Assembly: GCA_017451295.1 (NCBI GenBank) | Contig: JAFSPW010000060.1 | Location: 1 to 38,959, forward strand | Source of the DNA: Clostridia bacterium | GTDB lineage: Bacteria > Bacillota > Clostridia > Christensenellales > CAG-138 | Length of the DNA stretch: 38,959 bases | Direction of reading: 5' to 3' | Part shown: one piece after another, positions 1 to 38,959 of the stretch | How the letters are laid out: each line of letters starts with the position of its first letter | Numbering within the stretch: position 1 is the stretch's first letter | Notes under the pieces: model-generated | What the model was told of the DNA's origin: nothing | The model's database searches: none | What the model saw: the letters and a program-made list of their open reading frames with translations, nothing else | Position numbers and translations under genes: made by a program

Positions 1-1275
1 CCCCTTTACGAGGATGGTATCTTCATCGGAAAGGAGGGCGGGCAGGGCGCAAAGCAGCTCCTGCTGCTGTAGGTAGCCCATGCAGCCTGCTTCTTTTGCG
101 ATGGGGGCAAAGAGGGCGCCAACGCCCACAATCACATCCACTCCCAGGTCCTTGGCCTCTTGCAGCACCCGATGATGGAGCGCGGGAGCCTGGTCACCCA
201 ACTCCAGCATATCCCCCAAAATGCAGACCTTGCGTCCTTTTGCTCGGGAAAGAACCTGCAAAGAGGCGGCCATGGAGGTGGGGTTGGCATTGTATACATC
301 GTTGAGCAGGGTGAAGCGAGGCAGCTTCTCCACGGCCATGCGCCCGGAGAGGGGGGAGAAGGCAGCCAAGCCCCGCTGCATGTTCTCTAACGGCACCCCA
401 AGCTCAATTCCCACAGCGATGGCGGCCAGGGCGTTGAGCACCATATGATGCCCCGGCACCTGCAGTCGAATGGGCAAACGGTGGCCCTCCCAGCAGGCGG
501 TGAACGTAGCGCCGAAGACATCGTCCTCCTGCACCTCTTCTGCCCAAAGGCGATTCTCCTTTCCAAAGCCATAGGTAAAGGCGCCGGGAATGGTCCGCAA
601 GTATTCGTCGTCTCCGTTGGCAATGACGGTGCCGCCTGGCCGCATGTGGTGGAGCATCTCCGTCTTGCCTTTGAAGATGCCTTCCCTGCTGCCGAAAAAC
701 TCGATATGGGCTTCGCCAATGTTGGTGAACAGGCAGATGGTGGGCTCGCTCATGGCGGAGAGGGCTTCAATCTCCCCGAAGTGGTTGGTCCCCATCTCCA
801 CCACGGCACACTCATGCTCCGGCATGAGCCCGAATAGAACCTGGGGCACCCCGGTCTGGTTGTTCAAATTCCCCCTGGTGCCGTGGGTCGAAAAGGTGGT
901 GGACAGGAGACTAGTCACCATGCCCCGGGTGGTGGTCTTTCCGGCGCTTCCGGTGATGCCCACCAGGGGGATATCAAAATCGTTTCGATAGGCGTGGGCT
1001 ACAGCCTGGAACGCTTGCACGCAGTTCTTCACCCGAATGTGAGGGTAGGGGGTCTCCACCTCAGAAAGGGTCAGCAATGCCCCCTTCTCCATTGCCTGGG
1101 GGATGAAACGATGACCGTCGAACACATCCCCCTTCACAGGCACATAGAGGGCGTTAGGCTCCATGGTCCTGGTGTCGATAGATACGCTGGTAAAACTCTG
1201 CTTTCTCAGAGCCTCGGGACCGTAATAGGTGCCGCCGGTAACCGAAACGGCCCGTTCAACGGAAAAGGGAATCAT
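1..1275 (-). CDS. murF: UDP-N-acetylmuramoyl-tripeptide--D-alanyl-D-alanine ligase MurF (3' end outside window)
   Basis: The frame is open from the ATG at 1275 to base 1 (425 codons) with no stop, so the last few residues lie outside the window; family members are about 450 residues. I translated it by hand. It shows an N-terminal Mur segment (SIDTRTMEPNALYVPVKG), the ATP-binding loop GITGSAGKTTT at residues 106-116, and the sequence DTILVKG at the window edge, which matches the C-terminal region of MurF. MurF ligates D-Ala-D-Ala to the UDP-MurNAc-tripeptide in the cytoplasm, the last soluble step of peptidoglycan precursor synthesis. Its start overlaps the ddl stop as ATGA, so it is probably translationally coupled to the gene that makes its dipeptide substrate. 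Confidence 0.93.
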   Translation of the reverse strand, partial: MIPFSVERAVSVTGGTYYGPEALRKQSFTSVSIDTRTMEPNALYVPVKGDVFDGHRFIPQAMEKGALLTLSEVETPYPHIRVKNCVQAFQAVAHAYRNDFDIPLVGITGSAGKTTTRGMVTSLLSTTFSTHGTRGNLNNQTGVPQVLFGLMPEHECAVVEMGTNHFGEIEALSAMSEPTICLFTNIGEAHIEFFGSREGIFKGKTEMLHHMRPGGTVIANGDDEYLRTIPGAFTYGFGKENRLWAEEVQEDDVFGATFTACWEGHRLPIRLQVPGHHMVLNALAAIAVGIELGVPLENMQRGLAAFSPLSGRMAVEKLPRFTLLNDVYNANPTSMAASLQVLSRAKGRKVCILGDMLELGDQAPALHHRVLQEAKDLGVDVIVGVGALFAPIAKEAGCMGYLQQQELLCALPALLSDEDTILVKG

Positions 1276-2309
1276 GCGTATTTCTCCAAGGACAGGGCGA
1301 TAATCTTCTCACACAGGTGGATATAGTCGATGCCCACCGCCGCCGCCTCCTGGGGCAGCAGGGAGGTGGGGGTCATGCCGGGCAGGGTGTTGGCTTCCAG
1401 GCAGTAGGCATCCCCGTCTTCGGTGAGCAAAAAGTCCATGCGGGCATAGACCTTCAGCCCCAGAGCCTCAAACACTTTCTCCGCTAGGTGCTGCACCTTC
1501 TGAGTGGCGGCAGGGCTCAAGGGGGCAGGGGTCACCTCCAGGGCGGCGCCGGATTGATACTTGTTCTTATAATCATAGAAACCGGTCTTGGGAATGATTT
1601 CGATGATGGGCAGGGCCTTGCCGTTTAGAACGCCGCAGCTAAGCTCCCGGCCCTTTATGAACTCCTCAATCAAGATGGCATCCTCCTGGGCAAAGGCCGT
1701 GGCGATGGCGGTCTTCAACTCCTCCCGGGTGCGGGCGATGGAGATGCCGATGGAGGAACCGCCGCTGTTGGGCTTTGCCACGGCGGGCAGGGGCAGCTCA
1801 TCCAGGGAGAAGATTTCGCCCCGGTGCAAAAGCCTTGACTTGGGGGTCAGAATGCCTTCCTTGACGAAGATGGACTTGGCCGCATGCTTATCCATGGCCA
1901 CCCGGCATCCTTCCGGACCGCTGCCGGTGTAGCGGATGTGGTAGCGGTCGAACACCCGCTGAACGGAGCCGTTCTCCCCGTCCGCCCCGTGCAGGGCCAT
2001 ATACACGATATCCGCCGCCTGGCAGATTTCAATGACGTTGCAGCCGATGCGGTCTGACCATCCCTCCGGACGGGAGGCAGCAATGGCCTTCAAGTCCGGT
2101 TCCACCTCGCCGATGGGGGCAGCAGAAAGGGGCTTTGCGTTTTGAAACAGGTCTTCGATGGGTCCCTGTAAATCCGGCATACCGAAGAACAAATCCAGCA
2201 ATATAGCCTGATGCCCCGCCTGCAAAAAGGCGTTGGCGGCCATGGTGCCGCTGGAAAGGGAAACGTTCCGTTCAGGGGAGAGCCCCCCGGCCAAGACAAC
2301 AATCTTCAT
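1272..2309 (-). CDS. ddl: D-alanine--D-alanine ligase
   Basis: This 345-residue ATP-grasp enzyme joins two D-alanines for peptidoglycan synthesis. Visible motifs are an N-terminal VVLAGGLSPER, HGADGENG at 107-114, the glycine-rich loop KPNSGGSSIG at 179-188, the substrate-loop segment YDYKNKY near 245-251, and the metal ligands D292, E305 and N307 in the C-terminal MDF and LEANTLPGMT segments. The YDYKNKY loop fits a D-Ala-D-Ala enzyme rather than a D-lactate-type resistance ligase, but that is inference. The start has GGAG seven bases upstream. It is the first gene of a minus-strand operon with murF and has a good promoter at 2359-2387. Confidence 0.95.
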   Translation of the reverse strand: MKIVVLAGGLSPERNVSLSSGTMAANAFLQAGHQAILLDLFFGMPDLQGPIEDLFQNAKPLSAAPIGEVEPDLKAIAASRPEGWSDRIGCNVIEICQAADIVYMALHGADGENGSVQRVFDRYHIRYTGSGPEGCRVAMDKHAAKSIFVKEGILTPKSRLLHRGEIFSLDELPLPAVAKPNSGGSSIGISIARTREELKTAIATAFAQEDAILIEEFIKGRELSCGVLNGKALPIIEIIPKTGFYDYKNKYQSGAALEVTPAPLSPAATQKVQHLAEKVFEALGLKVYARMDFLLTEDGDAYCLEANTLPGMTPTSLLPQEAAAVGIDYIHLCEKIIALSLEKYA

Positions 2310-2358
2310 ATCATCGCTCCATACCTTGGTTTTTCTATATCCTATTGTCGCTTTTTAA

Positions 2359-2387
2359 GGTATATCATACTTAGTCGCAAAACACAA
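2359..2387 (-). promoter_or_regulatory. sigma-A type promoter of ddl-murF
   Basis: On the minus strand the -35 is TTGTGT (2387-2382), the spacer is 17 bases, and the -10 is TATACC (2364-2359), preceded by TGA to give an extended -10. The predicted start of transcription lies about 42 bases upstream of the ddl ATG. Confidence 0.6.
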
Positions 2388-2428
2388 ATGAACTTTTTTA
2401 TCAAGGCCATATCGGCCTGGTTTTTGCA

Positions 2429-2439
2429 TATAGTGGACC
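2429..2439 (+). promoter_or_regulatory. possible -10 box directly upstream of the lipoprotein peptidase start (leaderless candidate)
   Basis: TATAGT at 2429-2434 lies only five bases before the ATG at 2440 and no Shine-Dalgarno sequence is present. I see no convincing -35 (the hexamer 17 bases upstream is GCCATA), so this is weak on its own. If it is used, the message would start at or next to the ATG. Confidence 0.3.
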
Positions 2440-4110
2440 ATGAAACGTGTGATTAGCGCTTTGCTGTGCCTGCTGCTGCTGGGCTGTGCTCCGGTTCGCC
2501 AGGCGGCAAAAGGGTATCTAAGGCAAGAGGAACGGCAGTGGAGCCCCAGCGTACCCTTCCCCAAGATGGACCTTTCCTTCCTGAATCCATCCGCCATGCT
2601 GGTTACGGCACAGAGCCTGCAGCAGAATCTTCCTTCCTTACAGAAGAAGGAAGCGGTGTCCGCTTTTGAGGACCTATGTTCACAGTATGCCGCCCTCCTC
2701 AGCGCCGTCACCTTAGCCCATATTCGATACTGCCGGAATGTGATGGACCAGACGGCAGCGGCGGACTTTCAGCGGCTGGACAAAGGAGCTACCGCCCTGC
2801 AGCATGCGCTTGTCAAACTGGAGATAGAGCTTATGGATCGGTTTTCCTACCACGCAGAGGCGGGGGAAGCCTATCGGCAGCGCCTTTTGGAGGCGCTAAG
2901 TCGTAGCAGCCCGGCCATGGAAGCCCTTCGTGAGCAGGAGAGCGCCCTATGCCGCGCCTATGAAAACCTGAACGCAACCGTGACGGTGGAAGCCCATGGC
3001 CGCACCTGGACCTATGAACAGCTCATGGCGGATGAATCCATGTCCTTTGGCACCTTCCTCTCGGCCCTCGATGCCTATGAGGCCGAGTGGCACCGACAGG
3101 CAGGGAACATCTTTTTAGAATTGATGGACGTGCGAAAGGCCATGGCCCCTAAAGGAAAAACCTATGCCCAAAGCCAATACGAAGCCTTCGGTCGGGCCTA
3201 TTCCCCTAAGACGGCCCTTGCGGCGTCTCAGATATGTAAGCGGCGGCTGGTGCCCTTGTTCCGCCGGCTTCGGGAAAATTGCGACGGGGACTTGCTGTAT
3301 CTGGGCAGTGCCACCTTCAGGGAGGACGTTTTTTTAAGCGCCATGGGCGAGGCTTCGGAGCAGGTGGTGCCCGGGGCCAAGGGGATATTGGAAGGGATGC
3401 TGGCCCTTGGCCTATACGACAGCGCCCCCTCAGCCCATAAGGTGCAGGGAAGCTTTACTACCTACATCGCCGCCTACGAGAGCCCGTATCTGTTCACCCA
3501 GTGGGAGGAGACTGCCTCGGATGTGTTCACGGTCATTCATGAGTTCGGCCACTATCTGAGCTTTGCCCTGAACCCCCAGGGCAGCTACTTTGGCAAAAAC
3601 GACCTGGACGTAGCGGAGGCGGATGCCCAGACCTTCGAGCTGCTGATGACGGACCGGTATGCTTCCCTCTTTGGCCGGTATAAGACAGCGGCAAAGCTGT
3701 GCTGGCTGAATAACGCCCTGTATGCCCTTCTTTCCGGCTGCATGGAGGACGAGTTTCAACAGCTGGCCTATGCCATGGAGCAACCCACCCTGGAGGAATT
3801 GGATACCCTCTATCATCGTCTGGTGCAGGAGTATGGCTTTGATTTGCTCTTTGGCTATGAGGGGCAGGAGTGGACCAAGATTCACCACACCCTGGAATAC
3901 CCCTTCTATTACATCAGCTATTCCACCAGCATGATGGCCGCCCTTCGCCTCTATGCCATGGGGAATAAGGGCATGCAAAGGCTCCTTACCCGCAGCGCTC
4001 AGCAGGGACTAATGGATGTGGTGGGGGAGGATATGTTCAGCCCCCAGGCCTTGGAAGAGACGGTCCAGCTGCTGGAAAGAATGGCCAACGATTGGCTGGA
4101 AGAACAATAG
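2440..4110 (+). CDS. M3-family-like zinc metallopeptidase, lipoprotein
   Basis: This 556-residue protein begins with a lipoprotein signal peptide whose lipobox LLGC ends at C16, so it should be anchored to the outer face of the membrane. The zinc site is HEFGH at 367-371, followed by E393 in VAEADAQ, which aligns with the third-ligand segment of M3 oligoendopeptidases. The stretch before the zinc site (GSFTTYIAAYESPYLFTQW) also resembles that family. Known M3 enzymes cleave short peptides; an exported lipid-anchored form would act on peptides outside the cell, which is inference. It lies divergent from ddl and 10 bases before a peptidoglycan-directed M14 peptidase, so a cell-envelope role is possible. 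There is no clear ribosome binding site. Confidence 0.75.
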   Translation: MKRVISALLCLLLLGCAPVRQAAKGYLRQEERQWSPSVPFPKMDLSFLNPSAMLVTAQSLQQNLPSLQKKEAVSAFEDLCSQYAALLSAVTLAHIRYCRNVMDQTAAADFQRLDKGATALQHALVKLEIELMDRFSYHAEAGEAYRQRLLEALSRSSPAMEALREQESALCRAYENLNATVTVEAHGRTWTYEQLMADESMSFGTFLSALDAYEAEWHRQAGNIFLELMDVRKAMAPKGKTYAQSQYEAFGRAYSPKTALAASQICKRRLVPLFRRLRENCDGDLLYLGSATFREDVFLSAMGEASEQVVPGAKGILEGMLALGLYDSAPSAHKVQGSFTTYIAAYESPYLFTQWEETASDVFTVIHEFGHYLSFALNPQGSYFGKNDLDVAEADAQTFELLMTDRYASLFGRYKTAAKLCWLNNALYALLSGCMEDEFQQLAYAMEQPTLEELDTLYHRLVQEYGFDLLFGYEGQEWTKIHHTLEYPFYYISYSTSMMAALRLYAMGNKGMQRLLTRSAQQGLMDVVGEDMFSPQALEETVQLLERMANDWLEEQ

Positions 4111-4120
4111 GAAAGGAAGA

Positions 4121-5410
4121 ATGGATATGCATTTAGTACGCTATGGGGACGAGGGATACAATGTTAAACTCCTGCAATACGCTTTGAAACGGGCAGGGAT
4201 GGATTTAGGGAGTATAGACGGCATCTTCGGTCGCCGCACTCTTAGGGCCCTGCAGCAGTTTCAAAGGGACAGGGGACTGCTCAGCGACGGCGTGGCGGGG
4301 AAGCTAACCTGGGCGGCCTTGTTCCCCTATATCACCGGGTATACCCTTCATCGCCTGGTGCAGGGGGATAGCTACTATCTGCTCAGCCGCCGATACGGCA
4401 TCCCGGTGCCCCTGATTGCCGCCGCCAATCCAACCTTGGAGGAAGGGAATCTTCAGGTGGGGGAGTCGGTGACCGTGCCGCTAAATCTTCCCGTGGTTAC
4501 GGGGGAGATGCCCTTTTCCTCCCTGCTCACCGGGCTCATGGCGCAGGGACTGCTGCGGCGGTACCCCTTCATTCAATCCTATTCCATCGGCTCCAGCGTT
4601 ATGGGGCGACCGCTGACGGCCCTGCAGATAGGGGAGGGTCCCAAGCAGGTGGGATACAATGCCGCCCACCATGGGAATGAGTGGATTACCACCCCGGTGC
4701 TGCTTCGGTTCGTGGAGGAGTTTGCCCGAGCCTATGTGCTGGGGGAGGATGTAGCGGGACTGCCCGCAAAGGAGCTGTTTGCCGCCGCCACGGTTCATGT
4801 AGTGCCGCTAGTAAACCCGGACGGGGTGGACCTGGTCACCGGCGCCATTGCTACGGGCGACAGCTACTTTGAGCAGGCCCGGGCCCTCTCGGCCTATTAT
4901 CCGGGCATTCCCTTCCCAGAGGGCTGGAAGGCCAACATCCAAGGAGTGGATTTGAATCTACAGTACCCGGCGGGCTGGGACATCGCCCGGCGCATCAAGT
5001 ACGCCGCCGGGTTCACCCGACCCGGACCCAGGGACTTTGTGGGCTTGTCGCCGCTGTCTGCCCCGGAGAGCCGAGCCATGGCTCGCTGGACAGAGGACAG
5101 GGACTTTGCCCTGACGCTTGCCTATCACACCCAGGGAGAGACCATCTATTGGCGGTATGAAGACTATGAGGTGCAAAATGCCAGGCAGATTGGGGCAACC
5201 TTCGCCGGGCTTAGCGGCTACGCCTTAGAGGATACCCCCTATGCAAGCGGCCACGCGGGATACAAGGATTGGTACATTCAAACCTACCTTCGCCCCGGTT
5301 ACACCATCGAAGCCGGACGGGGCGAGAACCCGTTGCCCCTCTCCGATTTTGAAAGCATCTATGCAGCGAATCTGCCCATTTTGGCCCAGGGCCTCACTTT
5401 GGCACCATAA
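4121..5410 (+). CDS. peptidoglycan-binding and LysM domain M14 carboxypeptidase/endopeptidase
   Basis: A 429-residue protein with a PG_binding_1 domain (about 5-65), a LysM domain (about 74-118) and a zinc carboxypeptidase M14 domain (about 125-429). The zinc ligands are H184 and E187 in HHGNE and H336 in YHTQGE; the catalytic glutamate is E397 in TIEAGRGEN. This architecture matches gamma-D-glutamyl-L-diamino acid endopeptidases that cut peptidoglycan stem peptides. I chose the ATG at 4121 because GGAAAGGAAG precedes it; the ATG at 4127 is equally possible, and the longer frame back to 4016 lies inside the upstream gene. No signal peptide is visible, so it may act on imported muropeptides, or in the spore compartment as some relatives do. 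Confidence 0.85.
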   Translation: MDMHLVRYGDEGYNVKLLQYALKRAGMDLGSIDGIFGRRTLRALQQFQRDRGLLSDGVAGKLTWAALFPYITGYTLHRLVQGDSYYLLSRRYGIPVPLIAAANPTLEEGNLQVGESVTVPLNLPVVTGEMPFSSLLTGLMAQGLLRRYPFIQSYSIGSSVMGRPLTALQIGEGPKQVGYNAAHHGNEWITTPVLLRFVEEFARAYVLGEDVAGLPAKELFAAATVHVVPLVNPDGVDLVTGAIATGDSYFEQARALSAYYPGIPFPEGWKANIQGVDLNLQYPAGWDIARRIKYAAGFTRPGPRDFVGLSPLSAPESRAMARWTEDRDFALTLAYHTQGETIYWRYEDYEVQNARQIGATFAGLSGYALEDTPYASGHAGYKDWYIQTYLRPGYTIEAGRGENPLPLSDFESIYAANLPILAQGLTLAP

Positions 5411-5415
5411 AGCCA

Positions 5416-5445
5416 TTGCACAGCTGCCCCTGACGGTGATATACT
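5416..5445 (+). promoter_or_regulatory. promoter of the SpoVB-like flippase gene
   Basis: TTGCAC (5416-5421), an 18-base spacer, and TATACT (5440-5445) preceded by TGA as an extended -10. The -10 ends only seven bases before the ATG at 5453, so transcription should begin at or beside the start codon. No Shine-Dalgarno sequence is visible. Confidence 0.55.
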
Positions 5446-5452
5446 GACACCT

Positions 5453-7045
5453 ATGGAAACGACGAAAAAAACAACCTTTGTGGCGGGCGCCGCCATATTA
5501 GCCTTTGCCGGCGTGCTGTGCAAGATTATCGGCGTCATGATCCGCATCTGGGCCTATGATGTCATCGGGGAAGCGGGCATGGTCTATTATGAGATTGTGT
5601 TCCCCTTCTACTCCTGGCTGCTGATTATCTCCTCCTCCGGGGTGCCTACAGCCATCTCCCGCATGGTGTCTGAACGCTTTGGCCTGGGGGACTTTGCAGG
5701 TGCCCGTCGGGTGTTTCGCCATGCGTTGGTGCTGCTTGCTGCGGTGGGTCTTTTGACCACAGCGGTGCTCTACTTTGGGGCAAGGTTCTTTGCCATCACC
5801 TTGCTTGAAAAGGATGAGACCTACATCCTTTCCTTCACCACCCTCGCCCCGGCCCTGTTCTTTGTGTCCTGCATGTGCGCCTATCGGGGCTATTTGCAGG
5901 GGGCGCAGCACATGACCGGCACCGGCATCTCCCAGTTGACGGAGCAGGTGGTCAAGGCCATAGCGGGGTTGTACCTGGCCTCCCGCTGGATTTCCCGGGG
6001 CCCGGAATATGGCGCCGCCGGGCTGCTGTTGGGGGTTACCATCTCGGAGTTCGTTGCCCTGCTGGTGGTGATGGCCTTCCGCTATAAGAACCGCAGACTT
6101 TACATGCCCCTGGGCGCCAGCACCCAGCCCAGGAACGACAACCCCGTCATTCCGGAGCTGTTGAAGATTGCCATTCCCATCACCCTGGGCGCCTCCATTA
6201 TCCCCATCACCAGCATGCTGGATGTGAAGATGATTTTCTCCGGCCTGGGCCGCTATATGGCGGAGGCGGATGTGAACCAGCGGTATGTGGCCCTGTCTAC
6301 CAATGTCCGCTCCCTCATCAACCTGCCCGCCTCTTTGACCACCGCCCTCGCTATGTCCATTGTCCCCGCCATCTCCCGGGCAAGGGCAAAGGGGGATGTG
6401 GCGGCCACCCACCGCTTTGCCGGCCTGGGGCTAAAGCTGTCCATGGCCATCGGCATGCCCTGCGCCGTAGGTCTTTTCGTGCTGGGCGGTCCCATCATCC
6501 AGATGCTGTTTCGTTCCATCACCCCCCAATCCCTTGCCGTTGCCACCCAGATTATGCATGTGGCAGCCTGGACGGTGGTGTTCATCTCCCTGGTGCAGAC
6601 TATGACCGGGGCCCTGCAGGGCATGGGCAAACAAAGCTGGCCTGTGTTTAGCCTGCTGGCGGGTGGTGCAGCCAAGATTCTTTCCAATCTGGTGCTCCTG
6701 TCCATTCCCAAGGTCAACATTCTGGGAGCTTCCTTTTCGAACCTCATCTGCTATGCCGTCTCCGGCATTATTGACACGGTGCTGGTCTTGCGGGTCACGG
6801 GGCTTCGCATTCGGTTCGTGGATATGTTTCTAAAGCCCATCGCCTGTTCCCTTGCCATGGGAGCAGCCGTCTATGGCGCCTATGCTCTGCTATATGCCAT
6901 TCGCCCGGGCATCATCACCACTCTGGCCTCCGTGCTTGTGGGCGTGGGGGTGTACCTGTTCATGGCAATGGTCATGCGCCTGTTCACACCGGAGGAACTG
7001 AGCAGCATCCCCGGCGGCAGCAAACTCAAACGATTCTTTAAGTAA
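5453..7045 (+). CDS. spoVB: SpoVB/MurJ-like polysaccharide flippase (MOP superfamily)
   Basis: A 530-residue hydrophobic protein with about 14 predicted membrane segments. The start (FVAGAAILAFAGVLCKIIG) and the following IRIWAYDVIGEAGMVYYE match the stage V sporulation protein B branch of the MATE/MurJ superfamily. Members flip lipid-linked precursors such as lipid II or polysaccharide units across the membrane. Only 10 bases separate it from mazG, and a SpoVB-type transporter followed by MazG and a small DNA- or RNA-binding gene is the arrangement of the yabM-yabN region of Bacillus. Whether it serves spore cortex synthesis or vegetative wall synthesis cannot be told from sequence. Confidence 0.85.
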   Translation: METTKKTTFVAGAAILAFAGVLCKIIGVMIRIWAYDVIGEAGMVYYEIVFPFYSWLLIISSSGVPTAISRMVSERFGLGDFAGARRVFRHALVLLAAVGLLTTAVLYFGARFFAITLLEKDETYILSFTTLAPALFFVSCMCAYRGYLQGAQHMTGTGISQLTEQVVKAIAGLYLASRWISRGPEYGAAGLLLGVTISEFVALLVVMAFRYKNRRLYMPLGASTQPRNDNPVIPELLKIAIPITLGASIIPITSMLDVKMIFSGLGRYMAEADVNQRYVALSTNVRSLINLPASLTTALAMSIVPAISRARAKGDVAATHRFAGLGLKLSMAIGMPCAVGLFVLGGPIIQMLFRSITPQSLAVATQIMHVAAWTVVFISLVQTMTGALQGMGKQSWPVFSLLAGGAAKILSNLVLLSIPKVNILGASFSNLICYAVSGIIDTVLVLRVTGLRIRFVDMFLKPIACSLAMGAAVYGAYALLYAIRPGIITTLASVLVGVGVYLFMAMVMRLFTPEELSSIPGGSKLKRFFK

Positions 7046-7055
7046 GGATACGAAC

Positions 7056-8483
7056 ATGAAGAACACATTGACCATCGTGCCCTTGAGCACCCCCCAAACC
7101 CTTACATTAGCCGCCATGGAAACCCTGCGCCGGGCGCCGGTTCTATACCTGCAGACGGCGGAGCATCCCTCTGCCCGCCCCGTGTTGGAAAACAACCTCC
7201 CCTATGTGTCCATGGACGACATCTATGCCGCCGCTGAGGATTATGAGCAGTTGAACGAAGCTATTGCCCATCGGCTTACCCAAGGCGGTTCCGCAGTCTA
7301 TGCCGTCATGGGCGGCGGGTGCTATAGTCAGCTGCCTGCCATAGAGGCGGCTTGCCGCACAAATGGGTTTGAATTGCTCGTCCTTCCCGGGGTGCCCTAT
7401 CACCAGGCCGCCTTCCCCAAGGCAGGGGAGGGACAGGTGTATGTGGCCAACGCCCTGCCCGAACAGGTGGACACGGACAAGCCCCTGTACATCTGCGAGC
7501 TGGACAACCGGCTGCTGGCGGGGGAGGTAAAGCTGTTTTTGCAGCGGTTCTATCCCGATGAGTGGACGCTCACGCTGGCGGTGCAGCAGCAAAACGGCGC
7601 CTATGCGCATCGGGAGCTGCCCCTTTACGCCCTTGACCGGGAGGGCGGCTTCTTTGCCTCCACGGTGCTGTTTGTGCCCGCTCTCCCCTTTGAGCAGAAG
7701 CAGACCTATGGCTTTTATGATTTAGTCAACATCCTGCGCCGCCTGCGGGCGCCCGGCGGCTGTCCCTGGGACAGGGAGCAGACCCACGAGAGCCTGAAAA
7801 AGGATCTGCGGGAGGAGTGCTACGAGCTCCTGGATGCCATCGACGAGGGGAGCGACGAGCACATCGTGGAGGAGTGCGGCGATGTGCTGATGAACGCCCT
7901 GTTCCATGCCGTCATCGGTGAGGAGCAGGGGCGGTACGATGACAGGGATGTGACCACCGGCATCACCCAAAAGCTCATCTATCGGCATCCCCATGTGTTT
8001 GGCACCGTAAAGGTCAGCTCCTCTGCTGAGGTGCTGAAAAACTGGGATGCCTTGAAGCAGAAGGAGAAGGGGCAGAATACCATTACTAAGACCCTGCGCA
8101 GCGTGCCCCGGAGTTTCCCGGCTCTGCTTCGGTGCGAGAAGGTGCAAAAGAAAGCCCGGAAGATTGGCTTTGACTTTGATACGGCAGAGGATGCTTTCTA
8201 TAAGATTGTTGAGGAGACCCGGGAGCTACAGCAGGCCATGACCGCCGGGGAGTGCAGGGATAAGGAAAAGGAGATGGGAGACCTGCTCTTTGCCTGCATG
8301 AACGTGTGCCGCCTGCTGGGCTTTGACGGGGAGGAGACGTTGCACAAGGCAACAGATAAGTTTATCAACCGGTTCGAACGCATGGAGAACCTTGCCGTCG
8401 CCGCAGGGGAAAGCCTGCAGGGCATGACCCTCGAACAAATGGATACGTGGTGGGAGAAGGCAAAAGAAACGGAAAACCGATAA
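7056..8483 (+). CDS. mazG: YabN-type fusion: tetrapyrrole methylase-like domain plus MazG nucleotide pyrophosphohydrolase
   Basis: A 475-residue fusion. Residues 1-215 resemble the tetrapyrrole (corrin/porphyrin) methylase fold, diverged, with a glycine-rich VMGGGCYSQL segment near 84-93. Residues 222-475 are MazG with the typical GGCPWDREQTHESLK opening and two acidic metal-binding clusters (REECYELLD at 252-260 and VEECGDVL at 271-278), followed by a second half with EETREL and EKEMGDLL. MazG hydrolyses nucleoside triphosphates to monophosphates and is linked to clearing aberrant nucleotides and to stress responses. An AAGGA lies seven bases before the ATG. The same fusion is encoded next to a SpoVB-type gene in Bacillus. 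Confidence 0.92.
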   Translation: MKNTLTIVPLSTPQTLTLAAMETLRRAPVLYLQTAEHPSARPVLENNLPYVSMDDIYAAAEDYEQLNEAIAHRLTQGGSAVYAVMGGGCYSQLPAIEAACRTNGFELLVLPGVPYHQAAFPKAGEGQVYVANALPEQVDTDKPLYICELDNRLLAGEVKLFLQRFYPDEWTLTLAVQQQNGAYAHRELPLYALDREGGFFASTVLFVPALPFEQKQTYGFYDLVNILRRLRAPGGCPWDREQTHESLKKDLREECYELLDAIDEGSDEHIVEECGDVLMNALFHAVIGEEQGRYDDRDVTTGITQKLIYRHPHVFGTVKVSSSAEVLKNWDALKQKEKGQNTITKTLRSVPRSFPALLRCEKVQKKARKIGFDFDTAEDAFYKIVEETRELQQAMTAGECRDKEKEMGDLLFACMNVCRLLGFDGEETLHKATDKFINRFERMENLAVAAGESLQGMTLEQMDTWWEKAKETENR

Positions 8484-8499
8484 AAATGAAAAATAGGTC

Positions 8500-8528
8500 T
8501 TGATTTTACTGCCGTTGACTGCTACAAT
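8500..8528 (+). promoter_or_regulatory. strong sigma-A type promoter of hup
   Basis: TTGATT (8500-8505), a 17-base spacer, and TACAAT (8523-8528). It lies between the mazG stop and hup, so hup can be made independently and at a high level. Confidence 0.75.
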
Positions 8529-8565
8529 AAGTCCCGTTCGAAAAAATGATTCGGAGGAATATACA

Positions 8566-8838
8566 ATGAATAAAGCTGAACTTATCGCTTCTGTGGCCGA
8601 GAAATCCGGCCTTTCCCGCAACGATGTTGACAAGGTCGTCAACGGTGTTCTGGATACCATCATGGAAGCTCTGAAGAATGGTGAGAAGGTGTCCCTGGTT
8701 GGCTTCGGTGCCTTTGAAGCCAAGGAGCGTCCCGCCCGCAAGGGTCACAACACCATGACCGGCGAAGTCATCGACATCGCCGCCTCCAAGGCTCCCTCCT
8801 TCAAGGCCGGCAAGAGTCTGAAGGAAATCCTCAACTAA
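8566..8838 (+). CDS. hup: HU family DNA-binding protein
   Basis: A 90-residue protein that matches HU along its whole length: MNKAELIASVAEKSGL at the start, the VSLVGFGAFEAKERPAR beta-arm base, and the KAPSFKAGKSLKE end. HU is the abundant nucleoid protein that bends DNA without strong sequence preference. The start at 8566 is set by GGAGG (8553-8557) eight bases upstream; a longer reading from 8500 would run through the promoter. It has its own promoter and a strong terminator at 8858-8886. Its codons are notably biased, as expected for a highly expressed gene. Confidence 0.97.
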   Translation: MNKAELIASVAEKSGLSRNDVDKVVNGVLDTIMEALKNGEKVSLVGFGAFEAKERPARKGHNTMTGEVIDIAASKAPSFKAGKSLKEILN

Positions 8839-8857
8839 GTTAAGAACAGCTACTGCG

Positions 8858-8886
8858 CTCGTCGCCATCCGGCGGCGAGTTTTTTT
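8858..8886 (+). terminator. rho-independent terminator of hup
   Basis: A 9-bp stem, CTCGTCGCC with GGCGGCGAG (one G-U pair), loop ATCC, followed by seven T residues. Confidence 0.9.
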
Positions 8887-8892
8887 CATCTA

Positions 8893-9055
8893 ATACTAAT
8901 CCACGCCTAACCCATGCACATTGGGCGGCACCTTCTGTGCCGGTTCTGCTTCGTCAAATCTGGATTGACGGTCCAGAGTCAATCTGCGATTCTCCTCATG
9001 GAACCAACGCAGAATTTGCTCGCCGACTGCACATGTTTTAGACGCGGATTAGTAT
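8893..9055. repeat. 163-bp imperfect palindrome, MITE-like
   Basis: The outer 10 bases are perfect inverted repeats (ATACTAATCC at 8893-8902, GGATTAGTAT at 9046-9055). The two halves stay collinear inward with mostly single-base differences, down to a central GATTGAC/GTCAATC hairpin. No open reading frame is present. TA sits at the ends of both arms, which would fit insertion at a TA target, but an extended palindrome would look the same. It may be a miniature transposable element or a fold-back RNA. Confidence 0.6.
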
Positions 9056-9076
9056 AAAAATCTTTTTTTCGCCCTC

Positions 9077-9105
9077 TTTTTTTATGGGATAGGATGTGCT
9101 ATACT
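9077..9105 (+). promoter_or_regulatory. probable promoter of sdaAB-sdaAA
   Basis: TATACT at 9100-9105 is a good -10. The -35 region is only a T-run (9077-9084) at the correct distance, so it is weak. The ATG of sdaAB follows 30 bases downstream. Confidence 0.4.
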
Positions 9106-9135
9106 CCCGATAGATTCCCCAAGGAGAGAGAATAA

Positions 9136-9795
9136 ATGAGCATCAGCATCTTCGATATCATCGGTCCAAGGATGATTGGCCCCTCCAGCTCCCACACCGC
9201 CGGGGCGGTCCGCATTGGGCAGGTGGCCAACCGTCTGGTCAATGGCCATGTTTGTTCCGCCCGGGTCACATTATATGGTTCCTTTGCCCAAACGGGCCGT
9301 GGCCACGGCACGGACACCGCCATCGTCGCCGGAATTCTGGGCGTGAACCCGGACCAGGGCACCATCCGCTATGCAAAGCTCCTTGCCAAGGAGGCGGAGG
9401 TGGACATCCCCGTGTTCTTCAGCGATGAGGAGCCGGAGCACCCCAACACCGCCAAGGTCTATGTGCGGGGGGAGGACGGCAAGGAGTATACCTATACCGG
9501 CATCTCCGTTGGTGGCGGCCGCATCCAGGTCACCAGCATCAACGATATGGAGGTCAGCTTCACCGGGGAGTATCCCACCCTCATTTGCTTCCATCAGGAC
9601 GCTCCCGGGGTCATCTCCAAGGTCACCTCCATTCTGGCGCTGGAACGCATCAATGTGGCCTTTATGAAGGTATTCCGCAGCGAGTCTGGCAAGGGGTCCT
9701 GCATGGTCATTGAAACCGACACCCCTGTGGACGAGGCCACCCGCCGCAGGATTATCAACAACGTGGACGGCATCACGGAGGCTTGCACCATATGA
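9136..9795 (+). CDS. sdaAB: L-serine dehydratase, iron-sulfur-dependent, beta subunit
   Basis: A 219-residue protein beginning SIFDIIGPRMIGPSSSHTAG, the signature of the beta subunit. The C-terminal part (about 148-219, PTLICFHQDAPGVISKVTSI) is an ACT domain, a regulatory fold that binds amino acids. With the alpha subunit it deaminates L-serine to pyruvate and ammonia in the cytoplasm. AAGGAG lies nine bases before the ATG. The stop overlaps the alpha subunit start as ATGA, which fits equal production of both subunits. Confidence 0.96.
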   Translation: MSISIFDIIGPRMIGPSSSHTAGAVRIGQVANRLVNGHVCSARVTLYGSFAQTGRGHGTDTAIVAGILGVNPDQGTIRYAKLLAKEAEVDIPVFFSDEEPEHPNTAKVYVRGEDGKEYTYTGISVGGGRIQVTSINDMEVSFTGEYPTLICFHQDAPGVISKVTSILALERINVAFMKVFRSESGKGSCMVIETDTPVDEATRRRIINNVDGITEACTI

Positions 9796-10673
9796 GTGAA
9801 TACAACATCATCAACGGACAGGAACTGCTGCATATCTGCCATGAAAAGGGACTCACCATCAGTGAGGTGGGCATGAACCTGGAGGTGGAGCGGGGGGAGA
9901 TGACCCGCCAGCAGATTTATGAAGAAATGCGCCTGAACCTGCAGGTCATGCGCGAGAGCATTCGGGAGGGCCTGGAGGAGCAGCAAACCTCCGTTACCGG
10001 CCTCATGGGCCTGGATGCAGACAAGCTCAACGCCTTTACAGAAAGCGCCATCATGGGCCGGGAGCTCACCCGCATCGTGGCTTCCTCCATGGCGGTGACG
10101 GAGGTAAACGCCTCCATGGGCCGCATCGTGGCTGCCCCCACCGCCGGTGCCAGCGGCATTCTGCCCGCCACCATCATTTGCTATGGGGACACGCACGACT
10201 TGACCGAGGAGCAGATGGTCTCCGGCCTCTTTAACGCCGGGGTCATCGGCCTTATCATCGCTCGCAACGCGAGCTTAGCCGGTGCCTCCGGCGGCTGCCA
10301 GGCGGAGACCGGTTCCGCCGCCGCCATGGCCGCCAGCGCCCTGACGGAGCTTAGGGGCGGTACCCCCGAAATGTGCCTCCATGCGGCAGCCATCGCCCTG
10401 AAAAATGTCATGGGCTTAGTTTGCGATCCCGTGGCTGGCCTGGTGGAATGCCCCTGCATCAAGCGCAACGCCATCGGCGCCTGCAACGCCGTGCTGTGCA
10501 GCGATATGGTCATGGCCGGCATCGAGAGCATCATCCCCTTTGACGAGGTGGTCACCACCATGAAGAATGTGGGCCGCATGCTCAGCCCCGACCTCAGGGA
10601 AACCGCCAAAGGCGGCGTGGCCGTCACCCCCACCGCCTTGAAGATTGCCGAGCGCATCCGTATGGCGGACTGA
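9792..10673 (+). CDS. sdaAA: L-serine dehydratase, iron-sulfur-dependent, alpha subunit
   Basis: A 293-residue catalytic subunit. It contains APTAGASGILP (115-125), GGCQAETG with C169, and C211, C220 and C222 in the GLVCDPVAGLVECPC segment; cysteines in these segments hold the [4Fe-4S] cluster in this family. I start it at the ATG at 9792, which overlaps the sdaAB stop, with GGAGG ten bases upstream, rather than at an in-frame TTG at 9783. Such two-subunit enzymes are oxygen-sensitive and common in anaerobic Gram-positives. Confidence 0.96.
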   Translation: MSEYNIINGQELLHICHEKGLTISEVGMNLEVERGEMTRQQIYEEMRLNLQVMRESIREGLEEQQTSVTGLMGLDADKLNAFTESAIMGRELTRIVASSMAVTEVNASMGRIVAAPTAGASGILPATIICYGDTHDLTEEQMVSGLFNAGVIGLIIARNASLAGASGGCQAETGSAAAMAASALTELRGGTPEMCLHAAAIALKNVMGLVCDPVAGLVECPCIKRNAIGACNAVLCSDMVMAGIESIIPFDEVVTTMKNVGRMLSPDLRETAKGGVAVTPTALKIAERIRMAD

Positions 10674-10715
10674 TTTTCCTTTGCTTTTCCGGTCCATCTC
10701 CGTGCATCTGCCCCT

Positions 10716-10744
10716 TTGCCTTTTGTTATACATGATGTTATATT
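10716..10744 (+). promoter_or_regulatory. candidate promoter of a small RNA
   Basis: TTGCCT (10716-10721), a 17-base spacer, and TATATT (10739-10744). No gene begins downstream before the terminator at 10837-10866. Confidence 0.4.
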
Positions 10745-10750
10745 AGTGGA

Positions 10751-10866
10751 GTAAAGACAAAACCTCTCTTTGCCGCTTTTTCTCTTTAACAAATAGAAAA
10801 AGCGGCGCAAAAAGAGAAACTTATGTAATCCATTTAGGAGAGCTGCCTATGCGGCTCTCCTTTTTT
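10751..10866 (+). ncRNA. candidate small RNA of about 115 nt, unknown family
   Basis: The interval runs from the start predicted by the promoter at 10716-10744 to the terminator ending at 10866. It contains a perfect 12-bp stem, GCCGCTTTTTCT (10772-10783) with AGAAAAAGCGGC (10795-10806), extended by CTCTTT with AAAGAG across a small bulge. The 3' part carries the terminator hairpin. No credible reading frame is inside. I do not recognise it as a known RNA family. The hairpin could instead belong to the end of the sdaAA message. Confidence 0.4.
10837..10866 (+). terminator. rho-independent terminator
   Basis: Stem GGAGAGCTG (10837-10845) with CGGCTCTCC (10852-10860), loop of six, then TTTTTT. 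It would end either the sdaAA message or the candidate small RNA. Confidence 0.85.
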
Positions 10867-10896
10867 CTCCCTGCGGGGGAGCCTTTTGGTACCCCC

Positions 10897-11075
10897 TCTT
10901 GCCTCCACCGTTGCCAAACAAAACTGGCAAAGGAACGGATTCTTGCCTCCACCGTTGCGTAGCAATGGGGGAGGTGGCATTTTTGCCTTAGCAAAAATGA
11001 CGGAAGGGGAGACAGCTTGCCTTGGGTGCAGCTGGGGAGGTGGCACGGGCAACTCATTGCCCGTGACGGAAGGGG
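10897..11075. repeat. cluster of short hairpin repeats
   Basis: An 18-base exact direct repeat (TCTTGCCTCCACCGTTGC) occurs at 10897-10914 and 10941-10958. Downstream, two units share the frame GGGGAGGTGGCA - hairpin - TGACGGAAGGGG (10968-11009 and 11034-11075). Their 7-bp stems differ completely (TTTTTGC/GCAAAAA against CGGGCAA/TTGCCCG), yet both pair perfectly around a four-base loop. A third hairpin (10946-10958 with 10962-10974) and a fourth (10911-10916 with 10925-10930) fill the rest. There is no gene here. It resembles interspersed REP-like repeats. Confidence 0.7.
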
Positions 11076-11201
11076 TTTGCAATTCGCCAACCTGTAATCC
11101 GGGCCTTTGGCAGAGCGCTGACGGAATGTGTGAATCTGTTTTGCTATCCCTTCCAGCCGAACAGGAATCACAAATAAATTACAATCATATATTTTTTCTT
11201 C

Positions 11202-11230
11202 TTGACACAATGCCCCGATTGGAGTATTGT
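11202..11230 (+). promoter_or_regulatory. sigma-A type promoter of the CofE-like gene
   Basis: A consensus TTGACA (11202-11207), a 17-base spacer, and TATTGT (11225-11230). The ATG follows 38 bases downstream with GAGGAG before it. Confidence 0.7.
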
Positions 11231-11267
11231 ATAGTCTGTTTTTTGCCTAAGAAGAGGAGATACATCT

Positions 11268-12449
11268 ATGGCTGGTACAATTTCAAGAGGCGTGCGCGCC
11301 CCCATCATTCGAGAGGGAGACGATATCGTCACCATCGTTGTGGACTCCGTGCTGGATGCTGCCCGGCAGGATGGCTTTGCCATTCATGACCGGGATGTCA
11401 TCGCAGTGACCGAGGCCGTGGTGGCCCGGGCCGACGGCAACTACTGCACCACGGACCACATCGCCAAGGACGTGCAGAACAAGCTGGGCGATACCGTGGG
11501 TGTGGTGTTCCCCATTCTCAGTCGGAATCGGTTTGCCATCTGCCTGCGGGGCATTGCCCGTGGGGCCAAGAAGGTGGTGGTCCTGCTTTCCTATCCGGCG
11601 GATGAGGAAGGGAACCATCTGGTGGACGAGGATGTGCTGTTGGATTCGGGCATCAACCCCTATTCAAAGACCCTGACGGAGGCGGAGTTCATCGCCCTGT
11701 TCGGAGAGCCCAAGCACACCTTCACCGGTGTCAACTATGTGGAATACTATCGCAGCCTTATTGAGGAGGAGGGGGCAGAGGCAAAGATTCTCTTTGCCAA
11801 CGACCCCACGGCCATTTTGCCCTATGCTCAGAATATCATCTGCGCCAACATCCACGAGCGGGAGCGGACGAAAAAGCGTCTGCTGAAAGCCGGCGCCAAG
11901 AAGGCCATCACCCTGTGTGACATCATGAACGAGAGTGTGGATGGCAGCGGCTATCAGCCGGACTATGGCCTCTTGGGCTCCAACAAGGCCACGGAGAACA
12001 CCATTAAGCTGTTCCCCAAGAACGCGCAGGCGGTGGCCGAGGCCATTCAGGCAGAGTTCATCGCTCGGACCGGCATCCATGTGGAGGCCATGGTCTATGG
12101 GGACGGGGCCTTCAAGGATCCGGTGGGCAAGATTTGGGAGCTGGCTGACCCGGTGGTTTCTCCCGGGTACACCTCCGGTCTCAACGGCCTTCCCAACGAG
12201 CTGAAACTCAAATACCTGGCGGACAACGATTTTAAGGGCCTCAGCGGCCTGGAACTCAGGGAAGCCATTACCCAGCGTATCCGGGAGAAAAACGCCAGCT
12301 TGAAGGGCCAGATGGTGTCCCAGGGCACCACGCCCCGGCGGCTCACGGACCTGATTGGTTCTCTGTGCGATTTGACCAGCGGCAGCGGCGACAAGGGCAC
12401 TCCCATCGTGCTGGTGCAAAACTATTTCAACAACTACGCGGATGCGTAA
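11268..12449 (+). CDS. coenzyme F420-0:L-glutamate ligase (CofE)-like protein
   Basis: A 393-residue soluble protein. The N-terminal APIIREGDDIVTIVVDSVL and RDVIAVTEAVVARADGNY segments, and later GDGAFKDPVGKIWELADP, resemble the CofE family, which adds gamma-linked glutamates to the deazaflavin cofactor F420. It is longer than the about 250-residue archaeal enzymes. Clostridia are not generally known to make F420 and no other F420 gene is in the window, so the true substrate is unknown. The next two genes are a folate transporter component and folylpolyglutamate synthase, which also adds gamma-glutamates. GAGGAG lies eight bases before the ATG. It has its own promoter. Confidence 0.7.
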   Translation: MAGTISRGVRAPIIREGDDIVTIVVDSVLDAARQDGFAIHDRDVIAVTEAVVARADGNYCTTDHIAKDVQNKLGDTVGVVFPILSRNRFAICLRGIARGAKKVVVLLSYPADEEGNHLVDEDVLLDSGINPYSKTLTEAEFIALFGEPKHTFTGVNYVEYYRSLIEEEGAEAKILFANDPTAILPYAQNIICANIHERERTKKRLLKAGAKKAITLCDIMNESVDGSGYQPDYGLLGSNKATENTIKLFPKNAQAVAEAIQAEFIARTGIHVEAMVYGDGAFKDPVGKIWELADPVVSPGYTSGLNGLPNELKLKYLADNDFKGLSGLELREAITQRIREKNASLKGQMVSQGTTPRRLTDLIGSLCDLTSGSGDKGTPIVLVQNYFNNYADA

Positions 12450-12464
12450 GTAACGCCGTTTTTT

Positions 12465-12487
12465 GCCCGCCCATTTGGGCGGGCGTT
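12465..12487 (+). terminator. hairpin between the CofE-like gene and folT, probable terminator or attenuator
   Basis: GCCCGCCC (12465-12472) pairs with GGGCGGGC (12477-12484) around ATTT, followed by GTTTG. The U-run is short. It sits just eight bases before the GGAGG of folT, so folT transcripts made from upstream must pass through it. Confidence 0.55.
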
Positions 12488-12504
12488 TGTGTGGAGGTGG
12501 CTGT

Positions 12505-13059
12505 ATGAAGCGTTTCTTTTCCGTGCGGCGCATGAGCCTGATGGGCTTGTTTGTGGCGCTGCAGATTGTGCTGGCCCGGTATGCGGGCTATCAGGTGTCC
12601 TCCACGCTGCGGCTTAGCTTGGAGAATGTGCCGGTCATCCTGGCGGCGGCCTGGCTGGGACCCCTTTCGGGCGCCCTGGTGGGGGCCTTGGCGGACATAT
12701 TGGGCATGCTCATACAGGGTTCCAGCGGGGTCTATTTCCCGCCGCTGACGGTGACGCCGGTGCTCCTGGGGCTTATTGTGGGCTTCGCCTTTCGCAAGAT
12801 TACGCCTAAAAGGCGGTGGCTGGGGCTGGGAGCGTCTGTGGTAATAGGGGAACTGGTTGCCAATTTACTGTATATGTCTCTGGCTCTGGTGTGGTATAAT
12901 GATGTGATTCTGCACACCCACATCCCCTTCTGGGTCCTGCTTTCGGGCCGGGCGCCCATGAAGCTGGTGATTCTGGCCTTGGATACGGTGGTGTGTTGCC
13001 TATTGCATCAGGCTGTGTATCATCGGGTGGTAAAGAAAGCGGTGGATTATGAACTATGA
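12505..13059 (+). CDS. folT: folate-family ECF transporter S component
   Basis: A 184-residue membrane protein with about five or six hydrophobic segments. The segment ENVPVILAAAWLGPLSGA followed by GALADILGMLIQGSSGVYFP and PPLTVTPVLLGLIVG is typical of FolT-type S components, the substrate-binding part of energy-coupling factor transporters. It would pair with a shared ATPase and T module encoded elsewhere. The start at 12505 is supported by GGAGG (12493-12497) seven bases upstream. The reading frame overlaps folC by 11 bases. Genomic pairing of FolT with folate metabolism genes supports folate as the substrate. Confidence 0.8.
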   Translation: MKRFFSVRRMSLMGLFVALQIVLARYAGYQVSSTLRLSLENVPVILAAAWLGPLSGALVGALADILGMLIQGSSGVYFPPLTVTPVLLGLIVGFAFRKITPKRRWLGLGASVVIGELVANLLYMSLALVWYNDVILHTHIPFWVLLSGRAPMKLVILALDTVVCCLLHQAVYHRVVKKAVDYEL

Positions 13060-14314
13060 CGAAACCTTAGCCTATATTCATGGGTCTTACTGGACGGGGA
13101 CCAAGCCTGGCCTGGGGCGCACGTTTGAGCTTCTTGATCGCCTGGGTAACCCCCAAAAGAAGCTGTCCTTCATCCATGTGGCGGGGACCAACGGCAAAGG
13201 CTCCACCTGTGCTCTTCTGGCCTCTGTATTGCAGGCGGCGGGGTATAAGACGGGTCTGTACACCTCCCCCTATGTAAACCGATTCAACGAGCGCATGGCG
13301 GTGAACGGCATCCCCATCTGTGATGAAGCCCTGGTGGCCCTGTTTGAACGGATTCGTCCCCTGGCGGAGGACATGGAGGAAAGGCCATCGGAGTTTGAGC
13401 TCATCACCGCCGCTGCCATGGTCTTCTTCTGTGAGCAGGGCTGCGATGTGGTGGTTCTGGAAGTGGGCATGGGCGGAGAGTGGGACTCCACCAACGTCAT
13501 CGACACCCCGCTGCTGTCCGTCATCACCGCCATGGGCTTTGACCATATGCAGTACCTGGGCAATACCATGACCAGCATCGCCTCGGCGAAAGCCGGCATC
13601 ATCAAGCCCAACGGCGTCACCGTCATCTATGGTGAGAACCCGGAGGCGGATGCTGTCTTTCAGACTGCCTGTAAAGAGCGGCACAATCGTCTGGTGGTGA
13701 CGGATTTCAGCCGCCTTCAAATCCACAGCCAGAGCCTTGATGGGCAGGACCTTTCCTTCGGAAGCTATGCGCATCTGCATCTGCCCCTCTTAGGCTGTCA
13801 TCAGCAGAAAAATGCAGCCTTGGTCCTTACGGCGCTGGAGGAATTGAAGGGGCGGGGCCTCATTATCCCAGACGAGGCCGTGTATCAGGGCTTTGCATCG
13901 GTGCATTGGCCTGCCCGCATGGAGCTGCTGCAACGGGACCCCGTGTTCCTTCTGGACGGTGCCCACAACCCCCACGGCTTTGCGGCAGCGGCACAGACTC
14001 TGCAGGAACTGTTCCCGGGAAAGAGGATTCGCTTTCTTATGGGTGTCATGGGGGATAAGGACCACGGGGAAATGCTTTCCCTGCTGCTGCCCCTGGCAGA
14101 CAGTTTCATCACCGTGCAGCCAAGGAACCCCAGGGCCATGGGGGATACGGAACTGGCGGCGGAGATTGTTTCGCTGGGCGGCAAGGCACAGGCAGCGGGG
14201 ACCGTTGAAAACGGCCTGAAGCTGCTGCTGCAGGAGGCAAAGCCTTCCGACGTTCTGGTGGCCATCGGCTCTTTGTATATGGCCGGGGACATTCGGGCAG
14301 CTATGAGGAAATGA
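13049..14314 (+). CDS. folC: bifunctional folylpolyglutamate synthase/dihydrofolate synthase
   Basis: A 421-residue Mur-ligase-family enzyme with the ATP-binding loop GTNGKGS at 46-52, followed by SPYVNRFNERM and EVGMGGEWDSTNVI, all standard FolC features. It adds gamma-linked glutamates to folates, which traps them in the cell, and may also make dihydrofolate from dihydropteroate. It overlaps folT upstream by 11 bases, which ties uptake and trapping together. Confidence 0.95.
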   Translation: MNYDETLAYIHGSYWTGTKPGLGRTFELLDRLGNPQKKLSFIHVAGTNGKGSTCALLASVLQAAGYKTGLYTSPYVNRFNERMAVNGIPICDEALVALFERIRPLAEDMEERPSEFELITAAAMVFFCEQGCDVVVLEVGMGGEWDSTNVIDTPLLSVITAMGFDHMQYLGNTMTSIASAKAGIIKPNGVTVIYGENPEADAVFQTACKERHNRLVVTDFSRLQIHSQSLDGQDLSFGSYAHLHLPLLGCHQQKNAALVLTALEELKGRGLIIPDEAVYQGFASVHWPARMELLQRDPVFLLDGAHNPHGFAAAAQTLQELFPGKRIRFLMGVMGDKDHGEMLSLLLPLADSFITVQPRNPRAMGDTELAAEIVSLGGKAQAAGTVENGLKLLLQEAKPSDVLVAIGSLYMAGDIRAAMRK

Positions 14315-14316
14315 GT

Positions 14317-15123
14317 ATGGATATTCGACTGCTGGCTTTAGACATAGACGACACCCTGGTGGACATGAGTTCCATCATCCCGCCTCGGACCATGGCGGCC
14401 CTACACAAAGCCCGAGAGCAGGGGGTTCATATCGTCCTTGCCACGGGCCGGGGCTATGCGGGCACCCGTAATATCCGGAAACAACTGGGGAAGGGGTACC
14501 GCCATATCATCTGCTTTGGGGGCGCTCTGGTGGCAGACTATGCCACGGGAGAGCCCATTCTCCATCACTTCCTGGATCCAGAGGAGGTGGCCCTCAGCCT
14601 TCGGCTCGGGAAGGAGCTGGGAATCCATGCCCAGATTTATCAGGGGGACACGGTGGTCTTCGCCAAAAGGAACGCCTTTACGGATCAGTATTGCTCCACC
14701 CAGGGCCTTTCCTGGCGGGAGGAGGAGCGTTTGTTTGAGCATGAGTGGTCCCTGGTGCCCAAGGTGCTGCTGTATGCGCCGGAGAATGCAGAGGCGTGCA
14801 TGGCCGCCGTACAGGCCGCTTTGCCGCCACAGCTCCATGCGCTTACCTCCAAGCCCGGGTTCATCGAAATCGGCAGCCGCCAGGTGACCAAGGGTACGGC
14901 CTTACAGGCTTTGGGGGAGAATCTGGGCATTCCCCGGGAGAATATCGCTGCCATCGGAGACAATACTCTGGACCAGGATATGATTACCTATGCGGGCGTG
15001 GGCTGTTGTGTGGGCAACGGTAACGAGGCGGTGAAGGCCGTGGCGGATATGATTTTACCCTCCCAACAGCAGGAGGGCGTGGCCTGGTTTATAGAAAACT
15101 GCGTGCTTACAACTGAACCGTAA
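14317..15123 (+). CDS. Cof-type HAD-IIB family hydrolase
   Basis: A 268-residue HAD phosphatase. Motif I is LALDIDDTLVD with the nucleophile D9 and D11; motif II is in VLATGRGY; the lysine lies in RQVTKGTAL; and motif IV is GDNTLDQDMI near the end. Cof-type enzymes dephosphorylate small phosphorylated metabolites such as sugar phosphates or flavin nucleotides; the substrate cannot be told here. The ATG at 14317 is better placed behind AGGAA (14306-14310) than the in-frame ATG at 14311, which overlaps the folC stop. Its 3' end overlaps the convergent radical SAM gene by 17 bases. Confidence 0.88.
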   Translation: MDIRLLALDIDDTLVDMSSIIPPRTMAALHKAREQGVHIVLATGRGYAGTRNIRKQLGKGYRHIICFGGALVADYATGEPILHHFLDPEEVALSLRLGKELGIHAQIYQGDTVVFAKRNAFTDQYCSTQGLSWREEERLFEHEWSLVPKVLLYAPENAEACMAAVQAALPPQLHALTSKPGFIEIGSRQVTKGTALQALGENLGIPRENIAAIGDNTLDQDMITYAGVGCCVGNGNEAVKAVADMILPSQQQEGVAWFIENCVLTTEP

Positions 15124-15991
15124 CATAGTCGCCAAATTCAGGCGTATAGGCAAAGGTGGCGGAAGCTGCCTTTTGTATATATACCCGTTCAAATCCAAGG
15201 TTTATGCAATAGTCCACGGCGTTGTTGTATTCCCGATGGGTCAGCCTTCGGTTCAAAGGGAACTGGCCGTCCGGCTGGGGCGTGAACTGTCGCATAAGGG
15301 ACAGGCAGGTGTCCGTACTAAATCGCTCCCGAATGCCGTCTAAAATAGCCCGGGTGTCATAGATGCAGTTGGGCAACACAAGATGCCGGATAAGAACTCC
15401 CCTTTGGGCTCTTCCGGCTTCGTTGATTTGCAGCTGTCCGCTGATGTCCATCATAGCTTCAACGGCGGCCATGGCGGTTTCATAGTAGTTTGGCGCCTTG
15501 GAAAAGGCATCGGCCAGGCGCTGGTCCCGATATTTTATGTCCGGCAGCCATAGGTCGATATACCCCTCCAAACGCCGGACCGTGTCAGTCGTCAAATAGG
15601 CGTTGGTGTTATAGATGGTGGGCAGATGCAGCCCCTGGGCCCTGGCCTTGTCTATGGCGGCACAGATGCCCGCAACATGGGGGGTAGGGGTCACTAAATC
15701 TATGTTGTCCGCCCCCAGCTGCTGTAGCTCCAGCAGGGCGTCGGCCAGCTCCTCCGGGGAAAAGAATTGGCCCATCTTCCCGGTTTGCAGCACCTTATTC
15801 TGGCAGAAAACGCACCGAAGATTGCAGCCGGAAAAGAACACGGCACCCGAGCCGCCCTCCCCTGCAAGGCAGGGCTCCTCATAGCGATGGATGCCGATTC
15901 TGGCCACCTTCATTCTGTCGCTGGCGCCGCAGAACCCGGGACCCTTGCTTCTATCCGCAGGGCAGTGTCGGGGACACAATTCACAGCCCAT
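15107..15991 (-). CDS. radical SAM protein, pyruvate formate-lyase-activating-enzyme-like
   Basis: A 294-residue protein with the radical SAM CX3CX2C motif at C56, C60 and C63 (FFSGCNLRCVFCQN) that binds a [4Fe-4S] cluster and S-adenosylmethionine. A second cysteine group lies at the N terminus (C3, C6, C10, C21), perhaps a further metal site. The fold resembles PflA-related proteins, but no partner glycyl radical enzyme is nearby, so its target is unknown. I set the start at 15991: GGGAGG precedes it by eight bases and the ATG overlaps the stop of the upstream hydrolase as TAATG. A longer frame to 16054 lies wholly inside that gene. Confidence 0.88.
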   Translation of the reverse strand: MGCELCPRHCPADRSKGPGFCGASDRMKVARIGIHRYEEPCLAGEGGSGAVFFSGCNLRCVFCQNKVLQTGKMGQFFSPEELADALLELQQLGADNIDLVTPTPHVAGICAAIDKARAQGLHLPTIYNTNAYLTTDTVRRLEGYIDLWLPDIKYRDQRLADAFSKAPNYYETAMAAVEAMMDISGQLQINEAGRAQRGVLIRHLVLPNCIYDTRAILDGIRERFSTDTCLSLMRQFTPQPDGQFPLNRRLTHREYNNAVDYCINLGFERVYIQKAASATFAYTPEFGDYVTVQL

Positions 15992-17409
15992 TAGGGACGC
16001 CTCCCGCACACGAAGTTCCGCTCCCAGTAGTCCTGATGGAGCCGGGAGGTGCACACCTGCCCCTTGGAGGAGGAGGCGTGAATCATGGTGCTGCTGCTGA
16101 TGCAGATGCCCGTGTGGCTCACGGTATCGCTGCTGTCGTTTTTAAAGAAGATGAGGTCCCCGGCCTTTAAATCATCCATGGACGAGATGAGGGTCCAGGA
16201 ATTGTTTTTAGCGTAGCTCTTGGCGCTTTGGCGGCTGATGCTGTGACCGCTTTGCTTCATGCAGTAGTAGACCAGCCCCGAGCAATCAAAACTGTCCGGC
16301 CCCTCGCAGCTCCACACATAGGGCTTGCCGATCTGGTCCTGGGCCGCCTCGATCAAGCTGCCGTAGGTCTTTTTCCCGGAGGAGACGGGCTTGGGCGTAT
16401 CCGTCACCTTGGGGGTGGCGGTCACTTTGGGCGTAGCTGTGGGCTTGGGCGTTTTGGTCACCTTGGGCGTGGCCGTGGGCTTAGCTGTCACCAGGTTACC
16501 GTCCTTGTCTATATAGGGGGTGGCCGTAGGCGCCGGGGTAGGGGTCTTGGTGGGCTTGGGCGTGGCCGTCTTCTTAGCCGTAGCCTTGGAAGTAGCTTTT
16601 GTGGTAGCCTTGGCAGTGGACTTGGCTGTAGCTTTCGTTGTTGCCCTGGCCGTCGCCTTTGGCGTGGGCCGGGGAGAAGGGGTGTCCGTAGGCAGCACGG
16701 GGGCGGAGACGGCCTCCTGGGAATAGAGCACGGACCAATCCTCTGTAGTCAGCACCCCGGTGATGGGCAGGTTGTTCAAAAGCTGAAAGGCCATGACCGC
16801 CTGTTCCGTGTTGGGACCGAAGAAGCCGTTGACCCTGTCGGTATAGAAGCCCAGTTCCAATAGCCGCTGCTGGAGCCGAACGACATCCGTGCCCGTGTCC
16901 CCTCGCTTGATTCGGTAGGATTGGGCGTTGCTGTTGTAAAGGGATTCCTGGGTGGCGCTGTCGGCTACGCCCGTCTGCTGCATATCGCAGGAGCGCTGAA
17001 ACAGGGTCACTGCCCCGGCAATGGACTCGTTGTATAATGACCCGGGGATATCCGAATCCAGGTACCCTAAATCCGTCAGCCGCTGCTGCAGGGCGCTGAC
17101 AGAGGCGTTGTCATCCCCCAGACGCAAGGTGGAATAGGCGGAAAGGACCACCACGTCCGTGGCAGGGGTGCCAATGGCTGCCGTGGGGGCAAAGGTGGGG
17201 GCGGGGGTGACCGCTTCGGCTGTGGCGGTTGCCTCTGGCAAAAACCCCATGGTGGGCAGGGGAGAGGCAGCATCGGCCACGGCGGCCATGGACATGGGGT
17301 TTCCGCCCATGATGGCAACGCCGATAAGACCAACCAAGAGACCTAATCCCAGGGTCCCCAGCAGGACCCGAGGCACAATATGTATATAGGGCAGTTTCGA
17401 TTTCTTCAT
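15991..17409 (-). CDS. NlpC/P60 cell-wall hydrolase with two PG-binding domains
   Basis: A 472-residue exported protein. Residues about 14-34 form a membrane anchor or signal segment. Two PG_binding_1 domains follow (about 95-150 and 168-230), then a long linker (about 243-349) rich in Thr, Pro, Lys and Ala. The C-terminal NlpC/P60 domain has the catalytic C376 in DCSGLVYYC, H432 in SHTGI, and H444 in MIHASS as the likely third residue. Such enzymes cut gamma-D-Glu to meso-diaminopimelate bonds in peptidoglycan. AAGGAT lies before the ATG. It is divergent from the ABC-F gene and coupled to the radical SAM gene by a one-base overlap. Confidence 0.93.
   Translation of the reverse strand: MKKSKLPYIHIVPRVLLGTLGLGLLVGLIGVAIMGGNPMSMAAVADAASPLPTMGFLPEATATAEAVTPAPTFAPTAAIGTPATDVVVLSAYSTLRLGDDNASVSALQQRLTDLGYLDSDIPGSLYNESIAGAVTLFQRSCDMQQTGVADSATQESLYNSNAQSYRIKRGDTGTDVVRLQQRLLELGFYTDRVNGFFGPNTEQAVMAFQLLNNLPITGVLTTEDWSVLYSQEAVSAPVLPTDTPSPRPTPKATARATTKATAKSTAKATTKATSKATAKKTATPKPTKTPTPAPTATPYIDKDGNLVTAKPTATPKVTKTPKPTATPKVTATPKVTDTPKPVSSGKKTYGSLIEAAQDQIGKPYVWSCEGPDSFDCSGLVYYCMKQSGHSISRQSAKSYAKNNSWTLISSMDDLKAGDLIFFKNDSSDTVSHTGICISSSTMIHASSSKGQVCTSRLHQDYWERNFVCGRRP
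16384..16690 (-). repeat. low-complexity Thr/Pro/Lys/Ala linker repeats inside the NlpC/P60 gene
   Basis: Short in-frame repeats coding for units such as ATPKVT, KPTATPK and KATTKATAK. They form an extended spacer between the wall-binding and catalytic domains. Such tracts can change length by slippage. Confidence 0.8.
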
Positions 17410-17431
17410 AATAGTCTATCCTTCGACCAAC

Positions 17432-17460
17432 AGTATACCGTACGGGACAGGCCTCGTCAT
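17432..17460 (-). promoter_or_regulatory. promoter of the NlpC/P60 gene
   Basis: On the minus strand, ATGACG (17460-17455), a 17-base spacer, and TATACT (17437-17432). The ATG follows 22 bases downstream. Confidence 0.55.
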
Positions 17461-17489
17461 TAATAATACTTTGAATTTTTTGCAAAAGG

Positions 17490-17518
17490 TTCCCATACGG
17501 GCGGTTGTATGGTATACT
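17490..17518 (+). promoter_or_regulatory. promoter of the ABC-F gene with overlapping inverted repeat
   Basis: TTCCCA (17490-17495), a 17-base spacer, and TATACT (17513-17518) preceded by TGG as an extended -10. CGGTTGT (17502-17508) and ACAACCG (17520-17526) form a 7-bp inverted repeat flanking the -10, a possible operator. The predicted 5' leader is under about 12 bases and has no Shine-Dalgarno sequence. Confidence 0.5.
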
Positions 17519-17533
17519 AACAACCGTAAAAGT

Positions 17534-19456
17534 ATGGCTATATTGCATGTAGTACAAGTGGCAAAAGAGTTTGCCGAAAGGACCCTCTTTTCCGATATAT
17601 CTTTTGAAGTGGCCCCCCGGGACAGGGTGGGTCTCATTGGCGTCAACGGCTGCGGCAAGAGCACCCTGCTGCAAATCATCGAAGGTCGCATTCGCCCCGA
17701 TGCCGGTTATGTGGCCCTGGGGCCGGAGTGTCACATGGCGGCGGTGGAGCAGCTGCCGAAGCTAAGCCATGAAGTTAGCCTCATGGACTTCGTGCTAAAG
17801 GCCTATGGACAGCTCCTTGCCTGGGAGGAGGAGCTGCAGGGGCTTTCGACACGGCTGGAGACGGCCGCTGAGGAGGAACGCCTTCGGCTCATCAACCGGC
17901 AGGACCGGCTGACAGAGCAGTTTCATCGGGAGGGTGGACTAACCTTCCGCAGCATCACCCGGTCCACCCTGCTGGGCCTCGGGTTTACGGAAGGGGAGCT
18001 AAGCAAGCCCATCGCCGAGTTTAGCGGCGGACAGGTGTCCAAGGCCATGCTGGCACGGGCCATTCTGCGTAAGGCGGATTTGTTGCTGCTGGACGAGCCC
18101 ACCAACAACCTCGATGTGGGAGCCATCACCTTTTTGCAGGAGTACCTGACGAACTATAAGGGAGCGTACATTCTGGTCTCCCACGACAGGGCTTTCCTCG
18201 ATGCCGCCACGGATAGGATACTGGAGCTGGAAAACGGGCACTTGATTGCCACCCGGGGCAACTACAGCCGCCATGTGGAGCTGAAGATGGACCAGCGGCA
18301 GCGGGCCCAGCGGGAGTATCAGCGGACCCTTAAGGAGATTAAGCGCATCGAGGGGGTCATCGAGCAGCAGCGGCGTTGGAATCAGGCCAGAAACTATGTG
18401 ACCATTGCCTCCAAGCAAAAGCAGATTGACAGGCTGAAGGAAGGGCTGGTGAAGCCGGAGAAGGATCCGGCGGCTATCCACTTCCACTTCCGGGGAGCGG
18501 AGCCCTCGGGAAACGAGATTCTGGACGTGCGGGACCTGGGCCTAAGCTATGGCAGCCACCGTGTGTTCTCCCACGCCAACCTGCTGCTGCTAAAGGGGGA
18601 GACCCTGTGCCTGGTGGGCGCCAACGGCTGCGGCAAGTCCAGCTTTCTAAAGGCCATCGTAGGGGAGCTGATGCCCTCGCAGGGGCACTTTAGACTGGGC
18701 GCCGGGGTGCGGTTGGGGTATTTCCAGCAGAACACGGACAACCTGACCCCCAGCTTCACCATCTTGGAGCAGATGCAGGATTTCTTTCCCCACAGTACGG
18801 AAGGGGAGCTGCGAAACTATTTAGGAGCGTTTCTTTTCCGGGGGGACGACATCTATAAGCTGGTGGGCACCCTTTCCGGCGGGGAACGGGCCAGGCTAAA
18901 GCTACTGCAGCTGGTGCTGGGCGGCGCCAACGTGCTGCTGCTGGACGAGCCCACCAACCATTTCGATATCCAAAGCTGCGAGGTTTTGGAAGCCGCTCTG
19001 GAAGCCTTCGGGGGGACGGTCCTCATCGTCACCCACGACAGATACCTGGTGGAACGGCTGGCGGACCGGGTGGTGCTTCTGAATTCAGAGGGCATGGTGG
19101 AGCTGAACCAGGAGGAAGCTTTCTCCTCGCTGGCACAGCCTCAGCAGAAGGAGCAGAGCCCGGACAATACGGATAAAAAGGACAACTACTACCAGCGGCA
19201 GAAGGAGAGTAAGGCAGCCTTGCTGGCGGCCAAGCAGGAGATTACCAGGGCCGAAAAAGCCATCGAGGCGAACGAAGCCGCTGCCCTTGCCGCCCAGGAT
19301 GCCTTGGAAGCGGCCCAAATCAAGGGGGACTTTGCTCAGATGCAGGCCCTGTGCCGGGAGCTGGAACGGCTTTCGGAGCAGGAGGAAGCCCTCTATGAGG
19401 CTTTGGAGCAGGCGGAGAACAACAAACTTAGATTGCAGAAGGAGATTGAGGGATGA
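17534..19456 (+). CDS. ABC-F family ATP-binding protein
   Basis: A 640-residue protein with two ATP-binding cassettes and no membrane segments. Walker A motifs are GVNGCGKST (36-44) and GANGCGKSS in the second half; signature motifs are FSGGQVSKA and LSGGERARL; both Walker B motifs read LLLDEPTN. A long charged helical segment joins the cassettes, and the C-terminal approximately 100 residues form a coiled coil. ABC-F proteins act on the ribosome as translation factors or antibiotic-protection proteins; which applies here is not clear. The start at 17534 begins the cassette properly (MAILHVVQV); the frame extends upstream only by a TTG within the promoter. Its stop overlaps the next start as ATGA. 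Confidence 0.93.
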   Translation: MAILHVVQVAKEFAERTLFSDISFEVAPRDRVGLIGVNGCGKSTLLQIIEGRIRPDAGYVALGPECHMAAVEQLPKLSHEVSLMDFVLKAYGQLLAWEEELQGLSTRLETAAEEERLRLINRQDRLTEQFHREGGLTFRSITRSTLLGLGFTEGELSKPIAEFSGGQVSKAMLARAILRKADLLLLDEPTNNLDVGAITFLQEYLTNYKGAYILVSHDRAFLDAATDRILELENGHLIATRGNYSRHVELKMDQRQRAQREYQRTLKEIKRIEGVIEQQRRWNQARNYVTIASKQKQIDRLKEGLVKPEKDPAAIHFHFRGAEPSGNEILDVRDLGLSYGSHRVFSHANLLLLKGETLCLVGANGCGKSSFLKAIVGELMPSQGHFRLGAGVRLGYFQQNTDNLTPSFTILEQMQDFFPHSTEGELRNYLGAFLFRGDDIYKLVGTLSGGERARLKLLQLVLGGANVLLLDEPTNHFDIQSCEVLEAALEAFGGTVLIVTHDRYLVERLADRVVLLNSEGMVELNQEEAFSSLAQPQQKEQSPDNTDKKDNYYQRQKESKAALLAAKQEITRAEKAIEANEAAALAAQDALEAAQIKGDFAQMQALCRELERLSEQEEALYEALEQAENNKLRLQKEIEG

Positions 19457-20433
19457 ATTGGGGAGGATTTCCCGTTGGGTTTCGGTTCCCGGTGCCGGAC
19501 TTTTCCTGGGAGACCAAGACACGCTGCTGGGAACGGGTGCTCAAAGCCCTGACCTATGCGGATTTGAGCAACACAATCTTGCAGGAGGCGGAATCGGCGG
19601 AGCGGTTCGATGAAACGAAGCGGGTGTACATCGCCATCGTCAGTCCCGTGTCCATCACGACCAGCCGGAATAATTGTACCCTTTGGCGCAGGGATGGGAG
19701 CCTGATGAGCAGCCTGTGCTATTATGTGCCCTGGGTGCAGGAAAACTACCTGGAACTGTTTACAAAACATACCGACCTGGCCAAGATTACGGAGGATCGG
19801 CGCATCGTACCCACGGCAGAGGGGGAGGGGCTGTTCCCTGCCGCCATTCCCTTTGCGCCTAAGGCGCCAAGCCGCAAACGAGTGCTCCTGTTGCCAAAGG
19901 AAGAACTGCCCTTTGAGGAACGAATGAACCTGTTGCGGCAGGCTATGGAAAAGCTGTATGTGGAGGATTCGTCCCGGTATCTTACCATGCTGCCCCTTAG
20001 CCCCGGCGGTGAAGGAACGGTTTATACGGCGGCAGCCTTTTTGAACGGACGCATCTTCACAGAGCTGGTGCCGGACCGGGAGGGAACACGGCACCGGGTC
20101 CTCTTTGGGGTGACTGCCGGTAAAAGGCTGCTTATTGACGGCTTTTCTGTACCGGACATAGCTGCTCCTCTCAGCAAAGAATTCGGTCTTGGCAAGGCCA
20201 TTGAAATCGGCAAAGGGCGGGGATTCAAAGATGTCCGTCTGTGCGCCAGGGGGCTGAATGTACCTGACTGTGAAGCAAAGCCGGTAGAGGATGTGCAGGA
20301 GATTTACCGTCTACAGGACCGGCTCTGCCTTTTTGACAGACTGATGCTGGTATCCGCCAATACCAACGGCATTGTTACAGAAAGCATAGACATCAACAGG
20401 AGGAATGTGCCATGCGTATCGTCGATATTGTAG
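19453..20433 (+). CDS. unrecognised 326-residue protein
   Basis: I do not recognise this protein. It has no signal peptide or membrane segment and looks cytoplasmic. The N-terminal half contains a TLWRRDGSLMSSLCYYVPW segment; the C-terminal half has alternating hydrophobic and charged residues typical of an ordinary globular fold. AAGGAG lies about eight bases upstream. The start overlaps the ABC-F stop as ATGA, and the end overlaps pdp by 22 bases, so it is surely translated as part of this operon. Its reading frame and codon use match its neighbours. Confidence 0.8.
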   Translation: MNWGGFPVGFRFPVPDFSWETKTRCWERVLKALTYADLSNTILQEAESAERFDETKRVYIAIVSPVSITTSRNNCTLWRRDGSLMSSLCYYVPWVQENYLELFTKHTDLAKITEDRRIVPTAEGEGLFPAAIPFAPKAPSRKRVLLLPKEELPFEERMNLLRQAMEKLYVEDSSRYLTMLPLSPGGEGTVYTAAAFLNGRIFTELVPDREGTRHRVLFGVTAGKRLLIDGFSVPDIAAPLSKEFGLGKAIEIGKGRGFKDVRLCARGLNVPDCEAKPVEDVQEIYRLQDRLCLFDRLMLVSANTNGIVTESIDINRRNVPCVSSIL

Positions 20434-21731
20434 AAAAGAAGCGGGACGGGGGCGAGCTGACCAGGGCTGAAATCGAACAGCTGGTCTTAGGCTATGTGAA
20501 AGGGGAGGTGCCGGATTATCAGGTTTCGGCCTTCCTTATGGCGGTGGTGTTCCGGGGGATGACGGACCAGGAAACCGCCACCTTGACCGATGTGATGATG
20601 GCCAGCGGCGATACGGTGGATTTATCCTCCCTGCCCGGCATAAAGGTGGACAAGCATTCCACCGGCGGCGTGGGGGACACCACCACCCTCATTGTGGCGC
20701 CCCTGGTGGCAGCCTGCGGCGGCACGGTAGCCAAGATGTCCGGCCGGGGCTTAGGCCATACCGGCGGCACCCTTGATAAGCTGGAAGCCATTCCGGGCGT
20801 TTCCATCGAACAGCCCATGGATGCCTTCATGGACATGGTTCGGATGAACGGCCTGGCGGTCATCGGCCAGTCCGGGAACCTGGTGCCGGCGGATAAGAAG
20901 CTCTATGCCCTGCGGGATGTGACGGGCACCATTGCCAGCATTCCCCTGATTGCCTCCAGCGTTATGAGCAAGAAGCTGGCCGCCGGGGCGGATGCCATTG
21001 TGCTGGATGTGAAGGTGGGGTCTGGCGCCTTTATGCACACGGTGGAGGAGGCACGAAAGCTGGCCTCCCTCATGGTCCGCATCGGCAAAAAGCTACATCG
21101 CCGGGTGGAGGCGGTGCTGACGGATATGGACCAGCCCTTGGGGCTGGCAGTGGGCAACGCTCTGGAGGTTCAGGAGGCGGTGAATGCCCTTTCTGGCCTG
21201 GTGGGGGAGGAGGAGCCCCTTATGGAGGTGAGCCTGCTGCTGGGGGAACGGATGCTGCTGCTTAGCGACGTTGCTCATTCTCAGGAGGAGGCGCGGACCA
21301 TGCTCCTTGATGCCTTGCACAGCGGCCGGGGACTTAAAAAGCTCCGGGCTATGATTGAGGCCCTGGGGGGCGATGGCAGCTATATAGATGCCAATAAGAT
21401 TTCGGAGCTTTGCAAGGTGAAGCAGATGGTGCCGGTGTATCCCCCAAAGGATGGGTATCTGCACGCCCTGGATGCGGAGAAGATCGGCGTGGCCTCCCAG
21501 ATGCTGGGAGCGGGCCGGGCCAAGAAGGAGGATGCCATTGATCCGGCGGTGGGCCTGGTGCTCCATAAGCGGGTGGGGGACCGGCTTCAAACTGATGAAC
21601 CCTTCTGCACGCTGTATGTCAACGACTCCACCCAATTAAAGGAAGCGGTGGCGTTGATTGAAGCCTCCATGACCATCGGTGAGAAACAGCCTGAGGCGAA
21701 GCCGCTGGTGTTTGGCATTGTGAAGGAGTGA
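20412..21731 (+). CDS. pdp: pyrimidine-nucleoside (thymidine) phosphorylase
   Basis: A 439-residue enzyme with the family signature SGRGLGHTGGTLDKLE at 110-125 and the phosphate-binding KHSTGGVGD segment at 81-89. It splits pyrimidine nucleosides reversibly into base and (deoxy)ribose 1-phosphate in nucleoside salvage. AGGAGG lies eight bases before the ATG. It ends two bases before polA, in a tight operon with DNA replication and cofactor genes. Pdp and DeoA types are hard to separate by eye; the Gram-positive context favours the broader Pdp type. Confidence 0.94.
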   Translation: MRIVDIVEKKRDGGELTRAEIEQLVLGYVKGEVPDYQVSAFLMAVVFRGMTDQETATLTDVMMASGDTVDLSSLPGIKVDKHSTGGVGDTTTLIVAPLVAACGGTVAKMSGRGLGHTGGTLDKLEAIPGVSIEQPMDAFMDMVRMNGLAVIGQSGNLVPADKKLYALRDVTGTIASIPLIASSVMSKKLAAGADAIVLDVKVGSGAFMHTVEEARKLASLMVRIGKKLHRRVEAVLTDMDQPLGLAVGNALEVQEAVNALSGLVGEEEPLMEVSLLLGERMLLLSDVAHSQEEARTMLLDALHSGRGLKKLRAMIEALGGDGSYIDANKISELCKVKQMVPVYPPKDGYLHALDAEKIGVASQMLGAGRAKKEDAIDPAVGLVLHKRVGDRLQTDEPFCTLYVNDSTQLKEAVALIEASMTIGEKQPEAKPLVFGIVKE

Positions 21732-21733
21732 GC

Positions 21734-24286
21734 ATGGAGCATCCCTTTATCATAATTGACGGCAACAGCCTGATGTATCGGGCCTTTTTCGCCCTTCAGA
21801 CCCCCATGAACGCAAAGGACGGCACCCCCACGGGAGCGCTGCATGGGTTCTTGAATATGCTCTTTAAGCTCCTTGACAGGGAGCCGGAGCACATGGCCGT
21901 GGCCTTTGACTTGCATGGCCCCACCTTTCGGCACAAGGAGTACGAGGACTATAAGGCGGGACGAAAGCCCACACCGGAGGATTTAATCGCCCAGATGCCC
22001 CTGATTCAGGAGATTCTGCGGGCAATGGGCATTGCGGTGCTGACCTGTCCCTCCTATGAGGCGGACGATATCCTGGGCACCCTCTCTCGGCGGGGGGAAC
22101 AGGCGGGCTTAGATGTGCTGCTGGTCACCGGGGATAGGGATGCCCTGCAGCTGACCACAGAGAATACCCATGTGCTTCTAACCAAGAAAGGCATCACGGA
22201 CACGGTGGAATATGATCCAGCCACCCTAAAGGAAGCCTATGGTCTGGACGGTCCCCATATGAAGGACCTAAAGGCCCTCATGGGGGACAGCTCCGACAAT
22301 ATCCCCGGGGTGCCGGGAGTGGGGGAGAAGACGGCTTTGAAGCTCCTGGAAACCTATGGGGACTTAGAGGGGGTATATGCACATGCCGCCGAAATAAAGG
22401 GGAAGCTGGGGGAGAAGGTTCGCGACAACGAAGCCTCCGCCAGGCTTAGCTACTGGCTGGGCACCATCTGCACCGAGGCACCGGTAGAGGCCACGTTGGA
22501 GGACTGCCTGTTTTCCCCAAACACCCTGTCCGGCGCCCGTCCTCTCTTAGAAAAGCTGGAGCTAAGGAGCATATTGAACCGTCTGCCTCAGGGGGAGGAG
22601 CCCGTCTATCAGGGGGAGGTGGAGCAGGAACTAATCACCCTGCACACCCTGCAGGAAGTGGAGGCTTTGGCAAAGGAGCATAGCAGCAGCCAACAGATGG
22701 CCCTCGTGCTCTCTCCCGCCTTTAGCTTTGCCTTCAATGAGAAGACCTCCTACGGTTTTGCCGCCGGGGACACCCTCTTTGACGAGCCGGTCTCCCTGAA
22801 GGAGCTGTTTATGACCCTCCTTGCGGGAGGGAAAAAGCAGCTGCTGGCCTTCGATAAAAAGGCCCTGCTCCACGCCATGGACCGGGAGGGGGTATGCCTG
22901 GGTGACATCACCTTTGATGCCATGATAGCGGACTATCTGCTCTGCGCCAACCACCCCACGGACACCTTCGAGAGGCTGTGTTTGTCCCGTCTCAACTGCC
23001 GGACTCCCGGGGCGGGGCTTCTGTTCTTGCTCAAAGACGGCATGGAGAAGGAGCTTTCCGATAAGGGCATGACCTGGCTCTATGAACAGGTGGAGATGCC
23101 CCTAAGTCAGGTCCTTTTCTCCATGGAGAAGGAGGGCTTTGCCCTGGACATGCAGGTGCTGCACACGCTTCACGCCCAGTTTTCCGCCCGGCAGCAGACC
23201 CTGGCTCAGGAGATTTATGACCTGGCGGGGGAGCAGTTTAACATCCTTTCCCCCAAGCAGTTGGGGACCATCCTCTTTGAAAAGCTGGGCTTGCCCCCTC
23301 GCAAGAAGACCAAGTCCGGCTATTCCACCGACAGCGACACCCTGGAAGCCTTGAAAGACCGGCATCCCTTAGTGCCCAAGGTTATGGAGTATCGGTTCGT
23401 GGCCAAGGTGGATGCCACCTTTGTGGAGGGGCTCATCGCCTCCGTGGCCCCGGACGACCGGGTCCATACAAGCTTCAAGCAGTGTGTCACCGCCACAGGC
23501 CGCATCTCCAGCGCGGAGCCCAACCTGCAAAACATCCCCGTTCGCACGGCAGAGGGGCGGGAGATACGCAAGGCCTTTGTAGCAAGCCCCGGGCACGTGC
23601 TCATCGGGGCGGACTATTCCCAGATTGAGCTGCGGCTCCTTGCCCACATCAGCGGGGACGAAAACCTGATTGCCGCCTTCAACTCCGGGGCGGACATCCA
23701 TCGCCGCACGGCGGCGGAGGTGTTCCATACGCCCTTTGATGAGGTGACCAAGGAGCAGCGCAGCGCCGCCAAGGCGGTGAACTTCGGCATCGTTTACGGC
23801 ATCTCCGACTTCGGCCTGTCCCAGAATCTGGGCATTCCGGTGAAGACGGCGGCGGGCTATATCCGCAGCTATTTTGACCGGTACCCGGGGGTCAAGGCCT
23901 ATATGGAAAAGAGCGTGCAGGAGGCCAAGGAAAAGGGCTACGCCCAGACCATCTACGGCCGCCGCCGTCCCATGCCGGAGCTAACAAGCGGCAACTACAA
24001 CACTCGGAGCTTCGGGGAGCGGGTGGCCATGAACATGCCCATCCAGGGCAGCGCCGCCGACATCATCAAGCTGGCCATGGTCCATGTGTTTCATGCATTA
24101 TATGAAGCGGGGCTAAAGAGCAAGCTGGTGCTGCAGATTCACGACGAGCTGATTGTGGATGCTGTTGCGAAGGAAGCAGAGCAGGTGCAGCAGATGATGG
24201 AAAACTGCATGGAGCAGGTGGCGGATCTGAAGGTGAAGCTCATCGCAAAAGGGGCCAGGGGCAAAAGCTGGTACGACACCAAATGA
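21734..24286 (+). CDS. polA: DNA polymerase I
   Basis: An 850-residue protein. The N-terminal 5' nuclease has EADDILGTL, VTGDRDALQL and GDSSDNIPGVPGVGEKT. The middle 3'-5' exonuclease region lacks the DxE and other metal-binding residues (LSPAFSFAFNEK where they are expected), so proofreading is probably absent. The polymerase domain has motif A with D627 (GADYSQIELRLL), motif B from K680 (KAVNFGIVYG) and motif C with H803, D804 and E805 (IHDELI). It fills gaps and removes RNA primers. The ATG at 21734 has AAGGAG six bases upstream; an in-frame GTG at 21728 is too close to it. It overlaps coaE as ATGA. Confidence 0.97.
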   Translation: MEHPFIIIDGNSLMYRAFFALQTPMNAKDGTPTGALHGFLNMLFKLLDREPEHMAVAFDLHGPTFRHKEYEDYKAGRKPTPEDLIAQMPLIQEILRAMGIAVLTCPSYEADDILGTLSRRGEQAGLDVLLVTGDRDALQLTTENTHVLLTKKGITDTVEYDPATLKEAYGLDGPHMKDLKALMGDSSDNIPGVPGVGEKTALKLLETYGDLEGVYAHAAEIKGKLGEKVRDNEASARLSYWLGTICTEAPVEATLEDCLFSPNTLSGARPLLEKLELRSILNRLPQGEEPVYQGEVEQELITLHTLQEVEALAKEHSSSQQMALVLSPAFSFAFNEKTSYGFAAGDTLFDEPVSLKELFMTLLAGGKKQLLAFDKKALLHAMDREGVCLGDITFDAMIADYLLCANHPTDTFERLCLSRLNCRTPGAGLLFLLKDGMEKELSDKGMTWLYEQVEMPLSQVLFSMEKEGFALDMQVLHTLHAQFSARQQTLAQEIYDLAGEQFNILSPKQLGTILFEKLGLPPRKKTKSGYSTDSDTLEALKDRHPLVPKVMEYRFVAKVDATFVEGLIASVAPDDRVHTSFKQCVTATGRISSAEPNLQNIPVRTAEGREIRKAFVASPGHVLIGADYSQIELRLLAHISGDENLIAAFNSGADIHRRTAAEVFHTPFDEVTKEQRSAAKAVNFGIVYGISDFGLSQNLGIPVKTAAGYIRSYFDRYPGVKAYMEKSVQEAKEKGYAQTIYGRRRPMPELTSGNYNTRSFGERVAMNMPIQGSAADIIKLAMVHVFHALYEAGLKSKLVLQIHDELIVDAVAKEAEQVQQMMENCMEQVADLKVKLIAKGARGKSWYDTK

Positions 24287-24882
24287 GCAAGCCCATGATT
24301 CTTGGCCTGACGGGGGGCATCGCCTCGGGAAAATCCACGGTCTCCGCTTTCTTTTCCCAATGGGGGGACAGGGTGCTCGATGGGGATAAGCTGGCCCGAG
24401 AGGCCCTCGAACCGGGCACAGCTTGCTATACTGACACCGTGGCTGCGTTCGGCCCAAAAATTCTGAATCCCGACGGCACCGTGAACCGAAAGGCTTTAGG
24501 GAAGCTGGTGTTTGCAAGCGAGGCAGACAGAAGGACCCTCAACGGCATCGTCCACCCTTATGTCCTTTCCCGATTGCAGGAGCTGAGTCAGGGAGCGGGG
24601 GGACTGGTGGTCTGGGATGTGCCCTTGCTGTTTGAGACCGGGTGGGATGCCTTCGTGGACAAAACCCTGGTGGTCACCGCCGGGGAAGCGCTTCGCATTC
24701 GCCGCATCAGGGAGCGGGACGGGGTCTCCCATGAGCAGGCCAGGTTAAGGATCAAGGCCCAGCTGCCGGAGAAGGAAAAGGTTCGGCGGGCGGATTATGT
24801 CATCCATAACGACGGTACTCTTGAAGAGCTGGAAAAACAGGCAAGAAAGGTGTATGATACCCTCCATGAAGCGATGGATTGA
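24283..24882 (+). CDS. coaE: dephospho-CoA kinase
   Basis: A 199-residue P-loop kinase with GLTGGIASGKST starting at residue 8 and the later segments VVWDVPLLFETGWD and RIRRIRERDGVS typical of CoaE. It phosphorylates dephospho-CoA, the last step of coenzyme A synthesis. The usual acidic pair after the P-loop appears here as LDGDKLAREAL, a small variation. A polA-coaE-lytic transglycosylase order is also known from other Firmicutes. Confidence 0.95.
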   Translation: MSKPMILGLTGGIASGKSTVSAFFSQWGDRVLDGDKLAREALEPGTACYTDTVAAFGPKILNPDGTVNRKALGKLVFASEADRRTLNGIVHPYVLSRLQELSQGAGGLVVWDVPLLFETGWDAFVDKTLVVTAGEALRIRRIRERDGVSHEQARLRIKAQLPEKEKVRRADYVIHNDGTLEELEKQARKVYDTLHEAMD

Positions 24883-25462
24883 AGAACACAAGTTACTCTT
24901 TGGGGCATTGGTCCTGGTTCTCACAGGGGCCTTGCTCTATGGATATTTCGCCCTCGGTCGTCCGGCTCTGCTCAAAACCCGGTATCGCCTGGCCTATGAG
25001 CAGGAGATTCGGGCAGCGGCGGAGGAGTTTAGCCTGGATCCCTATCTTGTCTGCGGCGTCATCTTCACGGAAAGCAGCTTTCACCCGGAGGCCAAAAGCG
25101 GTGTGGGTGCTTTGGGATTGATGCAGCTCATGCCCGCCACAGGGTTGGAGGAAGCGGAGCTGCTGGGACTTGCGGGTGTCACGGAGGAGCAGCTTTTAGA
25201 CCCGGCGCTGAACATTCGCCTGGGCTGTGCGTATCTTAGAAAGCTGCTGGACGAGTTCGGCAACCCCGGCGTGGCCCTGGCGGCCTATAACGCCGGACCG
25301 GGCCGCGCCCGGCAATGGCTGGAGCAATACGGCACCAAGGCGGACGGCACCTTGCTCTATATCCCCTACCCGGAGACGGACAAGTATGTGGGCCGAGTCA
25401 ACATGGCCCGAGGGGTCTATAGCCGCCTGTATGCTAAAGTGTTTACGGAGGACGAAGCGTAA
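24854..25462 (+). CDS. membrane-anchored lytic transglycosylase (SLT domain)
   Basis: A protein of about 202 residues with an N-terminal membrane anchor (LLFGALVLVLTGALLYGYF) and an SLT domain. The catalytic glutamate is in GVIFTESSFHPEA (E73 from this start), followed by GALGLMQLMPAT and the ALAAYNAGPGRA segment, all typical of the Slt70 fold. It cleaves glycan strands to 1,6-anhydro products on the outer face of the membrane. The start is uncertain: the ATG at 24854 has AGG three bases upstream, while the ATG at 24866 gives a more usual signal-anchor beginning but no binding site. Either overlaps the end of coaE. Confidence 0.9.
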   Translation: MIPSMKRWIEEHKLLFGALVLVLTGALLYGYFALGRPALLKTRYRLAYEQEIRAAAEEFSLDPYLVCGVIFTESSFHPEAKSGVGALGLMQLMPATGLEEAELLGLAGVTEEQLLDPALNIRLGCAYLRKLLDEFGNPGVALAAYNAGPGRARQWLEQYGTKADGTLLYIPYPETDKYVGRVNMARGVYSRLYAKVFTEDEA

Positions 25463-25463
25463 C

Positions 25464-25952
25464 ATGGAGTTTGTTTTGATGGGACTGGTGCTGCTGTTGG
25501 ACCAGCTGAGCAAGATTTGGGCGGCGGCCTCCCTGCAGACGGCCCCCTTTGTGCTCATACCCGGGGCGCTGGAGCTAACGTATGTGGAGAACCGAGGCGC
25601 CGTCTGGGGCATGATGCAGGGGGGACGGGTTGTTTTCCTGCTGGTGACGGTCGTGTTCCTATGCTTTATGGGGTTCTTTTTTGCCAGGCAGCGCAAGAAT
25701 ATGAGCACCCTGACCCGGGTAATCCTTGCCCTGCTGGTTTCCGGCGCCTTGGGGAACATGATTGATCGGCTGTTCTTAGGCTATGTGCGGGACATGGTCT
25801 ATGTGCGGCTCATCAATTTTCCTGTCTTCAATGTTGCCGACAGCGCCATCTGCATCGCCGCCGGGCTGCTGATTTGGGAAACCCTGTTTAAGAAGAAGGA
25901 TACCACCTTCGATTTGTTGGAGAAAACCTTTTCTAAGAAGGAGCAGTCATAG
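25464..25952 (+). CDS. lspA: lipoprotein signal peptidase (signal peptidase II)
   Basis: A 162-residue membrane protein with four hydrophobic segments. The catalytic aspartates are D101 in GNMIDRLF and D126 in FNVADSAI, both in the conserved family motifs. It cleaves the signal peptide of lipoproteins just before the lipid-modified cysteine; two of its likely substrates are encoded at 2440 and 26893. GGAGG is 12 bases upstream, rather far. The stop TAG shares its last base with the GTG start of rluD. The lspA-rluD pairing is common in bacteria. Confidence 0.95.
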   Translation: MEFVLMGLVLLLDQLSKIWAAASLQTAPFVLIPGALELTYVENRGAVWGMMQGGRVVFLLVTVVFLCFMGFFFARQRKNMSTLTRVILALLVSGALGNMIDRLFLGYVRDMVYVRLINFPVFNVADSAICIAAGLLIWETLFKKKDTTFDLLEKTFSKKEQS

Positions 25953-26896
25953 TGCCCCAGGAAGAACTTTTCATTGCGGATAGGGAGTTTCGACGGCTGG
26001 ATGTGTGCCTGAGCCAGCTGATGGACATTTCCCGCTCCCGCGCCCAAAGCCTGATTGACGAGGGGCAGGTAACCCTCAACGGCCAGCCTTGCCGCCAAAA
26101 GGACGGGGTCAAGCCGGGGGACTGCATTCGCTGCACCTTGCCGGAGGTGAAGACCACGGAACTGGTGCCGGAGAATATACCCCTGTCCATCGTTTATGAG
26201 GATGGGGATATCTGCGTCATCAACAAGCCCCGAGGCATGGTGGTCCACCCGGCGGTGGGGAATGAAAGGGGCACCCTGGTCAATGGGCTGCTATTTCACT
26301 TTGGAAACCTATCCACCATCGGCGGCGAGGTGCGGCCGGGCATCGTTCACCGCATCGATAAGATGACCAGCGGCCTGTTGGTGGTGGCCAAGAACGACCG
26401 GGCCCACGAGGGCTTAGCGCGACAGTTTGCGGACCACAGCGCCCATAGAAGCTATTTGGCGTTGGCCACAGGGAATTTTCGCGAGGAGGAGGGGACCGTG
26501 GATGCGCCCATCGGCCGCCATCCCACGGAACGAAAGCGGATGGCCGTGGTGCCCAACGGCCGCCACGCCGTGACCCATTATAGGGTGCTGTACCGCTTCA
26601 GTCAGGCAACACTGCTGCATTTGGAGCTGGAGACGGGCCGCACCCACCAGATTCGGGTCCACATGGCCCATATCCATCACCCACTGGTGGGGGATACGGT
26701 CTATAGCTCCGGGAAAAACAGCCTGGGCCTGGAGGGTCAGGCTCTTCACGGCTGGCGGCTGGAGCTACGGCACCCGGTCACCGGGGAGGAAATGTGTTTC
26801 ATTGCGCCGCTGCCGGAGCAGATGAACCGAGCCCTAAAACGCCTGGGGTTTCAGAGCACCATTCAGTATACTAAGGAAGGGGTGAGCGTGCAATGA
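25952..26896 (+). CDS. rluD: RluA/RluD family 23S rRNA pseudouridine synthase
   Basis: A 314-residue protein with an N-terminal S4 RNA-binding domain (about 14-75) and a pseudouridine synthase domain. The catalytic aspartate is D136 in HRIDKMTSG, within the RluA-family motif. It isomerises uridines in ribosomal RNA; the exact positions cannot be told. The start codon is GTG at 25952, supported by AAGGAG eight bases upstream and a one-base overlap with lspA. The stop overlaps the next start as ATGA. Confidence 0.93.
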   Translation: MPQEELFIADREFRRLDVCLSQLMDISRSRAQSLIDEGQVTLNGQPCRQKDGVKPGDCIRCTLPEVKTTELVPENIPLSIVYEDGDICVINKPRGMVVHPAVGNERGTLVNGLLFHFGNLSTIGGEVRPGIVHRIDKMTSGLLVVAKNDRAHEGLARQFADHSAHRSYLALATGNFREEEGTVDAPIGRHPTERKRMAVVPNGRHAVTHYRVLYRFSQATLLHLELETGRTHQIRVHMAHIHHPLVGDTVYSSGKNSLGLEGQALHGWRLELRHPVTGEEMCFIAPLPEQMNRALKRLGFQSTIQYTKEGVSVQ

Positions 26897-28164
26897 AGCG
26901 GCTGTTGCCCCTTGTGCTGCTGGTACTGCTGCTAGGCTGTTCCCTGGAGGACCCCTTGGCTGACAGGACCCAAACCTTGACTGCCTCGGTGAGCCTGTCC
27001 CCATCCCCAACGGGTACGTCCTTGCCCACCCAAAACCCTTTGCCGCCCTTACCTACTCTGGAGCCTCGCGGCGACGCTGTCTTCGCTGAGGAGCTGTTTT
27101 CCTTTGAGGGGTCCGGTCTGCTGCTGGAATATGCTGCCTTGGAGCCAAAGGGCATAAGCGCCTTTGCCCTAAAGCTGGAAGCCCTTGCCGTTCAGCTGCA
27201 ATCCCTTAGCGACGAGGGACGGGGGCTGACTGCCCGGGAGGGGATGCTGACAGCCTCCAATTTGGAGCCCCTCTTACAACGGGAGAAGCTGGCGGAGTCT
27301 GCCGGAAAGCTAATGGATGTGCTCAAGAACCAGAATCGGACAGAGTCCTTTTTTACCGACGATGGCACCGGCGCTGAGGCCTATCGCGAGGCCCTGTCCC
27401 GGTATATGGGGGAGGCGGCTGCTCCCGGGGATATGCTTCTGGCCCTGGAAACCCAGCTGGAGACCCAGGCACATATTTTGGGCGCCATTTTGGATGCAGA
27501 CAGCCAGGTCGTCCGCAAACAAAGCCCCTTCACCAAAGGTTCCTTTGAAAAGGACATGGCCCTGCTCTATGGGGCCACGGAGGAACTGTGTCCTTCTGTG
27601 CCACTTAAAATGATAGAGTCGGACGTGCTGGGCGCGGCGGGAGATATTCCACGGATGGCTTTCTGGTATTACCCGGGACAATGCTACCTTGCTGCCTATG
27701 GGGAAGCAGGGGACCAGGCTCCCCGTTGGCGCAACGCTTCCATGGGGTATCTGTGGGGGCTGGGCATTCACTTTTCCCACAGCGTTCTGCCCTACCTATC
27801 GGACATGGGCACCGCCGTTGTGCTCTATGGCTGGAACGAGCGTTTGCTGGAGGAGGCCTTGACGGGGGTCAGCGCCCTGCTCATCCACTACTACGGCTAC
27901 TCTGAGGCGGAATTAGAACAGTATCTTTCGGCCTGGGGCGCAGGGGACCATGGGGAGGTCTTCTACAACCGGGCTATGGACGACCCCTTTACGAGCCTTG
28001 TTGGTGTTTACGGCTATACCCGCTATACAAGCCTTATGGAGGAGGCCATTGCCCTGGGCTGCAAGGATGAACGCCAGTTCTTAGACGACTATCTTGCCCT
28101 GGGACCGGCACCATATGCGGAGCTTCGGGAGCACCTCCTCGCTAAATACGAAAAAGACAGTTGA
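26893..28164 (+). CDS. lipoprotein of unknown function, distantly DUF885-like
   Basis: A 423-residue lipoprotein: the lipobox LLGC ends at C16 and is followed by a Ser/Thr/Pro-rich stretch to about residue 57. The C-terminal 130 residues (GVSALLIHYYGYSEAELEQY, then GVYGYTRYTSLMEEAI and QFLDDYLALGPAPYAELREH) resemble the end of DUF885-type peptidase-like proteins, but I find no HExxH zinc site, so it may be a non-catalytic relative. That link is by eye only. It is coupled to rluD by an ATGA overlap. The -35 box of the valS promoter overlaps its stop codon. Confidence 0.75.
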   Translation: MKRLLPLVLLVLLLGCSLEDPLADRTQTLTASVSLSPSPTGTSLPTQNPLPPLPTLEPRGDAVFAEELFSFEGSGLLLEYAALEPKGISAFALKLEALAVQLQSLSDEGRGLTAREGMLTASNLEPLLQREKLAESAGKLMDVLKNQNRTESFFTDDGTGAEAYREALSRYMGEAAAPGDMLLALETQLETQAHILGAILDADSQVVRKQSPFTKGSFEKDMALLYGATEELCPSVPLKMIESDVLGAAGDIPRMAFWYYPGQCYLAAYGEAGDQAPRWRNASMGYLWGLGIHFSHSVLPYLSDMGTAVVLYGWNERLLEEALTGVSALLIHYYGYSEAELEQYLSAWGAGDHGEVFYNRAMDDPFTSLVGVYGYTRYTSLMEEAIALGCKDERQFLDDYLALGPAPYAELREHLLAKYEKDS

Positions 28165-28190
28165 CAAAACTTAGCCCTGGGGAGTAAAAT
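28161..28190 (+). promoter_or_regulatory. promoter of the valS T-box transcript
   Basis: TTGACA (28161-28166), an 18-base spacer, and TAAAAT (28185-28190). The -35 overlaps the TGA stop of the preceding lipoprotein gene. Confidence 0.7.
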
Positions 28191-28196
28191 TCTCCT

Positions 28197-28442
28197 GAAT
28201 ATGGGCGATGAGAAAGAGGAGTACGCCCCTTGCTTTTTTCAGAGAGGCAGCCGGTAGGTGCAAGGCTGCTAAAGGCCGGGACGGAAGGTCGCTTTTTAGC
28301 CTTGGGGTGCCAACGCATTTGTCAGTAGTGCCCCACGCATTTGCTGCGTTATAGCTTTGAGGGAAACGGAGACTTCTCCGTTTAACAAAGGTGGTACCGC
28401 GAGCGCCCGCTTCGTCCTTTGACGAGGCGGGCGATTTTATTT
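28197..28442 (+). promoter_or_regulatory. T-box riboswitch leader of valS
   Basis: The conserved T-box sequence AGGTGGTACCGCG is at 28389-28401. It is followed by a terminator of 13 bp (28404-28416 with 28421-28433) and an ATTTTATTT tail. Upstream lies the Stem I region, with GATGAGAAAGAGGAGTAC at its base and a distal loop containing GGTAGGTGCAAGG. A GTC triplet at 28288-28290, in GGAAGGTCGC, is the likely valine specifier. In this family uncharged tRNA pairs with the leader, which favours the antiterminator and lets valS be transcribed. The specifier assignment is my reading without a folded model. Confidence 0.9.
28404..28442 (+). terminator. T-box regulated terminator before valS
   Basis: A 13-bp stem with one U-G pair and loop CTTT, then ATTTTATTT. 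It competes with the antiterminator that contains the T-box sequence. Confidence 0.85.
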
Positions 28443-28458
28443 GCAAGGAGGAACAGCC

Positions 28459-31086
28459 ATGAAAGATATGCCCAAGGTCTACGACCACGAAAGCGTGGAG
28501 GCCAAATGGTACGAAAAATGGGAGAGCAGCGGCTATTTCCATGCCAAGCCCAACCCTGAGAAGACACCCTTTACCATCGTCATCCCCCCACCCAACATCA
28601 CCGGTAAGCTCCATATGGGCCATGCCCTGGACAACACCCTGCAGGATGCCATCGCTCGCTATAAGCGCATGGCGGGCTATGAGATGCTGTGGCTTCCCGG
28701 CACGGACCATGCCTCCATCGCCACCGAGGTGAAGATTGTGGAAGCCTTGGCTGCCGAGGGGCTCACCAAGAAGGATGTGGGCCGGGAGGGCTTTTTGAAG
28801 CGGGCCTGGCAGTGGCGGGAGGAATACGGCACCACCATCGTCAAGCAGCTTCGGAAGATGGGCTCCTCCTGCGATTGGGACCGGGAACGGTTCACCATGG
28901 ACGAGGGCTGCAACCGGGCCGTGGTGAAGGTCTTTAAGTCCCTCTATGATAAAAAGCTCATCTATCGGGGGGACAGAATCATCAACTGGTGCCCCGACTG
29001 CAAAACTGCCCTCTCTGATGCAGAGGTGGAGTATGAGAGCCAACAGAGCCACCTGTGGCACATTCGCTATGATGCCCCGGATAAGTCCTACAGCATCATC
29101 GTGGCCACCACCCGGCCCGAGACCATGCTGGGAGACACCGCTGTGGCCGTGAACCCGGAGGACCCCCGGTACAAGGACATCATCGGCAAGACCGTGGTGC
29201 TGCCGCTTGTGAACCGGGAGATTCCCATCGTGGGGGACGAATACTGCGAGATGGAGTTTGGCACCGGCGCCGTGAAGATTACCCCCGCCCACGATCCCAA
29301 CGACTTTGAGGTGGGCCGCCGCCACGACCTGCCCATCATAAAGGTCTTTGATGAGCGAGGCACCATCAACGAGAACGGCGGCGCCTATCAGGGTCAGGAC
29401 AGGTTCGAGTGCCGTAAGAACATTGTTAAGGACCTGGAAGCCTCCGGGAACCTGGTGAAGATTGAGGACTATACCCACAACGTGGGCACCTGCTATCGCT
29501 GCCACACCACCATCGAGACCATCGTCTCCAAGCAGTGGTTCGTGGACATGAAGCCTCTGACGGAGCCTGCCTTGGAGGCGGTTCGCTCTGGAGCGGTGAA
29601 GTTCATTCCCGACCGGTTCAGCAAACCCTATTTCAACTGGATGGAGAACATCCGGGATTGGTGCATCAGTCGCCAGCTCTGGTGGGGGCACCGGATTCCC
29701 GTCTACTACTGCGACGACTGCGGCGGCACCTTCTGCGAGGAGACTGCTCCCGAGAAGTGCCCCATTTGCGGCGGCAAGCTCCGGCAGGATGAGGACGTGC
29801 TGGACACCTGGTTCTCTTCCGGCCTTTGGCCCTTCTCCACCTTGGGTTGGCCCGATAAGACGGAAGAATTGGATTATTTCTATCCCACCACCACCCTGGT
29901 CACGGGCTATGACATCATCACCTTCTGGGTCAGCCGCATGATTACCTTTGGCATGGAGGTCATGAAAAAGCCGCCCTTTGCCAACGTCTATATCCACGGC
30001 CTGGTCCGGGATAGCCAGGGTCGGAAGATGAGCAAGTCCCTGGGCAACGGCATCGACCCTCTGGAGATTATCGAAAAGTACGGGGCTGACCCCCTGCGCT
30101 TCTCTCTGGTCACCGGCAACTCCGCCGGCAACGACATGCGCTTCTATTGGGAGAAGGTGGAGTCCGCCCGGAACTTCTGCAACAAGGTCTATAACGCCGC
30201 CCGGTTCGTGCTCATGAACATTCCCGAGGATGCGGATACCCACATTCGGGAGGAGCTATTGGACACGGCGGACAAGTGGATTCTCTCCCGACTCAACGAG
30301 ATTACCCGTTCCGTCACCGATAACCTGGAAGGGTACGAGCTGAACCTGGCCGCCGAGAAGATCTATGACTTCATCTGGTCCGAGTTCTGCGATTGGTACA
30401 TCGAAATGGCCAAGTCCGCCCTCTATGGGGAGGATTTGGACCGGAAGCAGACCGTCTGTGCCGTGCTCATTCGGGTGCTGTCCGTCTCCATGCAGCTGCT
30501 GCATCCCTTCATGCCCTTCATTACGGAGGAAATCTATCAGCAGCTTCCCGGCCACGAGGAAACCATCATGCTCTCCTCCTGGCCCAAGGCCGAGGAGACT
30601 GACAAGTATGCCCGGGAGTGTGCCGCCATGGAGATTATCATGGAGCTCGTCAAGAGCATCCGCAACATTCGGGCAGATTTGAAAGTGCCCCCTGCCCAGC
30701 GCATCAGCGTTCGCATCGTGTCCGAGAAGCCGGAGGAGCTCACGGGCACCGAGGGGTACCTTCTCAAGCTGGCCGGCGTGGAGAAGACGGATATCAGCCG
30801 TGAGCGAGGCACCGTCTTAAAGAGCGATGTGCATCTGGTCTGCAACGGGGCCGAAGCCTTCATTCCTCTTGCCTCCCTGGTGGATTTAGAGAAGGAGCGG
30901 GAGCGCATCGGCAAGGAAATCGAGCGCGTCCAGGGGGACATCGCCCGAGCCAATGCCAAGCTCTCCAACGAGAAGTTCGTCCAAAAAGCACCGGAGGCCG
31001 TGGTCAACGAGGAGCGCCGCAAGCTCCAGAACGCCGCCGACATGCTCCAAAAGCTCCAGCAGCGCCTGCAAACTCTGCAGGATTGA
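28459..31086 (+). CDS. valS: valine--tRNA ligase
   Basis: An 875-residue class I aminoacyl-tRNA synthetase. The ATP motif HMGH is at 52-55 and KMSKS at 523-527, with an editing domain between them, an anticodon-binding domain, and a C-terminal coiled-coil arm (EKERERIGKEIERVQGD and following) that is typical of ValRS. It charges tRNA-Val and removes mischarged threonine. GGAGG precedes the ATG by seven or eight bases. It is controlled by the upstream T-box. A hairpin at 31094-31122 follows the gene. Confidence 0.98.
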   Translation: MKDMPKVYDHESVEAKWYEKWESSGYFHAKPNPEKTPFTIVIPPPNITGKLHMGHALDNTLQDAIARYKRMAGYEMLWLPGTDHASIATEVKIVEALAAEGLTKKDVGREGFLKRAWQWREEYGTTIVKQLRKMGSSCDWDRERFTMDEGCNRAVVKVFKSLYDKKLIYRGDRIINWCPDCKTALSDAEVEYESQQSHLWHIRYDAPDKSYSIIVATTRPETMLGDTAVAVNPEDPRYKDIIGKTVVLPLVNREIPIVGDEYCEMEFGTGAVKITPAHDPNDFEVGRRHDLPIIKVFDERGTINENGGAYQGQDRFECRKNIVKDLEASGNLVKIEDYTHNVGTCYRCHTTIETIVSKQWFVDMKPLTEPALEAVRSGAVKFIPDRFSKPYFNWMENIRDWCISRQLWWGHRIPVYYCDDCGGTFCEETAPEKCPICGGKLRQDEDVLDTWFSSGLWPFSTLGWPDKTEELDYFYPTTTLVTGYDIITFWVSRMITFGMEVMKKPPFANVYIHGLVRDSQGRKMSKSLGNGIDPLEIIEKYGADPLRFSLVTGNSAGNDMRFYWEKVESARNFCNKVYNAARFVLMNIPEDADTHIREELLDTADKWILSRLNEITRSVTDNLEGYELNLAAEKIYDFIWSEFCDWYIEMAKSALYGEDLDRKQTVCAVLIRVLSVSMQLLHPFMPFITEEIYQQLPGHEETIMLSSWPKAEETDKYARECAAMEIIMELVKSIRNIRADLKVPPAQRISVRIVSEKPEELTGTEGYLLKLAGVEKTDISRERGTVLKSDVHLVCNGAEAFIPLASLVDLEKERERIGKEIERVQGDIARANAKLSNEKFVQKAPEAVVNEERRKLQNAADMLQKLQQRLQTLQD

Positions 31087-31093
31087 AATGAAA

Positions 31094-31122
31094 AGAGGCT
31101 GCCTCTATAAGGGGCAGCCTCT
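31094..31122. terminator. 10-bp hairpin after valS, possible terminator
   Basis: AGAGGCTGCC (31094-31103) pairs perfectly with GGCAGCCTCT (31113-31122). No T-run follows on the plus strand; on the minus strand TTTT follows, so it may be better as a terminator in that direction. It separates valS from the restriction-modification operon. Confidence 0.45.
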
Positions 31123-31221
31123 GTCCAACGGCTCCGGTTGCTTGCCAAACTGCTGGCATCGGGGGAAACCCGCAAAAGGGGACGGAACCACTATATATTC
31201 AAAAGTGGAGAGACAGAATAA

Positions 31222-32718
31222 ATGATTACCGGGGAACTAAAAAACAAGATCGACGCGCTTTGGAATACGTTCGCAGCGGGTGGCTTGACAAGCCCCCTGG
31301 ATGTGATCGAGCAGATCACCTACCTCATGTTCATCCACGACCTGGACGAAAGCGACAATCGCCGCGCCAAGGAGAGCGCCATGCTGGGCCTGCCCTACGA
31401 CAGCATCTTCGCCGGCCAGGTCCAGGTGGGGGAGCGGCAGATCGATGGCCAGCAGCTTAAGTGGAGCACGTTTAAAGATTACCCTGCAGGCAAGATGTAT
31501 ACCATCATTCAGGAGTGGGTGTTCCCCTTCATCAAAAACCTCCATGGGAACAAAGACAGTGCCTATTCCAAGTATATGGACGACGCCATTTTCAAAATTC
31601 CCACGCCCCTGCTGCTTTCCAAGGTGGTGGATGCGTTGAATGAAATATATCGGCTGATGAACGAGACGCAATCCTCTGATGTACGTGGGGACGTCTATGA
31701 ATACATTTCGTCCAGGCTCCAGGAAAACGGGCTTGCCGGAGCGTTTCGCACCCCCAGACATATCATCAAAATGATGGTGGACTTGGTTGAGCCAAATCCG
31801 GATGATGTCATCTGTGACCCGGCTTGCGGAACGGCAGGCTTTCTCGTTGCCGCCGGAACATATCTGAAAGAGCATTATAAGAAAGAGATATTCTTTGATC
31901 GGCAGAAGAAAGATCATTATATGAACCACATGTTTTATGGCTACGATATGGGTCGCACCATGCTCCGCATCGGCGCCATGAACATGATGACCCACGGCAT
32001 CGACAACCCCTTCATCGAGTATCGGGACAGCCTCTCCGACCAGAACCCGGACCGGGACAGATATTCCCTGATCCTGGCCAATCCCCCCTTCAAGGGGAGC
32101 CTGGACGCGGACATCGTCTCCGCCGACCTCCTCAAGGTCTGCAAGACCAAAAAGACGGAGCTCCTGTTCCTGGCCCTGTTTCTGCGAATGCTCCGGGTGG
32201 GCGGCCGCTGCGCCTGCATCGTGCCCGACGGCGTCCTCTTCGGCTCCTCCACGGCCCACAAAGCCATCCGCAGGGAGCTCATCGAAAACAACCGCCTGGA
32301 GGCCGTGATCTCCATGCCCTCCGGCGTGTTCAAGCCCTACGCCGGCGTGTCCACCGCCGTCCTCGTCTTCACCAAGACCGGCCACGGCGGTACGGACAAC
32401 GTCTGGTTCTACGACATGCAGGCCGACGGCTTCTCCCTGGACGACAAGCGCACCCCCGTCAAGGACAACGACATCCCCGACATCGTGGCCCGGTTCAAAA
32501 ACCTCTCCGCCGAGGCGGACCGCCCCCGCACGGCCCGGTCCTTCCTGGTCCCCAAGGCGGAGATCGCGGCCAACGACTACGACCTGTCCATCAACAAATA
32601 CAAGCAGACCGAATACAAGCCCGTCCAGTACCCGCCCACGGCGGACATCCTGGCGGAGCTGAACGCCCTGGAACAGGAGATCGCCGCCGGGCTGAAGGAA
32701 TTGGAGGGGATGGTGTGA
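31222..32718 (+). CDS. hsdM: type I restriction-modification system DNA methyltransferase subunit
   Basis: A 498-residue N6-adenine methyltransferase. An N-terminal helical domain is followed by the S-adenosylmethionine motif DPACGTAGF at 199-207 and the catalytic NPPF at 287-290. With HsdS it forms the methylase that protects host DNA, and with HsdR it completes the restriction complex. GGAGAG precedes the start. Base use shifts inside the gene: about 31480-31930 is less GC-rich than 31940-32710. The stop TGA shares its last base with the hsdS ATG. Confidence 0.96.
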   Translation: MITGELKNKIDALWNTFAAGGLTSPLDVIEQITYLMFIHDLDESDNRRAKESAMLGLPYDSIFAGQVQVGERQIDGQQLKWSTFKDYPAGKMYTIIQEWVFPFIKNLHGNKDSAYSKYMDDAIFKIPTPLLLSKVVDALNEIYRLMNETQSSDVRGDVYEYISSRLQENGLAGAFRTPRHIIKMMVDLVEPNPDDVICDPACGTAGFLVAAGTYLKEHYKKEIFFDRQKKDHYMNHMFYGYDMGRTMLRIGAMNMMTHGIDNPFIEYRDSLSDQNPDRDRYSLILANPPFKGSLDADIVSADLLKVCKTKKTELLFLALFLRMLRVGGRCACIVPDGVLFGSSTAHKAIRRELIENNRLEAVISMPSGVFKPYAGVSTAVLVFTKTGHGGTDNVWFYDMQADGFSLDDKRTPVKDNDIPDIVARFKNLSAEADRPRTARSFLVPKAEIAANDYDLSINKYKQTEYKPVQYPPTADILAELNALEQEIAAGLKELEGMV

Positions 32719-33899
32719 TGGCAAGGCTGGGGGATATAGCGTCAGTAGTAACGAAAGGTACAACTCCGACATCGCTGGGGTTTGCTTTTGAGAATGAAGG
32801 TATCAACTTTATTAAGATTGAGAGTATTGAAGAAGATGGTAGTTTTATCAAAGAGAAATTCGGTCATATTTCAGAAGAATGTGATCGTGCTCTTTCACGC
32901 TCTCGACTTCAAGAAAACGATATTCTCTTTTCTATCGCAGGAGCCATTGGAAGGACAGCCATTGTAACAAGCGAAATACTGCCAGCAAATACGAATCAGG
33001 CTCTAGCGATCATCCGAATACCGAAAGGGAAGATAGATTATAAATTCCTTGATTATGCGTTGCATTCCGGTGCAATAGTAGATCAGTTTGAAAAGAAAAA
33101 ACAAGGTGTTGCCCAATTGAATATCTCACTTGCGGATGTTCGTAGCTTTCAGATTCCCGATATAAGCATTCAGGAGCAATCAAGAATCGTAGCTATATTG
33201 GGGAAGGTGAATCGTTTGATTTCCCTGCGGAAACAGCAGCTGCAAAAGCTGGATGATCTCGTCAAATCCCGCTTTGTGGAACTATTCGGTGACCCTTCAA
33301 CTAAATCATTGATGTTGCCAATAAAGCCCATGCCGGAAGTTTGCGAGATAATTGATGGTGATCGTGGCGTGAATTATCCAAAGCAAGAGGATTTTTCGGA
33401 AAATGGTTATTGCCTTTTCCTCAATGCGAAGAACGTGACTAAACAAGGCTTTAACTTTGACGAATGTTTGTTTATCACAAAAGAAAAGGATGAAAGCCTA
33501 AGAAAGGGAAAACTGAAACGCGGAGACGTAGTGCTTACGACACGAGGAACGATAGGAAACCTTGCGTTCTATACAAATGATATTCCATTTGAGCATATTC
33601 GCATCAATTCCGGGATGGTTCTGTTACGGATGAAAGAGGAGATTAACGAGCGATTCTTTATAGAACAGTTCAAGTTTTTGCTGGAGGATATAAAGAAAAC
33701 CATTGCAAGCGGTTCTGCTCAACCTCAGCTTCCCATTTCGACCATGAATAAAATCAAGCTGTTAGTACCGCCATTGGAAAAACAAGAGGCTTTTTCCAAT
33801 TATATCTCAAAGGTCGACAATAATCATTTGACTATACAACATGGCCTTGATAAACTTGAACTACTGAAACAATCCTTTATGCAGAAATACTTTGGATGA
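32718..33899 (+). CDS. hsdS: type I restriction-modification system specificity subunit
   Basis: A 393-residue protein with two target-recognition domains (about 1-160 and 200-365), each followed by a helical spacer. The first spacer contains LRKQQLQKLDDLVKSRFVEL and the FGDP motif seen in many HsdS proteins; the last residues LELLKQSFMQKYF form the second. The subunit reads the bipartite DNA target. GGAGGGG lies eight bases before the ATG at 32718, which I prefer to the GTG at 32715. The recognition-domain DNA is visibly AT-rich beside hsdM, a usual sign of exchange of specificity. Confidence 0.93.
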   Translation: MARLGDIASVVTKGTTPTSLGFAFENEGINFIKIESIEEDGSFIKEKFGHISEECDRALSRSRLQENDILFSIAGAIGRTAIVTSEILPANTNQALAIIRIPKGKIDYKFLDYALHSGAIVDQFEKKKQGVAQLNISLADVRSFQIPDISIQEQSRIVAILGKVNRLISLRKQQLQKLDDLVKSRFVELFGDPSTKSLMLPIKPMPEVCEIIDGDRGVNYPKQEDFSENGYCLFLNAKNVTKQGFNFDECLFITKEKDESLRKGKLKRGDVVLTTRGTIGNLAFYTNDIPFEHIRINSGMVLLRMKEEINERFFIEQFKFLLEDIKKTIASGSAQPQLPISTMNKIKLLVPPLEKQEAFSNYISKVDNNHLTIQHGLDKLELLKQSFMQKYFG

Positions 33900-33906
33900 G
33901 GTGAAA

Positions 33907-34776
33907 ATGATTTTTGTTGCAGATATGCAATCGAATAAAGGTGAGCATAAGGTAACGGGTAAGGAAGAAATGCCCTTTGAAGAATATCGAGAATTTATGC
34001 ATGGCTTTGATTTTTTAAAAGAAGTGTCCCAAGTTAAGCCAGCATATGAAATTGTTTGTAGAAATGGCTATGAACTTATTAGCTTTATGGACAATAAGAA
34101 CTTGATGAATCTCTATGAAAGCAAGAAGATGGAATTAGAGAAACTAGGTGTTGAAGGAAACAGAATGCTATTCAATTTCTGTGTTTCTTTTCGAACTTTT
34201 ATGGATTATGCTGCGAGAGCAGTTTCACATAGAAAAGAGGCAAAAAACGCTTTTGATTTGTTCGTAAAAAAACTGTTTGACAAAAGCCTAGAATACCGTT
34301 TGTTTTATAAGTTGCGTAATTTCTGCGCACATTATGCCTTTCCGTTTTCTAGGGTAGAGTGTTCATCCCCAGGAAAGATTGAAATCATATGTGAAAAAAG
34401 GCATTTGTTGGAATATGATGGATGGGGTCGCGCTAAAGAGGACATTGAAAAGATGCCAGACATGATCAATATATGTCAGCATGTCAATCAATTGCTAGTA
34501 ATCGTGACCGTAGTATTGCAGCAAACTTTTTACTTTTTTACCGAAGACTATTTCAATGCAAACAAGGCTATTGCAGAATTAGCAGAGAAGCATTCCATTC
34601 AACACCCCATTTTTCTAGAAAGAAGTGAAATTGGTGATCTTTCACTTCATCCCATACCATTTGAAAGCATTAAATCAGGAATGGATATTATTAAAAGTCA
34701 TCCAAACGTTCATTTTTCACTTGTGAATAAAGCCGAAGAGATGAAGATCACGTACTCAGAGACAAAAACTCAATAA
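33907..34776 (+). CDS. unknown protein with HEPN-type Rx4H motif inside the type I R-M operon
   Basis: A 289-residue protein of no family I can name. Residues about 95-145 are helical and end in YKLRNFCAHYAFPF, where R137 and H142 form an Rx4H motif with the RN...H pattern typical of HEPN domains, many of which are RNases of toxin and anti-phage systems. The remaining half has no obvious motif. The ATG at 33907 has GAGG five bases upstream; the gene begins seven bases after hsdS. Its DNA is strongly AT-rich, like hsdS. The position between hsdS and hsdR suggests an accessory or guard role, which is inference. Confidence 0.75.
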   Translation: MIFVADMQSNKGEHKVTGKEEMPFEEYREFMHGFDFLKEVSQVKPAYEIVCRNGYELISFMDNKNLMNLYESKKMELEKLGVEGNRMLFNFCVSFRTFMDYAARAVSHRKEAKNAFDLFVKKLFDKSLEYRLFYKLRNFCAHYAFPFSRVECSSPGKIEIICEKRHLLEYDGWGRAKEDIEKMPDMINICQHVNQLLVIVTVVLQQTFYFFTEDYFNANKAIAELAEKHSIQHPIFLERSEIGDLSLHPIPFESIKSGMDIIKSHPNVHFSLVNKAEEMKITYSETKTQ

Positions 34777-34815
34777 GATGATAGCATATAAAAACCATAA
34801 CGAAGGAGGCATAAG

Positions 34816-35454
34816 ATGAGCAAAGAACCTATCATTTATCGGTTAAATGATGATATATCATTTAGAAAGTGCTCCCTAATTGACGGAAAACTTGAAAAGT
34901 ATGGGGATTGTACAGAGTTTTATGAGACTCAAGAGAATTTTGTCACATTCTATACCTGCAAGGATAATGGAATCCACCTGCATTGCACAAAGCATCCAGC
35001 AATTGAACTTGACTATGTGCCTGACGGATATGATAGCTATCTACAGTGTCGATGTTGTAAAAATGAAATAAGAGTAAAAAGCAAAGATGAGATAATACGT
35101 AAATGTCTAAAACAATTGAACATGGAGATATTCAAGAATGCAAAGTTAATCCGCTTGGATGACTGGTATACCGCTGAAGTTAAGGAACCAACCATAAAAA
35201 CAGAATCAGGGTATTGGGTCAAGACTGATGTGAAGACAGATCGAGATGGTGATACAATTGTTGTAATTTATATCGGACATAAAGATTCCTCACAGAAAGC
35301 CCAATACTTTATCAAGCCAGAGAAGCATCAATTGACATGTGACCATAAGGATATGGACCCGGCTAAGATTATATCGAAAATAGAAGTAACGCTTAGAGAT
35401 AGATTCTTAACTCAGCAATATGACTACAACGGGGAGAGCAATGACCAACTTTGA
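34816..35454 (+). CDS. unknown protein with a CxxH/CxxC-type cluster inside the type I R-M operon
   Basis: A 212-residue protein that I do not recognise. C57 and H60 (CTKH) followed by C78, C80 and C81 (QCRCCKN) could form a zinc ribbon. A second half (about 95-205) has alternating charged and hydrophobic residues. AAGGAGG lies seven bases before the ATG. The DNA is AT-rich. Its end overlaps the start of hsdR by 14 bases, so the two are probably co-translated, and the gene belongs to the operon rather than being a stray insertion. Confidence 0.75.
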   Translation: MSKEPIIYRLNDDISFRKCSLIDGKLEKYGDCTEFYETQENFVTFYTCKDNGIHLHCTKHPAIELDYVPDGYDSYLQCRCCKNEIRVKSKDEIIRKCLKQLNMEIFKNAKLIRLDDWYTAEVKEPTIKTESGYWVKTDVKTDRDGDTIVVIYIGHKDSSQKAQYFIKPEKHQLTCDHKDMDPAKIISKIEVTLRDRFLTQQYDYNGESNDQL

Positions 35455-38400
35455 TTTTCTCTTAACCGAGCCCAAATTCGAGGCCTTCAGCCGGGCGGCG
35501 GTGAACGCCGAGCGGGTGTATGGGGTGGACGCCGCCGCGGCGGTCATCGGCTGCCGCCGGGCCATGGAGTTTGCCGTGAAATGGATGTACTCCGTGGACG
35601 GGGCGCTGCGGACGCCATGGCAGGAAAACCCCACCCTGGCGATTCTCATGGGCACGGAGGAGTTTCGGGACGTGGTGGGGGGCGACCTCTGGAAGCGGAT
35701 GGACTTCGTCCGCCGGGTGGCCAACGGCGCCGCCCACTCCGGGAAGGCCGTGGACCGGGATCAGGCTTTGCTGTGCCTTGAGAACCTGTTCGTGTTCCTG
35801 GACTTCGTGGCCTGCTGCTATGCCGACGCCTACGAGCCCCGGGCCTTCGACCGCGCCCTCCCCGGCCGGGAGGAGCCTCCGGCGGCGGTGGTGGAGGCGG
35901 AGAAGAAGCTGTCCGACCTGCTGGCGGAGAACGAGTCCCTGAAAGCGGAGCTCACCGCCCGGCGGGAGGCCCAGCAGGAGAGCTACGTGCCCAAGCCTCT
36001 GGAGCTCAGCGAGTACAAGACCCGGAAGCTGTATATCGACGCCATGCTGGCCGACGCCGGCTGGGTGGAGGGGAAGGATTGGCTGAACGAGGTGGAGCTC
36101 CCCGGCATGCCCAATAAGAGCGAGGTGGGCTACGCGGACTACGTGCTCTATGGCGACGACGGCCGGCCCCTGGCGGTGGTGGAAGCGAAGCGCACCTGCG
36201 TGGACGTTTCGAAGGGGCGGCAGCAGGCCAAGCTCTACGCCGACCTGCTGGAGCAGAAGTACCACCGGCGGCCCGTGATCTTCCTCACCAACGGCTTCGA
36301 CACCCGCATCCAGGACAACCTGTACCCCGAGCGCCGCTGCGCGGCACTTTGGTCCAAGCGGGACCTGGAGAAGCTGTTCAACCTGCAGACCATGCGCCTC
36401 GGCCTGAAGCACGTGACCGTGGATAGGGCCATCGCCGGCCGGTACTACCAGGAGGGGGCCATCCGGGCCGTCTGCGAAGCTTTCGGGGAGAAGAACCGGC
36501 GCAAGGCCCTGCTGGTCATGGCCACGGGCTCCGGCAAGACCCGGACGGTCATCGCCCTGGTGAAGGTGCTGCTGGATCGGGGCTGGGTGAAAAACGTGCT
36601 GTTCCTGGCCGACCGGAATTCCCTGGTGACCCAGGCGAAGCGCGCCTTCGTGAACCTGCTGCCGGACCTGTCCGTCACGAACCTCTGCGAGGAGAAGGAC
36701 AACTACACGGCCCACTGCGTCTTTTCCACCTATCAGACCATGATGAACGTGATCGACACGGCGGAGGATCGGGAGGGGAAGCTCTACACCTGCGGCCACT
36801 TCGACCTGGTCATCTGCGACGAGGCCCACCGGTCTATCTACAACAAGTATCAGGACATCTTCACCTGGTTCGACGCGCCCCTCGTCGGCCTCACCGCCAC
36901 GCCCAAGGACGAGATCGACAAGAACACCTACCGCATCTTCGAGCTGGAGAGCGGCGTCCCCACCTACGGCTACGAACTCAGTCAGGCGGTGAAGGACGGG
37001 TATCTGGTGGATTTCGTCAGCGTGGAGACCACGCTGAAGTTCATCCAGCAGGGCATCGTCTACGACGAGCTCTCCGACGAGGACAAGGAGGAATACGAGA
37101 ACACCTTCACCGACGAGAACGGGGAGCTGCCCGAGAGCATCGCCTCCTCGGCGCTGAACGAGTGGATCTTCAACGAGGACACCATCCGCCAGGTGCTGAA
37201 CGTGCTCATGACCAACGGCCTCAGGATCGACTACGGCAACAAGCTCGGCAAGACCATCATCTTCGCCAAGAACCACCGGCACGCGGAGAAGATATTGGAG
37301 GTATTCGGGAAGGAATATCCCCACCTGCCCGGCTACGCCAAGGTCATCGACAACTACATGACCTACGCCCAGAGCGCCATAGACGAATTTTCCGACCCGA
37401 AAAAGCTGCCCCAGATCGCTATCTCCGTGGACATGCTGGACACGGGCATCGACGTACCCGAAGTGCTGAACCTGGTCTTCTTCAAGAAGGTCATGAGCAA
37501 GGCCAAGTTCTGGCAGATGATCGGCCGCGGCACCCGCCTCTGCCCGGGGCTGCTGGACGGGAAGGACAAGGAGCGGTTCTACATCTTCGACTTCTGCGGC
37601 AACTTCGAGTTCTTCCGCATGAACCAGGGCAAGGCCACGGCTAACCTCCTGGCCCTCCAGGGCGCTCTCTTCACCCTGAAGGCCCAGATCGCCTATAAGC
37701 TCCAGGATCTGGCCTACCAGACCCCGGAGCTTATCGAGTTCCGCAAGGCCCTGGTGGAGGATATGGTGCGGAAGGTCCGGGAGCTGAACCGGGACAACTT
37801 CGCCGTGAAGCAGCACCTGAAATACGTAGAGAAGTACGCCGATCCGGCGAGCTATAATGCCCTGACCTACGAGGACACCCTTCTGATGGACCAGGAGCTG
37901 GCGCCCCTGGTGACGCCGGACGCGGACGACCCCAAGGCCCTCCGCTTCGACGCCCTGCTGTACGGGATCGAGCTGGCGTACCTGGCGGGGAAGCGGTACG
38001 GCAAGGCCCGCGGCGACCTCATGAAGAAGGTTACCGCCGTGTCTAACGTGGCCAACATCCCGGAGATCATGGCCCAGGCGGAGCTGATCGACAGGATCCT
38101 GCACACGGACTATGTGGATACCGCCGGGATCAACGAGTTTGAGACCATCCGGGAGAACCTGCGGGGGCTGATGAAATACATCCCCCTGGGCGGCGCCACC
38201 TACGACACCCATTTCGACGACGAGATCCTGTCCCTGGAGTGGCGTGATTCCGAGCTGGAGAACGATGATCTAAAGAACTACAAGGCCAAGGCCGAGTTCT
38301 ACGTGCGCCAGCACCGGGACAACGCCATGATCCAAAAGCTCCGCGGCAACGTTCCCCTGACCACGGAGGACATGAAGGAGCTGGAATCCATCCTGTGGAG

Positions 38401-38734
38401 CCAGGTAGGCACCCGGCAGGAGTACGAGGCGGAATACGGCAAGAAGCCGCTGGGCGAGTTCGTCCGGGAGATTGTGGGCATGGACATGGCCGCGGCCAAG
38501 GCGGCCTTCGCGGAGTATCTGAACGACGGTTCCCTGGACAGCCGCCAGATCTACTTCGTGAACCAGATCGTGGAATACATCGTCCACAACGGCCTTATGA
38601 AGGACCTGTCCGTCCTCCAGGAGCCGCCCTTCACAGACCAAGGCAGCATCGTAGAGATATTCACCGATCTGACCCTCTGGCTGGGCATCCGCAAAGCCAT
38701 CGAGCGCGTCAATCAAAACGCCATCGCGGCGTAA
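35441..38734 (+). CDS. hsdR: type I restriction enzyme endonuclease/translocase subunit
   Basis: A 1097-residue protein. Residues 1-135 are a DUF4145-like (HEPN-related) domain with R92 to H99 in RVANGAAH. A PD-(D/E)xK nuclease follows with D233 (GYADYVL), E248 and K250 (VVEAKRT). The SF2 translocase has Walker A ATGSGKT at 361-367, DEAH at 460-463 and LTATP, and the rest matches the C-terminal region of HsdR. It pulls DNA past the complex and cuts at a distance when the target is unmethylated. The ATG at 35441 has GGGGAG four bases upstream. The DNA is GC-rich with a different codon habit from the AT-rich genes before it. Confidence 0.95.
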   Translation: MTNFDFLLTEPKFEAFSRAAVNAERVYGVDAAAAVIGCRRAMEFAVKWMYSVDGALRTPWQENPTLAILMGTEEFRDVVGGDLWKRMDFVRRVANGAAHSGKAVDRDQALLCLENLFVFLDFVACCYADAYEPRAFDRALPGREEPPAAVVEAEKKLSDLLAENESLKAELTARREAQQESYVPKPLELSEYKTRKLYIDAMLADAGWVEGKDWLNEVELPGMPNKSEVGYADYVLYGDDGRPLAVVEAKRTCVDVSKGRQQAKLYADLLEQKYHRRPVIFLTNGFDTRIQDNLYPERRCAALWSKRDLEKLFNLQTMRLGLKHVTVDRAIAGRYYQEGAIRAVCEAFGEKNRRKALLVMATGSGKTRTVIALVKVLLDRGWVKNVLFLADRNSLVTQAKRAFVNLLPDLSVTNLCEEKDNYTAHCVFSTYQTMMNVIDTAEDREGKLYTCGHFDLVICDEAHRSIYNKYQDIFTWFDAPLVGLTATPKDEIDKNTYRIFELESGVPTYGYELSQAVKDGYLVDFVSVETTLKFIQQGIVYDELSDEDKEEYENTFTDENGELPESIASSALNEWIFNEDTIRQVLNVLMTNGLRIDYGNKLGKTIIFAKNHRHAEKILEVFGKEYPHLPGYAKVIDNYMTYAQSAIDEFSDPKKLPQIAISVDMLDTGIDVPEVLNLVFFKKVMSKAKFWQMIGRGTRLCPGLLDGKDKERFYIFDFCGNFEFFRMNQGKATANLLALQGALFTLKAQIAYKLQDLAYQTPELIEFRKALVEDMVRKVRELNRDNFAVKQHLKYVEKYADPASYNALTYEDTLLMDQELAPLVTPDADDPKALRFDALLYGIELAYLAGKRYGKARGDLMKKVTAVSNVANIPEIMAQAELIDRILHTDYVDTAGINEFETIRENLRGLMKYIPLGGATYDTHFDDEILSLEWRDSELENDDLKNYKAKAEFYVRQHRDNAMIQKLRGNVPLTTEDMKELESILWSQVGTRQEYEAEYGKKPLGEFVREIVGMDMAAAKAAFAEYLNDGSLDSRQIYFVNQIVEYIVHNGLMKDLSVLQEPPFTDQGSIVEIFTDLTLWLGIRKAIERVNQNAIAA

Positions 38735-38783
38735 GGGAAAGAGATGCAACAGAATCATTTGAATACTGAGTTAGTCTATACTC

Positions 38784-38810
38784 ATACAGAATTGGCAAGC
38801 AGTTCTGTAT
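38784..38810. repeat. 8-bp inverted repeat after hsdR
   Basis: ATACAGAA (38784-38791) and TTCTGTAT (38803-38810) around 11 bases. It could be a hairpin in the 3' end of the hsdR message or a protein-binding site. Confidence 0.4.
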
Positions 38811-38840
38811 CGTGGAGCAGGATCCTTCCCCCGCAACCAC

Positions 38841-38892
38841 AAAAAAGCCCTATTTCTCAAGGTTTTTAGACCACATGAGAATAGGGCTTTTT
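38841..38892 (+). terminator. rho-independent terminator of the R-M operon
   Basis: AAAAAGCCCTATT-TCTCA pairs with TGAGAATAGGGCTTTTT with one bulged T, a loop of about 16 bases and a T-run. The A-run before the stem makes it able to work in both directions. The last 67 bases of the window show nothing I can support. Confidence 0.8.
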
Positions 38893-38959
38893 CCTTGCCA
38901 TTTGTTTTTTGACATTTACCCCGAAAAAATAGGACCGTTTTTGAAGTTCCCCACCTCTA

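Follow-up and report, generated by a model that had tools for sequence, protein, structure and literature searches.

What are two genes without a match above cut-off in Pfam, PADLOC or NCBIfam doing between the specificity and restriction genes of a type I restriction-modification (R-M) operon? The operon lies in a 38,959-nucleotide stretch of DNA from a Clostridia bacterium (contig JAFSPW010000060.1), the whole of which is called the window here. It comprises, all on the forward strand, the DNA methyltransferase subunit gene hsdM (31222..32718; Pfam N6_Mtase 1.8e-62 and HsdM_N, PADLOC MTase_I 3.6e-180), the specificity subunit gene hsdS (32715..33899; Pfam Methylase_S 4.7e-29, and a PADLOC match), X (33907..34776, 289 aa), Y (34816..35454, 212 aa), and hsdR (35441..38734), which encodes an EcoEI-like restriction and translocation subunit (PADLOC REase_I 2.4e-160; Pfam ResIII and EcoEI_R_C). 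A sequence-only reading had described the order hsdM-hsdS-X-Y-hsdR as tightly packed, with seven bases between hsdS and X and a 14-base overlap of Y with hsdR, and the coordinates agree on all points. The same reading had called X and Y AT-rich, which is correct for both (35.3% and 36.8% GC versus 57.6% for hsdM and 62.5% for hsdR) but does not set them apart, since hsdS is AT-rich too (40.4% GC), making the AT-rich block S-X-Y rather than X-Y alone. Neither a promoter nor a terminator signal was found between positions 31000 and 35800, where six promoter-like sites compared with 7.1 in shuffled sequences and six terminator-like sites with 5.5. Residues 23-115 of HsdR (35507..35785, forward strand) match DUF4145 (PF13643, 3.6e-8), a domain that can be aligned at the HsdR N-terminus across orthologues and that a survey of HEPN proteins counts among its families (PMC3710099), so a HEPN-family domain is already present in the operon.

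A cargo slot between hsdS and hsdR

Relatives of HsdR (E 1e-100 or better) were found in 18 of 201 related genomes, the window's own included, at 21 places, two of which are halves of the same gene in genome G008. Thirteen slots were compared; outside this count stand seven places, namely four partial or edge copies (G075, G000:C102, G010 and G144), a deletion (G006) and two shufflons (G015 and G587:C3), the last two with a recombinase and extra hsdS copies in place of loads. Nine close operons encode HsdR proteins 70-82% identical to that of the window and HsdS proteins 21-29% identical; HsdM is 75-78% identical in eight of them, among which G035 gave 76% by BLAST, and the cut HsdM of the ninth, G073, is 72% identical over 57 residues. 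Open reading frames of at least 80 aa are present in 12 of the 13 slots, and their 24 ORFs form only four related pairs. The GC content of the gap is 35-38% in nine slots of GC-rich hosts, including the window, and 42% in the AT-rich G098.

The gap between hsdS and hsdR is a cargo slot, the contents of which change between relatives. Identified loads include a protein in G063 that matches ApeA_NTD1 just above the cut-off (8.5e-6) and HEPN models below it, beside an Abi_alpha/PDC-S47 protein (Abi_alpha, 5.5e-58); an OLD-like AAA_15 ATPase in G012 (1.6e-14); a PF05168 HEPN protein, again just above the cut-off (1.4e-4), with a PDC-S60-like protein in G073; a ParE toxin with a Phd/YefM antitoxin in G587:C4; a DUF2971 (PDC-S31) protein and the X relative X' in G008; and a DUF4160 protein in G053 and G069, which was scanned in G053 and is 99.5% identical between the two. 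Other loads, of 195, 198, 250, 209 and 314 aa, matched no family, the 157-aa ORF of G098 is of simple composition and may not be a gene, and the slot of G136 is without a load. Four of the 13 slots hold a HEPN-type load by some evidence (X, X', the ApeA-like protein and the PF05168 protein). That the slot takes up defence-type cargo is supported by this comparison and by the Pfam and PADLOC matches of the loads.

The slot has recognizable edges. On the left is the 3' tip of hsdS (GLDKLELLKQSFMQKYFG, forward strand), placed there on the basis of the junctions and of tail remnants in G008; on the right is the hsdR start (ATG at 35441, forward strand), supported by close orthologues that begin MTNF. 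The end of hsdS plus the two bases that come after it (TTTGG, any base, TGAGG) are common to the window, G012, G053, G069 and G008, and the genes that follow differ between genomes, except that those of G053 and G069 are the same. This tail pattern has seven matches in six of the 201 genomes, all of them at the hsdS-hsdR slot.

G008, which belongs to the same genus as the window genome, offers a closer view. Its hsdR is 87-93% identical to that of the window, whereas X' is only 23-25% identical to X. In the G008 slot (L059) remnants of the hsdS tail are found at 559-629, 1074-1143 and 2996-3027, and X' is immediately followed by a remnant of the hsdR head (2842-2902). Before X' come a DUF2971 gene and an hsdS tail. 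X' was therefore flanked by an hsdS tail and the start of an hsdR, which is the slot that X occupies. Such remnants were found in G008 only among the 11 slots scanned, and the scan gave one hit in 50 block-shuffled control rounds. The stack has the look of a fossil left by repeated exchanges of cargo. Within it (L059 559-3027, on G008:C1) a membrane-protein-like ORF runs into an hsdS tail.

Several other arrangements were seen near these operons. Cargo also occurs between hsdM and hsdS in L052 (226 aa), L054 (a PDC-S13-like protein of 287 aa and an ORF of 137 aa) and L057 (a Schlafen AlbA_2 protein of 252 aa), which resembles the M-linked ORFs of Campylobacter. In G006 (L064 10677-13781), what comes after hsdM is the 3' part of hsdR alone; hsdS, the slot and the 5' part of hsdR are missing. 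A further hsdR, partial and 86% identical, lies at a contig edge in the window's own genome (G000:C102:3-1556). It may belong to a second such operon, although only one hsdM was found there. In the type I loci L010, L027, L063 and L065 a tyrosine recombinase follows hsdS, with extra hsdS copies, in a shufflon-like arrangement.

Conservation and distribution of X and Y

The sequence-only reading had pointed to R137 and H142 of X, in YKLRNFCAHYAF, as an RN-x3-H pattern of the HEPN kind, and both residues are where it placed them (R137-N138-F-C-A-H142, 34315..34332, forward strand). By itself this motif is weak evidence as a sequence feature: among 363 mechanically called ORFs of at least 200 aa in the DNA fetched, X relatives included, R[ND]x3H occurs in 23 and Rx4H in 115. 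What raises it above chance is conservation among relatives of X, not mere presence.

X matches PHROG 30874, a family with no assigned function, at 7.5e-23, and a relative on plasmid pBS32 matches it at 2e-195. Relatives of X are present on 36 Bacillus plasmid records, of which those listed are B. subtilis plasmids of about 84 kb, pBS32 among them, and two viral contigs carry relatives close to these. In Marinobacter phage PS3 the relative has the portal gene on one side and a capsid and scaffold gene on the other. In cellular genomes the family is rare, with two matches among 151 relatives including the window's own genome, one among 391 genomes of the class (again its own), one among 299 (G852, of the class of Metabacillus), and four among 388 genomes of the phylum (G1044, G1247, G1193 and the window genome). 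Matches were missing when genome contigs were searched with X as a single sequence and when viral contigs were scanned with the G008 and Marinobacter relatives as single proteins; X had no direct match among phages, and one match was reached through the pBS32 relative.

An alignment of nine sequences from eight lineages, X included, in which the others are 16-25% identical to X, has only five invariant positions: M1, Y130, R131, R137 and H142. Position 138 is N in eight of the nine and D in L080. The chance that two positions named in advance would fall among the four invariant ones (M1 aside) is about 1.5 in 10,000 (6 of 41,328 pairs), a figure that flatters the case, since it was the motif-bearing part of X that led to five of the eight relatives. 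HEPN proteins are marked by Rx4-6H in which the R is followed by a polar residue (PMC3710099), and X has this arrangement conserved within its family. In the HEPN toxin SO_3166 the equivalent RNIAVH stands at the end of a helix, and toxicity needs its R, N and H (PMC4621449). The X model is a helical bundle with RNFCAH at the end of helix 128-143, followed by a hairpin at 148-163 and a poorly modelled C-terminal stretch (231-289).

These residues favour a HEPN-type RNase, and X is probably a HEPN-type protein, apparently of a family that is new as far as the libraries used go. The earlier assignment to HEPN is carried by the motif, with R and H invariant in nine of nine sequences and N or D after the R; structural comparison of the fold does not single out HEPN. 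Fold neighbours of the model include LGN/Inscuteable, metavinculin and FAT domains, which were set aside as generic bundles in line with the tool's own warning. No profile similarity to a known HEPN family was found for X, and HEPN domains are described as poorly conserved between families beyond the motif (PMC3710099); X likewise had no similarity to the ApeA-like and PF05168 slot loads with which it was compared.

Members of the X family stand at R-M loci in three of the eight lineages: the window, G008 and G1247. The last places the family at another type of R-M locus. There (L080 512-5377) the X relative lies beside a Pfam-confirmed C5 methylase, DUF4928, Vsr and, by eye, a second C5-methylase-like ORF. 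No R-M genes are in sight near the relatives of pBS32, PS3, G852 and G1193, and some relatives seem to live alone in chromosomes. Since relatives occur on a prophage-like plasmid of B. subtilis, in a Marinobacter phage and seemingly alone in chromosomes, R-M is not required for X.

Y has a different distribution. Its relatives, 51-61% identical, were found in G048, on three viral contigs and at 17 genome loci, and among 191 genomes drawn evenly from the class the window's own was the one match. The number of distinct Y loci is 20, with the window included and two pairs (L009 and L011, L004 and L027) each counted once. Nine of them have an R-M gene or a PADLOC-model protein as neighbour: hsdR in the window and L008; hsdM, hsdS and a recombinase in L010 and L027, where Y directly follows the recombinase; PDC-S31 in L012; a REase_III-like protein in L015; an mREase_IV-like protein and Orf5/HEC-06 in L020; hsdM and PDC-S14 in L021; and PDC-S01 in L022. 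At the other Y loci the neighbours were covered in part. The PADLOC check took in 10 neighbouring proteins from nine of the 20 loci and gave no match at four of those nine (L011, L013, L014 and L016, the last with a RES-domain neighbour).

The zinc cluster once proposed for Y (C57, H60, C78, C81) survives in part: all 20 sequences have the CxxC cysteines C78 and C81 and nearly all have C57, but H60 is replaced by N or D in three of the 19 sequences that reach that far (L008, L016 and L019). C97 is also invariant in this alignment, and C19, C32, C48, H54 and H56 are nearly so and better kept than H60. Y had no zinc-binding profile above the cut-off and no MNT or other antitoxin profile (Pfam, NCBIfam), and from its pattern of cysteines it is perhaps a zinc-binding protein.

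The proposal that Y is the partner or sensor of X found no support. X had no match in any of the 17 Y genomes (a set without a positive control, searched with the same alignment that found G852), and Y had none in G008 or in the plasmid collection that holds X relatives. The X-Y pair was rejected as a unit, as the two genes were not found together elsewhere where this was checked. On these searches, which for Y covered G008 and the plasmids among the carriers of X relatives, X and Y appear to be separate loads, and Y may best be regarded as an independent mobile passenger that X does not need.

A candidate role for X and its rivals

The explanation toward which we lean, with somewhat more confidence than doubt, is that the operon contains a cargo slot with changing loads, that X is a new HEPN-type, stand-alone endoribonuclease triggered by infection, and that Y is an independent passenger. 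The slot would be reloaded, and the probable route is homologous recombination, for which the conserved tail of hsdS and head of hsdR would serve as sites. As a member of the hsd operon X would be expressed together with restriction and would form a second line behind it. When infection is sensed X, probably as a dimer, would cut RNA with paired R137-N-x3-H142 sites, as the HEPN literature leads one to expect. tRNA is the usual target of HEPN effectors; the target of X might be cellular or phage RNA, the cleavage of which would stop translation and growth. The relatives without R-M genes in sight suggest that X works on its own, and Y would share the operon while having a role of its own. Of the roles considered, a stand-alone RNase of the abortive type is the likeliest for X.

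X could instead be a guard of the PrrC type, kept silent by HsdMSR and freed once this complex is blocked or broken up by an anti-restriction protein of a phage. Its position inside an hsd operon, like that of prrC (PMC3710099, PMC12707154), the at least 16 HEPN clades linked to R-M that have been read as second-line defence (PMC3710099), and the presence of X', a relative that occupies this slot in another operon, all agree with this. Against it are the relatives where no R-M gene was seen, the lack of an ABC or AAA domain in X (Pfam), and the state of G008, where hsdR is split over two frames with its start codon seemingly lost, no close hsdM was found (the genome is 77% complete, so the assembly may lack further Hsd genes), and the X' frame is open with R, N and H kept. 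Because an open X' stands beside a broken hsdR, G008 speaks against an obligatory leash of X by a working HsdR, although an assembly gap or error is possible, and we regard a guard as unlikely. A similarly tentative elaboration holds that the hsdS tail and hsdR head are built-in recombination handles and the operon a docking frame that trades single-gene abortive effectors, often HEPN-type, together with hsdS, X being an RNase effector tuned to this frame that senses the failure of restriction.

It is less probable again that X is a non-catalytic, HEPN-like accessory that binds RNA or protein, for example as a modulator of the Hsd complex; HsdR does carry a DUF4145 domain of its own and the X model gives no proof of catalysis, but conservation falls on R and H, the two catalytic residues in HEPN RNases, and elsewhere X lives with no Hsd genes in sight. 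The high turnover of the slot and the rarity of X in all four genome sets counted above would fit neutral passengers brought by recombination and on their way out, yet both frames are open, the X motif and the Y cysteines are conserved over long distances, and several slot loads are defence-type genes, leaving little room for this idea. Least probable of all is a toxin with its antitoxin or sensor: adjacency on one strand of one operon is what such a pair would display, but this is outweighed by the separate distributions of X and Y and by the lack of an antitoxin profile in Y.

The stand-alone RNase reading supplies a functional hypothesis for PHROG 30874 and related proteins, for which the family libraries used offer no explanation, and the pBS32 relative (WP_009968507.1, in B. 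subtilis NCIB 3610) makes the family testable in a laboratory strain. The 13-slot comparison shows that the hsdS-hsdR gap is reloaded fast while hsdM and hsdR change slowly, and the stacked remnants in G008 preserve a trace of how this happens; the slot is thereby a practical place to seek further unknown defence genes.

Comparison with known systems

Embedded defences have reportedly been treated by Payne et al., and it has long been known that genes can lie between hsdS and hsdR, as the rlo genes of Campylobacter jejuni hsd loci do according to PMC5183652 and PMC4619093. An R-linked ORF, that is an ORF between hsdS and hsdR, is present in both the window and G008. X and Y differ from the rlo genes in being neither DUF262 proteins (RloF) nor ABC ATPases such as RloC, as no Pfam family matched them at the cut-off. 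DarTG2 in the RRDM island of EPEC is likewise a second defence system between hsdS and hsdR, and a gene pair occupies this place in four other genomes; as that report describes it, DarTG2/RRDM belongs to E. coli and relatives, is regulated by RptR, and consists of protein families other than those of X and Y (PMC12255303). In the type I operon of V. cholerae VPI-2, TgvAB also comprises two genes of once-unknown function, and is reported to give phage defence of its own, independent of restriction by HsdR; it is of the GmrSD type and needs both genes, whereas X and Y are found apart (PMC11411939).

The nearest parallels for X are other HEPN proteins. PrrC, with EcoprrI, is an RNase with a HEPN domain encoded within a type I operon (PMC3710099, PMC12707154), held silent by the R-M enzyme in the model given in PMC3710099; it has an ABC-ATPase part, and X is without an ATPase domain (Pfam). 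The HEPN-MNT toxin SO_3166 has its RNx3H at a helix end (PMC4621449), as in the X model, but X has no MNT neighbour (Y, hsdS and hsdR are without an MNT profile) and its model has the hairpin at 148-163. The survey that includes at least 16 R-M-linked HEPN clades dates from 2013 (PMC3710099). No paper title on X, Y or PHROG 30874 was found in literature searches, which were not made by those names. As far as the libraries used go, the family of X is new, and its place, that of the R-linked ORF, is of a known kind.
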